Assembly: GCA_030684775.1 (NCBI GenBank)
Contig: JAUXXW010000083.1
Coordinates: 16,452-80,451 of the forward strand
DNA: 64,000 bases
DNA from: Pseudomonadota bacterium
Lineage (GTDB): Bacteria; Pseudomonadota; Gammaproteobacteria; Burkholderiales; Thiobacillaceae
Direction: 5' to 3'
In this document: positions 1 through 64,000 of the stretch, one piece after another
How the letters are laid out: each line of letters opens with the position of its first letter
Numbering within the stretch: the stretch's first letter is position 1
Translations under genes and position numbers: made by a program
Notes under the pieces: generated by a model
What the model was told of the DNA's origin: nothing
The model's input: the letters and a program-made list of their open reading frames with translations, nothing else
Databases searched by the model: none

Positions 1-706
1 TGACCACCTTGAAGTTGTCGAGATCGAAGAACAGCAGGGCGGCGCGGCCCCCGCTGCGGGCCGTGCGCGCCAGTGCCTGGGTGGTATGGGTTTCGAACAG
101 GGCGCGGTTGGGCAGGCCGGTGAGCGCGTCGTAATGCGCCATGTGCACCATGTCGTCTTCGGCGTGACGCATGGCCCGGCGCAGGCGCGCCATCAGGGCC
201 TGGGCGATGAGCAGGGCGAGCAAGGCCGCGCCCAGCACCACGGCGATGAAGGCCAGGATGCGCGCGCGCAGCGGTTCCAGGTCCGCGATCAGGCGTATTT
301 CGGCGATTTTCACGTTCTCCAGGTCAAGGGATTTCTGGTATTCGATGCGATCCAGCCCGAGCGGGCCGGCCCAGAGCGGGGCGTCTTCGCTCGCGCCGGG
401 CTTCCGGTAGCTGGCGAAAAGCGTGCCGTCGGGCAGAAGGATGCGGGCGGAGCGGATTTCCGGGGAATGCTGGAAGGCGTCCAGGTTGTCTTGCGCGGAC
501 CGCGCATCCTTGAACACCACGGCTGCCGCGCTGTTGGCGGAGACCAGGCTGGCCTGGGTGGCGAGGCGATGCTGGAAATCCTTGCGCAGGGTGGCGATTT
601 CGCTGGAGATCAGCAGCAGCGTGGCAATGCCCAGCGCCAGCGCGGTGGATAGCCAGTTGAGGCGGTCCCAGCCGCGCCGGTGATCGGTCTTGTCCAGTGC
701 GCTCAT
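1..706 (-). CDS. Membrane-bound CHASE8-GGDEF diguanylate cyclase (YfiN-like), C-terminus beyond window
   Basis: Partial gene entering from the left edge, read on the minus strand. The start ATG at 706 overlaps the stop of the yfiR-like gene (ATGA). The visible 235 residues show a transmembrane helix near residues 17-35, a periplasmic stretch of about 110 residues that looks like CHASE8, a second helix near 150-172, then the start of a GGDEF domain (HYDALTGLPNRALFE, LLFFDLDNFKVV). The active-site GGDEF motif itself lies outside the window. The likely role is c-di-GMP synthesis at the inner membrane, controlled by the periplasmic YfiR-like neighbour, as in the Pseudomonas YfiBNR system. The family call is secure; activity cannot be judged. 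Confidence 0.88.
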   Translation of the reverse strand, partial: MSALDKTDHRRGWDRLNWLSTALALGIATLLLISSEIATLRKDFQHRLATQASLVSANSAAAVVFKDARSAQDNLDAFQHSPEIRSARILLPDGTLFASYRKPGASEDAPLWAGPLGLDRIEYQKSLDLENVKIAEIRLIADLEPLRARILAFIAVVLGAALLALLIAQALMARLRRAMRHAEDDMVHMAHYDALTGLPNRALFETHTTQALARTARSGGRAALLFFDLDNFKVV

Positions 707-1215
707 CGGGTCACGCTACGCGCGAGGCGCAGCAGTTTGGCGTCCAGCCGGAGGCCGCCACGCTGTACCGCTGGCAGGTCGATGTCGAAATAGACACGTT
801 CACCGGAAACTCCCAGGTTGACCATGGCGCCGGGAGCCTGGATGCCGCCATTGCCGATGGTCAACACCGGCTGTCCGGCGAGTTGCGCGATGACGCGTCC
901 GCGCGCGGCGTCGTTCATCTCGCCCAGATAAACCATCTGGCAGATGCTCAGGTCATTTGTCGGCCGTTTGCGCCAGGCCATCAGGCTGACGCCCTTGACC
1001 GTCTTGCCGCCGAGTCGGGAAAGCGCGTCCGCCATGCGCTCGTTCTCGGTCAGCGCGCACAGGTTGAAGCTCTTCTCGCGCAGGCTGCCCGGCGGCCACT
1101 CGGCGAACAGGGAGAGGTGGTAGACCACGGCGGCCTTGACCTCGTTTTCCTCCAGAGCGGCGCGCGCCGGCGGCGCCAGCGTCAGAAAGAGGAGGGCGAG
1201 CAGGAGGCCGCGCAT
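703..1215 (-). CDS. YfiR-like periplasmic protein (DUF4154)
   Basis: A 170-residue protein starting at MRGLLLALL with a clear signal peptide (cleavage probably after PPARA). The mature part has YfiR/DUF4154 features: an N-terminal YHLSLFAEWP segment, a central CALTENERMADALSRL region and a QPVLTIGNGG segment. In the ORF track it is hidden in a longer frame; I chose this start because its ATG overlaps the TonB receptor stop and a signal peptide follows at once. In Pseudomonas, YfiR is a periplasmic repressor of the diguanylate cyclase YfiN. Here the cyclase is the next gene, sharing a 4-base overlap, so the same regulatory pairing is likely but inferred. Confidence 0.85.
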   Translation of the reverse strand: MRGLLLALLFLTLAPPARAALEENEVKAAVVYHLSLFAEWPPGSLREKSFNLCALTENERMADALSRLGGKTVKGVSLMAWRKRPTNDLSICQMVYLGEMNDAARGRVIAQLAGQPVLTIGNGGIQAPGAMVNLGVSGERVYFDIDLPAVQRGGLRLDAKLLRLARSVTR

Positions 1216-3164
1216 CAGAAATGCCAGGCGAGGCGTGCTTCGATGCTTCGCCCCGCTTGGGTGATGGCGGTTTGGGTATGTTCGTCTCCGGCCGGGTCGC
1301 TGTAGTGGCGGTCGAAAAGGTTGCGGATGCGCAGGGAGAGTTCGCCGCGGTCGGCCAGGCGTGGCGCGATCAGGTTGAGATGGGCGAGGCTGTAGCCGGC
1401 AACCTCGCCACCCGCGTTGTCGCGGCGTGGTCCCACATACTGGCACTCCAGGCCCAGGTTCCAGCCGCCCAGCGGCAGGTTGGCGGCGGCCTTGGCGAGC
1501 AGGTCGGGGGAGAGGCTGACGCGGTTGCCCTGGCCGTCACGCGAGCGGAGTCGGGACACGCTGAGGCGCAAATGCCCGCCGCCATCCCAGCGCCGCTCGG
1601 CCTGCAAGCCGACGCCGCCGGATTCGAGCGTGTCCTGATTGGCGAACATGAGCAGGCCGCCGTCGACGACCTGGGTAATCAGGTCGCGGATGCGGTACCG
1701 GAACAGGGTGCCGGTCAGCAACCAGTTGCGCGCGGTTTCGTGTTCGGCGACGAACTCCAGGGTGCGGATGCGTTCCGGTTTGAGGCCGGCCGGGTTGACC
1801 TTCTGGCTGCCGCCTCCGTCGTCGTAATACAGCTCGTAGGCATTGGGTGCCCGGTAGGCGGTGCCGGCCAGGTATTTCAGGGTGGTGCGCGGCGTGACCC
1901 GCTGGATCAGGCCCAGGCGCGGATTGAAGGCGCCGCCGAAGCTGGAATGATGGTCGTAGCGGGCGCCCAGGTTGAGCAGCCAGGCATCGTTCAGGCGCCA
2001 CTCGTCCTGCATGTAGAGGCCGGCCAGGTGGCCGCTCGGGCTGGAATCCAGATAGGAGGTCGCGGTGGTGGCGTTTTCACTGTGTTGGCGTTTTTCCAGA
2101 TCCTGTTGCCATTCCGCGCCCCAGACCAGTTTGTGGTCGGCCAGGCGGCGATCAGTCAGACGCGCCTGTAGATTCAGCCAGCGGCCGCGAGCGCTATCCC
2201 GGTTCAGGTCGCTATCCGCCGGCACCGCGGTGCGGTCGCCCGGGTAGTCGCCCTGGAAGCGGTAATCGCCGTAGTCGGCGAGGAAATCGCCGGTCAGCCC
2301 CGCCTTGAACTCGGATTTCCAGGCAAGGGCGAGGTGCCCGTGGCGGTCGCTGATGCGGCTGCGCGCGTCGCCGATGAGGGTGTCATAGGGCGCGGTCGGG
2401 TCAGCCTTGTCGCGCTTCGCCAGCAGCGCCGTCAGCTTCAGTTCACCCAGGCCGAAGCGGGCGTAGAGGCGGGTGTTTTGCTCGCCGTCGAGCCGGTCGA
2501 CGTGGCCGACCAGGCCATCCGAGTAGGGGCCGTCGTCGCGGCGGGCGTGACTGAGCGAGAGCAGCCAGTCGCGATTGCCGTTGCCGCCGCCCATGCCGGC
2601 GCGCGCGCGGCGCCAGCCGGCATTGCCCGCTTCGATGCCGGCCTCGCCGCCGGGCCGCATGATGGCGTCACGGGTGATGACGTTGACCACGCCGAGAAAG
2701 GCGTTGTTGCCGTAGATCGAGGCGCCGGGGCCGGGCACGTATTCGATGCGTTCCACCAACTCCATATCCAGCGGGAATTCCGCGCCCAGAGGGCCTTGGG
2801 TGTAGATGTTGTCGTTCAGGCGCACCCCGTCCAGCATGATCAGCACATGGGTGTTGTAGTCGGCCGGGCGCAACAGGCCGCGCGGCCCCAGATAGCTGTA
2901 GGCGCGGTCGTCGGCCACCAGAACGCCGCGCACGCCGGCCAGCGCTTCCGCCAGGGTGCGCCAGCCGTGTTCCCTGATCTCGCGCGCGCTGATGACGCTG
3001 ACGGCGGAGGGCGCTTCCCGCGCCTGCTGGGGAAAACGCGAGGCGGAAATGACTTCGCTGGAGAGCAGAGCTTCCAGGGGCAGGGCGGTGAGGTCGGCAT
3101 GGGCGGTTGTCGCCGGCAGAACCATCGCGCTACCCAGCCATAAGCAATATAACTTTAAGTGCAT
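1215..3164 (-). CDS. TonB-dependent outer-membrane receptor
   Basis: A 649-residue protein with a signal peptide (MHLKLYCLWLGSAMVLPATTAHA), a plug domain near residues 40-150 (PSAVSVISAREIREHGW, GVRLNDNIYTQGPLG, ASIYGNNAFLGVVNVITRDA) and a beta barrel ending in an aromatic residue (EARLAWHF), as outer-membrane barrels usually do. The start at 3164 is preceded by CAGGAG and is far better than the longer frame in the track. It heads a three-gene unit with the YfiR-like protein and the diguanylate cyclase. The combination suggests coupling of ligand uptake or sensing to c-di-GMP; the ligand cannot be told. Confidence 0.92.
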   Translation of the reverse strand: MHLKLYCLWLGSAMVLPATTAHADLTALPLEALLSSEVISASRFPQQAREAPSAVSVISAREIREHGWRTLAEALAGVRGVLVADDRAYSYLGPRGLLRPADYNTHVLIMLDGVRLNDNIYTQGPLGAEFPLDMELVERIEYVPGPGASIYGNNAFLGVVNVITRDAIMRPGGEAGIEAGNAGWRRARAGMGGGNGNRDWLLSLSHARRDDGPYSDGLVGHVDRLDGEQNTRLYARFGLGELKLTALLAKRDKADPTAPYDTLIGDARSRISDRHGHLALAWKSEFKAGLTGDFLADYGDYRFQGDYPGDRTAVPADSDLNRDSARGRWLNLQARLTDRRLADHKLVWGAEWQQDLEKRQHSENATTATSYLDSSPSGHLAGLYMQDEWRLNDAWLLNLGARYDHHSSFGGAFNPRLGLIQRVTPRTTLKYLAGTAYRAPNAYELYYDDGGGSQKVNPAGLKPERIRTLEFVAEHETARNWLLTGTLFRYRIRDLITQVVDGGLLMFANQDTLESGGVGLQAERRWDGGGHLRLSVSRLRSRDGQGNRVSLSPDLLAKAAANLPLGGWNLGLECQYVGPRRDNAGGEVAGYSLAHLNLIAPRLADRGELSLRIRNLFDRHYSDPAGDEHTQTAITQAGRSIEARLAWHF

Positions 3165-3281
3165 AGGATCTCCTGGCGCGATTCTATCCACCTTACGGCG
3201 CGAGGAGAGGTAACTGATGCAACGCAACAGATAGGGCGCGGTGGTATCCTGCCCCGCCTTGCGCACTGTCCGGCCATTCCC

Positions 3282-3719
3282 ATGACTATCTCTGAAAACA
3301 CCCCCCGCAACGAAGTCGAGCACCTGTTGATCGAAATGAACGAGGGCCGTATCGAGGCCGAAAATTTCGCCCGCGCCTTGCTCGACCACCAGATATTCAT
3401 TCCGATCCAGGATGAAAAACACCACATCGCCGGTTTCCAGCTTTCCACCAAGGCGCGGCCCATGGTGATCGTGGACGAAGAGGGTAATCGCGTGTTGATC
3501 GCCTTCTCTTCTCCCGAGCGGGCCAAGGAATTCACCACGATGTTTCCTGACCAAGGCGTCGGCTACGGCGGCGGCCTGCTCATCGAAGCCTCCTGGATGT
3601 TGCGTCGCATGGGCGCCGACATGGGCCTCTCGATCAACCCCGGCCAGGAATTGGGCTTCGATTTCGATGCCGACATGGTGGCCATGGTGGTCTCGCTGTT
3701 GCCCGAGGAAGCGGTGTGA
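3282..3719 (+). CDS. SseB-family protein
   Basis: 145 residues starting MTISENTPRNEVEHLL. The N-terminal half (LLIEMNEGRIEAENFARALLDHQIFIPI) and the segment with VIAFSSPERAKEF resemble the SseB N-terminal domain. Members are found next to housekeeping genes in many proteobacteria and have no settled biochemical role. Transcribed divergently from the TonB receptor; the following gene starts inside its stop codon (GTGA), so the two are translationally coupled. The longer ORF-track frame adds an upstream stretch overlapping the divergent promoter and was trimmed. Confidence 0.7.
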   Translation: MTISENTPRNEVEHLLIEMNEGRIEAENFARALLDHQIFIPIQDEKHHIAGFQLSTKARPMVIVDEEGNRVLIAFSSPERAKEFTTMFPDQGVGYGGGLLIEASWMLRRMGADMGLSINPGQELGFDFDADMVAMVVSLLPEEAV

Positions 3720-4288
3720 AACACCTCCATACCTTCCCGCGCCCGGATGTCGTGCCGCCGGAACCCACCGTCGGTGAACGCTGGTCGGCCGAGCACCAGC
3801 GTTATGACGAGGGCGTGCGCTATGTCTACCGTTACGGAGCGCATGAATTGACGCTGTTCTGGCCCGCGCCCACGCCGGCGGAAGTGACCGGCCTGCGTGA
3901 TGCCGACGTGGAAGTGGGCTTGTTCAGCCACGGCCCGGCCGCCTTCCTGCTGTACAAGGTCAAGAACGTCTGCGAATGGTCCGATGCGTCATTCAACGCG
4001 CATCTGGTGCCGGAAGACGAACGCGAACTGCCGAACGAGGCGCCGGGCGACCGCGCCCGCCTCAAGATCACGTTGGTGGACAGCGAAGATGGCATCGTGC
4101 GCGCGCGCCGCATCCTGTCGCTGGACAAGGTGATGACCCAGGCCTTGAAACACGCCCTGCGCGAGCAGATGGCCGCGCCCTTCAATCGTCTGATCTACGA
4201 TGCCGCCGTGCAGGACGTGCACGCGAAGTATCAGGACTCCGACGCGCTGGTGGCGGTTGCCGAAGTGGTGGAAGCCGCGCTTGGATAA
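3716..4288 (+). CDS. Conserved hypothetical protein, coupled to the SseB-like gene
   Basis: 190 residues from a GTG start that overlaps the preceding stop codon. No signal peptide or membrane segment is visible. The sequence is acidic with a beta-rich first half (VRYVYRYGAHELTLFWPAP, VEVGLFSHGPAAFLLYKV) and a helical second half (LDKVMTQALKHALREQMAAPFNRLIYDAAVQDVHAKY). I do not recognise the family. Codon use resembles the neighbours, so it is probably a native gene working with the SseB-like protein. Confidence 0.6.
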   Translation: MKHLHTFPRPDVVPPEPTVGERWSAEHQRYDEGVRYVYRYGAHELTLFWPAPTPAEVTGLRDADVEVGLFSHGPAAFLLYKVKNVCEWSDASFNAHLVPEDERELPNEAPGDRARLKITLVDSEDGIVRARRILSLDKVMTQALKHALREQMAAPFNRLIYDAAVQDVHAKYQDSDALVAVAEVVEAALG

Positions 4289-4343
4289 ACGTGGACAGGC
4301 GAGCGCATTCCGGGATGGGCGTGATTTGAGACAGGAGGTTGAC

Positions 4344-4775
4344 ATGAGCACGAGTTACGAAACGGATGTGGTGGCATGGGCCAACGAACAGGCCGGGCTG
4401 ATTCGTGCCAGGCAGTTCGCCCTGCTCGACCTGGAGCACATTGCTGAGGAAATTGAGGACGTGGGCAAGAGCGAACAGCGTGAACTGGCAAACCGTATGG
4501 CCGTCCTCCTGGTCCACCTGCTCAAGTGGCAATACCAGCCGGATCGACGCGGGAGCAGTTGGGCACGGACGATAAAAGAACAGCGCAAGCGTGTTCTGAT
4601 CCGACTGGAAGAAACCCCCAGCCTGTCAGGCAAACTCAACGACGTTAAGTGGTGGGCCGACGTATGGTCTGACGCTGTTGCTCAAGCGATCTCTGAAACC
4701 GGTGTCGATACCTTCCCGGACGAATGCCCCTGGGCTGCCGAGGAAGTGATTGAGCCTGATTGGTTGCCGGTCTAA
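4344..4775 (+). CDS. DUF29 family protein
   Basis: 143 residues with the typical DUF29 pattern: YETDVVAWANEQAGLIRARQFALLDLEHIAEEIEDVGKSE, then LANRMAVLLVHLLKWQYQP and a tryptophan-rich tail. Family proteins of this length are common in cyanobacteria and proteobacteria and often multiply in genomes; no function is established. A strong ribosome binding site (ACAGGAGGT) sits 6-7 bases before the ATG, which decides the start against the longer track frame. Confidence 0.85.
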   Translation: MSTSYETDVVAWANEQAGLIRARQFALLDLEHIAEEIEDVGKSEQRELANRMAVLLVHLLKWQYQPDRRGSSWARTIKEQRKRVLIRLEETPSLSGKLNDVKWWADVWSDAVAQAISETGVDTFPDECPWAAEEVIEPDWLPV

Positions 4776-4809
4776 CACAAATAATCCATCCCGCCGCCTC
4801 TCACACTTG

Positions 4810-6204
4810 ATGTTGACACCTTCCCTACTTTCCGAATTCCAGTCCCTCCTCGGCGAGGAGCGCGCGCGCGCCGATGCCGACACGCTGGCGCTCTATGGCA
4901 GCGACGAAACCCCCAAATTCTGCTTGCCCGAGGCGGTGTTGTTTCCCACCAGCCATGAACAGGTGGTGGAGATCGTGCGTCTGGCCAACCAGCATCGCAT
5001 CGCGTTGACCGCGCGCGGCGCCGGTTCCGGCAATGTCGGCGGCGCCATGCCGGTGCCGGGCAGCGTGGTGGTGAGCTTCGAGTGTATGCAGCGCATCATC
5101 GAGATCGACGCGGCGAACCGCCTGGTGGTGGTGGAACCGGGCGTGATTACCGACGAAATCGACCGTCTCGCGCGCAAGCATGGCCTGATGTACGCGCCTG
5201 ACCCCGGTTCCGGGGCTTATTGCCGCATCGGCGGCAATCTGGCGATGAATGCCGCCGGCCCCAGGGCGGTGAAATACGGCGCCACCCGCGACCATGTGCT
5301 GGGCCTGACCGCCGTTACCGGCGACGGCCGCGTCATCCACACCGGCGGGCGCACCACCAAATACGCCACCGCTTACGACCTCACCCGCTTGCTGGTGGGT
5401 TCCGAAGGCACCCTGGCCTTTATCACCCAGGCCACCCTGAAACTATTGCCGGCGCCGGAGGCCGTGGCCACCCTGCGCGTCTGTTACGCCAGCAACCAGA
5501 GTGCTTGCGAGGCGGTGAGCCGGGTAATGAATCAGCCGACCACACCGTGCGCCCTGGAATTCATGGATCGCCGTTCCCTCGATGCGATCCGTGAATATGG
5601 CGACGGGGTTTTTGAAAACGCGGGCTTGCCGCCGGGCACCCAGGCCGTGCTCATGGTGGAAGCCGATGGCGACCCCGTAGACGTGCCGCGCCAGATCGTC
5701 GCCCTGGAAAAGGCGTTGCTGGGGCCGGAGTTGCTGGAAATTCAGAGTGGCTTCACCAAGGAAGACACGGTTCGCCTGTGGACCGCGCGCAAATCGCTGT
5801 CGCACGCGGTGAAGCGCATCGCGCCGCTGAAAATCAATGAGGATGTGGTGGTGCCGGTGGGCCGATTGTCCAATCTGGTCAATGCGGTTGACGCACTGGC
5901 CGAATTCCACCGCTTGCCCATCGTCGCCTTCGGCCATGCCGGCAACGGCAACCTGCACGTCAACATCATGGTGGACAACGGCGATGAAGAGGAGATGCAA
6001 CGCGCCAGTGCCTGCCGCGCCGCCCTGGTGCAAGCGGTGATCGGCCTCGGCGGCAGCCTCTCCGGCGAGCACGGCATCGGCAGCGAGAAACGCCATTTCG
6101 TGCCTCTGGAAGTGGATGCCCCCACGCTGGAACTGATGCGCGGCCTGAAGCGCCTGTTCGACCCGCTGGGGATTTTGAACCCAGGGAAGAAGTTGCCGGA
6201 TTGA
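4810..6204 (+). CDS. FAD-linked oxidase, glycolate / D-lactate dehydrogenase type (GlcD-like)
   Basis: 464 residues starting MLTPSLLSEF. The N-terminal FAD-binding fold is clear (LTARGAGSGNVGGAMPV, VEPGVITDEIDRLARKHGL, GGNLAMNAAGPRAVKYG), and the C-terminal FAD-oxidase part has GHAGNGNLHVNI and SGEHGIGSEKR. The length matches the GlcD / D-lactate dehydrogenase family, which oxidises 2-hydroxy acids to 2-keto acids and feeds electrons into the respiratory chain. No glcE or glcF neighbour follows, so a stand-alone D-2-hydroxyacid dehydrogenase is as likely as the GlcDEF complex. The track frame begins 20 codons earlier inside the previous gene; the later ATG fits the family N-terminus. Confidence 0.88.
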   Translation: MLTPSLLSEFQSLLGEERARADADTLALYGSDETPKFCLPEAVLFPTSHEQVVEIVRLANQHRIALTARGAGSGNVGGAMPVPGSVVVSFECMQRIIEIDAANRLVVVEPGVITDEIDRLARKHGLMYAPDPGSGAYCRIGGNLAMNAAGPRAVKYGATRDHVLGLTAVTGDGRVIHTGGRTTKYATAYDLTRLLVGSEGTLAFITQATLKLLPAPEAVATLRVCYASNQSACEAVSRVMNQPTTPCALEFMDRRSLDAIREYGDGVFENAGLPPGTQAVLMVEADGDPVDVPRQIVALEKALLGPELLEIQSGFTKEDTVRLWTARKSLSHAVKRIAPLKINEDVVVPVGRLSNLVNAVDALAEFHRLPIVAFGHAGNGNLHVNIMVDNGDEEEMQRASACRAALVQAVIGLGGSLSGEHGIGSEKRHFVPLEVDAPTLELMRGLKRLFDPLGILNPGKKLPD

Positions 6205-6209
6205 TTTAA

Positions 6210-6241
6210 TGTTGGGCACGCTTCGCTTTGCCCAACCTACG
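6210..6241. repeat. Half copy of the TTGGGCA palindromic intergenic repeat (family A)
   Basis: A single arm reading TGTTGGGCACGCTTCGC...CCCAACCTACG between the GlcD-like gene and ubiA. The same arm occurs as inverted pairs at 14672, 17972, 23054 and 46252. Each arm is itself a hairpin (TTGGGCA / TGCCCAA). Confidence 0.9.
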
Positions 6242-6258
6242 CTTAACGCCTCGCGCCA

Positions 6259-7125
6259 ATGACCCTGACTGAACGCCTCTCCCTCTACGAAAAGCTGATG
6301 CGCCTGGACAAGCCCATCGGCATTCTGCTGCTCGCTTGGCCGACGCTGTGGGGGCTGTGGTTGTCCGGCGCCGGCGAGCCGGACCCGCTGGTGTTCTGGA
6401 TATTCGCCCTGGGCGTGGTGCTGATGCGCTCCGCCGGTTGCGTGATCAACGACTATGCCGACCGCCATTTCGATGCGCATGTGGTGCGCACCAAAAACCG
6501 CCCCCTGGCCGCCGGCCTGGTGAGCGAGAAGGAAGCGTTGTGGCTGGCGGGTGGGCTGGCGCTGCTGGCGTTCCTGCTGCTCCTGCCGTTGCAGAACAAG
6601 TTGCTGATCGGGCTCTCCTTCGCCGCGCTGTTCCTGGCCGCGACCTATCCCTTCACCAAACGCTTTTTCGCCGTGCCGCAGGCCTATCTGGGCGTGGCCT
6701 TCGGCTTCGGCATCCCCATGGCCTATGCCGCGCAACTGGATTTCATCCCCGCCGAGGCCTGGCTGCTGATGCTGGCCAATGTGTTCTGGGCGATGGCCTA
6801 CGACACCGAGTACGCGATGGTGGACCGCGAAGATGACCTGAAAATCGGCATCAAGACATCGGCCATCACCTTCGGCAAGCACGATGTGACGGCGGTCATG
6901 GCCTGTTACGGCCTCACCCTGTTGACGCTGGCCTGGGTTGGCGCGCGTCTGCACCTGGGCTGGCCGTTCTACCTCGGGCTGGGCGCGGCCGCCGGCGTGG
7001 CCGTTTATCACTGGACCTTGATTCGCGACCGCGACCCCGCGCGCTGCTTCAAGGCCTTTCTGCACAACAACTGGTTCGGCGGCGCGGTGTTCGCCGGCAT
7101 CGCGGCCAGCCTGCTGCGCCTGTAA
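6259..7125 (+). CDS. ubiA: 4-hydroxybenzoate polyprenyltransferase UbiA
   Basis: 288 residues with multiple membrane helices and both aspartate-rich prenyltransferase motifs: NDYADRHFD near residue 73 and DREDDLKIG near residue 191. It attaches the polyprenyl tail to 4-hydroxybenzoate in the inner membrane, an early membrane step in ubiquinone synthesis. The opening [22 protein letters not shown] is typical of proteobacterial UbiA rather than of COX10 or menaquinone homologues. It stands alone here, with a half repeat upstream and a yecA-type gene 14 bases downstream. Confidence 0.96.
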
Positions 7126-7139
7126 TACAAGGAATTTCC

Positions 7140-7862
7140 ATGGATGCCGATCACGCCCTGAGCGACGAAGAGTTCGACGAGCTCGATGCTTTTCTGATGT
7201 CGGAATCGCTCTCCGACGAGGCGATGGACCTCTCCACCCTGGATGGCTTCTTCGCCGCCATCGCCCTCAACCCCGAATTTGTCCTGCCCAGCCAGTGGCT
7301 GCCCTGGGTGTGGGACATGGAGGCGGGCGAGGAAACCCCCACGTTCGACAACGTCGAGCAGGCCGAGCACATCAACGGGCTGCTGCTGCGCCACTACAAC
7401 AGCGTGCAGGAAGCGATCAGCGATGGCCGCTACGCGCCGCTGATGTACACACTGCACCAGGAAGACGGCAGTGAGTTCTATGACGCCGAAGGCTGGAGCA
7501 TGGGCTTCATGCTGGGGATGTTCCTGTTCCAGGACATCTGGTTGCCGATCCTCGATGACCACCCGGAATGGCTGGCGCCGATGCGCTTGCTGGGTACCGA
7601 GGAAGGCTGGAAAGAACTGGAAGAGTCGCACCCGGACCATGCCGACCAGCGCCCCGCGATCCGCGCCGCCTACGACCGCATTCCCGAGGCGATAGAAGCG
7701 ATTTTTCTGCATTTCCTGCCACAGCGTGAAGCCGCCGCACGAGAACGGGTCACCGCCACCCTGCGCCGCGCCGGCGACAAGGTCGGCCGCAACGACCTCT
7801 GCCCTTGCGGTTCCGGCAAAAAATTCAAGAAATGCTGTGGCGCCGGGCCGACGCTACATTGA
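7140..7862 (+). CDS. YecA/UPF0149 family protein with C-terminal SEC-C zinc motif
   Basis: 240 residues. The N-terminal part ([39 protein letters not shown]) is the UPF0149/YgfB-YecA fold; the C-terminus [19 protein letters not shown] is a SEC-C zinc-binding motif like that at the SecA tail. Proteins of this layout are thought to bind ribosomes or SecA partners, but their role is not settled. It follows ubiA closely and may share its transcript. Confidence 0.9.
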
Positions 7863-7904
7863 GCGGACAGGCGTGAATTCCTCCGGCATCAACCGGCTCG
7901 GGCA

Positions 7905-8456
7905 TCAACCGGTAATGGCCGGCTTGATCGCCGATTTCGGCCGGAATGCCTTGAGCACTTCTTCCCGCGTTTCCAGGTAAGGCCCGCCGATCAGGTCGAT
8001 GCCGTAGGGCACGGCGGCGAAGACGCCATCCAGGGTTTCCTTGATCGCCTTGGGCTGGCCCGGCAGGTTGAGAATCAGGCAACTACCGCGAACCACGCCG
8101 ACCTGGCGCGAGAGGATGGCGGTGGGGACGTACTTCAGACTCACCGCGCGCATCTGCTCGCCGAATCCCGGCAATACCTTGTCGGCCACCGCCAGCGTGG
8201 CTTCCGGGGTGACGTCGCGCGGCGCCGGGCCGGTGCCGCCGGTGGTGAGCACCAAACAGCACTGCGCGGCAAGCTCGATCAGGGTGGCTTCGATGGCCGC
8301 CTGTTCATCCGGGATCAGGCGTTCGACGAAAGTGATTGGATTGTGCAGCGCGCCGACCAGCCATTCCTTCAGGGCGGGCAAGCCCTTGTCTTCATAGACG
8401 CCGGAACTGGCGCGGTCGCTGATGGAAACGATGCCGATGCTGGCGGTTTGGGCCAT
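7905..8456 (-). CDS. mog: Molybdopterin adenylyltransferase Mog (MoaB/Mog family)
   Basis: 183 residues with the MPT-binding signatures SISDRASSGVYEDKG, LTTGGTGPAPRDVTPEA and NLPGQPKAI. The length fits Mog. It adenylates molybdopterin ahead of molybdate insertion, in the cytoplasm. MoaB-type paralogues are very similar, so the exact name has some uncertainty. It stands alone on the minus strand, convergent with the yecA-like gene. Confidence 0.88.
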   Translation of the reverse strand: MAQTASIGIVSISDRASSGVYEDKGLPALKEWLVGALHNPITFVERLIPDEQAAIEATLIELAAQCCLVLTTGGTGPAPRDVTPEATLAVADKVLPGFGEQMRAVSLKYVPTAILSRQVGVVRGSCLILNLPGQPKAIKETLDGVFAAVPYGIDLIGGPYLETREEVLKAFRPKSAIKPAITG

Positions 8457-8521
8457 GTGAATTTCCTGTGCGTAAAGCGGGGGCGGTTGTTTACCACGCG
8501 GCCCGGCCGGGAGCCAACCCG

Positions 8522-9067
8522 CTATCTCTTGTTTTCACTGGGCGCGCATGCCCGCGCCACCCGTGAGATGGCGGCCGGTGGGCCGATCTCGGCCCAGGTT
8601 TCCGGGTAATGCCCCTGCGCGATGCGCGCCGGCAGGCTCGACCAGGGGTATTCGGCCGCGCGCGTGATCAGCCCGTGCCGTACCGGGTCGTAGTGGATGA
8701 AATCCAGGTAGGCCCGCAGGTCATCGGTTGAATTTGCGCCGCGGTATTCGATGGCGTGTTCCCAGAACGGGGTGATGTTGGGCGCATCGCGTTCCAGCAG
8801 CGGAGTCGACTTGCGCCAGGCGCGCTGGAAGCCGGCGCGCAGGTCGTTCATGACGGCGGAGTATTCGTACTCGGCGGGCAGGTTGAAAAGAAAATGGGCA
8901 TGGTCATCCAGCACGACATAGCCGGCGACGGCCAGCTTGAAGCGCTTTTTGGTTTCCATGAAGCTGTTCAGCAGCAATTTCTTCATGGAAGCCTGGGCCA
9001 GGAGTGGTGCGCGGCCGAAAGTGCGCAGGGTCACGAATTGATAGGGGGAGAAACGGGAGGCGGACAC
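8522..9067 (-). CDS. REP-associated tyrosine transposase (RAYT, Y1_Tnp family)
   Basis: 181 residues from a GTG start. The Y1-transposase core is visible: the metal-binding HAH in VVLDDHAHFLFNLP near residue 55 and the candidate nucleophile tyrosine region RAYLDFIHYDPVRHGL. The FIHYNPVKHG-type motif and the WSS segment are hallmarks of RAYT proteins rather than of IS200 transposases. There are no IS ends around it, as expected for a domesticated RAYT. The genome region carries palindromic repeat pairs that could be its substrates, though this is inference. Confidence 0.85.
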   Translation of the reverse strand: MSASRFSPYQFVTLRTFGRAPLLAQASMKKLLLNSFMETKKRFKLAVAGYVVLDDHAHFLFNLPAEYEYSAVMNDLRAGFQRAWRKSTPLLERDAPNITPFWEHAIEYRGANSTDDLRAYLDFIHYDPVRHGLITRAAEYPWSSLPARIAQGHYPETWAEIGPPAAISRVARACAPSENKR

Positions 9068-9168
9068 GATGTGCTCCAGAACGCACTGACGAAAGTGTGC
9101 GCGAGTCTCCGATGTCCGCTGGGCAAGGGCCTATGAAGTCCATCACAGCGTTTGAAATGGGGTGAGCG

Positions 9169-9196
9169 AAAAAAATGCGCCCGAGATCGGGCGCAT
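9169..9196 (-). terminator. Intrinsic terminator after the repeat-rich exported protein
   Basis: On the minus strand an ATGCGCCCGA/TCGGGCGCAT hairpin is followed by a run of T residues, about 45 bases past the stop of the 9240-10688 gene. A second GC-rich hairpin lies between it and the stop. Confidence 0.8.
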
Positions 9197-9239
9197 CGAA
9201 GTGGCGCCCCGGCGATGCCGGGGCGGTGTCAGGAGTCGA

Positions 9240-10688
9240 TTACTTGGCCGATACGCCGAGTGCCTTGACCGTCTCCATATTCATATAACCATCCATCGGC
9301 AGACCCTTGGCTTTCTGGTAGGCGGCGACCGCGCTCATGGTCTGGGCGTCCGAGTTTCCGGAGATCGCGCCTTGATAGAAGCCGGCTGCCTGCAAAGCCT
9401 TCTGGATTTCCGCGATTTTTTCCGGCGTGGCGTTGACGTCACAGAGGATCGGAGTCCAGTACTCCTGCACCGGGCAGACCATGGTTTCCTGCGCGACGTC
9501 GTTGTATTCGGCGGGAATCACGGTGCGCACTTCGCGGGCGGGCGACACCAGCTTGGTGACCTCACGTTCCGCGTATTCAGCCGGAACCGGGATGCGCTTC
9601 TCGGTGGCGGGCTGGACCATGGTCATGATTTCACGCTCGTAGTCGACCGGAACCACCTTGGTAAGGGTGGTGGCGGGCTTGACCAGCTTGGTGACTTCAC
9701 GCTCGGCATATTCGGCGGGAATCTCGACGGTGCGCGTCGTGGCCGGGGACTTCAGTACCTGCTTTTTGACCGTCTTGTATTCCGCCGGGACATCCTCGTA
9801 GCGAACGGTCGCCGAGGATTTGACCACCTGGCGGGTGACGTCCTCGTACACAGCCGGAACCTCGACAAGACACATCACCTGACCGGTCTTCTCGTCGATT
9901 TTCTGCAGGCTGGTCTGTGTGCCGGGTTTCCAGGTGGTGTAGGCCTCGCGCACCAGTTTCTTCTCGGTGACGGTTTCATACACGGCGGGGACGTCGATGG
10001 CATTCTTCGAAGCCGGCTTGACCAAGACCTTTTCCTCGGCGGCCTCATACACGGCGGGAACTTCTTCCAGACGGGTGCTGGCCTCCTTGACCAATACGCG
10101 CTCCTTGACCGTCTCGTATACGGCCGGAACCACTTCCTGGATTTCCTCGCTCTGGACGTGAACCTTCACGGCCTTGTACACGGGCGGAACGATTTCGATG
10201 CGCTCGCTGGCTTCCTTGACCAGCACGCGTTCCTTGACGGTCTCATACACGGCCGGAATGGTTTCGATGCGCTCGCTGGCTTCCTTGACCATCTTGCGGA
10301 CATTATCGGTACGGAAGGTGGCGGCTTTGGCTACCTTGGCGAAGCATTGGCCTGCCTGGGCATTCGACGGCACGCTGTCGCCGGCGATGGAGCCGGCCGG
10401 CAGCGGGCAAGGATTTGGTGCCGGCGCCAGCTTGGCGACCGGTTTGGGCGCGGGCTTGGGCGCGGCTTTGGGGGCGGGCGCCGGAGCCGGTTTGTCGACC
10501 GCGCACGGCGCCTCCAGAATGCCCTTGCCTGGGCAGCCGATGGTTCCGTACAGGTTGGCCCCGGTCGTGACGCCCGTGCTGCTGGCGGCGTTGGAGGGAT
10601 CGTAATAGGGGCCGGCTTGCGCGTTGCCGATTCCGGCGGTAGCCAGGGCGATACTCAAAGAACTCAGAACCAGTAGTGTGTTTCGCAT
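9240..10688 (-). CDS. Exported protein with about eleven VPAxYE repeats and a C-terminal peptidoglycan-binding domain
   Basis: 482 residues with a signal peptide (MRNTLLVLSSLSIALATAGIGNAQA), a Pro/Ala/Lys linker near 65-95, then about eleven imperfect repeats of roughly 22 residues built on VPAVYETVKERVLVKEAS between residues 135 and 395. The C-terminal 75 residues (KIAEIQKALQAAGFYQGAISGN, MSAVAAYQKAKGLPMDG) form a PG_binding_1 domain. Several cysteines flank the repeat block. It is probably a periplasmic or outer-membrane-linked, cell-wall-bound structural protein. RBS AAGGAG precedes the ATG, and its own terminator follows. I do not know a characterised homologue of the repeat block. Confidence 0.85.
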   Translation of the reverse strand: MRNTLLVLSSLSIALATAGIGNAQAGPYYDPSNAASSTGVTTGANLYGTIGCPGKGILEAPCAVDKPAPAPAPKAAPKPAPKPVAKLAPAPNPCPLPAGSIAGDSVPSNAQAGQCFAKVAKAATFRTDNVRKMVKEASERIETIPAVYETVKERVLVKEASERIEIVPPVYKAVKVHVQSEEIQEVVPAVYETVKERVLVKEASTRLEEVPAVYEAAEEKVLVKPASKNAIDVPAVYETVTEKKLVREAYTTWKPGTQTSLQKIDEKTGQVMCLVEVPAVYEDVTRQVVKSSATVRYEDVPAEYKTVKKQVLKSPATTRTVEIPAEYAEREVTKLVKPATTLTKVVPVDYEREIMTMVQPATEKRIPVPAEYAEREVTKLVSPAREVRTVIPAEYNDVAQETMVCPVQEYWTPILCDVNATPEKIAEIQKALQAAGFYQGAISGNSDAQTMSAVAAYQKAKGLPMDGYMNMETVKALGVSAK

Positions 10689-10841
10689 TGTTGCTCTCCT
10701 TGAACGTAGAAAACTTGCCTAATGAAATAGCGGTAATTGTGAATCGTGATTGTGAACCGAAAGCCGCCTGTTCTCAGTGGCGGCCATCACCCAACTTCAG
10801 TGTCAGCCTGGTTATTCCCGGAATGACACAGCCAACCTGCC

Positions 10842-11567
10842 TCATGAGGTCAACGCCTCGCGGAACAAAGCATCCGAGTTCAGCACGATCAAGGTGCCGT
10901 GGTCATATTCGATGAGGCCGGTTTCGACCCAGAGGCGCAACTGGCGGTTCACGCTTTCCCGCGAGACGCCGACCAGATGGCCGAGTTCTTCCTGTGACAA
11001 TTTGAGGCCAATGACGATGCCTTGCGGGGTCACCTTGCCATATTGCTGAACCAGATTGAGAAGGATTCGCGCCAGCCGCGCCGAGAGGTTGAGGAAACTC
11101 AGATTGCCCACCAACGTATTGGTGGCGCGCAGCCTTTGGGACATTTCCGCGATCAATTCCAGCATCACATGCGGGCGATTTTCCAGAAAGGGCAGAAAAG
11201 CCTGGCGGCGCAGCACCAGAAACTGGCAGCGCTCCATCGTGGTGACCGTGGCGCTGCGCGGCTCGCCATCGAACAGGGACATTTCGCCGAATACCTCTCC
11301 CGTGCCCAGAATGCTGAGGATGGCTTCCTTGCCTTCCTCGGATAGCAGACTGACCTTGACTCGTCCTTCCAGGACGATGTGCAGGCTGTCGCCCGCCTGC
11401 CCCACCTGATAGATGTCTTGCCGCGCGGACGCATATTCCTGGCGGGAGAGCCCGATCAGTTCCCAGGCTTCTTCATCGGTCAGCGCCGCGAAAAGCACGC
11501 TCTTCTGGCGCAAGGCGGCCAGATCGACCAGCTTGGCCGTAACAGGGGATTGGAGGTCGCTTGTCAT
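10842..11567 (-). CDS. Crp/Fnr family transcriptional regulator
   Basis: 241 residues: cyclic-nucleotide-binding beta roll at about 25-140 (VGQAGDSLHIVLEGRVKVSLLSEEGKEAILSILGTGEVFGEMSLFDGEPRSATV) and a winged helix at about 160-230 (LKLSQEELGHLVGVSRESVNRQL). GEMSLFDGEPRSA keeps the E and R positions that contact cAMP in Crp-like proteins, and no Fnr cysteine cluster is present. The effector is not proven. It lies upstream of the repeat-rich exported protein on the same strand, separated by about 150 bases. Confidence 0.93.
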   Translation of the reverse strand: MTSDLQSPVTAKLVDLAALRQKSVLFAALTDEEAWELIGLSRQEYASARQDIYQVGQAGDSLHIVLEGRVKVSLLSEEGKEAILSILGTGEVFGEMSLFDGEPRSATVTTMERCQFLVLRRQAFLPFLENRPHVMLELIAEMSQRLRATNTLVGNLSFLNLSARLARILLNLVQQYGKVTPQGIVIGLKLSQEELGHLVGVSRESVNRQLRLWVETGLIEYDHGTLIVLNSDALFREALTS

Positions 11568-11668
11568 CGGAGGTCTGCAAGAAAGAAGATCATGTATATA
11601 GGTTGATTGAATTACTCGGGTAAGGGGCGCAGTCTACACCCGCCCTCCGGCAAGTCATGTGAGCTGCG

Positions 11669-12763
11669 TCATAGGTCGGTTCGGACCGCTCCCCAGTCGA
11701 CCGGGAGAGGGTGGATGTCATAAGCCGGGTTGATCGCCATGGCCGCGCGCAGGGTGGTGAGGCGTTCCTTGCCGGCGGGGTGGCGGGCGAGAAGGTGAAG
11801 CAGCGCGTTCTCTCGCGCTGCCATTTTGCTGAAGAAGGTTTCCATTCCGTTTGCCGGTATCCCCGCGCGGTGCAGGCTTTTCAGGCCTTCCAGATCGGCC
11901 TCACTTTCCAGTTCATGGCTGTAGTTCAAGCTGTCCAGGTGTTCCGCCAGATTGCCCCAGACGCCTGCGGAATAGTTGCCCAGCAGCACCCCGAGAAGCG
12001 CGCGCGGGCCAACCGAATGGACCATGTTGCGCAGGGCGTGGCGCTGTTCCACATGGCTGATTTCATGGGCCAACACGCCTGCGGCTTCGCCCGCGTTGTC
12101 CGCCGCTTGGAGCAGCCCGGTGTAGACCACGATATGGCCGCCGGGCAGGGCGTAGGCATTGATCCGCGGGTCCACGGCGACATGGAATTGGTAGCGGTAG
12201 CGCGATTCGTCCGTCAGGCGTTTGCCGATTGCCGTTACTGCGGCGGATGCCGGGCCCTGTTCGGCCAGCTTGAGCGAGGGGCGCATTTGGGCGAAGACGA
12301 GATCGCCCAGGCGCTGTTCCTGTTCCAGGCTGATATGGGAGACGGCCCAATCGCCAAGGCGGTCGGCATTGGCCCGGAACAGCCCCAGAGCCAGCAATGC
12401 CAGAAGCAGGACAACGGCGAGCAAGACCAGGCTCGGTTTGAAGCGGCGCCCCTGGCTTTTTCGCACCCGCAGGAGTTGCTGGCCTATCTCCGCCGGGGCG
12501 AGTTGCGCGAAGGCTTCCAGCGCCTCCTCGCCCTGAAGCATGGCCGAATAGGCGCCATCGCTTGATTGCCAGGTGACCAGCCACTGACGGCCATCGTATC
12601 CCCCGGTTCGCAAAGAGAGCAGATGTGGCGGCACCAGGAACGAACCCTTGCGCAACGAAATCGCCAACGAGCCGTTCTCGAAGCGTGCCCGCGCCTTGAT
12701 TCCCGCCGGGTTGAACGAGGGGCCATAGAGCAGAACTTTGAACTCGGGTACGGGAATGCCCAT
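11669..12763 (-). CDS. M48 family metallopeptidase with N-terminal membrane anchor
   Basis: 364 residues. An N-terminal beta-rich domain of about 100 residues is followed by one transmembrane helix near 112-132 (LVLLAVVLLLALLALGLF) and an M48 catalytic domain with the zinc motif HEISH near residue 233 and the third ligand in SHELESEADLEGL. The orientation puts the protease in the periplasm and the front domain in the cytoplasm. M48 proteins of this kind serve envelope quality control. The N-terminal domain is unusual and I cannot assign it. Confidence 0.88.
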   Translation of the reverse strand: MGIPVPEFKVLLYGPSFNPAGIKARARFENGSLAISLRKGSFLVPPHLLSLRTGGYDGRQWLVTWQSSDGAYSAMLQGEEALEAFAQLAPAEIGQQLLRVRKSQGRRFKPSLVLLAVVLLLALLALGLFRANADRLGDWAVSHISLEQEQRLGDLVFAQMRPSLKLAEQGPASAAVTAIGKRLTDESRYRYQFHVAVDPRINAYALPGGHIVVYTGLLQAADNAGEAAGVLAHEISHVEQRHALRNMVHSVGPRALLGVLLGNYSAGVWGNLAEHLDSLNYSHELESEADLEGLKSLHRAGIPANGMETFFSKMAARENALLHLLARHPAGKERLTTLRAAMAINPAYDIHPLPVDWGAVRTDL

Positions 12764-12823
12764 CTGTCGGTATCAGTTATGCGCGGGCGCGTAGAATGCC
12801 CCGCTTTGGCCGAGTCTTCCAGC

Positions 12824-13432
12824 ATGAAACAGCAACTACTCGAACTATTTAATAAACGCTTCGCCTGCCACCTGTTTCAGGCTGACCGATTCATTGCCGC
12901 CGCCGACCTGGCTTATGTCCTGGAGGCGGGCCGGTTATCGCCGTCTTCCTTCGGTCTGGAGCAATGGAGATTCGTGGTGCTGACCGAGCCGCGCCACAAG
13001 CAGGATTTGCAGGCCGCCTGTTTCAATCAGCCGCAGGTGGGGAGCGCCGGCGCGGTGGTGGTGATCCTGGCCAAACTGGCCGACATGGACCCGGATTCCG
13101 ACTATGTCCGCCGTCTGCTGGCGCGCGAGTATCCGGGTGACCAGTTCGAGGGCGCGTTGAAGAATTACCGTGGCTTCCATGCCGCCACCGACGTCAAGGC
13201 CTGGAGCGTCACCCAGTGCCATATCGCCGCCGCCAACATGATGACCGCCGCGACTGCCGCGGGGCTCGATTCCTGCGCCATCGGCGGTTTCGATCCGATC
13301 GAGGTGCGGCGCCAACTCGACATCGACCCGAGCCGCTTCGAGCCGGCCCTGATCCTGGCATTCGGCTATTGCGCGGCGGACGGCGGCGAGAAACAGCGCC
13401 TGCCATTGGATGAACTGGTGGAATACCGCTGA
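12824..13432 (+). CDS. NAD(P)H-dependent nitroreductase-family oxidoreductase
   Basis: 202 residues starting MKQQLLELFNKRFACHLF. The nitroreductase fold is seen in LEAGRLSPSSFGLEQWRFVVL, the WSVTQCHIAAANMMTAATAAGLDSCAIGGFDP segment and the C-terminal ALILAFGYC. It should bind FMN; the substrate is unknown. The track frame runs 86 codons further upstream across the divergent M48 gene, so I use the family-like start. It overlaps the VanZ-like gene (TGATG). Confidence 0.88.
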   Translation: MKQQLLELFNKRFACHLFQADRFIAAADLAYVLEAGRLSPSSFGLEQWRFVVLTEPRHKQDLQAACFNQPQVGSAGAVVVILAKLADMDPDSDYVRRLLAREYPGDQFEGALKNYRGFHAATDVKAWSVTQCHIAAANMMTAATAAGLDSCAIGGFDPIEVRRQLDIDPSRFEPALILAFGYCAADGGEKQRLPLDELVEYR

Positions 13433-13797
13433 TGCCGCTGGCCAGGTACAACACCTGGCTCGTCCTGGGCTGGGCGCTGGCGCTGGCGGTGGTCATCCTG
13501 TCGCTGACGCCGAAACCGCCCTCGCCGGATGTTTCCCAGATAGACAAAGTCGGCCATTTTCTCGCCTACGCGGCGTTGATGGGTTGGTGGAGCCAACTCG
13601 ATACCCGCCACTGCCGCCTCGCTTTGATCTTCGTGCTCATGGGCCTGGCGCTGGAGATCGCGCAGAGCTTCACCGCCACGCGCGATGCCGATGTATTCGA
13701 CATGGCGGCCAACTGTTTCGGCACCGCCGTCGGCTGGTTCGCCACCTGGCTGAAACCCGGCTGGCTGCGCGGAATCGATAACCGGCTCGCCGCATGA
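13432..13797 (+). CDS. VanZ-like small membrane protein
   Basis: 121 residues with four hydrophobic segments and the VanZ-like core DKVGHFLAYAALMGWW and LALEIAQSFTATRDADVFDMAANCFGTAVG. Proteins of this family are common outside glycopeptide resistance and have no established role there. Start and stop overlap both neighbours by 1-4 bases, so it is the middle gene of a coupled three-gene set. Confidence 0.8.
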   Translation: MPLARYNTWLVLGWALALAVVILSLTPKPPSPDVSQIDKVGHFLAYAALMGWWSQLDTRHCRLALIFVLMGLALEIAQSFTATRDADVFDMAANCFGTAVGWFATWLKPGWLRGIDNRLAA

Positions 13798-14576
13798 ACG
13801 TCCACGCCGCCGCCCGTGCCGTGTTCGAAGAATGCGCGGTGGAAGCCAAGCTGGCCGGTGCCGCGCGCCTGTGGGCAGCGTGGCGGGCCGGCGATCTTGC
13901 GGTGGCTGAATCGGGTTGCCCGCTCGATACCCCCGGCCGACCCGCGCGGCCCGAATTATTGCCGCCGCAAGCCATGCCCCGACGCCAGCTCAACGGCCGG
14001 GAGAACCACGCCGCCCTGATTCACGCCCTCGCGCACATCGAATTCAACGCCATCAACCTGGCCCTCGACGCGGTGCAGCGCTTCCCCGGACTGCCGCCCG
14101 AGTTCTACGCGGACTGGTTGCAAGTGGCCGCCGAAGAGGCCTATCACTTCACCCTGCTGCGCGACCACCTGCGCGCGCGGGGCAAGGAATACGGCGACTT
14201 CCCCGGACACGACGGCCTCTGGGAAATGGCATTGAAAACCGCGTATGACCCGCTCGCGCGCATGGCCCTGGTGCCGCGCCTGCTGGAAGCGCGCGGCCTC
14301 GATGTGACGCCGGACATCCAGCGCAAGCTGAAAGGCTTTGGCGACGCGGCCGGCGCCGCCATCCTCGACATCATCCTGCGTGACGAAATCGGCCATGTCG
14401 CGGCGGGAGATCGCTGGTTCCGCTCTCTTTGCGCTGAACGTGGCCTGCAACCGGAAACGACGTTTCGTGAACTGCTGGCCACGCCGGGTGTGCCGCGACC
14501 GCGCGGCCCATTCAACGAAACGGCGCGCCTGGCGGCCGGTTTCAGTGAACAGGAACTCGCGGCCCTGAACAACTGA
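13794..14576 (+). CDS. DUF455 ferritin-like protein
   Basis: 260 residues with ferritin-like di-iron candidates: ALAHIEFNAINLALD, AAEEAYHFTLLRDHL and DEIGHVAAGDRWF, giving E..H, E..H and E..H pairs. The MPRRQLNGRENHAALIHALAHIE opening is typical of DUF455. The family resembles MiaE-like oxygenases but has no settled substrate. The ATG overlaps the VanZ-like stop (ATGA). Confidence 0.85.
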   Translation: MNVHAAARAVFEECAVEAKLAGAARLWAAWRAGDLAVAESGCPLDTPGRPARPELLPPQAMPRRQLNGRENHAALIHALAHIEFNAINLALDAVQRFPGLPPEFYADWLQVAAEEAYHFTLLRDHLRARGKEYGDFPGHDGLWEMALKTAYDPLARMALVPRLLEARGLDVTPDIQRKLKGFGDAAGAAILDIILRDEIGHVAAGDRWFRSLCAERGLQPETTFRELLATPGVPRPRGPFNETARLAAGFSEQELAALNN

Positions 14577-14671
14577 AAACGCGAAGGTGCGCGCGTCATG
14601 ATTCCGCCATGGCCGAGGCATCCCTTCGGCCCATCGCGCCGCATCTGTAGCGGCTTGGTGGATGGCCTGTC

Positions 14672-14748
14672 CGTAGGTTGGGCAAAGCGCGGCGTGCCCA
14701 ACAAACTGTGCGGAAATGTTGGGCACGCTTCGCTTTGCCCAACCTACG
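14672..14748. repeat. Inverted pair of palindromic repeat family A
   Basis: CGTAGGTTGGGCAAAGCG on the left is mirrored by CGCTTTGCCCAACCTACG on the right, separated by a short variable centre, within the 313-base gap between the DUF455 gene and the hydrogenase. I see no gene in that gap; the AT-richer 130 bases before the hydrogenase should hold its promoter. Confidence 0.9.
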
Positions 14749-14889
14749 TTTTTCATCCCTGTCGAAGCCTCGTCAATCTGCCGAGCGCTCAACGGTACTG
14801 ATTGACCATTCAATAAAACAGCAATTTCGCCGTTAATTCACTACGTTGGTTATATATCGACCGTACTGGGTGAATGGACGTGACTTGAA

Positions 14890-15831
14890 ATGGCGACACT
14901 CTTCTGGATTCAGACCGGTGCCTGCGGTGGCGACTCGCTCGCCATCCTGAGCGCCGAGGCGCCCAGCCTGGAGGGGCTGCTGGCGGAACATGGCGTGGAA
15001 CTGCTCTGGCATCCCTCCCTGTCGCACCGGCCCACGCGTCATTACGACCGACTGATTGAGCGCATCCTGGCCGGCGAACAGGCGCTGGACATGCTCTGCG
15101 TCGAAGGCAGCATCGTCACCGCGCCGCGCGGCACCGGGCTGTATGACAGCTATCACGGCCGCGCCAAGATGGATCTGGTGCGTGATCTCGCGCAACACGC
15201 CGGCGCGGTGGTGGCGATGGGTACCTGTGCCGCATTCGGCGGCGTCCACGCGGCGCCGCCCAACCCCAGCGACTGTATCGGCCTGCAATTCGACAAGGCC
15301 GCGCCGGGCGGGCTGTTCCCGCCGGAGTGGCGTTCGCGCCGCGACCTGCCGGTGATCAATGTGGCCGGTTGCCCGGCGCATCCCCACGCCATGACCCAGA
15401 CCCTGGCCTGGCTTGCCGGCGGCCTGCCCTTGCGTCTGGACGCACTGAATCGGCCGGCGGCGCATTTCAGCACCGTGGTGCACCAGGGCTGCACGCGTAA
15501 CGAGTATCACGAGTACGACGTCGAGGAGACCGAGTTGGGCGGGCGCGCCTGCCTGTTCTTCAATCTGGGTTGCCAGGGGCCGATGACTCAGGCGGTGTGC
15601 AACAGCGACCTGTGGAACGGCGTGAGCAGCAAGACCCGCGCCGGGGTGCCCTGTTTCGGCTGCACCGCGCCCACCTTCCCGCGCGATGAAGATCTGTTCC
15701 GCACCGAGAAGGTCGGCGATGTGCCCCTGCGTTTGCCGCTGGGCGTCGAGCGGCCGCGCTATATGGCTTACAAGAACCTGGCGCGGGCGGCGGCACCACG
15801 GCGGGTGAAAGACAAGAAAATGGAAACCTGA
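14890..15831 (+). CDS. NiFe hydrogenase small subunit, signal-less (group 2-like)
   Basis: 313 residues without a twin-arginine signal peptide, so the enzyme stays cytoplasmic. Cluster-binding cysteines are visible in MGTCAAFGGVHAA, NVAGCPAHPHA, HQGCTRNEY, FFNLGCQGPMTQAVC and GVPCFGCTAPTFP. The N-terminal motif reads TGACGGDS, with Asp where many small subunits carry a second cysteine; from memory, cyanobacterial-type group 2a subunits also have a non-cysteine residue here. It carries electrons from the large subunit, whose ATG follows its stop without a gap. An H2-uptake or H2-sensing role fits best. Confidence 0.9.
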   Translation: MATLFWIQTGACGGDSLAILSAEAPSLEGLLAEHGVELLWHPSLSHRPTRHYDRLIERILAGEQALDMLCVEGSIVTAPRGTGLYDSYHGRAKMDLVRDLAQHAGAVVAMGTCAAFGGVHAAPPNPSDCIGLQFDKAAPGGLFPPEWRSRRDLPVINVAGCPAHPHAMTQTLAWLAGGLPLRLDALNRPAAHFSTVVHQGCTRNEYHEYDVEETELGGRACLFFNLGCQGPMTQAVCNSDLWNGVSSKTRAGVPCFGCTAPTFPRDEDLFRTEKVGDVPLRLPLGVERPRYMAYKNLARAAAPRRVKDKKMET

Positions 15832-17348
15832 TGGCCCGCATCGAACTCAAACTTGACCTCAACCGGGTGGAAGGCGACCTGGAAATCGGTGTCACCCTGG
15901 AAGATGGCGTGGTCGTGGATGCCCGCACCATCGGCACCCTCTATCGTGGTTTCGAGCAGATTCTGGTGGGCCGCGCGCCGCGTGATGCGATGGTGATCAC
16001 CCCGCGCGTGTGCGGCATCTGCGGCACCGCCCACCTTTACGCGGCGGTGCTGGCCCTAGAGCAGGCCTGGAACCTGCCGGTGCCGGCCAACGCCACGCGC
16101 ATCCGCAATCTCTGCCTGATGGCCGAGGGCATCCAGAACGACCTGCGCCAGACCTTCCTGTTCTTCGCGCCGGATTTCTGCAATCCGCGTTATCAGGACC
16201 ACCCCTTGTTTGCCGACCTGATGGCCGCGTTCGAGCCATTCAAGGGCAGCCTGCACCGGGAAACCTTGCGGGTGACAAGGCAGGCGGTGGAGATCGTCGC
16301 CCACTTCGGAGGGCAGTGGCCGCATTCCTCCTACATGCTGCCGGGCGGCGTGGTGACGCCGCCGGACGAGCGCCGGGTGTTGGCCTGTCGCGCGGTATTG
16401 GATGAGGTACGCGCCTGGTACGAGCGGCGCATCCTCGGTGCGCCGCTGGACGAATGGCTGGCGCTGGATAGCGCCGAGGCTTTGTTCCTCTGGCTGGATG
16501 CGCCGGAACGCGCCGCCGGCGCGCTTGGCCTGATGACCCGTTTCGCCCGCTCGCTGGACATGCACCGCCTCGGCGCCGGCACCCCGCACATGATCAGCTT
16601 CGGTTCCTGGTGCGACCCACAAAGTCCAGGTGCACACCTGCTGCCGGCCGGTTTCTACGACGGCGATACAGGGGAAATCCAGCCGCTGGATCAAGCCCTG
16701 GTCAATGAACATGTGCGCCATTCCTGGTTCCGTCCCTACGCCGGTGGTTTGCATCCCTTCGTGGGCGAGACCGTGCCCGACTATCAGCCTGATAGCGACC
16801 GCTACACCTGGGCCAAGGCGCCGCGCTACGGCGGCCGGGTGGTGCAGACCGGTCCCCTGGCGGAATTGCTGATTGCCGGCGACCCGCTCATCACCAGCCT
16901 GCACGCCGCCGAGGGCGGCAACGCCTGGTTGCGCCAGTTCGCCCGCGTGCGCCGAGCCGGCGTGGAGTTGCTGCGGGCGCGGCAAATGCTCGAAGAATTG
17001 GCCGCCAACCTCGACGCGCCGCATTATCTGGCGCCGCCGCCGGGCGCCGAGCGCGACGGCCAGGGTTACGGTCTGGTCATGGCCGCGCGTGGCGCCCTGG
17101 GCCACTGGGTGAAGATCAAGGATGGCGTGGTGGAGAAATATCAGATCGTCACCCCCACCGCCTGGAATGCCTCGCCGCGCGACAGCTCCGGCGAGATGGG
17201 GCATTGGGAACGCAGCCTGCTTGGCGTGAAAGTGAGCGATCCGGACGACCCGGTGGAAATCGGCCATTTGATCCGCTCCCACGACCCCTGCCTGGTCTGC
17301 ACCGTGCACATGCTGGGCAGCGGCAAGAAACTGCGTTTTGCGCCGTGA
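15831..17348 (+). CDS. NiFe hydrogenase large subunit
   Basis: 505 residues with both NiFe ligand motifs: RVCGICGTAH near residue 59 and DPCLVCTVHML near the C-terminus, followed by a 10-residue tail that the maturation protease would remove after the histidine. The opening LDLNRVEGDLEI is typical. It catalyses H2 oxidation at the NiFe(CN)2CO site and pairs with the preceding small subunit. No hyp maturation genes lie nearby, so these must sit elsewhere. Confidence 0.95.
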   Translation: MARIELKLDLNRVEGDLEIGVTLEDGVVVDARTIGTLYRGFEQILVGRAPRDAMVITPRVCGICGTAHLYAAVLALEQAWNLPVPANATRIRNLCLMAEGIQNDLRQTFLFFAPDFCNPRYQDHPLFADLMAAFEPFKGSLHRETLRVTRQAVEIVAHFGGQWPHSSYMLPGGVVTPPDERRVLACRAVLDEVRAWYERRILGAPLDEWLALDSAEALFLWLDAPERAAGALGLMTRFARSLDMHRLGAGTPHMISFGSWCDPQSPGAHLLPAGFYDGDTGEIQPLDQALVNEHVRHSWFRPYAGGLHPFVGETVPDYQPDSDRYTWAKAPRYGGRVVQTGPLAELLIAGDPLITSLHAAEGGNAWLRQFARVRRAGVELLRARQMLEELAANLDAPHYLAPPPGAERDGQGYGLVMAARGALGHWVKIKDGVVEKYQIVTPTAWNASPRDSSGEMGHWERSLLGVKVSDPDDPVEIGHLIRSHDPCLVCTVHMLGSGKKLRFAP

Positions 17349-17390
17349 TGGCTGTTCATGAATGCCAGGCCCGACCCTTTGGCGGTTTAT

Positions 17391-17459
17391 GTAGCGCCGG
17401 CATCCCGGCCGGCTCTTCCGGGCATGCCAAGGACGCCGGCAGGGATGCCGGCGCTACAT
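17391..17459. repeat. Inverted pair of palindromic repeat family B (TAGCGCCGGC)
   Basis: GTAGCGCCGGCATCCC on the left is mirrored by GGGATGCCGGCGCTAC on the right, between the hydrogenase large subunit and the maturation protease. Related copies lie at 21871-21950 and, as one arm, near 47868. Confidence 0.85.
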
Positions 17460-17491
17460 CCCCCGCGCGTTCAGGCAAGGATTACAAGTTC

Positions 17492-17941
17492 ATGCGCCAC
17501 CTGATCGGCTTCGGCAACGACCTGCACGGCGACGACGGTTTCGGCATCGCCGTCTGCCAGCGCATGGCGGAACTGCCGTTGCCTGACGATGTACGGGTGT
17601 TCGCGGCGGGAACGCGCGGACTCGATGCGCTCGCTCTGTTCGAGGGTTGCGACGAAGCCATCATCATCGACGCCTCCGAGCCCGCCGGTCGGCCCGGCCA
17701 TCTTGCTTTCCCCGATCCGGAGACTTGCGCCGAGGATTCCAGCCTGCCAGGACATGGGGCCGGTGTCGGTTACCTGCTGCGCGCGTTGTCGGCGCTGGGA
17801 ACGCCTCCGCATTTGCGTGTCATCGCCGCCGAAGCGGCGGCGCTGACGCCATTCCACACGGAGCTTTCACCGGAAATGCAGGGGGCGGTGGAGGAAACCG
17901 TGGCGTTGCTGCGCGGCTGGCTGGGGGTGGACGGTGTCTGA
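17492..17941 (+). CDS. Hydrogenase maturation protease (HupD/HycI family)
   Basis: 149 residues starting MRHLIGFGNDLHGDDGFG, the family signature whose Asp is a nickel ligand. A second conserved region is IIIDASEPAG. It should cleave the C-terminal tail of the adjacent large subunit once nickel is in place. The start follows the palindromic repeat; the longer track frame runs back into the large-subunit gene. Confidence 0.9.
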   Translation: MRHLIGFGNDLHGDDGFGIAVCQRMAELPLPDDVRVFAAGTRGLDALALFEGCDEAIIIDASEPAGRPGHLAFPDPETCAEDSSLPGHGAGVGYLLRALSALGTPPHLRVIAAEAAALTPFHTELSPEMQGAVEETVALLRGWLGVDGV

Positions 17942-17971
17942 CGAGATGGAACGCTTCCACCACGATGCAAA

Positions 17972-18046
17972 CGTAGGTTGGGCAAAGCGCAGCGTGCCCA
18001 ACAACCCGCCACAATGTTGGGCACGCTGCGCTTTGCCCAACCTACG
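17972..18046. repeat. Inverted pair of palindromic repeat family A
   Basis: Same arms as at 14672 (CGTAGGTTGGGCAAAGCG and its mirror), placed directly before the PAS-GGDEF-EAL gene. Confidence 0.9.
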
Positions 18047-18060
18047 GTCAGGGATTGGCC

Positions 18061-20697
18061 ATGACTGACGAACTGCAACGCCTGCGCACCGAAGTCGAGG
18101 CCCTGCGCCTGGCCAATACCGCGCTCGAAGCGCAGATGCTGGCCGGCGCCGAGCAGAGCGATGCCATGCTGTGCGAGGTCGAGACGCAGCGTAATGCGTT
18201 GCGAACCGCGCATCAGGGGCAACGTACCCTGAGTGGCTTCGTGCAACGGGTCATGGATACCGCCGGCAGCCTGGTCATCGTGCTCGGGCCGGATGGCCGG
18301 GTACGCCTGGCCAACCGTCGTTGCGAGGAAGCACTGGGCGAGGCCGCCCGGGACCTGGAAGGCCGGGTGCTGGACGAGTTGTTGCCGGTCGATGAACGGA
18401 TGACCCTGGCAACGGGGTTGCCGCCGTTACCCTGGCAAGTGCTCTCGCCCCTGTTCGAGACGGTGCGGCGCCAGGGTAATTACTCCGCCGAACACCGGCT
18501 GGCCGGCTGCAACGGCCATTACCGGCATTACCTGTTCGACGCCGCCATGCTGCACGACCCCCAGGGCAAGGAAGAGGGCGCGGTGGTCAACGCCACCGAC
18601 ATCACCCTGCTCAAACAACAGGAATCCCGCCTCCGTCGCAGCGAGTTCCTGCTCAAGGAGGCGCAGCGGCTGGCCCTCATGGGCAGTTGGGAACTGGACC
18701 TCACCAGCAATAATTTGTCCTGGTCCGACGAAGTGTTTCGCATCTTCGAGATGGACCCGAAATTCTTTGGCGCCTCCTATGAAGCCTTCCTCGCGGCTAT
18801 CCACCCGGACGACCGGGAGCGGGTGAACCGAGCCTATACGGACTCCTTACGCACATGCCGGGAATACGACTTCACGCATCGGCTGTTATTCGCCGATGGC
18901 CGGGTGAAATGGGTGCACGAGCGTTGCGCCACGCATTACGCTGAAGACGGCAGCCCTTTGCGTTCCATCGGCACGGTGCAGGATGTATCCGCCCAGCGCG
19001 AGGCCGACGAAAGCCTGCATCTGGCCGCTACCGTGTTCGATAGCAGCCTCAACGGCATTCTCATCACCTCGCCGGAGGGCACCATCCTTCGGGTCAACCA
19101 GGCGTTCAGCGAGATCACTGGCTATACCGCGGCGGAAGCGGTGGGGCAGTCGCCGCGCCTGCTCAAATCGGAACAACATGAACCGGCGTTCTATCAGGCG
19201 ATGTGGGCATCACTGAAACACACGGACAGTTGGCAAGGTGAAATCTGGGACCGCCACCGCGATGGCCGCGTCATTCCTGTGTGGCAAAGCATCACGGCGG
19301 TGCGCGATGCGCAGGGCGAAGTCAGCCACTACATCGGCATCTTCTTCGACATCACCGAACAGAAACGCGCCGCCGAACACATCGACCGTCTGGCGCACTA
19401 CGACGCACTCACCGACCTGCCCAACCGCCTGTTGTTCAACGAACGCTGCACCCATGCCCTGGAGCGCGCGCGCCGCGAGCACGGCCAGATGGCCTTGCTA
19501 TTCCTCGATCTGGATCATTTCAAGCATGTCAACGACAGCCTCGGTCATCCGGTGGGCGATGCCTTGTTGCAGGCCGTGGCACAACGCCTGAAACAGCAGT
19601 TGCGTGAGGAAGACACCGTGGCGCGCCTGGGTGGCGACGAATTCGTCGTCATCCTTGAGGAAGTGGCCTCGGCGGCCGATGCCGAATGGGTGGCGCGCAA
19701 ACTGCTGGAAGCCTTCGCCGAGCCCTTCCCGGTGCGCGGCCACGACCTCTCGCTGGGGCTTTCCATCGGCATCAGCATCTACCCGGAAGACGGCGAGGAC
19801 GTCACCAGCCTGGTCAAGAACGCGGATATCGCCCTGTATCGCGCCAAGGAGCACGGGCGTGGCAATTTCCAGTTCTTCGAGGCCCACCTTACCCAAGTCG
19901 CCGCCGAGCGCCTGTACATCGAAGGCGAATTGCGCCAGGCCATCCGGCGCGGCGAACTGAGCGCCTACTATCAACCGCAGCACAATCTGACCGACAGCCG
20001 TCTGGTCGGCGCGGAAGCGCTGCTGCGCTGGCGTCACCCCGAGCTCGGTATGGTGGCGCCGGATCGCTTCATCCCCATCGCCGAGGATTCCGGCCTCATC
20101 GTTTCCATCGGCGAATGGATACTCGCCACCGCCTGCCGCCAGGCCAAGGCCTGGATGGACGCCGGGCACCCGCTGGAACGCATGGCGGTCAATCTCTCCG
20201 GAGTGCAGATCCAGCGCGGTGACATCGTCGCCACGGTCAGCCGCGTACTCGCCGAGACCGGCCTGCCGCCCGAGTTGCTGGAACTGGAAATCACCGAGAC
20301 CTACATCATGCGGCAGGCCGAACGCGACATCCGCGTCCTGGAAGATCTGCGCGACCTCGGGGTGAAACTGGCCATTGACGACTTCGGCACCGGCCAGTCC
20401 TCACTCGGTTACCTCAAGCGCCTGCCGGTGGACAAACTCAAGATCGACCGCTCTTTCGTCATGGACATCCCCCAGGACGCCGACGACGCCGCCATCACCC
20501 GCGCCATCGTCGCCCTCGGCCAAAGCCTGCGCCTGAAAGTACTGGCGGAAGGTGTGGAAACCCCGGAACAGGAAGCTTTCCTCAAGGAACTCGGCTGTGA
20601 CGGCGTGCAGGGTTACTACTACAGCAAGCCGGTGGATGCCGCGGCGTTCGAGGCGTACCGGGACCGACCACTACCTGACGGCCAAGTCAGGCAATGA
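18061..20697 (+). CDS. PAS-GGDEF-EAL c-di-GMP signalling protein
   Basis: 878 residues, soluble. An N-terminal coiled coil (about 5-55) is followed by three PAS segments (about 60-185, 205-320 and 325-440, the last with ITGYTAAEAVGQSP), a GGDEF domain with intact GGDEF near residue 523, and an EAL domain with EALLRW near 651, DDFGTGQSSLGYL and LKIDRSFV. Both catalytic motifs look intact, so it could synthesise and degrade c-di-GMP. The PAS domains imply redox, gas or ligand input. I start at ATG 18061 rather than the TTG two codons upstream. Confidence 0.94.
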   Translation: MTDELQRLRTEVEALRLANTALEAQMLAGAEQSDAMLCEVETQRNALRTAHQGQRTLSGFVQRVMDTAGSLVIVLGPDGRVRLANRRCEEALGEAARDLEGRVLDELLPVDERMTLATGLPPLPWQVLSPLFETVRRQGNYSAEHRLAGCNGHYRHYLFDAAMLHDPQGKEEGAVVNATDITLLKQQESRLRRSEFLLKEAQRLALMGSWELDLTSNNLSWSDEVFRIFEMDPKFFGASYEAFLAAIHPDDRERVNRAYTDSLRTCREYDFTHRLLFADGRVKWVHERCATHYAEDGSPLRSIGTVQDVSAQREADESLHLAATVFDSSLNGILITSPEGTILRVNQAFSEITGYTAAEAVGQSPRLLKSEQHEPAFYQAMWASLKHTDSWQGEIWDRHRDGRVIPVWQSITAVRDAQGEVSHYIGIFFDITEQKRAAEHIDRLAHYDALTDLPNRLLFNERCTHALERARREHGQMALLFLDLDHFKHVNDSLGHPVGDALLQAVAQRLKQQLREEDTVARLGGDEFVVILEEVASAADAEWVARKLLEAFAEPFPVRGHDLSLGLSIGISIYPEDGEDVTSLVKNADIALYRAKEHGRGNFQFFEAHLTQVAAERLYIEGELRQAIRRGELSAYYQPQHNLTDSRLVGAEALLRWRHPELGMVAPDRFIPIAEDSGLIVSIGEWILATACRQAKAWMDAGHPLERMAVNLSGVQIQRGDIVATVSRVLAETGLPPELLELEITETYIMRQAERDIRVLEDLRDLGVKLAIDDFGTGQSSLGYLKRLPVDKLKIDRSFVMDIPQDADDAAITRAIVALGQSLRLKVLAEGVETPEQEAFLKELGCDGVQGYYYSKPVDAAAFEAYRDRPLPDGQVRQ

Positions 20698-20742
20698 AAA
20701 GGCTCTTTTTTCGTTAACTGGTGATGCGGTCGGCGCAGCGGT

Positions 20743-20842
20743 CCCCCCCTTTTTCAAAGGGGGGTTAGGGGGGATTTCTGAGACGGCTGCACAGGCAAAC
20801 GTCGCTAAATCCCCCTCATTCCCCCTTTGAAAAAGGGGGAGG
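20743..20842. repeat. Inverted pair of CCCCCTTTTTCAAAGGGGG repeat (family C)
   Basis: CCCCCTTTTTCAAAGGGGG followed by GGGGATTT on the left is mirrored by AAATCCCCC and CCCCCTTTGAAAAAGGGGG on the right. It fills the gap between the EAL gene and the small minus-strand gene; nothing else is seen in this stretch except a GC-rich hairpin near 20890-20925. Confidence 0.85.
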
Positions 20843-20951
20843 CCACTCGCATGGGCGCTTTCCCTCGCACCTCCGGCTAAGGCGAAAAAACGGACCCGTT
20901 TCGGGCCCGTCGTTAATCCGGCGCGGAGCTGGCGGAGAGGTGGCGTACCCG

Positions 20952-21185
20952 CTACATCCCCACCAATTGCGCGTGCATGCCGCGATCATGGAATTGATGC
21001 ATGAAGGTCGATGAACGGGCGACCGACGAGTCATAAGCCACCAGCAACAAGTGCGGGTGCTTCGGATTGTGGCCCACCGACACGACGCCTTGATCTCCGC
21101 GCATCGCGTCTTCCAGGGCGTTCAACGTGAATTCATCCATGCTTTCGTTTACATGGACCATGACATTGGTGATTTCATCTTGCAT
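20952..21185 (-). CDS. Small HMA-like (ferredoxin-fold) protein
   Basis: 77 residues (MQDEITNVMVHVNESMDEF...). The pattern beta (NVMVHVNES), helix (ALEDAMRGDQGV), beta (VVSVGHNPKHPHLLLVAYD), helix and beta suggests a small ferredoxin-like fold similar to heavy-metal-associated domains, but there is no CxxC, so metal binding by cysteine is unlikely. A good SD (CAGGAG) precedes the ATG. Function unknown. Confidence 0.65.
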   Translation of the reverse strand: MQDEITNVMVHVNESMDEFTLNALEDAMRGDQGVVSVGHNPKHPHLLLVAYDSSVARSSTFMHQFHDRGMHAQLVGM

Positions 21186-21325
21186 GACAGTCTCCTGGTT
21201 GTCTGATGGGGAACGGCGTCAGCCGGGCCTGGAGTTCCAACTATAGAAGCTGAAAGCTATTTGTCGACAAAAATGCTCAAGTAAGCAAGAAAGGGCGTTT
21301 GCCTGCCGGAAGGTCGCCCGCCACA

Positions 21326-21811
21326 ATGGCGCGCATGTCTTCCGCGCCCTCCTTCGCCGCCATCCTGCCCGCGCCATTCGGCACGCTGGGCGTGCTGGCA
21401 TCGGCCGAGCGGCTGTTTACCCTGGCGTTTCTGGCGCCCGGAACCGTGTTGTCGGCGCCAACTTCTCCCTTGCTCGAACAGGTGGCGGCGCAGCTCGATG
21501 CCTATTACGCCAACCCCCGCCATCGCTTCGAGCTCCCCATCGAAGCGCGCGGCAGCGATTTCCGTCTCCGTGTCTGGCAAGCCCTGCTCGACATCCCTTC
21601 CGGCCACACCAGCACCTACGGTGAACTCGCCCGCCGCCTCGGCTCCAGTGCCCGCGCGGTCGGACAGGCGTTGGGAGACAACCCGTTGCCCATCGTCATC
21701 CCCTGCCACCGTGTATTGGCGGCGCATGGCTTGGGCGGCTTCAATCATGCCTGTGACGGCCACGCGCTCGACGTGAAACGCTGGTTGCTCAGGCACGAAG
21801 GTGTTTTGTGA
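21326..21811 (+). CDS. ogt: Methylated-DNA--protein-cysteine methyltransferase
   Basis: 161 residues with the active-site motif PIVIPCHRVL near residue 129 and the helix-turn-helix segment SGHTSTYGELARRLGSSARAVGQALGDNPL. It transfers the alkyl group of O6-alkylguanine to its own cysteine. No Ada N-terminal domain is present. Several in-frame starts exist (TTG 21299, ATG 21326, ATG 21335); 21326 has GGAAGG at a fair distance. Confidence 0.9.
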   Translation: MARMSSAPSFAAILPAPFGTLGVLASAERLFTLAFLAPGTVLSAPTSPLLEQVAAQLDAYYANPRHRFELPIEARGSDFRLRVWQALLDIPSGHTSTYGELARRLGSSARAVGQALGDNPLPIVIPCHRVLAAHGLGGFNHACDGHALDVKRWLLRHEGVL

Positions 21812-21870
21812 GCGCGGTAATCGGCCCGCAGCCGAAAATCGCGCCGAAGAAACGCGGCCGATGCATCGCG

Positions 21871-21950
21871 TGTAGCGCCGGCTTCCAGCCGGCGTCTTTA
21901 CAGCAGGTGTCGGTATTAAAAAAGACGCCGGCTGGAAGCCGGCGCTACAT
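21871..21950. repeat. Long perfect inverted repeat, palindromic family B
   Basis: TGTAGCGCCGGCTTCCAGCC and the following GGCGTCTTT are mirrored exactly by AAAGACGCC and GGCTGGAAGCCGGCGCTACA, between ogt and xerD. The transcribed hairpin may also act as a transcript end for ogt. Confidence 0.9.
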
Positions 21951-22013
21951 GGTGCGCGCTACGCACCATGTGGAATCAGCAGGTTGCGTGGTGTTTCTTG
22001 AGAGCGGCGTGCG

Positions 22014-22916
22014 GTGAACCCGTCGCCCTTCGACGCCGAACTCGACCGCTTCTGCGACATCCTCTGGCTGGAAGACGGACTCGCCCCCCTCTCGCTGGAA
22101 AGCTACCGGCGCGACCTCATGCAGTTGTTCACCTGGCTGGCAAAACAAGGCATCGCCCCGGAGCAAGCCGGCGCCCACCAGATCCAGGCCTTCCTCGCCC
22201 ACCGCAGCCTCGACCAGAAAGTCGTCGCCCGCAGCCTCGCCCGCCAACTCACCGCCATCAAGCGTTACCACCGCTGGCTCCTGCGCGAAGGCCGCCGTGA
22301 CGACGACCCCACCCTCACCGTCGACCCGCCGCGCCTGCCCAAACCCCTGCCGAAAAGCCTCTCCGAAAGTGACGTCGAAGCCCTGCTCGCCGCCCCCGAC
22401 ATCGACACCCCACTCGGCATGCGCGACCGCGCCATGCTGGAAACCCTCTACGCCGCCGGTCTGCGCGTCAGCGAACTGGTCAACCTGCCCAGCGCCGCCG
22501 TCAGCCTCAGCGACGGCATCGTCCGCATCTTCGGCAAAGGCGGCAAGGAACGCCTGGTGCCGCTGGGCGAGGACGCCCAGGACTGGATCAAACGCTACGC
22601 CCTGGAAACTCGCCCCCTCATCCTCAAAGGCCAGCGCAGCGAAGCCCTGTTCGTCACCGACCGTGGCGGCGCCATGACCCGGCAAATGTTCTGGTACCTC
22701 ATCAAACGCCACGCCAGCACCGCCGGCATCACGAAAGCCCTCTCGCCCCACACCCTGCGCCACGCCTTCGCCACCCACCTCATCAACCACGGCGCCGACC
22801 TGCGCACCGTGCAAGAACTCCTCGGCCACGCCGACATCAGCACCACCCAGATCTACACCTACGTCGCCCGCGAACGCCTGAAAACCCTGCACGCGAAACA
22901 CCACCCGAGAGGGTAG
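22014..22916 (+). CDS. xerD: Site-specific tyrosine recombinase XerD
   Basis: 300 residues from a GTG start, the canonical XerD length. The SAM-like N-terminal domain (LSLESYRRDLMQLFTWL) is followed by the catalytic domain with Arg in TLYAAGLRVSELVNL, HTLRHAFATHL, LLGHADISTTQIYTYV (Tyr nucleophile). With XerC it resolves chromosome dimers at dif and is unrelated to the integrase at 50349. Confidence 0.93.
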   Translation: MNPSPFDAELDRFCDILWLEDGLAPLSLESYRRDLMQLFTWLAKQGIAPEQAGAHQIQAFLAHRSLDQKVVARSLARQLTAIKRYHRWLLREGRRDDDPTLTVDPPRLPKPLPKSLSESDVEALLAAPDIDTPLGMRDRAMLETLYAAGLRVSELVNLPSAAVSLSDGIVRIFGKGGKERLVPLGEDAQDWIKRYALETRPLILKGQRSEALFVTDRGGAMTRQMFWYLIKRHASTAGITKALSPHTLRHAFATHLINHGADLRTVQELLGHADISTTQIYTYVARERLKTLHAKHHPRG

Positions 22917-23053
22917 GGCGCCACCCTTCTTCCACTGGGAGAGGGCGGGGGGGGATTTCTCCAAGACCTCCAAGCCCACGAACGCCTCACCCGTGTAAAC
23001 CGGCTTCCAGCCCGCTGTTTTCAACCTGAATCCAGCAATTGCAGCCGTAGAAG

Positions 23054-23126
23054 CGTAGGTTGGGCAAAGCGATAGCGTGCCCAACAACCCGTCGCCATGT
23101 TGGGCACGCTGCGCTTTGCCCAACCA
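23054..23126. repeat. Inverted pair of palindromic repeat family A (one arm diverged)
   Basis: CGTAGGTTGGGCAAAGCG on the left; the right arm ends CCCAACCAACC rather than CCCAACCTACG. It lies in the 358-base gap between xerD and fliC, which otherwise holds only the flagellin promoter and leader. Confidence 0.85.
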
Positions 23127-23168
23127 ACCCCAGGTTTAACAGCCTCAAAAAATATTTCAAAAAATTAC

Positions 23169-23195
23169 TAAAGTTTTTGCGGCCATGGCCGAAAA
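23169..23195 (+). promoter_or_regulatory. Sigma-28 (FliA) promoter of the flagellin gene
   Basis: TAAAGTTT, exactly 11 bases, then GCCGAAAA, against the consensus TAAAGTTT-N11-GCCGATAA. It lies about 80 bases before the fliC start codon, which would give a leader of roughly 70 bases. Confidence 0.88.
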
Positions 23196-23274
23196 CGGAG
23201 CAAGGCAAGGAAGTTCATCCAAGCCTCGGAGGCAGAAGCCCTCCCTCAATCGACCCTAGAAAAGGAGTTTCATC

Positions 23275-24198
23275 ATGGCAATCGGCGACATCGGCCTTAC
23301 CTCTTCAATGCGTTCCAACTTGATGGGCCTGCAAAATACATCAAGGCTGTTGGCTAGCACCGAGGAACGTCTTTCCACCGGCAAGCGCGTCGGCACCGCA
23401 GTCGACAACCCCGCCAACTTTTTCGCGGCGCAAGGCCACAATGTTCGCGCCAACCTGCTGACCGGCCTCAAGGACAACATCAGTGAAGCCATTCAGACGG
23501 TGAAGGCGGCGGATTCCGGCATCAAGGGTGTGCTTTCCACCATTGAAGCCCTGCGCGGTATCGTCACCCAGGCGCGTTCCGCCATCAACGACACGGTCAA
23601 TAGCGGGACGATCATCGCTGGCTCGAATGCGGTGGATGCATCTGGTGGCTTCAGCGGGGCCAGTGGCCTGACCGGACAGTACAACCGCCTGGTCGAGCAA
23701 CTGAACAACCTGGTGAACGATGCCAGCTACAAGGGCACCAACTTCCTGGCCGGCACGGGCGTTACGCTGACGGTGAACCTGAATGAGAACGCCACGACCA
23801 AGATCGTGATGTCCGGCTTCAACTCCGGCGCCAGCGGTCTGGCCATCTCCGGTGGTGGTACTTCTCTGACCGTGGCGGGCACGACCGGCAACATCACCGC
23901 CCAGGATCTCGATACCGCGACCGAACTGAACGCCATGGAGGCCACGCTGAATACCGCGATCGCGACCTTGCAAACCAAGGCTTCCGAACTCGCGGCCAAC
24001 CTCAACACGTTGACGACCAGGCAGACCTTCATTACCGACATGGTGAACACCTTGGCGGTCGGCGCGACCAAGTTGACCGAGGCGGACAGCAATGAGGAGG
24101 GGGCGAATCTGCTCTCGCTGCAAACCAAGCAGCAATTGGGGACTACCGCGCTGAGTATCTCCTCGCAGGCTGAACAGTCGATCTTGAGACTGTTCTAA
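23275..24198 (+). CDS. fliC: Flagellin
   Basis: 307 residues. The conserved ends are clear: N-terminal SSMRSNLMGLQNTSRLLASTEERLSTGKRV and C-terminal TTALSISSQAEQSILRLF. The variable middle (about 110-225) is short and rich in Ser, Thr, Gly and Asn, which offers O-glycosylation sites for the Pse-type sugar encoded downstream. RBS AAAAGGAG precedes the ATG and a sigma-28 promoter lies upstream. The short N-terminal lead MAIGDIGLTSSMRSNL and the FlbT/FlaF neighbours resemble alphaproteobacterial flagellins more than enterobacterial FliC. Confidence 0.92.
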   Translation: MAIGDIGLTSSMRSNLMGLQNTSRLLASTEERLSTGKRVGTAVDNPANFFAAQGHNVRANLLTGLKDNISEAIQTVKAADSGIKGVLSTIEALRGIVTQARSAINDTVNSGTIIAGSNAVDASGGFSGASGLTGQYNRLVEQLNNLVNDASYKGTNFLAGTGVTLTVNLNENATTKIVMSGFNSGASGLAISGGGTSLTVAGTTGNITAQDLDTATELNAMEATLNTAIATLQTKASELAANLNTLTTRQTFITDMVNTLAVGATKLTEADSNEEGANLLSLQTKQQLGTTALSISSQAEQSILRLF

Positions 24199-24222
24199 TC
24201 CGGTGATGCTCGGTAACTTGGT

Positions 24223-24248
24223 CCGTGTGAGTCTACGGACTCACACGG
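24223..24248 (+). other. Perfect 11-bp hairpin with UACG tetraloop between fliC and the next gene
   Basis: CCGTGTGAGTC-TACG-GACTCACACGG. The C(UACG)G loop is among the most stable RNA tetraloops. The 3' arm abuts the GAGGAGGG ribosome binding site of the following gene. There is no T run, so it is not a classical terminator; it may protect the fliC mRNA 3' end or limit downstream translation. Confidence 0.85.
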
Positions 24249-24260
24249 GAGGAGGGTGAA

Positions 24261-25037
24261 ATGGTCACTGAAATCTCAGGGGCTGGTCTTAGTCACTCGG
24301 TAGTCAGTCAGGCTGGCGCAACGGCCTCGCAACGAGTTGTCGGGACGGTTCGTCCGGATAGTTCCGGGGTGCCGCGGTCCGATGTCGCACGTGACAAGCA
24401 GGTGTCCGCCTCCACGCAAGTGGCGGGTGAATATGCTCAACTGCGTGCTCGTCAGGATGTTCTGAACAAGGCTGCGTCGGTGGTGCGCGAAGTGAGCGAT
24501 ACGGTTGAGAAGGCAAGTCAATTGCTGGACAAGATCGAGAACAACATAGGCGAAATCGTGAAAATGTATCCGCCTTACCCGATCGACAGCCCGCAACGAA
24601 TCTCGCTACTCAACAATATCGACGGTCTGCGCAAGCAGATCGACGATCTGACTTTTCCGCCGCCTGAATCCGTCGATGCTGTAGAGCGTCTGCTGGGAAA
24701 CCAGGCTGACGCGGTCGACAAGGAAGGCAAAGGTGCCGCCAGGCAGGATGTACTCGCGGTCGTCAAGGAACAGATGTGGGATATCCCCACGCTTGATCCC
24801 CGCGCGGCCAGCGATGCGGAAGTGAGCAAGGCGCTTGATCAGGTCAAAGCCATGAAGTCGTCCCTGGAAGATTTGAAAGAGGGGATGTGGAATGACGTGG
24901 TCAGCTTTGTGAAGCAGGCGCAATCGCCCGAAGCGCAAAACGAAGCTGTCGGTGTCCGCGAGCAGTTGGCCGATATTGGCGATCGCGGCATCGGCAGCAA
25001 TGCGCGCCAGTTGGTACAGGCTGCGGAATTGAAGTAG
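24261..25037 (+). CDS. Hypothetical coiled-coil protein in the flagellin operon
   Basis: 258 residues with a low-complexity Ser/Val/Ala N-terminus and long amphipathic helices afterwards (VSDTVEKASQLLDKIENNIGEIVK, SDAEVSKALDQVKAMKSSLEDLKEG). No signal peptide or membrane helix. The helix around residue 90 loosely recalls FlaG-like or flagellin-associated proteins, but I cannot assign a family. Strong RBS directly after the UACG hairpin. Its position between flagellin and FlbT suggests a role in filament assembly or flagellin handling. Confidence 0.7.
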   Translation: MVTEISGAGLSHSVVSQAGATASQRVVGTVRPDSSGVPRSDVARDKQVSASTQVAGEYAQLRARQDVLNKAASVVREVSDTVEKASQLLDKIENNIGEIVKMYPPYPIDSPQRISLLNNIDGLRKQIDDLTFPPPESVDAVERLLGNQADAVDKEGKGAARQDVLAVVKEQMWDIPTLDPRAASDAEVSKALDQVKAMKSSLEDLKEGMWNDVVSFVKQAQSPEAQNEAVGVREQLADIGDRGIGSNARQLVQAAELK

Positions 25038-25054
25038 CGGAGTGGTAAGGCAAA

Positions 25055-25453
25055 ATGCCTCTAAAACTTGATTTGCGGCCCCACGAGAAGTTGTTTCTTG
25101 GCGGGGCCGTTCTCGTTAATGGCGACAGTCGCTGTCAGTTGACTGTCCTGAACGATGTTCCGGTATTACGCGAGAAAGACATCCTCAAGGAAGAGGATGC
25201 CGACACACCCTGCAAGCGCATCTATCTGGCGGTCCAGATGATGTACATGGATGCCCCCGCTCTGGCGCGCTACCACCAGTATTACTGGGAGCAGGTGAAG
25301 GCCGTGATCGAGGTGGCGCCCAGCACCACGGAACGCATCGAAAAAGTGAGTGAATTCGTGCTGGAAGGGCAGTATTACCAGGCGCTGAAGGCGGCACGCG
25401 AATTGATCAATTACGAACAGGAGTTGCTCAGCAATGCCCGCAAACCCGCTTGA
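25055..25453 (+). CDS. flbT: FlbT, flagellin translation regulator
   Basis: 132 residues with the FlbT pattern: LDLRPHEKLFLGGAVLVN near the start, ILKEEDADTPCKRIYLAVQMMYMD in the middle and the QVKAVIEVAPSTTERI...VLEGQYYQALKAARELINYE tail. In Caulobacter FlbT binds flagellin mRNA leaders and lowers flagellin translation until the hook is done, with FlaF as the opposing activator. Here it lies downstream of a single flagellin and overlaps flaF by 20 bases. The system is mainly known from Alphaproteobacteria. Confidence 0.88.
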   Translation: MPLKLDLRPHEKLFLGGAVLVNGDSRCQLTVLNDVPVLREKDILKEEDADTPCKRIYLAVQMMYMDAPALARYHQYYWEQVKAVIEVAPSTTERIEKVSEFVLEGQYYQALKAARELINYEQELLSNARKPA

Positions 25454-25811
25454 TGCCTACCGCAGCGTGGAAAAAGCCACGTTGTCGCAACGCGATCTGG
25501 AGGCGACCGTGTTGACCAAGGCGGCCCTGCAATTGCAGTCGCTCAGGGATAACTGGACGCGCGAGAACCACGACGCGCAACTCGAAGATGCGCTCAGTTA
25601 CAACCAGCGGGTCTGGTCCTTCTTCCAGGCCGAATTGTCGGTTGACGAAAATCCCTTGCCCGAGGAAATCAGGCGCAATCTGTTAGCCCTCAGTTTTTTC
25701 GTGGATCGCCGTTCCTTCGACATGCTGGCCTACCCGGCCCCCGAGAAGCTCGATGTTCTCATCAGCATCAACAACAACGTCGCGGCGGGATTGCGCGGTG
25801 ATGCCGGCTGA
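25434..25811 (+). CDS. flaF: FlaF, flagellin secretion/translation activator
   Basis: 125 residues. The family core is visible: NPLDAYRSVEKATLSQRDLEATVLTKAALQLQSL, ALSYNQRVWSFFQAEL, and LPEEIRRNLLALSFFVDRRSFD. FlaF and FlbT act together on flagellin expression in Alphaproteobacteria. The 20-base overlap with flbT supports translational coupling. Confidence 0.88.
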   Translation: MPANPLDAYRSVEKATLSQRDLEATVLTKAALQLQSLRDNWTRENHDAQLEDALSYNQRVWSFFQAELSVDENPLPEEIRRNLLALSFFVDRRSFDMLAYPAPEKLDVLISINNNVAAGLRGDAG

Positions 25812-25816
25812 GGTAA

Positions 25817-28016
<2,200 letters not shown>

Positions 28017-28020
<4 letters not shown>

Positions 28021-28718
28021 AGCTCTGCGTGATTCCCGCGCGTGGCGGCAGCAAGCGCATCCCGCGCAAGAACATCCGCCTGTTCGCCGGCCGTCCCATC
28101 ATCGCCTGGTCGATTCAGGCCGCGCTGGAAACCGGTCTGTTCGACCGCGTGATGGTGTCCACCGATGACGAGGAGATCGCCGAGGTGGCGCGCGCCCACG
28201 GCGCCGAAATCCCCTTCCTGCGTCCCCGCGGGCTGGCCGACGACCACACCGGCACCAACGCCGTGGCGAAACAGGCGATCCGCTGGCATGGCGAGCAAGG
28301 CGTGCCGGTGGACTATGCCTGTTGCCTGTATGCCACCGCCCCGTTCGTGCGAGCCGCCGATTTGCACGCGGGGCATGACCGCCTGCTCGACTCCGGCAAA
28401 TCCTTCGTCTTCTCCGTCACCAGCTTCCCCTTTCCCATCCAGCGCGCGCTGCGCCTCAACGAACACGGCGAAGTGGAGGCGATGTACCCGGAATACCGCG
28501 CCTCCCGCTCGCAAGACCTGGAGCCGGCCTGGCACGACGCCGGCCAGTTCTACTGGGGCCGGGCGGCGGCCTTTATGAACGACGAAATCCTGTTCTCGCC
28601 GGCCTCCCTGCCGCTCATCCTGCCGCGCCATCGGGTGCAGGACATCGACAGCGAGGAAGACTGGCGGCGCGCGGAGTTGATGCACCAGGTGTTGTTGCTG
28701 TCGGAAAATGTAGGGTGA
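28017..28718 (+). CDS. pseF: CMP-pseudaminic acid synthetase PseF
   Basis: 233 residues from a TTG start overlapping the pseC stop (TTGA). Nucleotidyltransferase signature IPARGGSKRIPRKNIRLFAG at the N-terminus, then LYATAPFVRAADL and HDAGQFYWGR, and the C-terminal DIDSEEDWRRAELMH typical of CMP-sialate/pseudaminate synthetases. It activates pseudaminic acid with CTP. It is the last gene before the TA insertion that interrupts the operon. Confidence 0.94.
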
Positions 28719-28821
28719 TTTGTGAGGCCACAAAGGCGCCAGCGGGGAGTCAACTGACTCATCATGAATTACACTTCCGATGTAACACGTGTACACATAT
28801 AACGGGTTTTGAGGATAAAAC

Positions 28822-29091
28822 ATGTCAACTCATCAAGTTTCCGTGCGTGATCTGAGAAGCCGGCTATCCGACTGCCTTCATGCAGTCGCTGCGGGTGAGA
28901 CGCTGCTGATTACATCGCGCAATCGCCCGGTAGCCCGTTTGCTGGCTGTTCAGGCAAGCCCGGAAGGGCTGCCCGATATACCTGGAGTGGCCTGGTCAAC
29001 CGCGTCCCCGCAGGTGAGCCGGCCGGTTGCGGAATGTCCGGCCATCACCGGTGAAACATTGGCAGATTGGGTGATTGCCAACCGTCGCTAA
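28822..29091 (+). CDS. Phd/YefM-type antitoxin
   Basis: 89 residues starting MSTHQVSVRDLRSRLSDCLHAVAAGETLLITSRNRPVARLLA, the classical Phd/YefM opening with its DNA-binding fold. The C-terminal part (about 50-89) should wrap the toxin. It has its own AT-richer upstream region including the dyad ACACGTGT near 28787, suiting autoregulation. The pair sits inside the pse operon, and the antitoxin is separated from the toxin by a MITE-like inverted repeat. Confidence 0.88.
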   Translation: MSTHQVSVRDLRSRLSDCLHAVAAGETLLITSRNRPVARLLAVQASPEGLPDIPGVAWSTASPQVSRPVAECPAITGETLADWVIANRR

Positions 29092-29251
29092 GGGCCTGTT
29101 CATGAATAACTCGAACATTCCGGCTGCACTGGTGGGCGCACTGCTGCGTTGCCGGGCGCTTGCATGGAATGGCCAAGCGGCGCGACCGGCGCCTTGCATT
29201 GCATCCCACCAGCACACCCGTAACTGTCCAATTTATCCATGAACAGGCCCC
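29092..29251. mobile_element. MITE-like insertion between antitoxin and toxin genes
   Basis: GGGCCTGTTCATGAATAA at the left end is matched by TTATCCATGAACAGGCCC at the right end (17 of 18 positions). Inner segments also pair (CACTGGTGGG with CCCACCAGC). About 160 bases, no coding capacity. It separates a phd-type antitoxin from its vapC-type toxin, which usually abut. No clear target duplication is seen. Confidence 0.7.
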
Positions 29252-29264
29252 AAGGAATGAGTGA

Positions 29265-29714
29265 ATGTCTGCGCCGATCTGCTATTTCGACACTTCTGCT
29301 CTGGTCAAACTGTACGTTTTTGAAGCGGGCAGTAGCGAGATTGCCGCGTTGTTTGGCAGTTCAGAACGATGCGCATGCCATGAAATCGCCTATGTGGAAA
29401 CACGCGCGGCCCTGGCCAGTGCGTTGCGCGGTGGGCGTCTGGATAGCGTCGCCCACGCCGCTTGCGTCAGCCGTTTCGTTTCTGACTGGCAGACTTCCAT
29501 TTCCTATGTGAGAACTGACCCGGACCTGTTGCTCCGGGCTGCGGAGTTGGCGGAAGGCTTTGCCTTGCGGGGCTACGATGCCATGCATCTGGCCAGCGCA
29601 GATCGTTTGCTTACCGTTTTACCTGCAACCTTGTTCGTGAGTTTCGATCAGGCGTTGAATCGGGCAGCCAAGCTACTCGGATTTACCTTGCCGCCCTTTG
29701 TGCCCCTCGCCTGA
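29265..29714 (+). CDS. VapC-type PIN-domain toxin
   Basis: 149 residues with the PIN acidic residues: YFDTSALVKLY at the N-terminus, HEIAYVETRAALASAL in the middle and GYDAMHLASADRL, FVSFDQAL near the end. These form the Mg-dependent RNase centre of VapC toxins. It pairs with the antitoxin at 28822. Its stop overlaps an alternative in-frame start of pseG, so it is now transcriptionally continuous with the pse genes. Confidence 0.9.
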   Translation: MSAPICYFDTSALVKLYVFEAGSSEIAALFGSSERCACHEIAYVETRAALASALRGGRLDSVAHAACVSRFVSDWQTSISYVRTDPDLLLRAAELAEGFALRGYDAMHLASADRLLTVLPATLFVSFDQALNRAAKLLGFTLPPFVPLA

Positions 29715-29734
29715 TGCCGGTGAGCCTTACGAAC

Positions 29735-30751
29735 ATGAAAATCGCCTTCCGTGCCGATGCCTCCGTCCAGATTGGTGCCGGCCATGTCATGCGCTGCCTG
29801 ACCCTGGCCGATGCTTTGCTGGCGGCAGGCGCCCGGACGCGATTCCTCTGCCGGAAACTGCCGGGACATCTGGGCGAGCTGATCCAGGCGCGCGGGCATG
29901 GCCTCGACTGGCTCGCGGATTCTGGGGTGGATGCCGCCGACAGCGCGGCGGCGCTCGCCCACGAGGCGCCTTGGGACTGGCTGGTGGTGGATCATTACGA
30001 CCTCGCCTCGGATTGGGAAACGGCGCGGCGTGGCCTGGCAAGAAACATCCTGGCCATCGACGACCAGGCGGATCGCCCTCACGACTGCGACCTGTTGCTC
30101 GACCAGAACCTGCAAACCGAAAATCGCTATGACGGCCTGCTTCCGAGTGCCTGCCGCGCGCTCATCGGCCCGCGTTATGCCTTGCTGCGTCCCGAATTCC
30201 AGCGTCTCCGCCTGGTGGCGAAACCCGACGCGGCGGGGGCCACGGATCTGCTGATCTGTTTCGGCGGCAGCGATCCACTCGATCTGACCGGCTTGACCCT
30301 CGATGCCCTAGATGGCCTGGGCCGTACCGGACTGCGCGTCACCGCCGTGGTGGGGCAGGGCTACCCCCATCGCGAACGGCTGCGGGTACGCTGCGCCGGC
30401 CGGCCCGGCACGCAATTCCATTGCCAGGCCGACAACATGGCGGAATTGATGGCGCGCGCCGATCTGGCGGTCGGGGCTTCCGGCGGGGTGACCTGGGAGC
30501 GCGCCTGCCTGGGGTTGCCGGCCGTGGTCGTCAGCTTCGCCGAGAACCAGCGTCCCATCGCCCGCGCCGCCGAGGCGGCGGGCATGCTGGTCTGGCTCGG
30601 GGACGCGGCGGAAATCAACGCGGCACGCCTGGGCGAAGCCATCGCCGCGCTGCTCGACGCGCCCGCGCAACGCCAGGCCATGCGCCGGGCCTGCCTGGAG
30701 CAGGTCGATGGCGCGGGTTGCGGCCGGGTGATGGAGGCCATGTCGGCATGA
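29735..30751 (+). CDS. pseG: UDP-2,4-diacylamino-trideoxy-altrose hydrolase PseG
   Basis: 338 residues, GT-B-like fold: IAFRADASVQIGAGHVMRCLTLADAL at the start is diagnostic (G-x-G-H-x-x-R), with LICFGGSDPLDLTG and VGASGGVTWERACLGLPAVVV in the C-terminal half. It removes UDP before condensation with phosphoenolpyruvate. An alternative ATG lies 7 codons upstream, overlapping the vapC stop; the family usually begins MKI-type, so I use 29735. Confidence 0.93.
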   Translation: MKIAFRADASVQIGAGHVMRCLTLADALLAAGARTRFLCRKLPGHLGELIQARGHGLDWLADSGVDAADSAAALAHEAPWDWLVVDHYDLASDWETARRGLARNILAIDDQADRPHDCDLLLDQNLQTENRYDGLLPSACRALIGPRYALLRPEFQRLRLVAKPDAAGATDLLICFGGSDPLDLTGLTLDALDGLGRTGLRVTAVVGQGYPHRERLRVRCAGRPGTQFHCQADNMAELMARADLAVGASGGVTWERACLGLPAVVVSFAENQRPIARAAEAAGMLVWLGDAAEINAARLGEAIAALLDAPAQRQAMRRACLEQVDGAGCGRVMEAMSA

Positions 30752-31395
30752 GAATCTCCGTGCTTTGCTCCGACCATAACCACCCCATCCACCCCCTTCT
30801 CGTGCGCTGGTGTGAAGCGCTACGCCCCGCGCATACGGTGGAACTGGCGTATCGCAAGGCCGAGTTGAGCGGTGGCGATCTGCTGTTCCTGATTTCCTGC
30901 CAGGAAATCATCGATGCCGATACGCGCGCGCGTTACCGCGCCAGTCTGGTCATCCATGCCAGCGACCTGCCGCTGGGGCGCGGCTGGTCGCCGCTGGTCT
31001 GGCAGTTGCTGGAAGGCCGCGACGACATCGTCGTCACGTTGCTGGAAGCCGTGGACGAGGTGGACGCCGGCGCCATCTGGCACCAGGAACAACTGCATTT
31101 CGCCGGCCATGAACTGGTGGACGAGATCAACGCCGCGTTGTTCGATGCCGAGTTGGCCCTCATGGATTACGCCGTCGCCAACCTGGAAACTATCCGGCCC
31201 CGGCCACAGACTGGCGCGCCCAGCTACTACCGCAGGCGTATGCCGGAAGACAGCCGGATCGACCCGCGACGCTCCCTCGCGGATCAATTCAACCTGCTGC
31301 GGGTGGCGGATGCGGCGAGGTATCCCGCATTCTTCGATCACCTCGGGCAGCGTTACGAGATCATCTTGAGAAAAGCCGAATCCCATGAGCCATGA
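30748..31395 (+). CDS. Formyltransferase of the pseudaminic acid pathway (in place of PseH)
   Basis: 215 residues starting MRISVLCSDHNHPIHPLL, ATG overlapping the pseG stop. The formyltransferase core is visible: LLFLISCQEIID, the catalytic region VIHASDLPLGRGWSPLVWQLLEG (the N-H-D triad region appears as IHASD) and DAGAIWHQEQLHF. It most likely uses 10-formyl-tetrahydrofolate to N-formylate the 4-amino sugar, the slot normally held by the acetyltransferase PseH, which is absent here. The product would carry a formamido group at C7 of pseudaminic acid. Confidence 0.82.
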   Translation: MRISVLCSDHNHPIHPLLVRWCEALRPAHTVELAYRKAELSGGDLLFLISCQEIIDADTRARYRASLVIHASDLPLGRGWSPLVWQLLEGRDDIVVTLLEAVDEVDAGAIWHQEQLHFAGHELVDEINAALFDAELALMDYAVANLETIRPRPQTGAPSYYRRRMPEDSRIDPRRSLADQFNLLRVADAARYPAFFDHLGQRYEIILRKAESHEP

Positions 31396-32434
31396 GATCG
31401 CCATCGCTGGCCGCGCCATCGGCCGCGAGCAGCCCCCCTTCCTCATCGCCGAAATGTCCGGCAACCACAATCAGTCGCTGGCGCGGGCGCTGGAAATCGT
31501 CGAAGCGGCGGCGCGCGCGGGCGCCCATGCCCTGAAGATCCAGACCTATACCGCCGACACCATGACCCTCGATCTGGATGAAGGCGAATTCCATATCGAA
31601 CATCCGCTCTGGGGCGGGCAGTCGCTGCACCAGCTCTACCAGCAGGCCTATACCCCCTGGGAATGGCACCAGCCGATTTTCGAACGGGCGCGCGAACTGG
31701 GCATGATCGCCTTCTCCACCCCGTTCGATGAAACCGCCGTCGATTTCCTGGAAGGGCTGGAGGTTCCCGCCTACAAGATCGCCTCGTTCGAGAACAGCGA
31801 CCTGCCGCTGATCCGCAAGGTGGCCGCCACCGGCAAGCCGATGATCATTTCCACCGGTATGGCCACGGTGGCGGAACTGGACGAGAGCGTGCGCGTTGCC
31901 CGCGCGGCCGGTTGCCGCGACCTGGTGCTGTTGAAATGCACCAGCACCTACCCTGCCACGCCGGAGAACTCCAACCTGCTCACCCTGCCGCACCTGCGCG
32001 ACCTGTTTGCCTGCGTGGTGGGCCTGTCCGACCACACCATGGGCATCGGCGTCAGCGTCGCCGGCGTCGCTCTGGGCGCCACGGTGATCGAAAAGCACTT
32101 CACCCTGCGCCGCGCCGATGGCGGCGTCGATGCCACTTTCTCGCTGGAACCGGAGGAGTTCGCGCAACTCCGCGTGGAAACCGAACGCGCCTGGCAGGCC
32201 CTGGGGCGGGTGCGCTACGGCCCCAGCGAGGCGGAACGGCCCTCCATCATCTTCCGCCGCTCGCTCTATGTGGTGCGCGACATGCGCGCGGGCGAGGCGT
32301 TCAGCCGCGACAATCTGCGCGCCATCCGCCCGGGCCTGGGTCTACCGCCCGGAGAACTGGATACGCTGTTGGGCAAGCGGGTGGCGCGCGACGTGAAACG
32401 CGGCACGCCGGCATCCTGGGAGCTACTGGGTTAA
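31385..32434 (+). CDS. pseI: Pseudaminic acid synthase PseI
   Basis: 349 residues, NeuB-family TIM barrel plus C-terminal SAF/antifreeze-like domain (about 290-349: RRSLYVVRDMRAGEAFSRDNLRAIRPG). The barrel has ISTGMATVAELDESV, LLKCTSTYPATPEN and GLSDHTMGIG. It condenses the free 2,4-diacylamino sugar with phosphoenolpyruvate. It overlaps the formyltransferase by 11 bases, confirming operon structure. Confidence 0.95.
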   Translation: MSHEIAIAGRAIGREQPPFLIAEMSGNHNQSLARALEIVEAAARAGAHALKIQTYTADTMTLDLDEGEFHIEHPLWGGQSLHQLYQQAYTPWEWHQPIFERARELGMIAFSTPFDETAVDFLEGLEVPAYKIASFENSDLPLIRKVAATGKPMIISTGMATVAELDESVRVARAAGCRDLVLLKCTSTYPATPENSNLLTLPHLRDLFACVVGLSDHTMGIGVSVAGVALGATVIEKHFTLRRADGGVDATFSLEPEEFAQLRVETERAWQALGRVRYGPSEAERPSIIFRRSLYVVRDMRAGEAFSRDNLRAIRPGLGLPPGELDTLLGKRVARDVKRGTPASWELLG

Positions 32435-32506
32435 CGTGATCGTGAAACAATATGCCGCGATCCGAATGCGGTCGGGGGCTATATGACAATCACCAGCGAG
32501 GAGACC

Positions 32507-33565
32507 ATGCACTGTCCGAAAATACTGGAGTGCACCCTGCGCGACGGCAGCTATGCCATCGACTTCCGGTTCACTGTCGCGGATACCGAGTCCATCGGCG
32601 GCGCCCTGGGTCAGGCCGGGTTTCCTTATATAGAGGTGGGCCACGGTATTGGCCTTGGCGCCTCCGAACAGGGTCGCAACGTTGCCGCCGCCACCGATCT
32701 GGAGTACATGCGGGCGGCGGCACGCTCTATCCAGAAGGGCAAGTGGGGCATGTTCTGCATCCCCGGCATCGCCAATCTCGATCATGTGCGCCTGGCCGCC
32801 GACCAGGGTATGGATTTCATCCGCATAGGCAGCAACGTCACCGAGATCGACAGTTCCGCGCCCTACATCGCCTTGGCGCGGGAGCATGGCATGGAGGTCT
32901 ATGCCAATTTCATGAAGTCTTACGCCCTGGCGCCGGAAGCGTTTGGCCGGCTGGTGGCGCGTTCCGCCGGTTTCGGCGCCGGCATGGTCTATCTGGTCGA
33001 CTCCGCCGGCGGCATGCTGCCCGGCGAGGTGCGCCGCTATCTTCAGGCTGCCCGCGCCGAGGCGCCCGGCGTGGCCCTGGGTTTCCACGGACACAACAAT
33101 CTAGGTCTGGCGGTCGCCAATTCGCTGGTCTGCGCGGAGGAGGGCGTGGCGATGGTGGATACCTCACTGCAAGGTTTCGGCCGCAGCGCCGGCAACACCC
33201 CCACAGAGCAGTTTCTCAGCGTTCTGGCGCGCGCTGGCTGTGAACTCGCGATCGATCCCATAGAGGCCATGCACCTGGGCGAAACGCTCGTTCGTCCGCT
33301 GATTGAGCGGCGCGGCCTGAGTTCGCTCGACATCGCCGCCGGCCAGGCCCAGTTCCACTCCAGTTATATGCCGGCGGTTCTGAGCGCGGCCAAACGGCAT
33401 CGCATCGACCCGCGCGCCCTCATCATCGAACTGTGCCGGCACGACAAGATCAACGCGCCGGACGACCTGCTGGAACGTCTCGCCGCCGACCTGGAAGATC
33501 GCCATGTCGCCACGCGCGCGCTGCCCTGGGGTGCCTACTACGGCGAGGAACAGAGCCGCACATGA
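32507..33565 (+). CDS. HMGL-like (aldolase / alpha-isopropylmalate synthase type) enzyme
   Basis: 352 residues, HMGL-like TIM barrel: LECTLRDGSYAIDFRFT gives the divalent-metal Asp and Arg, GFHGHNNLGLAVANS gives the two metal-binding histidines, and DTSLQGFGRSAGNTPTEQFL matches the 4-hydroxy-2-oxovalerate aldolase group. It should cleave or form a C-C bond of a 2-keto or hydroxy acid. The context (AMP-ligase, carrier protein, acyltransferase) suggests it builds the carbon skeleton of an acyl group. I chose the ATG after GAGGAG; another ATG lies 8 codons upstream. Confidence 0.82.
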   Translation: MHCPKILECTLRDGSYAIDFRFTVADTESIGGALGQAGFPYIEVGHGIGLGASEQGRNVAAATDLEYMRAAARSIQKGKWGMFCIPGIANLDHVRLAADQGMDFIRIGSNVTEIDSSAPYIALAREHGMEVYANFMKSYALAPEAFGRLVARSAGFGAGMVYLVDSAGGMLPGEVRRYLQAARAEAPGVALGFHGHNNLGLAVANSLVCAEEGVAMVDTSLQGFGRSAGNTPTEQFLSVLARAGCELAIDPIEAMHLGETLVRPLIERRGLSSLDIAAGQAQFHSSYMPAVLSAAKRHRIDPRALIIELCRHDKINAPDDLLERLAADLEDRHVATRALPWGAYYGEEQSRT

Positions 33566-34983
33566 GCGCCAGCGGGCAACTCAACCGGATATTCGCCGCG
33601 CGCTGGCGGGAGGCGGCCTTACGCTGCGACCAGCGCGGTTTTACCTATGGCGAACTGTATGGTCAGGCGGCGGGTATGGCTGCCTGGATATCGGCGCAAG
33701 GCTGCCACGCCGGAGACAGCGTGGCTTTGCGTCTGCCCAATGGCTGGCCGTTCGCGGTGGCTTATCTAGCCTGCCTGCTGGGCCGGTACCGCATCATCCC
33801 GGTCAACCCGGAACTCAATCCCGACGACCAGACTTACCTCCTCGAACGTACACAACCGCGCATCGTGCTGGAAGATGCCGATTTCCTGGCTGGGCTGCCG
33901 GCACAGCCAAGCTCGCGACCGGCTTTCGACTACCCGGTCGGCGCGGTGGCGGCGGTGTTTTTCACCTCCGGTACCACCGGGCGTCCGAAAGGCGTCTGCC
34001 ATACCCTGGATGCGCTGGTCGGCAACGTCACCGCCTTCAACGAAAGTCTGGGGCTGGGCAACGACACTCGGCTCTACCACGTCCTGCCGATGGCCTACAT
34101 GGCCGGTTTTCTCAATACCCTGCTGGGGCCCTGGCTGGCCGGCGGCACGGTACTGCTGGGGCCGCGTTTTCGTCCCGCCGACGCGCTGCTTTTCTGGAAG
34201 AGGCCGCTGGACTGGAACGCCAATGCCATCTGGCTTACTCCCACCCTGGCCACCATCCTGGCGCGCATGAACCGCGATCCTGAAATCGCCCGCCGGGTAG
34301 GCGCCAGCCTGCGCCATGTGTTTTGCGGCACGGCGCCTCTGCCGGAAGCCACGCGCCGGGCGTTCCGTGATGCCTTCGGCTGTGTCCCGCAAGAGAGCTA
34401 TGGCATGAGCGAAGTGCTGCTGGTGGCCGCGCAGACCCGCAAAGAAGCGGAAAAGGAAACCGGGGTCGGCCGCCTGCTGCCGGGCGTGACCGCCTCCTTT
34501 CGTGAAGCCCCTGAAATGAATGCGGAAGAACTGGTGATCCACACGCCCTGGGCACTGACAGGCTATCTGATGGAACAGGGCGAAGGTTCGCCCTTGCTGG
34601 AGGATGGTGGCATGCCCAGCGGCGACCTGGGTGAACTGGTTGAAGGCCATCTCGCCATCACCGGCCGTTTGAAAGACCTCATCATCCGCGGCGGCCTCAA
34701 TGTTTCGCCGTTGGCGCTGGAAGACGTGCTGCTACGCGAGCCCGGCCTGCTGGAAGTGGCGGTGGTCGGGCTGCCACACGATTTCTGGGGTGAGACCATC
34801 GCCGCCTGTCTGGTGGCGGATGGCGATGTCGATACCGCCACCCTGCAAACTGCCTTGCAGGCGCGTTGCGCGCGCGAACTCGGCGAGGGTATGCGGCCTG
34901 ATCGATATGTCTGGCTGGATGCCCTGCCGCGCGCCAGTACCGGCAAGATCCAGAAGTATCTGCTGCGGGAGCAATTGGCGTGA
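33562..34983 (+). CDS. Acyl-activating AMP-dependent ligase
   Basis: 473 residues with the adenylate-forming core: FFTSGTTGRPKGVCHT (A3), YGMSEVL (A5), GDLGELVEGHLAITGRLKDLIIRGGLNVSPLALEDVL (A7-A8) and the catalytic lysine in PRASTGKIQKYLL (A10). It activates a carboxylic acid with ATP and probably loads it on the carrier protein at 36270 or on CoA. ATG overlaps the preceding stop (ATGA). The substrate is unknown; a product of the HMGL-like neighbour is the natural guess. Confidence 0.9.
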   Translation: MSASGQLNRIFAARWREAALRCDQRGFTYGELYGQAAGMAAWISAQGCHAGDSVALRLPNGWPFAVAYLACLLGRYRIIPVNPELNPDDQTYLLERTQPRIVLEDADFLAGLPAQPSSRPAFDYPVGAVAAVFFTSGTTGRPKGVCHTLDALVGNVTAFNESLGLGNDTRLYHVLPMAYMAGFLNTLLGPWLAGGTVLLGPRFRPADALLFWKRPLDWNANAIWLTPTLATILARMNRDPEIARRVGASLRHVFCGTAPLPEATRRAFRDAFGCVPQESYGMSEVLLVAAQTRKEAEKETGVGRLLPGVTASFREAPEMNAEELVIHTPWALTGYLMEQGEGSPLLEDGGMPSGDLGELVEGHLAITGRLKDLIIRGGLNVSPLALEDVLLREPGLLEVAVVGLPHDFWGETIAACLVADGDVDTATLQTALQARCARELGEGMRPDRYVWLDALPRASTGKIQKYLLREQLA

Positions 34984-35603
34984 TCCTCGGATTCGCCCAC
35001 TTGGCCATCAATTGCGGCGACCTCGCACAGGCCGAAGCCGAATGGCGGGCGCTTGGCTATGCGCGCGGCGCGCTGCATCAAGGGGTTCCCAATCACCCCG
35101 CCAAGCGCGCCTTCAGCAGCCACTACCAGCCCGAACACGATCTGCTGCTGCTCAACGGCCCCGGCCTGTGGCCGCTGGAACTCACCTGCCATGGGCCAAC
35201 CCAGGGGGAAAACCGGCAACTGGCCTGGACGCGGGAAGCCATCACCCTGACCCTGGCCGACCCCGAGCCGATGCGGCGCTTGCTGATCGATGGACTAGGC
35301 TTTCGCGCGAGCGACAACGGTGTCCTGGCCCTGGACTGTCGCCTGCCAACCTGGTCCTGCCGATTGCATCCGAGGACAGGCGAGAGCGAGCCGGTGCGGC
35401 TCGATGCCGCCGGCCCCACCTGTCTGGCCTTTTACTGCAACCGCGTCGAAGAGGACGCCCAACGTCTCCTTGGCCTGGGCGCCTCCGACTACAGCGGCGT
35501 TTTTGATCTCACCCTGGGCGAGCGCGCCATGAGTATCGCCATGCTGCGCGCGCCCGGCGGCCCCTTGTTGGAACTTATCAGCCCGAGGACTCAAACCCCA
35601 TGA
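34980..35603 (+). CDS. VOC (glyoxalase/dioxygenase-fold) protein
   Basis: 207 residues from a GTG start overlapping the ligase stop. Two VOC-like halves: ILGFAHLAINCGDLAQAEAEWRALGY at the N-terminus and LDAAGPTCLAFYCNRVEEDAQRLLGLG ... GGPLLELISP in the C-terminal half. One metal-ligand His (FAHLAI) and Glu (LLELIS) are visible. It could be an epimerase, isomerase or lyase acting on the acyl precursor; the fold does not tell which. Confidence 0.7.
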   Translation: MILGFAHLAINCGDLAQAEAEWRALGYARGALHQGVPNHPAKRAFSSHYQPEHDLLLLNGPGLWPLELTCHGPTQGENRQLAWTREAITLTLADPEPMRRLLIDGLGFRASDNGVLALDCRLPTWSCRLHPRTGESEPVRLDAAGPTCLAFYCNRVEEDAQRLLGLGASDYSGVFDLTLGERAMSIAMLRAPGGPLLELISPRTQTP

Positions 35604-36265
35604 CCCAGCGCATCGTCGATCTCACCATGCACCTCGAAGAAGGCATGCAGACCTTCCCGACCCACTGGCACCCCTTTGTGGAAATCACCCAACTCGGTCG
35701 TCTTGGTCTGGAACATCGGGAGACCCGGAAATTGGTGCTGGGTACCCACACCGGCACCCACATCGACGCCCCGCGCCATTTCATTCCCGGCGGCATCACG
35801 GTCGACCAGATTCCCCTGGAGCAACTGGTCGGCCCGGCTTCGGTGCTCGATCTCACCGCCTTCGGTCCGGGCGCGGAAGTCGGTGTCGACGATCTCGCGC
35901 GCGCGCTCGGCGAACGTTCGGCGACGCGCGTGCTGATGCGCTTCGACTGGGATCGCACCCTGGGCACGATGGGCTACTACAACGATTCCCCTTACCTCTC
36001 CGAGGAGGCCGCGCAATGGCTGGTCGACCACGGTTGCCGCCTGCTCGGCATGGATACCGCCATGCCGGACAACCCGAAGAACGGCCGCGGCTGCGCCAAG
36101 GATTCACCCAACCACAAGATACTGTTGGGCAATGGCGTCATCCTGCTGGAATACATGGTCAACCTGGCCGCTCTCGATCAGGACGTGGTGCAATTGGTGG
36201 TCGCGCCGCTCAAGGTGCGCGACGGCGACGGCGCCCCGGTGCGCGCCTTCGCCATCCTGGAGTGA
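35600..36265 (+). CDS. Cyclase-family metal-dependent hydrolase/dehydratase (KynB-like)
   Basis: 221 residues with the diagnostic zinc motif HTGTHIDAPRHF near residue 50 and a second conserved region LLGMDTAMPDNPKNG. Relatives include kynurenine formamidase KynB and polyketide-type cyclases, which hydrolyse amides or drive dehydration/cyclisation. It overlaps the VOC gene stop by 4 bases (ATGA), so it belongs to the same pathway. Hydrolysis of a lactone, amide or thioester in acyl-group synthesis is possible. Confidence 0.82.
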   Translation: MTQRIVDLTMHLEEGMQTFPTHWHPFVEITQLGRLGLEHRETRKLVLGTHTGTHIDAPRHFIPGGITVDQIPLEQLVGPASVLDLTAFGPGAEVGVDDLARALGERSATRVLMRFDWDRTLGTMGYYNDSPYLSEEAAQWLVDHGCRLLGMDTAMPDNPKNGRGCAKDSPNHKILLGNGVILLEYMVNLAALDQDVVQLVVAPLKVRDGDGAPVRAFAILE

Positions 36266-36269
36266 GCGC

Positions 36270-36509
36270 ATGACTGACCACAGTGCCTGGCTGTTCGACT
36301 GGTTCCGGCAACGCGCGGCGCACATCACCCTGGCGCCCGACGACAATTATTTCAATGCCGGCGCCATTGACTCTTTTGGCGTGATCGAACTGATCGAAGA
36401 CATGGAGCGGGCCTTCTCGGTGCGCTTTAGCCAGGACGATTTCCAGGATCGCCGCTTCTCCAGCGTGGCCGGCCTGGCGGCCCTGCTGGCCGAGAAAATG
36501 GGCGCGTGA
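36270..36509 (+). CDS. Acyl carrier protein
   Basis: 79 residues with the phosphopantetheine serine in AIDSFGVIELIEDMERAF and the helical pattern of carrier proteins. The usual DSL is DSF here, as in many dedicated ACPs of sugar-modification clusters. The true start is the ATG 4 bases after the cyclase stop; the track frame extends upstream. It probably carries the acyl group made by the surrounding enzymes. Confidence 0.86.
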   Translation: MTDHSAWLFDWFRQRAAHITLAPDDNYFNAGAIDSFGVIELIEDMERAFSVRFSQDDFQDRRFSSVAGLAALLAEKMGA

Positions 36510-37339
36510 TGCCGCAAACCAGGGCGCACTACACCGCGGCCGACCTCGACGCGGCGCTGAATCGCTTGCCGCTGGAACGGGGCGACGTACTGTTTCTGCA
36601 CAGCAACCTCGGTTTCTTCGGCCGTCCCGAGGGCTGTACCGGCAGCGCGGATGTTTGCCACCTGTTCTTCGACACCCTGATGCGGCGCCTGGGCGGCAAC
36701 GGCACCCTGGTGGTGCCCACCTTCACCTATTCCTTTCCGCGCCGCCAGTTGTTCGACCCGGCCGAGACGGCCTCCGGGATGGGGGCCTTCGCGGAATGGC
36801 TGCGCCTGCATCCGGATGCACAGCGTTCCCACGACCCCTGCTATTCGGTGGCGGCGGTGGGGGCACATGCCGAAACATTGACCGCCCACGCTCCGGAAAA
36901 CAGCTTCGCCCCGGAGGCGTTCTTCGGACGATTCCTGAATGCGGACGGCGTGGTGCTCAATCTCAATTTCGATGCCGGCTCCACTTTCCTGCATTACCTG
37001 GAACGGCAATTGGGCGTGCCTTACCGCTTCGACAAGACCTTCGAGGGCCACATCCGCGAACGCGGCGAAACCCGGCGGGCGAAGAGCACGATTCATGTAC
37101 GCTATCTGAGCAGCGAGGCCACTGTTCCGGTGTTCGAACCTTTCCACGCGCTGGCGACCGAGGCTGGCCTGTTCGTGACGGAAAAGCTGGGGCGTGGCCG
37201 GCTCGGCTGCATCCGTGCGTCAGATTGCCGGCACCTGCTCACCGAAACCTTGCCCCGGCGCCCCTGGTTGCTCACCCGCGCCGAAGCCCTTGGCGTCATC
37301 CCCGAGTTGATTCCTGAACCCACCTATCAGGCCTTATGA
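36509..37339 (+). CDS. AAC(3)-family N-acyltransferase
   Basis: 276 residues of the aminoglycoside 3-N-acetyltransferase family: RGDVLFLHSNLGFFG, NGTLVVPTFTYSFPRR, GMGAFAEWLRLHPDAQRSHDPCYSVAAVG (the family's S-x-H/P region) and HYLERQLGVPYR. In surface-sugar clusters such proteins acylate amino sugars rather than antibiotics. Directly after the carrier protein (TGATG overlap), it is the natural transferase from acyl-ACP to the sugar amine. A resistance function is unlikely here. Confidence 0.85.
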   Translation: MPQTRAHYTAADLDAALNRLPLERGDVLFLHSNLGFFGRPEGCTGSADVCHLFFDTLMRRLGGNGTLVVPTFTYSFPRRQLFDPAETASGMGAFAEWLRLHPDAQRSHDPCYSVAAVGAHAETLTAHAPENSFAPEAFFGRFLNADGVVLNLNFDAGSTFLHYLERQLGVPYRFDKTFEGHIRERGETRRAKSTIHVRYLSSEATVPVFEPFHALATEAGLFVTEKLGRGRLGCIRASDCRHLLTETLPRRPWLLTRAEALGVIPELIPEPTYQAL

Positions 37340-38040
37340 ATCCAACTGACTACCAGGCCGGCAACCAGTGGGCTGGCCACTTCGCCAGCCAGTCTCTGGC
37401 TTATCCCGCGGAGTATGTGATTCGCATCTTCCGCGGCAGCTACCCCAACCTGACCATGCCCAAGCCGCAGCCGGGGCAATCGGTGCTGGATGTCGGTTGT
37501 GGTGATGGTCGTCATCTGCCGTTCTTCCAACGCCTTGGCCTGGAGGCGCACGGCGTCGAGATCGCCGTGCCCATCATCGAACAATTACGCGAGCGCCTGG
37601 CGCCGCTGGGCATCGAGGCGAACCGGTTGCATGTCGGCAGTTGCTCGTCGCTCCCCTTCGCCGATGCCAGCTTCGACCATGTGATGGCCTGGAATTCCGC
37701 CTATTACATGTCGCGCGACGGTGCCGACTTCGCCGCCCACGCGGCGGAACTCACCCGCGTGCTACGCCCCGGTGGCTGGCTGGTCGTCTCGGTGCCCAAG
37801 CCGAGCGCCTTCATCTTCGCCGGCAGCGAAGCCGCCCCGACACCGGGTTGCCGCATCGTGCGCCAGGACCCGTTCGGAATCCGCAACGGCGAAATGTTGC
37901 GCGTGTTCCAGGATGGCGCCGAACTGGCCGCCGCCTTCGAGGCCGATTGCGACACCTTCTGCCACGGCGACATTCACGACGACTGTTTTGGCTTTGCTTA
38001 TCACTGGTTTCTCCTGGTCGCGCGCAAGGCGGCCGCATGA
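37336..38040 (+). CDS. SAM-dependent methyltransferase
   Basis: 234 residues, class I fold: VLDVGCGDGRHLPFFQRLGLEAHGVEIA (motif I and post I), LPFADASFDHVMAWNSAYYM and LRPGGWLVVSVPKPS. Coupled to both neighbours by ATGA overlaps. It may O- or N-methylate the acyl group or sugar. Target unknown. Confidence 0.88.
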   Translation: MNPTDYQAGNQWAGHFASQSLAYPAEYVIRIFRGSYPNLTMPKPQPGQSVLDVGCGDGRHLPFFQRLGLEAHGVEIAVPIIEQLRERLAPLGIEANRLHVGSCSSLPFADASFDHVMAWNSAYYMSRDGADFAAHAAELTRVLRPGGWLVVSVPKPSAFIFAGSEAAPTPGCRIVRQDPFGIRNGEMLRVFQDGAELAAAFEADCDTFCHGDIHDDCFGFAYHWFLLVARKAAA

Positions 38041-39362
38041 CGCCAGGCGAGGCCATGCATGCCCTGGCGCGTCGGCTCTGGCCGCTCAATCGCAGCCTGA
38101 GCGGCGACGGTGTGAGGCAGACTCTGGCGATATTGAGCGAATACCTGCCCGGCTTGCGGGTGCATGAAATCCCCAGCGGCAGCGCCTGTTTCGATTGGAC
38201 CGTGCCGCGCGAATGGCGGGTGCGCGAAGCCTGGGTGAAGAACGCGGCGGGCGAGAAGGTGATCGACTTCGCCGCCAACAACCTGCACCTGATGGGCTAC
38301 TCGACGCCCGTCGACGCGGAAATGCCGCTGGCGGAACTGCAAGCCCACCTGCATTCGCTGCCGGAGTCGCCGGATGCGATTCCCTACGTCACCTCCTACT
38401 ACAAGGAACGCTGGGGTTTCTGCGTCAGCCAGCGTCAGCGCGAGTGCTTGCCGCCCGGCAACTACCGGGCGCATATCGACAGTGAATTGTTCGCCGGCAG
38501 TCTGAGCTACGGCGAGCTGCGCATCCCCGGCGAGACGGATCGGGAAATCCTGCTTTCCACTTACGTCTGCCATCCCTCGATGGCCAACAACGAGTTGTCC
38601 GGGCCTTGTGTCGTCACCTGGCTGGCGCGCTGGTTACTGGAGCAACCCACGCGTCGTTATGGCTACCGCATCCTGTTCCTGCCCGAGACCATCGGCTCCA
38701 TCTGCTACCTCTCGCGCCATCTGGAAGAACTCAAGGCGCGCGTGGCAGCGGGCTTCGTGGTGAGCTGCGTGGGCGACGATCGCGCTTATTCCTATCTGCC
38801 TTCGCGCCAGGGCGACAGCCTCGCCGACCGCGTGGCCCTGCATGTGCTGCGCCATACCGATCCCGCTTTCCAGCGCTACACCTTCCTCGATCGCGGCAGC
38901 GACGAGCGGCAGTATTGCAGTCCCGGTGTCGACTTGCCGGTGTGCAGCCTGATGCGCTCCAAATACGCCACCTATCCCGAGTACCACACTTCGCTGGACG
39001 ATCTGAATCTGGTCACGCCGGCCGGGCTGGAGGGCGGCTATATGGCGCTGCGCCGCGCCCTGGAATGCCTGGAACAGGATTGCATCCCGCGCGCGACCAC
39101 GCCGTGCGAGCCGCAACTGGGCAAGCGCGGCCTCTATCCCACGCTGAGCACGCGCGAGTCGGGGCTACAGGCGCGTGACATGATGAATCTGCTCGCCTAC
39201 GCCGATGGCCATCACAGCCTGTTGGAGATCGCCGAGATCATCCAGGCGCCGATGTGGACGTTGGTTCCGCTTGCCGGAAAACTGGCCGAGCATGGCCTGC
39301 TGGAAATTCGTCGTACCGAAGATAAGGAAAAAGAGAAGGAAAACTCATGGAAAAAGACCTGA
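38037..39362 (+). CDS. DUF4910 (M28-like) protein with C-terminal winged helix
   Basis: 441 residues. Metal-site candidates of the M28-like peptidase fold are visible: STYVCHPSMANNELSGP, LPETIGSICYLSRH, LDRGSDERQYCSPGVDLP and the late histidine in YPEYHTSLDDL. The last 70 residues (DMMNLLAYADGHHSLLEIAEII...) look like a winged helix. Relatives are found in surface polysaccharide clusters with an unproven hydrolase or transferase role. It starts within the preceding stop and overlaps the next gene by 16 bases. Confidence 0.82.
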   Translation: MTPGEAMHALARRLWPLNRSLSGDGVRQTLAILSEYLPGLRVHEIPSGSACFDWTVPREWRVREAWVKNAAGEKVIDFAANNLHLMGYSTPVDAEMPLAELQAHLHSLPESPDAIPYVTSYYKERWGFCVSQRQRECLPPGNYRAHIDSELFAGSLSYGELRIPGETDREILLSTYVCHPSMANNELSGPCVVTWLARWLLEQPTRRYGYRILFLPETIGSICYLSRHLEELKARVAAGFVVSCVGDDRAYSYLPSRQGDSLADRVALHVLRHTDPAFQRYTFLDRGSDERQYCSPGVDLPVCSLMRSKYATYPEYHTSLDDLNLVTPAGLEGGYMALRRALECLEQDCIPRATTPCEPQLGKRGLYPTLSTRESGLQARDMMNLLAYADGHHSLLEIAEIIQAPMWTLVPLAGKLAEHGLLEIRRTEDKEKEKENSWKKT

Positions 39363-40573
39363 TCGACTGGAAGACCCATGCCTGGCAGGACCCGAGGATG
39401 GCGGCCTGGTATCAGCAGCGCATGGTGGAAAACCGGGGCACCAACCGGCTGAAAAACCAGGTCGAGGTGGCGTTGTGCGCCCACCACATCGCCGGCAACA
39501 AGTTGCTCGATGTCGGTGTCGGCGGTGGTCGCGCCTCTCTGCCGCTGGCGCGCGCGGGGTTTGATGTGACCGGCGTCGACAGTTCCCAGGCCATGCTCGA
39601 TCAGACCCGCGCGCAGGCCGGGGAGACCCCCATCCGCTTGGTGCAAGGCGATCTTGCCGACCTGAAGTTCGCCAACGATGAATTCGACACCGTGATGTCG
39701 CTCAACGTGCTGGTGCATTTCCCGCACTGGCAAGAAATCCTGGCCGAGTGGCAACGCGTGTTGCGACCAAATGGACGCATCGTCTTCGACATCCATTCCC
39801 AGGATCACGAAGATGCCGCGTGCGCCGCCAGGGGATTGCCGGCCAGGCCGCAAGACGAAGACAATTTCGCCGATTACCACTCTCGCATCCACGTCGCCGA
39901 ACTGGTGGAAACCGCGAATCGGCTCGATCTCGCCGTGGTTGCCGTGATTCCCTACAACGGCGGCAACGTCAACACTTGGTTGAGCGGCACCCTGGCGGAT
40001 GGGCCGCGCTTCAATCGCCTTTTGTCCTGGCTGATGAGCGACTCGCACCTGTACGAATTCGTTCTGTTCATCGAGCAGGAAATCTACGCTCACCTGAGCA
40101 GTCGGGTGACCGGCCGTTTCATGGTGGTGCTGGACAAACGCTCCGACCCGGACGGCAACCAGGCCTGGCTGGAGCACGATACGGCGCTGAATCGGGTACT
40201 CGACGGGCCACTCGATTTCGCCAGCCTGGCCGCCCTGGAACCGAGTTTCGACGCGAACTGGCGCGAGCGACTGAACGCGCATCTGGATTGGCCGCGCAAT
40301 CGGGTGCTGCTCTACAACCTGCTTTCCGCCTGGGATGCCTTCCCCGCGCACCTCGATCTGGCCTCTTTCCTGGATCAACGCCATGTGGATGCCTTGCTGA
40401 CCTGGCGCCGGCAGGCGATGACCGACGCGGCTACCACTCGCGCCCTGCGCGATCTGGTGGCGCTACCCGGCTTGAACGGCTGGCTACGGCATCAAGAGGT
40501 GCCCTTGGCCGGCGGCCTCGAATATGACCTGACCCGTGCCATGCTGGCCCGCTACTTTCACGCCTTCGATTGA
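39347..40573 (+). CDS. SAM-dependent methyltransferase with C-terminal extension
   Basis: 408 residues. The N-terminal 200 residues are a class I methyltransferase (LLDVGVGGGRASLPLARAGFDVTGVDSS, FDTVMSLNVLVHFPHWQEILAEWQRVLRPNGRIVFDIHS). The C-terminal 170 residues are helical and not recognised. The ATG has AGAAGGA in front, inside the end of the DUF4910 gene. It probably modifies the same glycan. Confidence 0.85.
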   Translation: MEKDLIDWKTHAWQDPRMAAWYQQRMVENRGTNRLKNQVEVALCAHHIAGNKLLDVGVGGGRASLPLARAGFDVTGVDSSQAMLDQTRAQAGETPIRLVQGDLADLKFANDEFDTVMSLNVLVHFPHWQEILAEWQRVLRPNGRIVFDIHSQDHEDAACAARGLPARPQDEDNFADYHSRIHVAELVETANRLDLAVVAVIPYNGGNVNTWLSGTLADGPRFNRLLSWLMSDSHLYEFVLFIEQEIYAHLSSRVTGRFMVVLDKRSDPDGNQAWLEHDTALNRVLDGPLDFASLAALEPSFDANWRERLNAHLDWPRNRVLLYNLLSAWDAFPAHLDLASFLDQRHVDALLTWRRQAMTDAATTRALRDLVALPGLNGWLRHQEVPLAGGLEYDLTRAMLARYFHAFD

Positions 40574-40581
40574 GTACTCCG

Positions 40582-43500
40582 ATGACACAGCCAGCGATTC
40601 TTTATTTTTTCTGGGGCCGAAATAACCACACCCTGCGCCTGTACCTGGAGGGCAGGCCGCGCGTGGTTCTGGTCGTGGAGGGTGTATGCACCGAGGAACT
40701 GAGATTGATGGTCGAGGAGGTCGGCAGCCGGATCGTGACCCTGACTAGCCTGGTTCCGGAAACGCGCCTGGAATCCTTCCGGCAATCGGCGGCCGCACTG
40801 GTGGCGACGTTCGCCACCAGGAAGGCCGAGCCAGAATGGCGCGACCTTCTGGCCCGCCACGGATTGGAGGCCGATCGTTTCGATCCGCTGCTGGAGGCAG
40901 ACCTGGAGCGTCACCTGTTCGATTCGATCCATCTGGTGGAAACGCTGGATACCGCCCGTGAGCAGTTTCAGATCGAATTGGTGGCGCTCAATGAAGACCT
41001 CATGCTGCATGGCCATTGCATCGCCGAATGGGCGCGTGCCCGTGGCGTACCCAGTCTGCATCTGGTGCATGGGCTGGCGCTGGGCGCGCCCTACACGGTA
41101 CATGGCGCCCTGCATTGCGATGCGATGGCGGTGTTCGGCGAACGTGACGCGGAGGCTTATCGTGGCGTCGGTATTCCCGCGGAACGCATCCACATCACCG
41201 GCAACCCGGCCTGGGACATCTACGCCGAACTCAAGTTGAAAAAGGCGGGTGTCCGCGAGGAGGCATACGGCAAGTACGACCTGAATCCCGAGGCGCCCCT
41301 GCTGTTGTTCGGCACCACTTGGGCGGCATCCATGACGGCTTTGTCCAACCGCGATGCCCACGACGAAACCCTGGCGATGTTTTTCCGGGGCTGCGTGGAA
41401 TGGATGAATGCCGGGCATGCCGCCAATATTGTCGTCAAGGATCGTGTCTCCAATACGGAGCATGGGCGCGAGGGGGCGGATCGTATCGCGCTCGAAGCCG
41501 GCCTGAACCCGTCGCAATACGTCTACACCACGGACGACACCAGACTCCTGGTGACGGCGGCCGATGTGCTGGTGTCGGTGGACTCCAATCTTTCGGTCGA
41601 GGCCATGCTGGCGGGAACCCCGGCGATCAACCTGATGACTGAACTCGGGCTGCGCATGGGCCCGAGTTTCGATGCCGAGTGCGGCATGCTGGAAGCTGGC
41701 CCGGGTGAGCTGTCGTTGTTGCTGGATTTCGTGCTGGGCGACGCGGATCTGCGTGGCGGTTTGATCGAACTGATGTCGCTCAAGGTATCCGGCTACAACT
41801 TTGCCGTGGATGGCTCCGCCGCCGAGCGGGTGGCGAACTTGATGCGAGAGATGGCGCGTGGCGTGGTCGAGTCACGGGTTTCACAGCGCCCGCCGGGCGG
41901 CTATGTCTGGGAACAACTCTCGGAACTGGAGGATGCCGACCTCAAGGGCGCCTACCACGACCACGCGCGCAAGGAACTGCTGCTGCTGCTGGAGCGGCCG
42001 CCACGCCGGGTGCTCGATGTCGGTTGTGCCACCGGCGCCACCGGTGAACTGATCAAGACCGCGTGGCCCGAGTCGCATGTCACCGGGATCGAACTCAACC
42101 GCGCGGCGGCGGCGCGCGCCGAGGAGCGCATCGACAAGGTTTTGGGCGAGAAACTGGAGGACATCGACTTCGCCGCCGAAGGCATCGCGCCGGGTTCCAT
42201 CGATACCGTGCTGCTGGCCGATGTGCTGGAACACCTCTACGACCCCTGGGATGCCCTGCTGCGCATCCGTCCGCTGCTGACCGAGGATGCCCAGGTGCTG
42301 GTCAGCCTGCCCAACGCGCGCAACCTCTGGCTGCTCAACGAACTGGCCGGCGGCCGCTTCCCCTATGCCTCGGAGGGCTTGCTGGACATCACGCATATCC
42401 GCTGGTTCACCCGCGCCGAGATGGAAAAGATGCTGCGCGAGACCGGCTATCGCGTGGTGAAAAGCAGCCGCACCCCGACGGCGGGCTTGCAGGATCTGAC
42501 CCGGCCGGCCGGCAGCACCACGGTGGAAACGGAAAAGATCGTCCTCAAGGATGTGGACGATGAGGAATTCGAGGACCTCAAGGCCTTGCAGATCATGTTT
42601 CTGGCGAAGCCGCTCAAGGACGGCGAAGCGGGCGTGTCGCCCCAGGATTTCTACCACCTCTGGCAACTCGGCCACGCCTACCAGAAGCGCGACGCGCTGT
42701 GGATCGCGGAGCGCATGGATGCCCTCTCTCGCCACCCGGTCCATCACCTCGTGGTGATCGTTCCGGCGGGGGGCGAGGATCGCCTGGCCAATAACATCAA
42801 ATCGCTCGGCCACCAGTTCTATCAGCACTGGAAGCTGACCGTCGTTTCCAGCGAAGCCGCGCATCCCGCCCTGGCCGACACTGCATCCATCGCCTGGATA
42901 CAGGCACCCGCCGAGCAGCATCTGGAGGCGGCCAATCGCACCCTGCTGGAGACCGAGGCCGACTGGGTAGGCATGTGGGAGGCCGGCGACAAGCTGGCGC
43001 CGCATGCCTTGTTCACCTGCGCCGACAAGGCGGCGCGGCATCCGGAATATCAGGTGCTGTACAGCGACGAAGACCGGGTGGATGGCGAGGAGGCGCATTC
43101 CGCGCCGTTCTTCAAGACCGATTTCAACCTGGAAATGCTGCGCGCGGCACCCTTCGCGGTGGGCGGCCTGTTGTTGCTGCGGCACGATCTGTTCACCGCC
43201 TTGAACGGCTACGACCTGGAGATGGAGGGCGTGGAGGCCTTTGATCTCACCCTGCGCGCCTGGGAGAAAGTGGGCCATGCCGGCATCGGCCACCTCGCCG
43301 ACGTGCTCTACCACCGTCACGCCGAAGGCGGCCACGGCCACTTGAGCGGCGAGGAAATCGCCGCCGTCCACCGGCGCGCGCTGGAACGGCATCTGGCGCG
43401 TTGCGATCTCGCCGCCCGGGTGGAGGAGGGCGCGCTGCCCGGCACGCTGCATGTGCGTTATTCGGTGAGCGGCGATCCTCTGGTGTCCATTCTGGTGCCG

Positions 43501-45339
43501 ACGAAAAACCAGGTCGATTTCCTGAAACGCTGCCTCACCTCGCTGATCGACGGCACCGGTTACGCCAACTGCGAAATTCTGGTGCTCGACAACGGCAGCG
43601 ACGAAGCCGAGGCGGTGGCCTACCTGGCCGAACTGCGGGCGCTGAACTCGCCGCGCCTCAAGGTGCTGGACTGCGCCGGGCCGTTCAATTTCTCCGCCAT
43701 GAACAACCGGGGCGCGCGTGAGGCGCAAGGCGAATACCTGGCGCTGCTCAACAACGACACCGCCGTGCTGCACGAGGAATGGCTGGAAGAGATGCTCGGT
43801 ATCGCGCAACAGGCGGATGTCGGCGCGGTGGGGGCGAAACTGTTCTATCCGGACGGGAAAATCCAGCATGCCGGGGTGATTCTGGGCATGAACGACGCCC
43901 CGGCGGAGCACCCGTTCATCGGTCTGGAGGCCGATGCAGACGGCTATTTCGGCCGCCTCAAGCTCACCCAGGAATACTCTGCGGTCACCGCCGCCTGCAT
44001 GCTGGTGAAGCGCGAGCGCTATCTGGAAGTGGGTGGCCTGGACGAACAGCGCTTCCAGGTTTCGTTCAACGACGTGGACTTCTGCCAGAGGCTGCGCCAC
44101 CAGGGCTACCGCAACGTGTTCACGCCGCATGCGCGCCTGCTGCACGAAGGCTCGGTGAGCCAGTCCGGCGGTGTGGAAACGCGCGCGAAGGAGGCCAAAC
44201 ATGCGCGCTTTCTTGAGGAGCAGAACCGCTTTTATGACACCTGGCGCCACGATGTCGCCTTCGACCCGGCATTCAACAGGAATCTGTCCACGCACGGCCG
44301 CGATTTCCTCGTGGAAATCGCCCCCGCCCTGGCCTGGGACCCGGAATGGCGGCCGCGTCCGCGCATCCTCGCGCACCCGGCCGACCGTTTCGGTTGCGGC
44401 GAGTACCGCGTCATCGCGCCCATGCGCGCCCTCAATGACGCCGGCCACATCATGGGTTGGGAAACCAGCAACTACCTGTCGCAGCCGGAACTGTTCCGGA
44501 TGGAACCCGACACCATCCTGCTGCAACGCCAGGTGGACCCGCACCAGATCGAGTTCATCGAACGCTACATCCGCCACAGCAAGGCGTTCCGTGTCTACGA
44601 GATCGACGACCTGATCACCAACATCCCGATCCAGAACATCCGCAAGAAGCATTTCGTCGAACAGAAAGACCTGCACAAGCGCTTCCGCAAGGGCATCTCC
44701 CTGTGCCACCGCTTCATCGTCTCCACCGAGTACCTGGCGGAGCATTACCGGGGCTATATCGACGACATCGTCGTGGTGCCCAATTACATCGAACGAGGCC
44801 GCTGGGGCAATCTGAAGCCGGCCCGCCGGCACGGCGCCAAGCCGCGCGTGGGCTGGGCCGGCAGCATCACCCACGATGGCGACCTGGCGGTGATTTTCGA
44901 TGTGGTGAAAGCCACCGCCAAGGAAATCGACTGGGTGTTCCTCGGCATGTGTCCGGATGAAATCCGCGCCTGTGTCGCGGAGTTCCATCCGGGTGTCGGG
45001 CTGGAGGATTACCCCGCCAAGCTGGCCAGTCTGGGTCTCGATCTGGCGGTTGCGCCGCTCGAAGACGTGCCCTTCAATCACGGCAAGAGCCACCTGCGCC
45101 TGCTCGAATACGGCGTGCTCGGCTACCCGGTGGTGTGCAGCGACCTCACCCCCTACCGCGGCGACTACCCGGTCACCCGCGTGCCCAACCGCTACAAGAA
45201 TTGGGTGGAAGCGATTCGCGGCCATGTTGCCGACCGCGACGAACTGGCCCAACGCGGCGATGCCCTGCGCGATTACATCCGTGCCGAGTGGATGCTGGAA
45301 GACCATCTGGACGTCTGGCTGAAGGCGTGGTTGCCATGA
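40582..45339 (+). CDS. Giant multidomain glycosyltransferase/methyltransferase
   Basis: 1585 residues. Domains in order: about 1-430, a CDP-glycerol/capsule-type GT-B-like region (FGTTWAASM, VSVDSNLSVEAMLAGTPAINL); about 450-640, a class I methyltransferase (RVLDVGCATGATGELIK near 474); about 720-900, a GT2-like domain lacking a crisp DxD; about 966-1220, a GT2 domain (VSILVPTKNQVDFLKRCL, ILVLDNGSDE, LLNNDTAV); about 1265-1585, a GT4-like domain (GWAGSITHDGDLAVI, SHLRLLEYGVLGYPVVCSD). It could assemble or modify the whole flagellin glycan. A TTG start 4 codons earlier overlaps the previous stop; ATG 40582 is preferred. Confidence 0.85.
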   Translation: MTQPAILYFFWGRNNHTLRLYLEGRPRVVLVVEGVCTEELRLMVEEVGSRIVTLTSLVPETRLESFRQSAAALVATFATRKAEPEWRDLLARHGLEADRFDPLLEADLERHLFDSIHLVETLDTAREQFQIELVALNEDLMLHGHCIAEWARARGVPSLHLVHGLALGAPYTVHGALHCDAMAVFGERDAEAYRGVGIPAERIHITGNPAWDIYAELKLKKAGVREEAYGKYDLNPEAPLLLFGTTWAASMTALSNRDAHDETLAMFFRGCVEWMNAGHAANIVVKDRVSNTEHGREGADRIALEAGLNPSQYVYTTDDTRLLVTAADVLVSVDSNLSVEAMLAGTPAINLMTELGLRMGPSFDAECGMLEAGPGELSLLLDFVLGDADLRGGLIELMSLKVSGYNFAVDGSAAERVANLMREMARGVVESRVSQRPPGGYVWEQLSELEDADLKGAYHDHARKELLLLLERPPRRVLDVGCATGATGELIKTAWPESHVTGIELNRAAAARAEERIDKVLGEKLEDIDFAAEGIAPGSIDTVLLADVLEHLYDPWDALLRIRPLLTEDAQVLVSLPNARNLWLLNELAGGRFPYASEGLLDITHIRWFTRAEMEKMLRETGYRVVKSSRTPTAGLQDLTRPAGSTTVETEKIVLKDVDDEEFEDLKALQIMFLAKPLKDGEAGVSPQDFYHLWQLGHAYQKRDALWIAERMDALSRHPVHHLVVIVPAGGEDRLANNIKSLGHQFYQHWKLTVVSSEAAHPALADTASIAWIQAPAEQHLEAANRTLLETEADWVGMWEAGDKLAPHALFTCADKAARHPEYQVLYSDEDRVDGEEAHSAPFFKTDFNLEMLRAAPFAVGGLLLLRHDLFTALNGYDLEMEGVEAFDLTLRAWEKVGHAGIGHLADVLYHRHAEGGHGHLSGEEIAAVHRRALERHLARCDLAARVEEGALPGTLHVRYSVSGDPLVSILVPTKNQVDFLKRCLTSLIDGTGYANCEILVLDNGSDEAEAVAYLAELRALNSPRLKVLDCAGPFNFSAMNNRGAREAQGEYLALLNNDTAVLHEEWLEEMLGIAQQADVGAVGAKLFYPDGKIQHAGVILGMNDAPAEHPFIGLEADADGYFGRLKLTQEYSAVTAACMLVKRERYLEVGGLDEQRFQVSFNDVDFCQRLRHQGYRNVFTPHARLLHEGSVSQSGGVETRAKEAKHARFLEEQNRFYDTWRHDVAFDPAFNRNLSTHGRDFLVEIAPALAWDPEWRPRPRILAHPADRFGCGEYRVIAPMRALNDAGHIMGWETSNYLSQPELFRMEPDTILLQRQVDPHQIEFIERYIRHSKAFRVYEIDDLITNIPIQNIRKKHFVEQKDLHKRFRKGISLCHRFIVSTEYLAEHYRGYIDDIVVVPNYIERGRWGNLKPARRHGAKPRVGWAGSITHDGDLAVIFDVVKATAKEIDWVFLGMCPDEIRACVAEFHPGVGLEDYPAKLASLGLDLAVAPLEDVPFNHGKSHLRLLEYGVLGYPVVCSDLTPYRGDYPVTRVPNRYKNWVEAIRGHVADRDELAQRGDALRDYIRAEWMLEDHLDVWLKAWLP

Positions 45340-45463
45340 ACGCCATGCGCCCGCTTCAGGTTGCCCAGGGCAGCAAAGACGACATGGGCCGGCTATTGAC
45401 CCCGCTGTCGTCCGGGGGAAATATTCGGGCCACGTTCACAAGCTGATTGCGGGAGATCTGGTG

Positions 45464-45739
45464 ATGAAGCCTTGCAAGCCAATCGGATACCGTCGTTCGA
45501 CCCGGCAAACACGCCGCGAATGCGCCCGTGATTCCATCGCGGATGTGGACCCGATGAGTATCGATGTCCGCATCGGCGACCACTCGGAGGCGCCGCTGGA
45601 ACACTGGCAGGACCACCTGAAGGAAAAGCGCCGCAAACGCGGGCCGCACCCCGCGCAGCCCGAAACACCGGCAACCCCCGGCCGGAAGTCGCCGCCGGAT
45701 GCCCTGATCGACGATTACGCCGGGCCGCGCGCCGCGTAG
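45464..45739 (+). CDS. Small basic hypothetical protein
   Basis: 91 residues, strongly charged and Pro-rich (KRRKRGPHPAQPETPATPGRKSPP), probably disordered. GGGAGAT precedes a GTG/ATG pair. No family recognised. It lies between the giant glycosyltransferase and the flagellar accessory genes and may not be a real gene. Confidence 0.4.
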   Translation: MKPCKPIGYRRSTRQTRRECARDSIADVDPMSIDVRIGDHSEAPLEHWQDHLKEKRRKRGPHPAQPETPATPGRKSPPDALIDDYAGPRAA

Positions 45740-45853
45740 CCCGGTAGCGACTTGTTTCACGCCAACACCGGCGTGCCACCCTAAAGAAAATCCCGGTTCG
45801 GGCCGTAATAGCCTCCGTACCCCTGTTGCCCGCCGGCACGGAATCCATGCTCC

Positions 45854-46222
45854 ATGCTTGAACACCTCACCTTCACCGGTTTTGAACTGCTCGTTTTCGT
45901 GATCCTCGCCGTGGTGCTCGCCACGGTCGTCTATCTACTGGAAGCGTTGCTGTTTTCCCGCCGCCGCAAACCGGTCGCCACGCCGGAACCGGACGCGCGC
46001 GTCGAAGCCTTGCAAGCTGACCTGGCCGCGCTCAAGGCGCGAGTCGAGGGCCTGGAAGCGAAGCCGCCGGTGGAGTCCGCGCTCGATACTCAGGCCGTCA
46101 CCTACGGCGAGGCCATGCGCCTGGCGCGCGAGGGCGCCACGCCACAGGAACTCGCCGGGCAACTCGGCATATCCCGCAGCGAAGCCGAATTAATCATCGC
46201 CTTGCAACGCGCCGATTCATGA
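45854..46222 (+). CDS. DUF2802 membrane protein
   Basis: 122 residues: one N-terminal transmembrane helix (LLVFVILAVVLATVVYLLEALLF), a short coiled coil (VEALQADLAALKARVEGLEAK) and a C-terminal helix-turn-helix-like segment (YGEAMRLAREGATPQELAGQLGISRSEAELIIAL). DUF2802 genes commonly sit with fliK-like and flhB-like flagellar genes, as here, but no role has been shown. Confidence 0.82.
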   Translation: MLEHLTFTGFELLVFVILAVVLATVVYLLEALLFSRRRKPVATPEPDARVEALQADLAALKARVEGLEAKPPVESALDTQAVTYGEAMRLAREGATPQELAGQLGISRSEAELIIALQRADS

Positions 46223-46251
46223 AACAGAAACCCTCGGCTGAATTCGCAACG

Positions 46252-46326
46252 CGTAGGTTGGGCAAAGCGCGGTGTGCCCAACATCATGGTGGTTCGTTGG
46301 GCACGCTACGCTTTGCCCAACCTACG
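46252..46326. repeat. Inverted pair of palindromic repeat family A
   Basis: CGTAGGTTGGGCAAAGCG and its mirror, in the gap between the DUF2802 gene and the fliK-like gene. Confidence 0.9.
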
Positions 46327-46352
46327 ACCACGACATTGCAGCGCATTTATTC

Positions 46353-47570
46353 ATGAATCTGTCCGCCTTGCCGCAGTTGCTCGCCTCCTGGTTGAAGACC
46401 CAGGGCGCGGAGTTGCTGGAGCCGGGCAAGGGCACGCCGCCGCCTGCCAAGGACAACTTCCAGCCCGGCGCCAGCTACCAGGGCAAGGTGCTGGAGAATC
46501 TGGCGGGCGGGCGCAATCTGGTGCAGGTCGGCGGGCAGCATCTCAACATGGCGCTGCCGCGCGGCACTCAGGCCGGCGACAGCGTCCGCCTGACCTATCT
46601 GCACAGCGTGCCGCGTCCCACTTTCGTCATGGAGCGCTCCGCGATCAGCGCGGTGCAGCCGGTACGTCTGTCCCAGAGCGCGCAGCAACTCACCGCCCTG
46701 GCGCAATTGGCGCGGCCGACGGCCACCACCCAGGCCGGCCCGCCGCCCACCACACCCAGTGCCGCCCAGCTTGCCCAGGCCGGGGTGGCCGCGCAGCGCC
46801 CCATCCTCAGCAACACCGCGCCGCTGGCCAACCCGCCCTCGCAGTCCGGCGGCGGCAGCCTGCCCATGACCGCGCTGACCGGCGCCTTTGCCAGCGCCAC
46901 CGCGCTGACCGGCGGCACGCCGGTGGATGCCACCCGCGCCGGGCTGGCGTCCGGCCCCTCCACCTCCAACCTGGCCGCGTTGCAAACGGGCGTGGCGGAC
47001 AGCCAGACCGCGCTGCCGCAGCGTCTGCATCAGACCCTGCGCGAAAGCGGCTTGTTCTATGAATCGCATCTGGCGCGCTGGACGCGCGGCACTTTTGCAC
47101 TGGCCGACCTGCGCCGCGAGCCGCAGGCGCGGCTTGCCAGCGGCGCCCACAACATGGCCACCGCCGCCGGCCTGACCAACATGCCGATCGATGCCGCGCG
47201 CCTCGCCGGCCAGCAATTGTTGATGCTGGAAGGCTCGCCTTTCCTCTGGCAGGGTTTCGCCTGGCCGGGGCAGTGGCTGGAATGGCAGGTACGGGAACAG
47301 ACCGGCGAGGGCGTCGGGCCCGTGGAGGAAGCCAATCCCTGGGTGACGGAACTGCGCCTGACCCTGCCGCGTCTGGGCGGAGTGACCGCCAAGCTATCGC
47401 TGGTTGGTGACCGACTTGCCATCGGCATGAGCGCAAGCGAAGTGGGCGCGGGGGAGGCCATGAGCGCGGCCTTGCCCGCCCTGGAGCAGGCCTTGCTGGC
47501 CGCTGGCCTGAAACCGGCGGGGCTGAGTGTGAACCCCGGTGTCGGCCAAGCCGATGCGCTCGCGGCCTGA
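46353..47570 (+). CDS. FliK-like flagellar hook-length control protein
   Basis: 405 residues starting MNLSALPQLLASWL. A long Ala/Thr/Pro-rich, low-complexity middle (about 110-240) separates an N-terminal part (QPGASYQGKVLENLAGGRNLVQVGGQHLNMALP) from a C-terminal FliK-like domain (WLEWQVREQ, VTELRLTLPRLGGVTAKLSLVGDRLAIGMSAS). FliK measures hook length and switches export specificity. It overlaps the FlhB-like gene, matching a known pairing. The track frame extends into the upstream repeat and was trimmed. Confidence 0.82.
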   Translation: MNLSALPQLLASWLKTQGAELLEPGKGTPPPAKDNFQPGASYQGKVLENLAGGRNLVQVGGQHLNMALPRGTQAGDSVRLTYLHSVPRPTFVMERSAISAVQPVRLSQSAQQLTALAQLARPTATTQAGPPPTTPSAAQLAQAGVAAQRPILSNTAPLANPPSQSGGGSLPMTALTGAFASATALTGGTPVDATRAGLASGPSTSNLAALQTGVADSQTALPQRLHQTLRESGLFYESHLARWTRGTFALADLRREPQARLASGAHNMATAAGLTNMPIDAARLAGQQLLMLEGSPFLWQGFAWPGQWLEWQVREQTGEGVGPVEEANPWVTELRLTLPRLGGVTAKLSLVGDRLAIGMSASEVGAGEAMSAALPALEQALLAAGLKPAGLSVNPGVGQADALAA

Positions 47571-47832
47571 TACCACCTCGCAAGCCATTGCTCTGGTCTA
47601 CGACCCGGACGATGGCGCGCCACGCGTCGTCGCCAAAGGGCGCGGTCTCCTGGCCGAGGAAATCATCGCTCGCGCCCAGTCGGCCGGTGTATTCGTGCAT
47701 GAATCACCGGAACTGGTCTCGTTGTTGATGCAGGTGGACATGGACGCGCGCATCCCACCCGAGTTGTACATAGCCGTCGCGGAACTGCTGGCCTGGCTGT
47801 ATCAGTTGGAGCAGCGCGAAGGCGCCGCGTAA
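47554..47832 (+). CDS. FlhB C-terminal-domain homologue (stand-alone export switch-like protein)
   Basis: 92 residues matching the cytoplasmic FlhB/EscU domain without its membrane part: AIALVYDPDDGAPRVVAKGRGLLAEEIIARAQSAGVFVHESPELVSLLMQVDMDARIPPELYIAVAELLAWLY. The NPTH autocleavage motif is absent, so it cannot undergo the usual switch. Such FhlP-like proteins pair with fliK-like genes. The ATG is preferred over the GTG five codons earlier. Confidence 0.88.
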   Translation: MRSRPDTTSQAIALVYDPDDGAPRVVAKGRGLLAEEIIARAQSAGVFVHESPELVSLLMQVDMDARIPPELYIAVAELLAWLYQLEQREGAA

Positions 47833-47873
47833 CCGACCTCCCCGAAGCGTTCAAGCGCCGACGACGTCTGTAG

Positions 47874-47897
47874 CGCAGGCATCCTGCCTGCGTTTTT
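47874..47897 (+). terminator. Intrinsic terminator after the FlhB-like gene
   Basis: GCAGGCA-TCC-TGCCTGC followed by GTTTTT, about 40 bases after the stop. The stem is a single arm of repeat family B (TGTAGCGCAGGC) that seems to serve as terminator. Confidence 0.75.
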
Positions 47898-47918
47898 GCG
47901 CCGCTCGCGGGCAGGGGT

Positions 47919-48539
47919 TCAGCCGACCGGCACGGTTTCCCTGAACGCCGGACGTTGCATCAGGCGGTCGTAGAGTTCGGAGAGATTGGGGTGGGCGCGG
48001 CGCCAGTCGATTTCCGGAAAGCGGAAATCCAGGTAGCCGAGGGTGCAGCCGAGGGTGATGTCGGCCAGGTTGAAGGTGTCGCCGGTGCAGAAGGTCTGAT
48101 GGCCGAGGTCTTCGCTCATGGCTTTCAGGCCGGCAGCAACCTTGCCGATCTGGCGAGCGATCCACTCCGGGCTTTGTTGCGTTTGCGGGCGCTTGCGCTC
48201 GACGAAGACCAGGGCGGCGGCATCGGCCACGCCATCGGCCAGCGCCTCCCAGCGCTTCACCGCGATGCGTGGGCGCGGCTCCTTGGGCAGCAGATGGCCC
48301 ACCGGGCTGACGCTGTCCAGGTATTCCACGATCACGCGCGAGTCGAACAGGGTCTTGCCGTCTTCCAGCACCCACACCGGCACCTTGCCGAGCGGGTTGA
48401 ATTCGGGAACATGGCTGTCGTCGGCCCAGGGGAGATCCACCACCAACTGATATTCGATGTGCTTTTCCGCCGCCACGATGCGCACTTTTCGGGCGAACGG
48501 GCTGGTCAGGGAGGCGATAAGTTTCATTTTGTTGTTCAT
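47919..48539 (-). CDS. Glutathione S-transferase family protein
   Basis: 206 residues: thioredoxin-like N-terminal domain (LIASLTSPFARKVRIVAAEKHIEYQLV, NPLGKVPVWVLEDGKTLFDSRVIVEYLD with the glutathione-contacting DS) and helical C-terminal domain (GDTFNLADITLGCTLGYLDFRF). The SPFARKVR opening is typical of bacterial GSTs related to the stringent-starvation/YfcF-type group. Detoxification or maleylacetoacetate-like isomerisation is possible. MNNK start chosen. Confidence 0.92.
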   Translation of the reverse strand: MNNKMKLIASLTSPFARKVRIVAAEKHIEYQLVVDLPWADDSHVPEFNPLGKVPVWVLEDGKTLFDSRVIVEYLDSVSPVGHLLPKEPRPRIAVKRWEALADGVADAAALVFVERKRPQTQQSPEWIARQIGKVAAGLKAMSEDLGHQTFCTGDTFNLADITLGCTLGYLDFRFPEIDWRRAHPNLSELYDRLMQRPAFRETVPVG

Positions 48540-48595
48540 AGACAAACGCTGAGTGTCGGTATCGGCGGGCGGCATTCTAGCCGCCCGATATTGAA

Positions 48596-50008
48596 TTACT
48601 CCACCACCGCCAGAACGTGCGGCCAGGCGGCCTGGAAGCGGCGCAAAGTCTCCTCGCGGCCGAGCAGAAACAGGGTCTGGTCGATGGACGGGGTTTGCGC
48701 GGTGCCGAACAGAATCAGACGCAACGGCATGCCGATCTGGCCCATCTTCAGGTTGAACGCCTTGGCCGTGTCCTTGACCAGTTGGCCGATGGCGGGTGCT
48801 TCCCAGGCCACCGTGGCGAGGTCGGCTTGCAGTTGCTCGAAGGCGGGCAGGGCGTCGCGGCCCAGTTTGGCCTGAAGTTCCTCGACCGTCGGCAGCGCCT
48901 GGCGGAAGTAGATGTGCAGGGCATCGGCCAGTTCGACGATGCTGCTTACGCGCTCCTTCACCAGGCCGACCAGGGCGGCAAGGTTGGGGCCGCTGTCCAT
49001 ATCGATGCCCTGCACCACCAGAAAAGGCCGCGCCAGTTCCGCGAGACGGCCGTTGTCGGCGCACCGGATGTATTGCTGGTTCAGCCAGGTCAGCTTGGAG
49101 GCGTCGAAGCGGGCGGCGGAATGGCTGACATGGCCGACATCGAACCATTCGACGAACTGCTTCAGATCGAACTTCTCGTCATCGCCGTGCCCCCAGCCCA
49201 GGCGCGCCAGGTAGTTGAGCAGCGCCTCCGGCAAAAAGCCTTCCTCGCGGTATTGCAGCACCGACACCGCGCCATGCCGCTTCGACAGGCGTTCGCCATC
49301 CTGGCCGAGGATCATCGGCACATGCGCGTAAGTTGGGATGGGCGCGCCCAGGGCGAGCAGGATGTTGATCTGGCGCGGCGTGTTGTTGACGTGGTCGTCA
49401 CCACGAATGACGTGGCTGATGCGCATGTCCCAGTCATCCACCACCACACCGAAGTTGTAGGTGGGAATGCCGTCGCCGCGCACGATCACCAGGTCATCCA
49501 GTTCCGCGTTGGCGACGGTGATGCTGCCCTTGATCATGTCGTTGAAGGTGATTTCGCCTTCTTGCGGCGTCTTGAAGCGGATCACCGGCGTGACGCCCGC
49601 CGGCGGCATCGGCAGTTCTTTGCCCGGTTCCGGCCGCCAGCGCCCGTCGTAACGCGGTTTGTCGCCACGCGCCTTCTGCGCCTCGCGCATCACGTCCAGC
49701 TCTTCCTTGCTGGCGTAGCAGTAGTAAGCGCGGCCTTCTTCCAGCAACTGGTCCACCACCTCTTTGTAACGCTCCATGCGCTGCATCTGGTAGTAGGGGC
49801 CTTCGTCCCAGTCGATGCCCAGCCACGCCATGCCGTCGAGAATGGCCTGCTCGGAGGCCTGGGTGGAACGCTCCTGATCGGTATCCTCGATGCGCAGGAT
49901 GAACTCACCCCCCATCTTGCGGGCGTAAGCCCAGGAAAACAGCGCGGTGCGGGCGCCGCCGATATGCAGGTAGCCGGTGGGAGAGGGGGCGAAACGGGTG
50001 CGGACCAT
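48596..50008 (-). CDS. gltX: Glutamyl-tRNA synthetase
   Basis: 470 residues. Class I signatures: FAPSPTGYLHIGGARTALFSW (HIGH as HIGG) and GERLSKRHG (KMSKS as LSKR). Length and the YYQMQRMERYKEVVDQLLEEGRAYYCY segment fit proteobacterial GltX1. It charges tRNA-Glu. Transcribed away from the tRNA-Val gene. The track start lies 23 codons upstream; MVRTRFAPSPTG is the family start. Confidence 0.96.
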   Translation of the reverse strand: MVRTRFAPSPTGYLHIGGARTALFSWAYARKMGGEFILRIEDTDQERSTQASEQAILDGMAWLGIDWDEGPYYQMQRMERYKEVVDQLLEEGRAYYCYASKEELDVMREAQKARGDKPRYDGRWRPEPGKELPMPPAGVTPVIRFKTPQEGEITFNDMIKGSITVANAELDDLVIVRGDGIPTYNFGVVVDDWDMRISHVIRGDDHVNNTPRQINILLALGAPIPTYAHVPMILGQDGERLSKRHGAVSVLQYREEGFLPEALLNYLARLGWGHGDDEKFDLKQFVEWFDVGHVSHSAARFDASKLTWLNQQYIRCADNGRLAELARPFLVVQGIDMDSGPNLAALVGLVKERVSSIVELADALHIYFRQALPTVEELQAKLGRDALPAFEQLQADLATVAWEAPAIGQLVKDTAKAFNLKMGQIGMPLRLILFGTAQTPSIDQTLFLLGREETLRRFQAAWPHVLAVVE

Positions 50009-50108
50009 GATCTGTGCGTCGGGTGCGAAAGGCCGCGATTCTACTAGCCCGGCGGCGAAAAAAGCCTTTGACCGCAACGCTTCGCCTTCGTAGAATGCGC
50101 GCCGCTTT

Positions 50109-50183
50109 GGGCAGTTAGCTCAGTGGTAGAGCATCGCCTTCACACGGCGGGGGTCGGTGGTTCGAAACCACTACTGCCCACCA
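50109..50183 (+). tRNA. tRNA-Val (CAC), used as integration site
   Basis: 75 bases folding as a standard cloverleaf: acceptor GGGCAGT/ACTGCCC, D stem GCTC/GAGC, anticodon stem TCGCC/GGCGG around loop TTCACAC (anticodon CAC), T stem GGTGG/CCACT with loop TTCGAAA, and encoded CCA. The 3' end is the left attachment site of the element that follows, and it remains intact. Confidence 0.97.
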
Positions 50184-50187
50184 AAGT
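50169..50187. other. Left attachment site (attL core)
   Basis: CACTACTGCCCACCAAAGT spans the tRNA 3' acceptor strand and the first bases beyond it; it recurs with a one-base deletion at 63525-63542. Confidence 0.7.
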
Positions 50188-50287
50188 CAAGTCCCGGATC
50201 GTCCCAGACGGTCCGGGCACCCATACGGAGAAGCGGGTTCCCGCTAAATCAGTTATCCCAGACTGTCCCGGACTTTCCGTTTACATC

Positions 50288-50316
50288 CGGGGGCAACTGG
50301 GGGCAACATTTGGGGC
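50288..50316. repeat. Integrase arm-site-like GGGGGCAAC repeats, left end
   Basis: Three tandem copies of the form (G)GGGGCAA(C/G), spaced about 10-12 bases, lie just before the integrase start; an inverted copy (GTTGCCCCC) is at 50339-50347. The same doublet occurs at the right end (63441-63463). Nearby CCCAGAC-GTCC motifs at about 50202 and 50257 are also duplicated. Confidence 0.6.
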
Positions 50317-50348
50317 AAGTGCAGTCCTCCCGGATGGAGTTGCCCCCA

Positions 50349-51551
50349 ATGCCTCTTACCGACATCGCAATCCGCACCGCAAAGCCAGCGGCAAAGCCCG
50401 TCCGCCTCTTCGATAGCGGCGGCCTGTACCTGGAAGTTTCCCCCGGCGGGGGCAAGTGGTGGCGGCTCAAATACCGGGTCGACGGGAAAGAGAAGCGCCT
50501 GTCCCTCGGGGTCTATCCGGATGTGAACCTCAAGGAAGCGCGGGAACGCCGCGACGCCTCGCGCAAGCTGCTTTCGCAAGGGGTTGATCCTGGCAAGCTG
50601 CGCAAGGCAACGAAGGCGATGCGAGCCGAGCAGGTGGCCAACTCTTTCGAGACCGTGGCCCGCGAGTGGTATCTGAAACATCGGGATACCTGGGCTACCG
50701 GCCATTCGGAAAAGATCATCTCCAGGCTGGAAAGGGACGTGTTCCCGTGGCTGGGTGGAATGCCTATTACCGACATCTCCGCCCGCGACGTGCTGGAAAT
50801 CCTGCGACGTATCGAGGCGCGCGGCGCGTTGGATACCGCGCACCGGGCGCGGGGGACCATCTCGCAAATCATCCGCTACGCGATCGCCACGGGCAGGGCG
50901 GAGCGCGACCCCTGCCCAGACCTGCGCGGCGCCCTGCCGCCGGCCAAAGAGACCAACTTCCCTTCGATCACCGATCCCGAGCAAGTGGGGGAGCTGTTAC
51001 GCGCGCTCGACGCCTTTCGGGGAACCTTCGTGGTTCATTGCGCCCTGCACCTGTCCCCCTTGCTGTTTGTGCGGCCTGGCGAACTGCGCAAGGCCGAATG
51101 GAGCGCGATCGACCTGGACAAAGCGGAGTGGCGTTACATCGTCAGCAAGACGAAGACGGATCATTCCGTTCCCTTGTCCACCCAGTCCGTTCGCATCCTG
51201 CGGGATCTACACGCCATGACCGGGCGCGGTCGCTATGTTTTCCCCGGCCGCAATGCCGATACCCCCATGAGCGAAGCGACGGTGAACGCGGCCCTGCGGC
51301 GCCTGGGCTACGACACCAAGACCGAAATCACGGGCCACGGTTTCCGGGCGATGGCGCGAACCATCCTTCATGAAGTGCTTCACGTCCGCCCGGAAATCAT
51401 CGAACACCAGTTGGCGCACAAGGTGCCCGACATCCTTGGCACCGCCTACAACCGGACCAAGTTCCTCAAAGAGCGCCGAGTGATGATGCAGCAGTGGGCG
51501 GACTACCTGGAGCAATTGAAGTCAGGTGCTGGTCATGATGGTGATGGGTGA
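50349..51551 (+). CDS. int: P4-type tyrosine integrase (DUF4102 arm-binding domain)
   Basis: 400 residues. N-terminal arm-type DNA-binding domain (MPLTDIAIRTAKPAAKPVRLFDSGGLYLEV...RYRVDGKEKRLSLGVYPDVNLKEARE), central SAM-like core-binding domain near 100-190, and catalytic domain with Arg in RPGELRKAEW, HGFRAMARTIL (H-x-x-R), HQLAHKVPDILGTAYNRTKF (nucleophile Tyr). It recombines attP with the tRNA 3' end. ATG 50349 gives the family N-terminus; an ATG 5 codons upstream also exists. Confidence 0.95.
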   Translation: MPLTDIAIRTAKPAAKPVRLFDSGGLYLEVSPGGGKWWRLKYRVDGKEKRLSLGVYPDVNLKEARERRDASRKLLSQGVDPGKLRKATKAMRAEQVANSFETVAREWYLKHRDTWATGHSEKIISRLERDVFPWLGGMPITDISARDVLEILRRIEARGALDTAHRARGTISQIIRYAIATGRAERDPCPDLRGALPPAKETNFPSITDPEQVGELLRALDAFRGTFVVHCALHLSPLLFVRPGELRKAEWSAIDLDKAEWRYIVSKTKTDHSVPLSTQSVRILRDLHAMTGRGRYVFPGRNADTPMSEATVNAALRRLGYDTKTEITGHGFRAMARTILHEVLHVRPEIIEHQLAHKVPDILGTAYNRTKFLKERRVMMQQWADYLEQLKSGAGHDGDG

Positions 51552-51568
51552 GGCGCCGGGGTTTGGAA

Positions 51569-52195
51569 ATGGCTGAAGATGAAACAAACAATGAATATCT
51601 GTATTCGTTTAGTTTTGTAAACAATTCAAAAAGGCTTAGGGACGAAGAGGTTGATAAGTTGGGCGAATTTTGCCTGACATATTTTGGTAAGTCGTTTTAT
51701 TGGATTAACAAAAGTTACGCCGAACTTGAACAGAATGACAAGGCGAGATTTAGACGGCTCACGCCTTACATGAATCGCTTTATCGAGGCGCACAAGCGAG
51801 GCAATTTGGATGCCGCGCTTGGCTGGCTTCATGCGCTATCGTCAGTGGCAGGGTGGGCCAAATCAGCCGTAAGGTTGGAGAAGACCGCTTCTGAGCTGGC
51901 GAAGGATAGACCCAAGGCCATAAGCAAGCGTAGGCAGGAGAGTGCACTTCCCCGCGCTCAACCAGCCGGCGGAGAAAGTACAAAGAAAAAATGGGCTTCT
52001 CAAGAAGATCGCCTTCGGAAAGAGATCTACATTTACCTTGATTCAAATGCGGCGCTATTTGAAAAAGGGGCGAATGCCTGCTGTCGGTTTCTGGAACATA
52101 ACAAACGCTTATGTGATTACAAACCAAGCATGGCAATTAAAAAAATACGACTTGTGTTTAACGAGAAAAAGATTCAACGGGAAAGCAATAAGTAG
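51569..52195 (+). CDS. Hypothetical protein, AT-rich cargo gene next to the integrase
   Basis: 208 residues, visibly AT-richer and with different codon choice (many AAA, AAT, TTT codons) than everything around it, which suggests separate acquisition. Sequence: MAEDETNNEYLYSFSFVNNSKRLRDEEVDKLGEF..., with lysine-rich C-terminus. No domain recognised. It is followed by an intrinsic terminator, so it is an independent unit. In satellites, the position beside the integrase often holds accessory genes such as phage-defence functions; that is context only. A GTG start 7 codons upstream overlaps the integrase stop. Confidence 0.65.
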   Translation: MAEDETNNEYLYSFSFVNNSKRLRDEEVDKLGEFCLTYFGKSFYWINKSYAELEQNDKARFRRLTPYMNRFIEAHKRGNLDAALGWLHALSSVAGWAKSAVRLEKTASELAKDRPKAISKRRQESALPRAQPAGGESTKKKWASQEDRLRKEIYIYLDSNAALFEKGANACCRFLEHNKRLCDYKPSMAIKKIRLVFNEKKIQRESNK

Positions 52196-52220
52196 GCTCC
52201 TCATGTTGGTGTGTAAACAA

Positions 52221-52261
52221 AGTCGGGATAGGGCTGTACTGCCTTATCCCGACTCTCTTTT
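52221..52261 (+). terminator. Intrinsic terminator after the AT-rich ORF
   Basis: AGTCGGGATAGGGC and GCCTTATCCCGACT form a long stem around a small loop, followed by CTCTTTT. Confidence 0.9.
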
Positions 52262-52809
52262 GTGGAATGAACATCTACTAAACCAAATCGCTAGGATTGC
52301 TCTCAGTCACCTTTATTGGGCTGAGAGATGCACATCCCCCCCCACCGCGCTAACGTTCGCCCTGCTGGATCAACCAGCGGGCACAGGCGGCCCCGTACAC
52401 CCCGCGCTGCAACCGCCGCCCGCCGGCAGGCATGGAGCAATGACCATGCCGACTGAATTCAGCCTCTATCCCCCCCGGCGCGCAGTCGAGACCCCGCCCC
52501 GCCTGCGCGCTGTCGGGCATAAAAATTTGCACCGTTGCAAAAGTGCCGGCGCCAGCGCCGGACGGGGGCCGCGCGCGGACTGGGTGACGGCGTCGAGGTT
52601 GCGTATCCGTGCAGTTCGGTCCTTTGGCGTTGCGGCGCCTTCCAGGGCTCTCCAAGCCTTCGTTCGGCCTTCGTCATGTCAGCCCCCCCAAGACCGTGCC
52701 AGGACTTCCCGGACAAGCCAGAAAACAGCGTTTCCAGGGCATTCGTTCGGCTATTCCCGCCCGTCACCCTCAGAAAACCGCCGTCTTTCTGCGGCCGGGC
52801 TGCTGTGCT
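52262..52809. other. Non-coding gap between integrase module and late operon
   Basis: No supportable gene in about 550 bases; the long plus-strand frame crossing it has no start signal and non-coding composition. Two perfect dyads lie together: TTTGCA-CCGT-TGCAAA at 52526-52541 and CCGGCGC-CA-GCGCCGG at 52546-52561, preceded by CATAAAA. They may mark an operator or promoter region. Confidence 0.55.
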
Positions 52810-52871
52810 TGTTATGGGGCGCGTTTTTACAACATGCCCGCCTCGCCCGTTCTTGCCGCAACGCAAATACT
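52810..52871 (+). promoter_or_regulatory. Ogr/Delta-box-like late promoter before alpA
   Basis: TGTTAT, 13 bases, ACAACA at 52810-52834, close to the P2/P4 late activator consensus TGTTGT-N12-ACAACA. A -10-like AATACT follows at 52866-52871, which puts the centre of the dyad (52822) near -55 of a start around 52878. That is where Ogr/Delta sites lie in P2 and P4. One extra spacer base and one mismatch keep confidence moderate. Confidence 0.5.
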
Positions 52872-52933
52872 GACCGCATCCAAAGCCATACCGGGCAATG
52901 CGTAGGTGACCACGGAAGCAACAGGAGTCAATT

Positions 52934-53191
52934 TTGAGCCAAGCCACGAATCAACCCGCACAGGTCGCAGAACGGCCCGCCAGTCCGGAAATCCAGCCCG
53001 GTGAACGATTCATTCGGATGCCTGAAGTCATGTCCATGACCGGGCTGAAGACTTCGACCATCTATCGGTTGCAGGCGGAATCCCAATTTCCGCAAAGCAT
53101 CCCGCTCCCTGGCGGTCGCCGCGCCTGGCTGGAAAGTGAAATCAGGAAGTTCATGCAAGAGCGCGTTGCCCTGCGCGAAGCGGCCAATTAA
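52934..53191 (+). CDS. AlpA-family DNA-binding regulator
   Basis: 85 residues from a TTG start with ACAGGAG 7 bases upstream. The AlpA/MerR-like helix-turn-helix is plain: RFIRMPEVMSMTGLKTSTIYRLQAESQFPQSIPLPGGRRAWLESEIRKFM. AlpA-type proteins in P4-like elements act as excisionase or activate int. It is the first gene of the operon that contains the tail genes, 20 bases before the next gene. Confidence 0.9.
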   Translation: MSQATNQPAQVAERPASPEIQPGERFIRMPEVMSMTGLKTSTIYRLQAESQFPQSIPLPGGRRAWLESEIRKFMQERVALREAAN

Positions 53192-53211
53192 CCCCAACCA
53201 GAGACCCAGCC

Positions 53212-53952
53212 ATGAGCGACACACCGAACACATCCCCCGGCGCCGATTTGCCGGACACCCTCCCGCCGATTCTGGAAAAACTGACCAGCTATCGCCATGA
53301 ACTCGCGCAGAAAGAAGCCAAGTGCGCCGACCTGACCGAACAAATCGAGCACCAGGAAAAAGCCGCCCTGGCGGCGGAAGCCGAGAGCGACGCCGCGAAG
53401 AGGAAACTTCGCGAAGCCTTGCGCGCCAGCATCGGCCGCCCCACGAAGAAGATGTACGAGCTGAAAGCCGAGGAGAAATCCGCCCTGAGCCTGGCGGAGG
53501 AATACCGCGCCCTGGCTTATGACATCGGCATCGAGCGGGACCGGGTTGTCGTCGACAGGCACGTCGTCGCGAACAATTACCGTGACACGCTGAAAGCCGC
53601 TCGCACCATCCTCGCGGACCATCTTCTCGACCGGGCGCTTGCCGGCGTCCCGCGTGAACTGGTTGAAGCGCTGCGCCTGCAAGCGGGACTTCAGGAACAC
53701 GACCCACATTCCGAATGGCATCAGATCCCCGTGAGCGACTCCGCCACGGCCTTCGAATTCGTGTTCGCGCGCGCCTGCAAGCGCCTTCTCGCCCTGCTGA
53801 AAGATGCGCCGGACAACCGCCAGGCGATGCTTCCGGCCGAACTTGCCACCCCCCTCAATACCGCCGGTCTTGTGGCCAGCCCGCTGGAACTGAAGCGGAT
53901 GCGCGATGACCTGGCGGAGCGTGAGCGCGCCGGCTATCCGCTGGAAGCCTGA
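53212..53952 (+). CDS. Coiled-coil hypothetical protein (possible Psu-like position)
   Basis: 246 residues, almost wholly helical. A long coiled coil (ILEKLTSYRHELAQKEAKCADLTEQIEHQEKAALAAEAESDAAKRKL) is followed by SIGRPTKKMYELKAEEKSALSLAEEY and helical segments. Layout (helix, short Gly break, helix, helical C-terminal half) and genomic place recall the P4 polarity-suppression/capsid decoration protein Psu, but I see no diagnostic motif and do not claim homology. It could equally be a scaffold or size-determination factor. Spaced 5 bases before the first Ogr-like gene. Confidence 0.6.
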   Translation: MSDTPNTSPGADLPDTLPPILEKLTSYRHELAQKEAKCADLTEQIEHQEKAALAAEAESDAAKRKLREALRASIGRPTKKMYELKAEEKSALSLAEEYRALAYDIGIERDRVVVDRHVVANNYRDTLKAARTILADHLLDRALAGVPRELVEALRLQAGLQEHDPHSEWHQIPVSDSATAFEFVFARACKRLLALLKDAPDNRQAMLPAELATPLNTAGLVASPLELKRMRDDLAERERAGYPLEA

Positions 53953-53957
53953 CCGCC

Positions 53958-54191
53958 ATGACCCCATCCCAGGCTTGCGTTTACTGCTCTTCCCCGGCCG
54001 AAGAAATCGGCAGGGTGAACTTCACCCGTGACTACACGGAAGTCACCTACCGCTGCACCAATCCGCGCTGTCAGGGCATCACCACCGCAATGGTGACCCT
54101 GAAGCGTGCCGGCCTGCCGGCGTCCGGTCGGTATCTCCACCCCGAAACCCTCCCCGGCCGCCAGGTCGAATTTTTCAAGGAACAACTGTGA
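53958..54191 (+). CDS. Ogr/Delta-like zinc-finger protein 1 (divergent)
   Basis: 77 residues with four cysteines as CVYC ... CTNPRC (C-x2-C, C-x4-C), the Ogr/Delta zinc arrangement. The conserved RTSR stretch that follows the first pair in P2 Ogr is absent (SSPAEEIGRVNF instead). It shares a scaffold with Ogr-like 2 (SPAEEIG, TEVTYRCTN, TLKRAGLP), so these two form a subfamily. Whether it still activates late promoters is open. Overlaps the gpE start by 4 bases. Confidence 0.82.
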   Translation: MTPSQACVYCSSPAEEIGRVNFTRDYTEVTYRCTNPRCQGITTAMVTLKRAGLPASGRYLHPETLPGRQVEFFKEQL

Positions 54192-54469
54192 ACATCGCAT
54201 TGAAAACCCCCATCAAGCGCGGCGAGACGGCGATCGATGCCGTCGAGTTGCGCAAGCCCACCGCCGGCGAGCTGCGCGGCGTGTCCCTGGTCGAGTTGCT
54301 CCAGATGGACGTCGGCGCGATTTCCAAAGTCCTGCCGCGCATCACCATGCCGGCGTTGATCCCGGAAGAAATCGCCGGCATGGACCCCGCCGACCTACTG
54401 GCCATGGGCGCCACCATCTCCGGCTTCTTGCTGCCCACGGCGGCGCCGGCATCCCCTGACGTGAAATGA
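54188..54469 (+). CDS. P2 gpE-like phage tail assembly chaperone
   Basis: 93 residues from a GTG start overlapping the previous stop. It matches the P2 gpE family along its length: LKTPIKRGETAIDAVELRKPTAGELRGVSLVELLQMDVGAISKVLPRIT and EEIAGMDPADLLAMGATISGFLLP. In P2, E and its -1 frameshift product E+E' help assemble the tail around the tape measure. Here no slippery heptamer lies near the end of the frame, and the E' position is taken by an Ogr-like gene. Confidence 0.88.
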   Translation: MNIALKTPIKRGETAIDAVELRKPTAGELRGVSLVELLQMDVGAISKVLPRITMPALIPEEIAGMDPADLLAMGATISGFLLPTAAPASPDVK

Positions 54470-54479
54470 AGGAAAAAAC

Positions 54480-54710
54480 ATGAACACCAAACAGAAATGC
54501 CCGAATTGCGGTTCCCCGGCCGATGAAGTCGGCAGCGCGGCCAAATCCGTGGACCTGACCGAGTTTTCCTTTCGCTGCACCAACAACGCATGCCGGAGCA
54601 ATTTCACCGGCGTGCTCACCCTCACCCGCGGCGGCTTGCCTGGTGCGGAGAACTTCAACGGCCGCCCGCGCCCGGCGGATAAGGCTGGCGAAGCCGTCAC
54701 TGACTGCTGA
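54480..54710 (+). CDS. Ogr/Delta-like zinc-finger protein 2 (divergent)
   Basis: 76 residues with CPNC ... CTNNAC, the same C-x2-C / C-x4-C spacing as Ogr. Like copy 1 it lacks RTSR and shares SPADEVG, LTEFSFRCTN and TLTRGGLP with it. It sits exactly between gpE and the tape-measure gene, where P2 encodes E'. RBS GGA before AAAAAACATG. A DNA-binding role is likely; a tail-assembly role because of position cannot be excluded. Confidence 0.82.
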   Translation: MNTKQKCPNCGSPADEVGSAAKSVDLTEFSFRCTNNACRSNFTGVLTLTRGGLPGAENFNGRPRPADKAGEAVTDC

Positions 54711-54751
54711 TCGCAGCCGCCCACCTACTCACCCACCAACAGGACGCCCTC

Positions 54752-57232
54752 ATGGACAAGTTGCAACTCGAAGTTTTGCTCAAGGCCATCGACCAGGTAA
54801 CTGCACCGCTCAAGAGCATCACCGGCGCCAGCGGCGAAGCCGCCAAGGCGGTGCGCGAGGCCAAGGGCGCCTTGAAAGAACTGGAAAATCAACAGGGCCT
54901 CATCGACAAGTTCCGTGATACCTCCAAGTGGGTGGGCACCACGGGCAATCAGCTCAAGGTCGCACAAGAGAAGGTCCGCGAACTGAAGTTGGAAATGGAT
55001 GCCACCGACGAACCCACCAGGAAGATGGCGCGGGCCTTCGAGGCAGCGAAGAAAGAGGCCGGCGAGCTGAAGGACAAGCACGGCGAGTTGATCGCCAAAC
55101 AACAGACCTTGCGCGCAGCCCTGGGGGAGTCCGGCATTTCTACTACCGACATGGCGTCGCACCAGAAGCGCCTGAAAACCGACATTGCCGCCGCCACCGG
55201 CGAAGTTGAGCGGCAATCCACCTCCCTTGGCCAGCACAACGAGAAAATGCGCGCGCTCAACGCCGCGCAAGCCGAGTACCGCAAGAGCATCGACTTCCGC
55301 AATAAGCTAGCCACGGGGGGCGCCGTCACGATGGCTACCGGCGCGGCGATGGGTATGCCCTTCCTGGCCGCCTCCCGCGAGTACGGCGACTTCGAACAAT
55401 CGATGATGGGGGTAGCCAAACAGATGGAAGGCGCGCGGGACGCCAATGGCAATGTAACCCAGAGCTATCACGAGATGGCCCGCGCCATCAAAGCCATGAG
55501 CGAAGAAATCCCGATGGCGGCGAATGAAATTGCTGCCATCGTGGAAGCTGGGGCGCGCATGGGCATCCAAGGCAAAGAGAACCTGCTCACCTACGCCCGC
55601 CAGACGGCCATCATGTCCAGCGCCCTCGATCTTTCGGTGGAACAGACCGGGATGAACATGGCCACCATCGCCGGCCTCTACGAGGTGCCCATCGCCAACA
55701 TCAAGGAACTCGGGGACACCATCAACTGGCTTGACGACAACGCGAAGAGTAGTAGCGGCGACATCATCGACGTGATGAAGAGAGTGGCCGGCACGATGAG
55801 CGGCGTCATGGACTACCGGCAGACGGCGGCGCTGGCCTCTACCTTTCTGAGCTTGGGATCCCGTGCCGAAGTTGCAGCGAGCGCCACCAATGCGATGGTG
55901 CGGGAACTCTCTGTCGCCAACATGCAGGCGGACCGATTCCAGGATGGTATGAAATTGCTCAAGCTCGACTCGATGGAGATCCAGTCGGGCATGGCCACCG
56001 ATGCAACCGGGACCATCATCAAAGTTCTCGAAGCGATCAAGGCGCTCCCCAAGGAAAGGCAGATCGAAGGCGCTACGCGGATTTTCGGCAAGGAATTCGG
56101 CGACGATGCCGCGAAGTTGGCCAACAACTTAGACGAGTACCGCAAGCAACTGGGCTGGGTCAAAGATGCCCAGGCCAAAGGCAGCATGGACCGCGAGATG
56201 GGCTCGCAGTTGAAAGGACAGAAGGCCCAACAGAAGCTTCTTTCGAATGCCCTGGACAACCTCGCTTCCGATATCGGCGGCTCACTGAAAGGGCCGCTTG
56301 TGGCCCTGATCGGCGACATCCGGGGCGTGATTCAGGCCATCCGTGACTGGACGGCAGCCCACCCCACCCTGGTTTCCGTGCTGTCCACCGTGGGCGCCGG
56401 CATCGCCGCCGTCACCACGGCGGCGGGCGCCCTGGCGATCGGGGTGGCGGGTTTGCTAGGCCCCTTCGCCGCCGCCAAGCTGGCCATGACCAAGTTGGGT
56501 GTGGCTTCGCCCGCATTGGTCGGGAAGTTGGGGGCCATCCTCGGGCCGATTGGAAAGATCACCGCCGCCTTCACCGCCGGTTACGCGGCCGGCACGCTTC
56601 TCAACGACGGTATCACCGCATTGCTGACCAAGCTCACCGGCAAGAACACCAACCTGGGCTTCTGGATTTACGACCTGGTGCAGGCGGTCAAAGCCAAATA
56701 TGCCGAGTTGACCGCCTGGTTGAAGAAGCTGCCGGCGGAGATGGCTGGGATCGGTCATGCCCTGATCGACGGCATCATCGGCGGCATCAAGGCCCGCATG
56801 GCCGCCCTGAAATCCACCGTCACCGGGGTGGGACATGAAACCGTGGCCTGGTTGAAAAACACCCTGGGCATCAAGTCGCCGTCGCGGGTCTTCGAGGAAC
56901 TCGGGATCTACACCATGAAGGGGCTGGAACAGGGCATCAGCGGCGGCCAGGGCGCGCCGCTGGCGGCGATCGCCCGCATCGCAAAGCAGATGGGCGCCGC
57001 CGGCGCCGGGATGATGCTTTCCACCGGCGCCGCCCTGGCCAACATCGACCACCGCCCGCCGCTCGCCGGCGGCGCGATGGGGGGCGGCTACACCATCGTC
57101 AACCAGATCACCATCAACGCCGCGCCGGGCATGAACGAAAGAACCCTGGCGGAAGAAGTGGCGCGGCAAATCGACATGATCGAGCGGGCCAAGGCCGCGC
57201 GCGGGCGAAGCCTGCTTGGGGATCGGGCCTGA
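54752..57232 (+). CDS. P2-type tail tape measure protein (gpT-like)
   Basis: 826 residues. The N-terminal start MDKLQLEVLLKAIDQVTAPLKSITGASGEAAKAVREAKGAL and long coiled coils are P2-type tape measure. A PhageMin-tail-like core covers about 210-420 (EYGDFEQSMMGVAKQMEGARDANGN, YARQTAIMSSALDLSVEQTG). Hydrophobic helices lie near 540-570 and 600-630, and the C-terminus has IKSPSRVFEELGIYTMKGLEQGI. The frame is intact. Tape measures set tail length and enter the cell during infection; finding one in an element without other tail genes is the oddity here. Confidence 0.93.
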   Translation: MDKLQLEVLLKAIDQVTAPLKSITGASGEAAKAVREAKGALKELENQQGLIDKFRDTSKWVGTTGNQLKVAQEKVRELKLEMDATDEPTRKMARAFEAAKKEAGELKDKHGELIAKQQTLRAALGESGISTTDMASHQKRLKTDIAAATGEVERQSTSLGQHNEKMRALNAAQAEYRKSIDFRNKLATGGAVTMATGAAMGMPFLAASREYGDFEQSMMGVAKQMEGARDANGNVTQSYHEMARAIKAMSEEIPMAANEIAAIVEAGARMGIQGKENLLTYARQTAIMSSALDLSVEQTGMNMATIAGLYEVPIANIKELGDTINWLDDNAKSSSGDIIDVMKRVAGTMSGVMDYRQTAALASTFLSLGSRAEVAASATNAMVRELSVANMQADRFQDGMKLLKLDSMEIQSGMATDATGTIIKVLEAIKALPKERQIEGATRIFGKEFGDDAAKLANNLDEYRKQLGWVKDAQAKGSMDREMGSQLKGQKAQQKLLSNALDNLASDIGGSLKGPLVALIGDIRGVIQAIRDWTAAHPTLVSVLSTVGAGIAAVTTAAGALAIGVAGLLGPFAAAKLAMTKLGVASPALVGKLGAILGPIGKITAAFTAGYAAGTLLNDGITALLTKLTGKNTNLGFWIYDLVQAVKAKYAELTAWLKKLPAEMAGIGHALIDGIIGGIKARMAALKSTVTGVGHETVAWLKNTLGIKSPSRVFEELGIYTMKGLEQGISGGQGAPLAAIARIAKQMGAAGAGMMLSTGAALANIDHRPPLAGGAMGGGYTIVNQITINAAPGMNERTLAEEVARQIDMIERAKAARGRSLLGDRA

Positions 57233-57234
57233 AC

Positions 57235-57564
57235 ATGGAACCGCCGGCCAACACCGCCGACCCCGCCTATCAGGCCATCCGGGCCAACATCGAATCGGGA
57301 GAACCTGGAATGTTCATCGCCTGCCCGCACTGCCACAGCCGGGCCAACATCCGCACTTCCCGCGCCATGTCGCTGTTGACTCGGGACGCTTACTGCCAAT
57401 GCACCAACCTGGCATGCGGCCACACCTTCAGGGCGGTGCTGGAGATCGTGGAAACGATTTCACCCAGCGCGGTACCGGACCCCGACGTGTCCGCCAAGCT
57501 GCTGCACACGGGGCAATCCAGCCCGGCGCGGCAATCCTCCGGAGGGGCCGCCGTGGTTGCATAG
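57235..57564 (+). CDS. Ogr/Delta-family late transcription activator (canonical copy)
   Basis: 109 residues. From the internal Met (57310, with GGGAGA upstream) it matches P2 Ogr closely: FIACPHCHSRANIRTSRAMSLLTRDAYCQCTNLACGHTFRAVLEIVETISPSAVP, with both cysteine pairs and the RTSR motif. P2 Ogr and P4 Delta bind upstream of late promoters and contact the RNA polymerase alpha subunit. The 25-residue extension from 57235 has coding-like composition, so both starts are possible. It closes the operon 2 bases after the tape measure. Confidence 0.92.
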   Translation: MEPPANTADPAYQAIRANIESGEPGMFIACPHCHSRANIRTSRAMSLLTRDAYCQCTNLACGHTFRAVLEIVETISPSAVPDPDVSAKLLHTGQSSPARQSSGGAAVVA

Positions 57565-57580
57565 CCCAGGCGCCTCAAAC

Positions 57581-57605
57581 AAAAAAAATGGCCCCCGAAG
57601 GGGCC
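57581..57605 (-). terminator. Minus-strand-oriented terminator hairpin
   Basis: GGCCCC-CGAA-GGGGCC with an A run on its left, so a T run follows it only for leftward transcription. It would shield the late operon from antisense transcripts arising in the leader region, or end a leftward RNA. Confidence 0.65.
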
Positions 57606-57650
57606 AAACAGAGTGAAACAGTGATGAAAGCGATTATCTCCAACCCCGCG

Positions 57651-57683
57651 CGCCTTGACAGCATCGTCAAGGCGGCCAAGAAT
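57651..57683 (+). promoter_or_regulatory. Sigma-70 promoter with overlapping perfect dyad, start of replication-operon leader
   Basis: TTGACA at 57655-57660, 17 bases, AAGAAT at 57678-57683. A perfect 9-base inverted repeat (CGCCTTGAC-N6-GTCAAGGCG, 57651-57674) covers the -35, a typical operator arrangement. It lies about 240 bases before the first SD-supported start of the replication operon. Confidence 0.6.
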
Positions 57684-57740
57684 GTCTCCGCCGCGCCCAC
57701 AAACGCGGCCAGGATTGGCGTCCTGAAGAAAAGGCGGACT

Positions 57741-57765
57741 AGCCGCCAGCATCGCGGCTTTTTTT
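57741..57765 (+). terminator. Intrinsic terminator within the leader
   Basis: AGCCGC-N7-GCGGCT running into TTTTTTT, some 50-75 bases after the predicted transcription start. It would end most transcripts before the replication genes unless antitermination or translation intervenes. Confidence 0.75.
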
Positions 57766-57794
57766 ACGTCCGTCACCACGGCACCTCCCCTTAT

Positions 57795-57871
57795 GGGTGG
57801 GCCGTGCGGGGCATCGCAAGATGCGCCGGTCCCTTTTCCCGGTACGCCAACCCGCACGGTTCCGCCCACCC
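57795..57871 (+). ncRNA. Structured RNA candidate in the replication-operon leader (P4 CI-like position)
   Basis: Nested pairing: GGGTGGG (57795) with CCCACCC (57865), CCGTGCGG (57802) with CCGCACGG (57852), an inner hairpin GCATC-GCAA-GATGC with a GNRA-type loop (57811-57824), and CCGG/CCGG (57826, 57839). In P4 the equivalent place encodes the CI immunity RNA, which causes premature termination of the replication operon. The peptide in frame here looks like the Icd/Ash-like ORFs annotated in such islands, which may simply be translations of a conserved RNA. Function is inference. Confidence 0.4.
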
Positions 57872-57923
57872 TGATTGGCGTCAGGGCGAGCGGTTTGCTT
57901 CATCCGCTGAAAAGGAGGCCACC

Positions 57924-58166
57924 ATGGCCGCATTCGTTCGTCGCGCTCGCCGCGCGCAATCCCCGCGTTTCCCCACCCCGAGTCCGTCCCTTCCAGCCGC
58001 CGCGCGCGTCGACGCCTGGCGCCTGCAAGCCCTGCTCGAACACAAGCTATACCCAGCCGCTTGCGTCACCAGCTCGCTTATGGGCGGCTGGTTCGGCGTC
58101 AGCGACTTCAACAGGCTGGCCGGCACGTCCGGCCGTGGATCCATCAACCCGAAGGGGGGCGTATGA
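57924..58166 (+). CDS. Small basic protein, first gene of the replication operon
   Basis: 80 residues from an ATG with a near-perfect SD (AAAAGGAGG) 5 bases upstream, which decides the start against the much longer open frame. The N-terminus is Arg-rich (MAAFVRRARRAQSPRF); the rest (WRLQALLEHKLYPAACVTSSLMGGWFGVSDFNRLAG) is helical and could bind nucleic acid. Its stop overlaps the next start (ATGA). No family recognised; the longer frame resembles Icd/Ash-like ORFs of P4-type islands. Confidence 0.6.
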   Translation: MAAFVRRARRAQSPRFPTPSPSLPAAARVDAWRLQALLEHKLYPAACVTSSLMGGWFGVSDFNRLAGTSGRGSINPKGGV

Positions 58167-58546
58167 AAAACTTCAAACAATCGCCGTTGGACCAACGGCT
58201 TGAGCATGTCAGCAGCCAGGACAGGCGCAGTGTCGCAAGGAAGGTCTACGCGACGATCAATCCACTTTCCGCGCTGGTCGACCAACTGGGGAACCAACCG
58301 GAAATCCAGGCGCAATTCCGGGAGCTGTTGACCGTCCTGTCCACCAACGCGTCAGCGCTGCTCAGAGTGGGCGAAGCCGTGGATAGCGAGTTGACGGATG
58401 TTGAACTCGGCTTCGAAGCCTTCATCGCCATGCTTGACCAGATGGAGGAACAGCACATTCACACCGGCCGCACCTATTGCTTGTTGGCGCCGTTGTATCG
58501 GCAGCTCAACCGGGCAACAAACGCGGTCAACGAAGCGTTCAACTGA
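58163..58546 (+). CDS. Hypothetical protein of the satellite replication operon
   Basis: 127 residues, helical and slightly acidic (MKNFKQSPLDQRLEHVSSQDRRSVARKVYATINPLSALVDQLG...). No motif recognised. Coupled to the preceding gene and 10 bases before the next. It may be a regulator or replication accessory factor, judged only by position. Confidence 0.7.
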   Translation: MKNFKQSPLDQRLEHVSSQDRRSVARKVYATINPLSALVDQLGNQPEIQAQFRELLTVLSTNASALLRVGEAVDSELTDVELGFEAFIAMLDQMEEQHIHTGRTYCLLAPLYRQLNRATNAVNEAFN

Positions 58547-58556
58547 GGAGGCGACC

Positions 58557-59135
58557 ATGAGCAACTTCGAACCTCCCGACAGTGAACAACGCCGGCAAGC
58601 CGCAGACCTGGCCAAGCTGAGAGGCGAGGCCTACCAACGCGGGCAGAACATCATGCGGGCATTACTCGCATCCATCCTGCTGTATCGGGACAAGGCGCCG
58701 TCCGGTGCCGGCCGAATCGACGCCGGCATCGAGGTGGCCAATGGATTCACCTCCGCCTTGATGAACGTCGCCGATGACATGCTTTCGCTTCTCCCACCGC
58801 ACAAACAGAAGTGGCTGCCCGAATACATCGCCGATGACCTGGTGGAGCATGCCGAAGCGGCCCTGTCCAAGTTGGGGGATGGATGGGTTTCCCCCTGGCT
58901 GGTGCATGCCGACAAGCTGCGCGCCGAGGGGGCGAATGGCCTGAAGCTCCAGTTCCTCACGATCGGCCTGTACCAGGAATACGAGACCTTTGATTGCGGC
59001 CGCTGCCTGACCGGGCTGGACGAAGATTTCCGCACCGCCGCCATCGCCATGCTGGACAGTTTTTCCAGGCATGGGCGAGACGATCCCCACTTCGCGCGGG
59101 CGGCGGAAGCGCTCCTGGGACACCGCGCGCCATGA
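58557..59135 (+). CDS. Hypothetical protein of the satellite replication operon
   Basis: 192 residues with a good SD (GAGGAGG). Mostly helical, with one CxxC (DCGRCLTG) near residue 148. No domain recognised. Its stop overlaps the primase start (ATGA), so translation is coupled to the primase; a role in replication or copy control is possible. Confidence 0.72.
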   Translation: MSNFEPPDSEQRRQAADLAKLRGEAYQRGQNIMRALLASILLYRDKAPSGAGRIDAGIEVANGFTSALMNVADDMLSLLPPHKQKWLPEYIADDLVEHAEAALSKLGDGWVSPWLVHADKLRAEGANGLKLQFLTIGLYQEYETFDCGRCLTGLDEDFRTAAIAMLDSFSRHGRDDPHFARAAEALLGHRAP

Positions 59136-60157
59136 CCCGCCTATCGGTTTCCGAATTGCGCCAGGCCGCCCACGGCCGTTGGCCCGACATCCTGACCACC
59201 CTGGGCATGCCCGCCGACAGTCTGACCAAGGCCAACAAGCCTTGCCCGGCCTGCGGCGGCAGCGACCGCTTCAGCTTCACCGACAAGGGCGGCAGCGGCT
59301 CCTTTGTTTGTCGCGCTATGGATCGCCAGGGCGGCGACGGCTTCGAGCTGGCCATGCACTGGCTGGGCTGCGATTTCCGGGCCACCCTGGAAGCCGTGTC
59401 CCGCGCCCTGGGTACGGCGCCCACCCAGCCACCGCCGCAACGGCCACCGGCGCCGCAATCAGCCGCCGCGCGGCGGCGGGATACCGGCGCCGCGCTGCGC
59501 GAATTGTGGCGGCAGGCGCGCCCGGTCGAAGCCGCCGATCCCGTGGGCCGCTACCTGGCCCGCCGGGGCTTGCGCCTGCCGGCGTTTCCGCTGGTTTTGC
59601 GCTGCCATCCGGCGCTTCCCTACTGGCACACGCGGCACAGCCACCCGATCAGGCTTGGGCAGTATCCCGCCATGTTGGCCGCTGTACAGGGGAAGGATGG
59701 GCGCGTGGTGGCCCTGCACCGTACCTACCTGACGGCGGACGGCGCCAAGGCCTCGCCACTCGACCCGGACACCGGGCAGCCTCTCCCGGTGAAGAAGCTG
59801 ACGACCCGGGGTGAACAGGTCATGCCGGGCGCGGCGGTGCGTCTCTACCCGCCGGCGGGGGGCCGCCTGGCCCTGGCCGAAGGCATCGAAACCGGGCTGG
59901 CGGTGCACCTGGCCGGCGCGGTCCCTGTCTGGTCATGCGTGACGGCCTACGGCATGAGCGCCGTTGTCCTGCCGCCCGAAGTGGAAATGGTCACCATCGC
60001 CGCCGACAACGACGCCAACGGCGCCGGCCAACGCGCCGCCCTGGCGCTGGAAACGCGATTGAAGCGAGAAGGGCGGCGGGTCGAGACTCTGGCGCCCACC
60101 TCACCCGGCCTTGACTGGCTGGATGTGCTCAATCTCTGCGAGGAGTGCACGACATGA
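59132..60157 (+). CDS. P4-alpha-type primase: zinc ribbon plus TOPRIM
   Basis: 341 residues. The N-terminal zinc ribbon is PCPACGGSDRFSFTDKGGSGSFVCR; the C-terminal TOPRIM-like domain has LALAEGIETGLAVHLAG (acidic EGIET) and MVTIAADNDANGAGQRAAL (DxD-like ADND). This is the primase half of the P4 alpha protein. The helicase half is the next gene, so the two activities are split. Start overlaps the preceding stop, and the next gene overlaps its own stop. Confidence 0.92.
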   Translation: MTRLSVSELRQAAHGRWPDILTTLGMPADSLTKANKPCPACGGSDRFSFTDKGGSGSFVCRAMDRQGGDGFELAMHWLGCDFRATLEAVSRALGTAPTQPPPQRPPAPQSAAARRRDTGAALRELWRQARPVEAADPVGRYLARRGLRLPAFPLVLRCHPALPYWHTRHSHPIRLGQYPAMLAAVQGKDGRVVALHRTYLTADGAKASPLDPDTGQPLPVKKLTTRGEQVMPGAAVRLYPPAGGRLALAEGIETGLAVHLAGAVPVWSCVTAYGMSAVVLPPEVEMVTIAADNDANGAGQRAALALETRLKREGRRVETLAPTSPGLDWLDVLNLCEECTT

Positions 60158-61575
60158 ACGCGCGCGCCGACGCTGAGCGCCTGAAGCTGGTGACGGCCAA
60201 CCCGGAAGAGCAAGCGGCGATAGTGGCTCGTGGTGCGACGAAAGCGACGGCGGATAAGCCAACCCATGTTCCCCTTATGGAAGATAAAGCCGGCAGCCTT
60301 GACCCGCTGAGCCCGCCGACAATGGCGCCCGAAGGCTTTCCGCCGCTGCTGAAAACCATCGTGGACACCGCGACCGCCAGTTCTGAGGCACACCCGGTGG
60401 CGGTGGCCGCCAATGTTCTCGCTATGTTTTCCGCGATGGTTGGGCGTGGACCCGTTCAGTATCTTGGCGATGCCGCGCTGCACCCGAGGATTTTTCAGCT
60501 GATCGTTGGCAAGAGTGGCAAGGCGAGGAAAGGGACCGCCGAATACACCCCTCGGCGCATATTCTTCGCCGCCGAAACAATCCTACAAGACCGCCTAAAG
60601 ACCACCGACAGGCTGAAGACTTGGGTGGGTGGCTTGAGCACCGGCGAGGGGCTGGCTTATGCCATTCGCGATGCCGACAAGGAAGACGCGGGGGTCAAAG
60701 ACAAACGCCTGCTCGTGATCGAAACCGAGTTCGACAACGTGCTGCAACACTGCAAGCGTGAAGGCAACACCCTAAGCGCGACCATACGAAACCTCTGGGA
60801 CGGCCGCGACCTGGAACCCATGTCCAAGTCCGGGCAGAAGTCTGGAGAGCGCGCTACGCGGCCACACGTGGTTGTGATCGGGCATGTCACCGGCTTCGAG
60901 CTGCGAGAGAAGTCAACGGAAAACGACGCGGCGAATGGGCTGCTCAATCGCTTCATCACCCTGTACGTGCACAGGCCGAAGCTAGTACCTCTTCCCGAAC
61001 CAACGCCGGAGCCTACCATCCGCGTCATGGCGGAACTTGTAGCCGATGCCATCGAAGCCGCCACCGATGGCAAATATCACGCCAACAATGAGTGTGAAGT
61101 TCGATTAGGCGATGACGCTCGTGAATTGTGGTGCGAGCAATACCCGCAACTCAGCCGCGACCGCGAGGGAAAGGGCGGTAGCTTGATGGCTCGCGCAGAG
61201 GTTTACGCGCGCATCCTGGCGATGATCTTCTGCCTACTCGACAGCCGCCGTGAAATTGAGCCCTGCGACCTACGCGCAGCCTTGGCCTGGGTGGACTACT
61301 GGCGCCAGTCAGTGGACTACATCTTTCGTATGGCCGATGGGGATGGCGAGATGGACAGCTTCACCCTGCAAGTGTTCGAGGCCATACGCGCCCGGCCTGG
61401 CATCACTGCCACGGAACTGTCCGGCGTGCTCAAGCGCAATCGTACCGCCAACGAAATCAAACGCGCCTTGGAGAACCTGTTGAGCATGGCGCCGCCCCTT
61501 GTGGAAGCCAGAAAGCGCCCGACCTCCGGGCGTCCCGCCATCGAATATCACCTCTACAACCAGCACAGCAGATAA
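60154..61575 (+). CDS. DUF3987 ATPase (replicative helicase-like)
   Basis: 473 residues. A Walker A-like loop reads IVGKSGKARKGTAEY near residue 118, a Walker B-like strand LLVIETEFDNVLQ near 187 and a sensor-like HVVVIGHVTGFEL near 242. The C-terminal 80 residues look like a winged helix (ATELSGVLKRNRTANEIKRALENLL). DUF3987 proteins accompany TOPRIM primases in many satellites and plasmids and are thought to unwind DNA. AGGAG lies 8 bases before the chosen ATG. Confidence 0.88.
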   Translation: MNARADAERLKLVTANPEEQAAIVARGATKATADKPTHVPLMEDKAGSLDPLSPPTMAPEGFPPLLKTIVDTATASSEAHPVAVAANVLAMFSAMVGRGPVQYLGDAALHPRIFQLIVGKSGKARKGTAEYTPRRIFFAAETILQDRLKTTDRLKTWVGGLSTGEGLAYAIRDADKEDAGVKDKRLLVIETEFDNVLQHCKREGNTLSATIRNLWDGRDLEPMSKSGQKSGERATRPHVVVIGHVTGFELREKSTENDAANGLLNRFITLYVHRPKLVPLPEPTPEPTIRVMAELVADAIEAATDGKYHANNECEVRLGDDARELWCEQYPQLSRDREGKGGSLMARAEVYARILAMIFCLLDSRREIEPCDLRAALAWVDYWRQSVDYIFRMADGDGEMDSFTLQVFEAIRARPGITATELSGVLKRNRTANEIKRALENLLSMAPPLVEARKRPTSGRPAIEYHLYNQHSR

Positions 61576-61780
61576 ACGAAAGAAACGAATTAAACGAAGA
61601 AAGGCCCACAGTAAGGCGAGCGGCTGTGAAAGAAGTACGAAGAAAGTACGAAAGAAGTACGAGACGACGACGGCATCACCCTCACCGCCCTACCCTTAAT
61701 TCGTATTATTCGTAGTTAAGAAGTTACTGCAAGTCATTGGTTTAACGCTTAATTCGTTTAATTCGTTTAATTCGTACATG
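61573..61780. other. Iteron-like AT-rich array, putative replication origin
   Basis: Directly after the helicase gene. Left part: ACGAATTAAACGAA (61586-61599), then GAAGTACGAA-type repeats three times (61632-61663). Right part: TTAATTCGTATTATTCGTAGTTAA (61696-61719) and TTAATTCGTTTAATTCGTTTAATTCGT (61749-61775). The right repeats contain the exact reverse complement of the left 14-mer. Clustered direct and inverted short repeats in an AT-rich island next to primase/helicase genes fit a P4-type ori or crr. Confidence 0.6.
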
Positions 61781-61950
61781 AGTATTTAATCGTCCCTGCG
61801 AAACCCCATCACCTCCGAGTCTGGACAGCCAGCGCTGGCACTGGTGGTGCCGTGGGCTGGTTACAAGGGAAGATAATGGCTGTACGTGGAAGGCGCTGGC
61901 TGACTTCCCCGCCTACGGTCCTGCCAGACAACAACCTTTTCGGACTGACC

Positions 61951-62118
61951 ATGCGTACCCTGCCATTTCTCCCTCGCCTTATCCGATACGGATTGGCGCC
62001 GGCCTACCTCGGGATGTCCCGCGAGGTCTTCGATAGAGATGTACGCCCAGGGCTTGTAGAAATCCCAATCGGAGGGCGTGGCAGTGGACAATCGGAGCAG
62101 CGCACAGACCAGGACTGA
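61951..62118 (+). pseudogene. Truncated AlpA-like HTH gene
   Basis: 55 residues (MRTLPFLPRLIRYGLAPAYLGMSREVFDRDVRPGLVEIPIGGRG...) matching the first half of the next gene (LAPAYLGMNREEFDAK). After GGRG the frame runs into unrelated residues; shifting frame gives VAVD, as expected in intact members, then sequence with small deletions. I take it as a decayed duplicate. Starts upstream of 61951 are possible. Confidence 0.5.
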
Positions 62119-62121
62119 ACC

Positions 62122-62364
62122 ATGCCTGACCGCTACGACGCACCCATCCGCGTCCCTTGGGCGCTGGCGCCGGCCTACCTGGGCATGAACCGCGAGGAAT
62201 TCGACGCCAAGGCGAGCCCCTTCCTCAGAGAAACCCCAAACGGCAGGGGATCCACGTACTTCTACCGAAAAGACCTCGACGCCTGGGCAGACAAGCACAA
62301 GCGCGAACAGGGACGGCCACCAAAGCAGCCCGGCGCGCCACGCGCCAAGCCAGAATCCAAGTAG
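62122..62364 (+). CDS. AlpA/excisionase-like HTH protein
   Basis: 80 residues. A MerR/AlpA-type fold is suggested by RVPWALAPAYLGMNREEFDAKASPFLRETPNGRGSTYFYRKDLDAWADKHK, where the last part is the wing and recognition segment. A second DNA-binding protein besides AlpA, at the far end from the integrase, could be an excisionase or control copy number. RBS is weak. Confidence 0.68.
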   Translation: MPDRYDAPIRVPWALAPAYLGMNREEFDAKASPFLRETPNGRGSTYFYRKDLDAWADKHKREQGRPPKQPGAPRAKPESK

Positions 62365-62667
62365 GCCATCGCCAAAGCCACGGAGCGCGGCCAGGCTGAA
62401 CGCGTCTACTGCAATGCTACCCAAGGCCACCGCCACCCAGATCGACCCGCCAGCACCGTCACAGCCCGCGCCGTGGGTGAATTACAAGGGAAGAGAAGGG
62501 CGGCAGGGAAGCGCCAGGTGGCCGGCATCCCGGCGCCCTATCCTTGCCTTGTACCCACCACCGAAGCATCGCGCGCCGGTCAACATGAGTCAGTGCGTGG
62601 TGGATTAGCACGATGCTGTTGCCCTGCGGGAAAGAGGTAGTACATCCCAACCTGCTTTTTCATTGGC
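62365..62667. other. Gap before the toxin-antitoxin operon
   Basis: About 300 bases without a supportable gene. TTACAAGGGAAGA at about 62482 repeats a segment at about 61860 upstream of the truncated HTH gene, as if the HTH unit and its flank had been duplicated. Confidence 0.5.
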
Positions 62668-62679
62668 TTGTATATACAA
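62668..62679. promoter_or_regulatory. Palindromic operator TTGTATATACAA, copy 1
   Basis: Perfect 12-base palindrome 24 bases before the toxin ATG, overlapping a TATACAAT -10-like element. The identical palindrome lies at the same place before the second toxin copy (63751). Confidence 0.75.
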
Positions 62680-62703
62680 TGAGGCCAACGACTGGAGAAA
62701 TGC

Positions 62704-62988
62704 ATGGCGCTCATGATTTCGCCGCAGGTACGCATCAAGCTTGCCAACAAGCAACCACCCGTTTCCAAAGATGAGATATTGCAGTGCTTCGCCAACCGGA
62801 CCGGGAAGTTGCTTTCGGACACGCGGGCGGAACACCTGACCAACCCAATCACGCGATGGTTTATTGCTGAAACAGACTTTGGCCGAAAACTGAAAGTGGT
62901 GTTCATCCCTCAGTCGGGAGACATCATCATCAAGTCAGCCTTCGACCCCAATGCCGAAGAACTGCGCATTTACGCCAGGTTCGGCTAA
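62704..62988 (+). CDS. Putative toxin of a toxin-first TA pair
   Basis: 94 residues: MALMISPQVRIKLANKQPPVSKDEILQCFANRTGKLL...ITRWFIAETDFGRKLKVVFIPQSGDIIIKSAFDPNAEELRIYARFG. The RWFIAETDFGRKLKVVF and IKSAFDPN-EE-RIY segments recall BrnT/RelE-like small ribonuclease folds. Relatives are often labelled ADP-ribosyl-(dinitrogen reductase) hydrolase, which I consider a misannotation at this size. An RHH-type antitoxin follows. A near-identical copy begins at 63788. Confidence 0.72.
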   Translation: MALMISPQVRIKLANKQPPVSKDEILQCFANRTGKLLSDTRAEHLTNPITRWFIAETDFGRKLKVVFIPQSGDIIIKSAFDPNAEELRIYARFG

Positions 62989-63004
62989 CGAAAAGGAGAT
63001 CACC

Positions 63005-63337
63005 ATGTCCGACAAAATCATGGACACCGACGAAGCCTGGGACAGCCGCCAACTTGGCGCTGACGAGGCTTTTGCCGCCGTTGCCGAAATGGACGATTCC
63101 GCCCTCAATGAGGCCCTTGAGTTGCAACCCATCTCGATCCGCCTACACAAGTCGCTGGTCGAGGATTTCAAGCTGATCGCGGGGATGAACGGATTGGGCT
63201 ACCAGACCCTGATGCGCCAGGTATTGAAGCGCTTTGCGGATTGCGAGAAAAAACAGATGTTGCGCGACATGGCGGCGGAATATGCCAAGGAGCAAGGTCA
63301 GGAAGATTCCGATGAGGAACTGCGCAAGGCCGCTTGA
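63005..63337 (+). CDS. CopG/BrnA-like ribbon-helix-helix antitoxin
   Basis: 110 residues. The C-terminal half carries an RHH-like segment (LQPISIRLHKSLVEDFKLIAGMNGLGYQTLMRQVLKRFA); the acidic N-terminus would contact the toxin. Strong RBS (AAAAGGAG). It should bind the TTGTATATACAA palindrome upstream of the toxin and repress the pair. Confidence 0.78.
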   Translation: MSDKIMDTDEAWDSRQLGADEAFAAVAEMDDSALNEALELQPISIRLHKSLVEDFKLIAGMNGLGYQTLMRQVLKRFADCEKKQMLRDMAAEYAKEQGQEDSDEELRKAA

Positions 63338-63359
63338 AGTACCCATCCATGCCCGGTAG

Positions 63360-63383
63360 ACGCCGGCCCCGCGCCGGCGTTTT
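63360..63383 (+). terminator. Intrinsic terminator after the TA operon
   Basis: ACGCCGGC-N5-GCCGGCGT followed by TTTT, 20 bases past the antitoxin stop. Confidence 0.85.
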
Positions 63384-63440
63384 CTATCCCATCGTGATGG
63401 ATTCTCTCAGCGTAGAAGAAAGCCTGACGACTCAACGCGG

Positions 63441-63463
63441 CGGGGGCAACTCTGGGGGCAACT
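63441..63463. repeat. Integrase arm-site-like GGGGGCAAC repeats, right end
   Basis: CGGGGGCAACT-CT-GGGGGCAACT mirrors the left-end doublet at 50288. Its distance to the right attachment core is about 60 bases. Confidence 0.6.
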
Positions 63464-63524
63464 GCAAAGACCGAACTGGCGTGATGCCGCGTAAACAAAG
63501 GGCGCATGGCTTCGAGTTCCGTAG

Positions 63525-63543
63525 CACTACTGCCACCAAAGTT
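63525..63543. other. Right attachment site (attR core)
   Basis: CACTACTGCCACCAAAGTT, equal to the tRNA-Val 3' end plus flank except for one missing C. The preceding TTCGAGTTCCGTAG does not continue the tRNA, so only the acceptor end is shared. Confidence 0.65.
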
Positions 63544-63565
63544 ACGCAGCAGAATCAACAAGTTA

Positions 63566-63591
63566 CGGCGACCTACTCGGTCGCCGTTTTT
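63566..63591 (+). terminator. Terminator downstream of attR, probably the original tRNA-Val terminator
   Basis: CGGCGACC-TACTC-GGTCGCCG followed by TTTTT, about 25 bases after the att core, the expected place for a tRNA terminator before insertion. Confidence 0.8.
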
Positions 63592-63750
63592 GTTTGTGCG
63601 AATCGCGGCAAGCATATGGTGAGCAAGACGGTTCTCAGTATTCACCCGCTGGTAAAAAAGCCGCCATGGGGTGTGATACGAGTAGCGGCATGGACACTAC
63701 CTCTAGCGCCAGGAAAGGCCATGATGCCTAGAGGGTGGTAATCGTTGCGC

Positions 63751-63762
63751 TTGTATATACAA
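63751..63762. promoter_or_regulatory. Palindromic operator TTGTATATACAA, copy 2
   Basis: Same palindrome and following ATGNGGCCA as copy 1, 25 bases before the second toxin gene. Confidence 0.72.
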
Positions 63763-63787
63763 TGCGGCCAAAGACAGGAGACAAGGC

Positions 63788-64000
63788 ATGGCTCTCGTGA
63801 TTTCGCCGCAAGTTCGCATCAAGCTGGCCAACAAGACGCCGCCGGTTACGAAGGACGAAATCCTCCAGTGCTTCGCCAACCGGACTGGCAGCTACGCATT
63901 GGATATGCGAGCGGATCACCTGACCAACCCCATCACCCGATGGTTCATTGCTGAAACCGACTTCGGTCGGAAGCTGAAGGTGGTGTTCATGCCCCAGGGG
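63788..64000 (+). CDS. Second copy of the putative toxin, cut by the window end
   Basis: The 71 visible residues (MALVISPQVRIKLANKTPPVTKDEILQCFANRTGSYALDMRADHLTNPITRWFIAETDFGRKLKVVFMPQG) are nearly the same as the 62704 gene, with the same operator upstream. It lies outside the right attachment site, so it belongs either to the chromosome or to a second, tandem element. Confidence 0.75.
   Translation, partial: MALVISPQVRIKLANKTPPVTKDEILQCFANRTGSYALDMRADHLTNPITRWFIAETDFGRKLKVVFMPQG

Follow-up and report, generated by a model that had tools for sequence, protein, structure and literature searches.

The window, by which we mean the whole stretch of 64,000 nt that was analysed, carries an element that starts at a tRNA-Val gene (50109-50183) with an integrase gene next to it. 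The genes for AlpA (52934-53191) and a Psu/Sid-like protein (53212-53952; phrog_6165) are followed by those for a zinc finger of the Ogr/Delta type (53958-54191), a tail assembly chaperone (54188-54469; PF10109), an Ogr-like protein (54480-54710), a tape measure protein of 826 aa (54752-57232) and an Ogr protein (57235-57564), after which come the C4 switch and the replication genes. The zinc finger at 53958-54191 is not itself matched by Pfam but is related to the 54480-54710 gene. In all, this single element contains three Ogr/Delta-type zinc-finger genes, which alternate with its tail genes. Downstream of the switch, all on the plus strand, lie ORF1 (57924-58166; 80 aa), ORF2 (58163-58546; 127 aa) and ORF3 (58557-59135; 192 aa), the latter two unassigned in function, a primase with Zn ribbon and Toprim (59132-60157; phrog_510), the equivalent of the N-terminal part of P4 alpha, and a helicase-like replication protein (60145-61575; phrog_5311). 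ORF1 is the first gene of the operon and has the position of P4 kil and P1 icd; its start codon ATG at 57924 is preceded by the ribosome site AAAAGGAGG (57910-57918). Searches with 57624-58163, which includes ORF1, gave no hit in Pfam or PHROG and nothing meaningful in NCBIfam. An earlier reading of the window from its letters alone (the sequence-only reading) had placed a replication operon just after the leader, which agrees with this ribosome site, start codon and gene content. Just past the helicase-like gene, A+T-rich direct repeats TTAATTCGTTTAATTCGT (61690-61790) mark a possible replication origin. Further on, 62699-62913 and 63783-63997 form an 80% identical repeat with a small gene (phrog_18652); the second of the two sits at the end of the contig, and the small gene adjoins a CopG/BrnA-like antitoxin gene (62951-63337).

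Upstream of the operon we located a sigma-70-type promoter on the plus strand (57655-57683), with TTGACA at 57655-57660 and AAGAAT at 57678-57683, that is, 10 of 12 consensus bases and a spacer of 17. It is a motif match and by position the equivalent of the P4 promoter PLE. The predicted transcription start is at ∼57690, where an isrK-like leader (57690-57765, plus strand) begins; the leader comprises a hairpin (57690-57709), the a1 hairpin, b1 and an intrinsic terminator at 57741-57765, an exact match to AGCCGCCAGCATCGCGGCT with a T-run. Both promoter and terminator had been proposed before, and the U-run ends at 57765 as the sequence-only reading predicted; these patterns exceed those in shuffled sequences only modestly. 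In the relatives, promoter-like pairs are found at a near-fixed distance to a1, mostly 28-34 nt. Compared with the isrK model RF01394, 57690-57764 aligned over the full length with 44.5 bits, below the gathering threshold of 50, and 57677-57729 scored 25.9 bits against c4-a1b1 (RF03163), below the gathering threshold of 46.7. The leader is therefore divergent. A short isrK-like RNA of ∼75 nt is predicted to arise from it. The perfect dyad described earlier over the -35 box is present as a 9-base inverted repeat (57651-57674) with exact arms CGCCTTGAC (57651-57659) and GTCAAGGCG (57666-57674). For a 9-base dyad, shuffles give an expectation of 0.05 per 359 bases; the real window contains 46 such matches, or 0.26 per 360. 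The -35 dyad has a single copy in the window and was not found at the promoters of other C4 loci, so it lies outside the conserved design. It was rejected as a conserved operator, as the other loci lack it in this position; it is possible that it is an element-specific operator. A strong 7-pair hairpin at 57588-57606 would terminate minus-strand transcripts, which are antisense to the C4 leader.

The central feature of the locus is a C4 antisense RNA (57789-57873, plus strand). With Infernal and Rfam, this segment matched RF01695 with 65.7 bits (E 3.5e-11) over model positions 1-87, the full length, against a gathering threshold of 45 bits. It folds into a long outer stem and two inner hairpins, which show compensatory changes among relatives, and leaves a' and b' as single strands. 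The minimum free energy is -47.3 kcal/mol compared with -32.2 ± 3.3 in shuffled sequences (z -4.5). GGGTGGG (57795-57801) faces CCCACCC (57865-57871), CCGTGCGG (57802-57809) faces CCGCACGG (57852-57859), and the hairpin GCATC-GCAA-GATGC occupies 57811-57824, all as exact matches. The nested structured RNA claimed in the sequence-only reading is thus located stem by stem, with fold, Rfam score and covariation far beyond chance, and all of that reading's sequence elements occur at the place given or within a base or two. By family membership the C4 RNA is not new in itself, since it belongs to a known Rfam family; C4 was already on record for both Proteobacteria and phages in 2010 (PMC2864571).

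The two single strands of C4 are complementary to sites on both sides of it. The strand b' (CCTTTTC; 57832-57838) forms the loop of the second hairpin and a' (ACGCCAA; 57844-57850) is a junction strand. Target a1 (TTGGCGT; 57715-57721), the complement of a', and target b1 (GAAAAGG; 57728-57734), the complement of b', lie in the leader; a2 (TTGGCGT; 57875-57881) lies immediately 3' of C4 and b2 (GAAAAGG; 57909-57915) overlaps the Shine-Dalgarno sequence of ORF1, all on the plus strand like C4. The predicted C4-target duplexes have energies of -10.3 to -12.1 kcal/mol.

Covariance analysis, which the sequence-only reading had suggested as a check, was strongly positive both within the RNA and between the RNA and its targets. 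C4 was detected in 19 of 199 related genomes (16 above the cut-off), and the genome of the window carries another copy, on a different contig. We oriented and compared 27 good C4 loci, including that of the window; L020, L021 and L028, with weak or partial C4 matches, were left out. Over these 27 loci, 88.7% of the cells in the C4 helices are paired, and 16 of the 26 C4 pairs show changes on both sides (77 cells), a level reached in 0 of 500 shuffles; neither shuffles nor slid structures approach the real value. The sequences of a', b' and the targets vary widely, yet RNA and target alter jointly: complementarity to the own partner exceeded that to swapped partners with z values of 12.1 (b2), 11.5 (b1), 9.6 (a2) and 9.0 (a1), which are descriptive and not strict probabilities since some of the loci are closely related. 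Across the alignment, all four C4-target pairings covary. In 27 of 27 loci a start codon lies 40-52 nt 3' of C4, and the encoded proteins differ. The comparison shows cleanly that C4 co-evolves with its targets in all four pairings even as one controlled gene is swapped for another, which makes C4 a portable switch. One related genome, G189 (loci L011, L023, L027 and L029-L031), has 12 C4 matches, and several of these have no U-run at the leader terminator.

We compared the locus with known systems. The P4 CI region, run as a positive control, scored 74.9 bits for C4, 60.8 for isrK and 44.1 for c4-a1b1. It has the three Rfam models in identical order, four target sites (seqA and seqC belong to this system), with b2 lying across the ribosome site in front of the first gene, and an alpha-type primase in the operon; the genes between switch and primase in the window, however, have no recognised P4 counterpart, and the primase and helicase-like parts are separate genes here. 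The earlier proposal of a P4 CI-like control region is borne out by this shared anatomy and the same a1/b1/a2/b2 logic. In the c4 system of P1, an antirepressor is controlled in place of the replication genes found here. P1 and P7 c4 (icd-ant control) share the RNA family and the a'/b' to a1/b1/a2/b2 logic (PMC5320573). A terminated isrK-like leader also stands upstream of C4 in the IsrK/C4 unit of Gifsy-1 and Burkholderia cenocepacia (PMC4825925, PMC4603805), whereas here the isrK score is under the cut-off and the downstream genes are others. In B. cenocepacia, dRNA-seq detected an isrK of 81 nt and a C4 of 90 nt, which form one transcription unit (PMC4603805).

What we observed in the window is the RNA family, its covarying fold, a complementarity to four targets that likewise covaries, a b2 that overlaps the ribosome site, and the arrangement of the operon. 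On these grounds we consider the region very probably a P4/P1-type immunity switch with a C4 antisense RNA (called CI in P4). In all likelihood this switch belongs to an integrated P4-like element and keeps its replication genes off through the a/b pairings. Transcription would begin near 57690, and some transcripts would end at the terminator at 57765 to give the short isrK-like RNA. Read-through transcripts would carry C4, which would be excised and build up, and would then pair with transcripts made later from that promoter, at a1/b1 in the leader and a2/b2 just past C4. Pairing at b2 would hide the ribosome site and leave ORF1 untranslated; transcription would then stop early, no primase or helicase-like protein would be made and the element would stay quiet. 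P4 CI RNA causes termination through pairing with seqA and seqC (PMC4825925), and by analogy premature termination, with relief by a further-upstream promoter, may be expected at the window locus. We likewise infer C4 processing (by RNase P in P1/P7) and repression in trans.

The switch could belong to a decayed relic, the C4 family being correct and the element no longer functional. The contig ends at 64000, and a second tRNA-Val 3' end, which would mark the right end of the element, was not found in the window or the genome. No P2-type capsid gene was found in the genome (96% complete), and therefore no P2-type helper prophage either. These findings are compatible with decay, but the pairings, promoter, terminator and ribosome site are all intact and the replication genes downstream are still open, and we judge a relic very unlikely. 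Still less probable is an attenuator or leader that acts in cis alone and responds to some other signal. By its layout the RNA shares a transcript with its targets and could pair with them in cis; against this, the paired target sites flank it on both sides, processing and action in trans are known for P1/P7 C4, with Acinetobacter homologues apparently processed from longer transcripts (PMC5320573), and processing and trans action apply to P4 as well (PMC4825925).

The ORF1 frame extends upstream in the window to an ATG at 57624 (57624-58166, plus strand; 180 aa), which lies upstream of the promoter, and it is possible that this is an eta-like nested frame. In dinucleotide shuffles, openness of the ORF1 frame far upstream of the promoter had a chance of 0.27. 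Among 28 loci, 8 (the window, P4 and six others) had a frame without a stop from a point before the promoter through the whole of ORF1, against 2.9 expected, an excess that is suggestive only. The frame was open in 3 of 5 loci with an alpha-like primase, and we do not claim a nested eta-like frame as a rule for primase-bearing loci. Over 27 loci the downstream start is spread 11/13/3 over the three frames relative to C4, and the frame of the downstream gene is open through C4 in 16 and closed in 11. With a downstream gene that changes between elements and has no set reading frame with respect to C4, it is the RNA that is conserved. A region that is mainly protein-coding through an Ash/Icd-like or eta-like frame (57624-58166), with the folded RNA incidental, would fit the excess of open frames but is extremely unlikely in view of the abundant compensatory base changes, the missing family matches, the unfixed and often closed frame and the open frame in only 3 of 5 primase-bearing loci.

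The sequence-only reading had suspected that Ash/Icd-like ORFs annotated at such places are translations of a conserved RNA. In the window Pfam Ash (PF10554) had no match to 57624-58163 at E 0.1, and nothing was found across the window's genome at E 1. Ash/Icd membership was rejected; weak matches in other genomes are under the cut-off and away from C4 loci. In P4 (L032), the 'cI gene product' (8168-8584) carries the annotation of a transcriptional repressor; its residues 22-85, the stretch containing CI RNA, match Pfam Ash. The suspicion therefore stands insofar as P4 'cI' reads across CI RNA, but mere mis-annotation does not fit P4, where Forti et al. in 1999 are said to have described a gene eta translated through the CI region from an upstream promoter, with kil as its last part. 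Scanning the nested P4 frames gave an inner frame of 65 aa and outer starts giving 198-199 aa, the sizes of kil and eta. Proteins annotated across C4 (Ash, P4 'cI') should be read with the caution that they overlap a conserved RNA.

We conclude that the element under the C4 switch is more unusual than the RNA and is the part that deserves follow-up. Like P4-like satellites it has an integrase at a tRNA, AlpA, Psu/Sid-like and Ogr/Delta-like zinc-finger genes and an alpha-type primase; unlike them, it has a tail assembly chaperone and the 826-aa tape measure between the Sid-like gene and C4. No capsid genes were seen as far as the contig reaches: when 16 P2 structural proteins were compared with the window only E and T matched. 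The contig ends at 64000, before a right end of the element was detected, and capsid genes may lie beyond it. In Vibrio cholerae, PLE satellites also encode a tape measure and a chaperone of their own (tmp/tac), but are an unrelated satellite type in which the function has been shown, whereas here we infer it (PMC12987554). To the knowledge of the PLE authors, tape measure genes occurred in no other satellites (PMC12987554); a 2023 paper described putative tape measure genes in another satellite group (PMC10448857). We give an even chance to the reading that C4 here governs an undescribed branch of P4-like satellites that builds chimeric tails on helper particles with its own chaperone and tape measure, joined in one relative by a gpD-like tail protein, as in PLE. 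If the element is a working satellite, tail hijacking would extend from PLE to the classical P4 type.

No tape measure gene was found alongside Sid at other Sid-like loci, and a scan of the collection with Sid for further tape-measure relatives yielded only the metagenomic contig L057. This contig has a near-identical order of tRNA-Val end, integrase, Ogr-like, AlpA, Sid-like, zinc finger, chaperone, Ogr and tape measure, and ends before any C4. Between the window and L057, the tape measure has a dN/dS of 0.19 and the chaperone one of 0.21, values that suggest selection has maintained the two genes. Right after its tape measure gene, L057 encodes a gpD-like tail protein (6545-7969; phrog_52; 40% identity to P2 D) where the window has Ogr.
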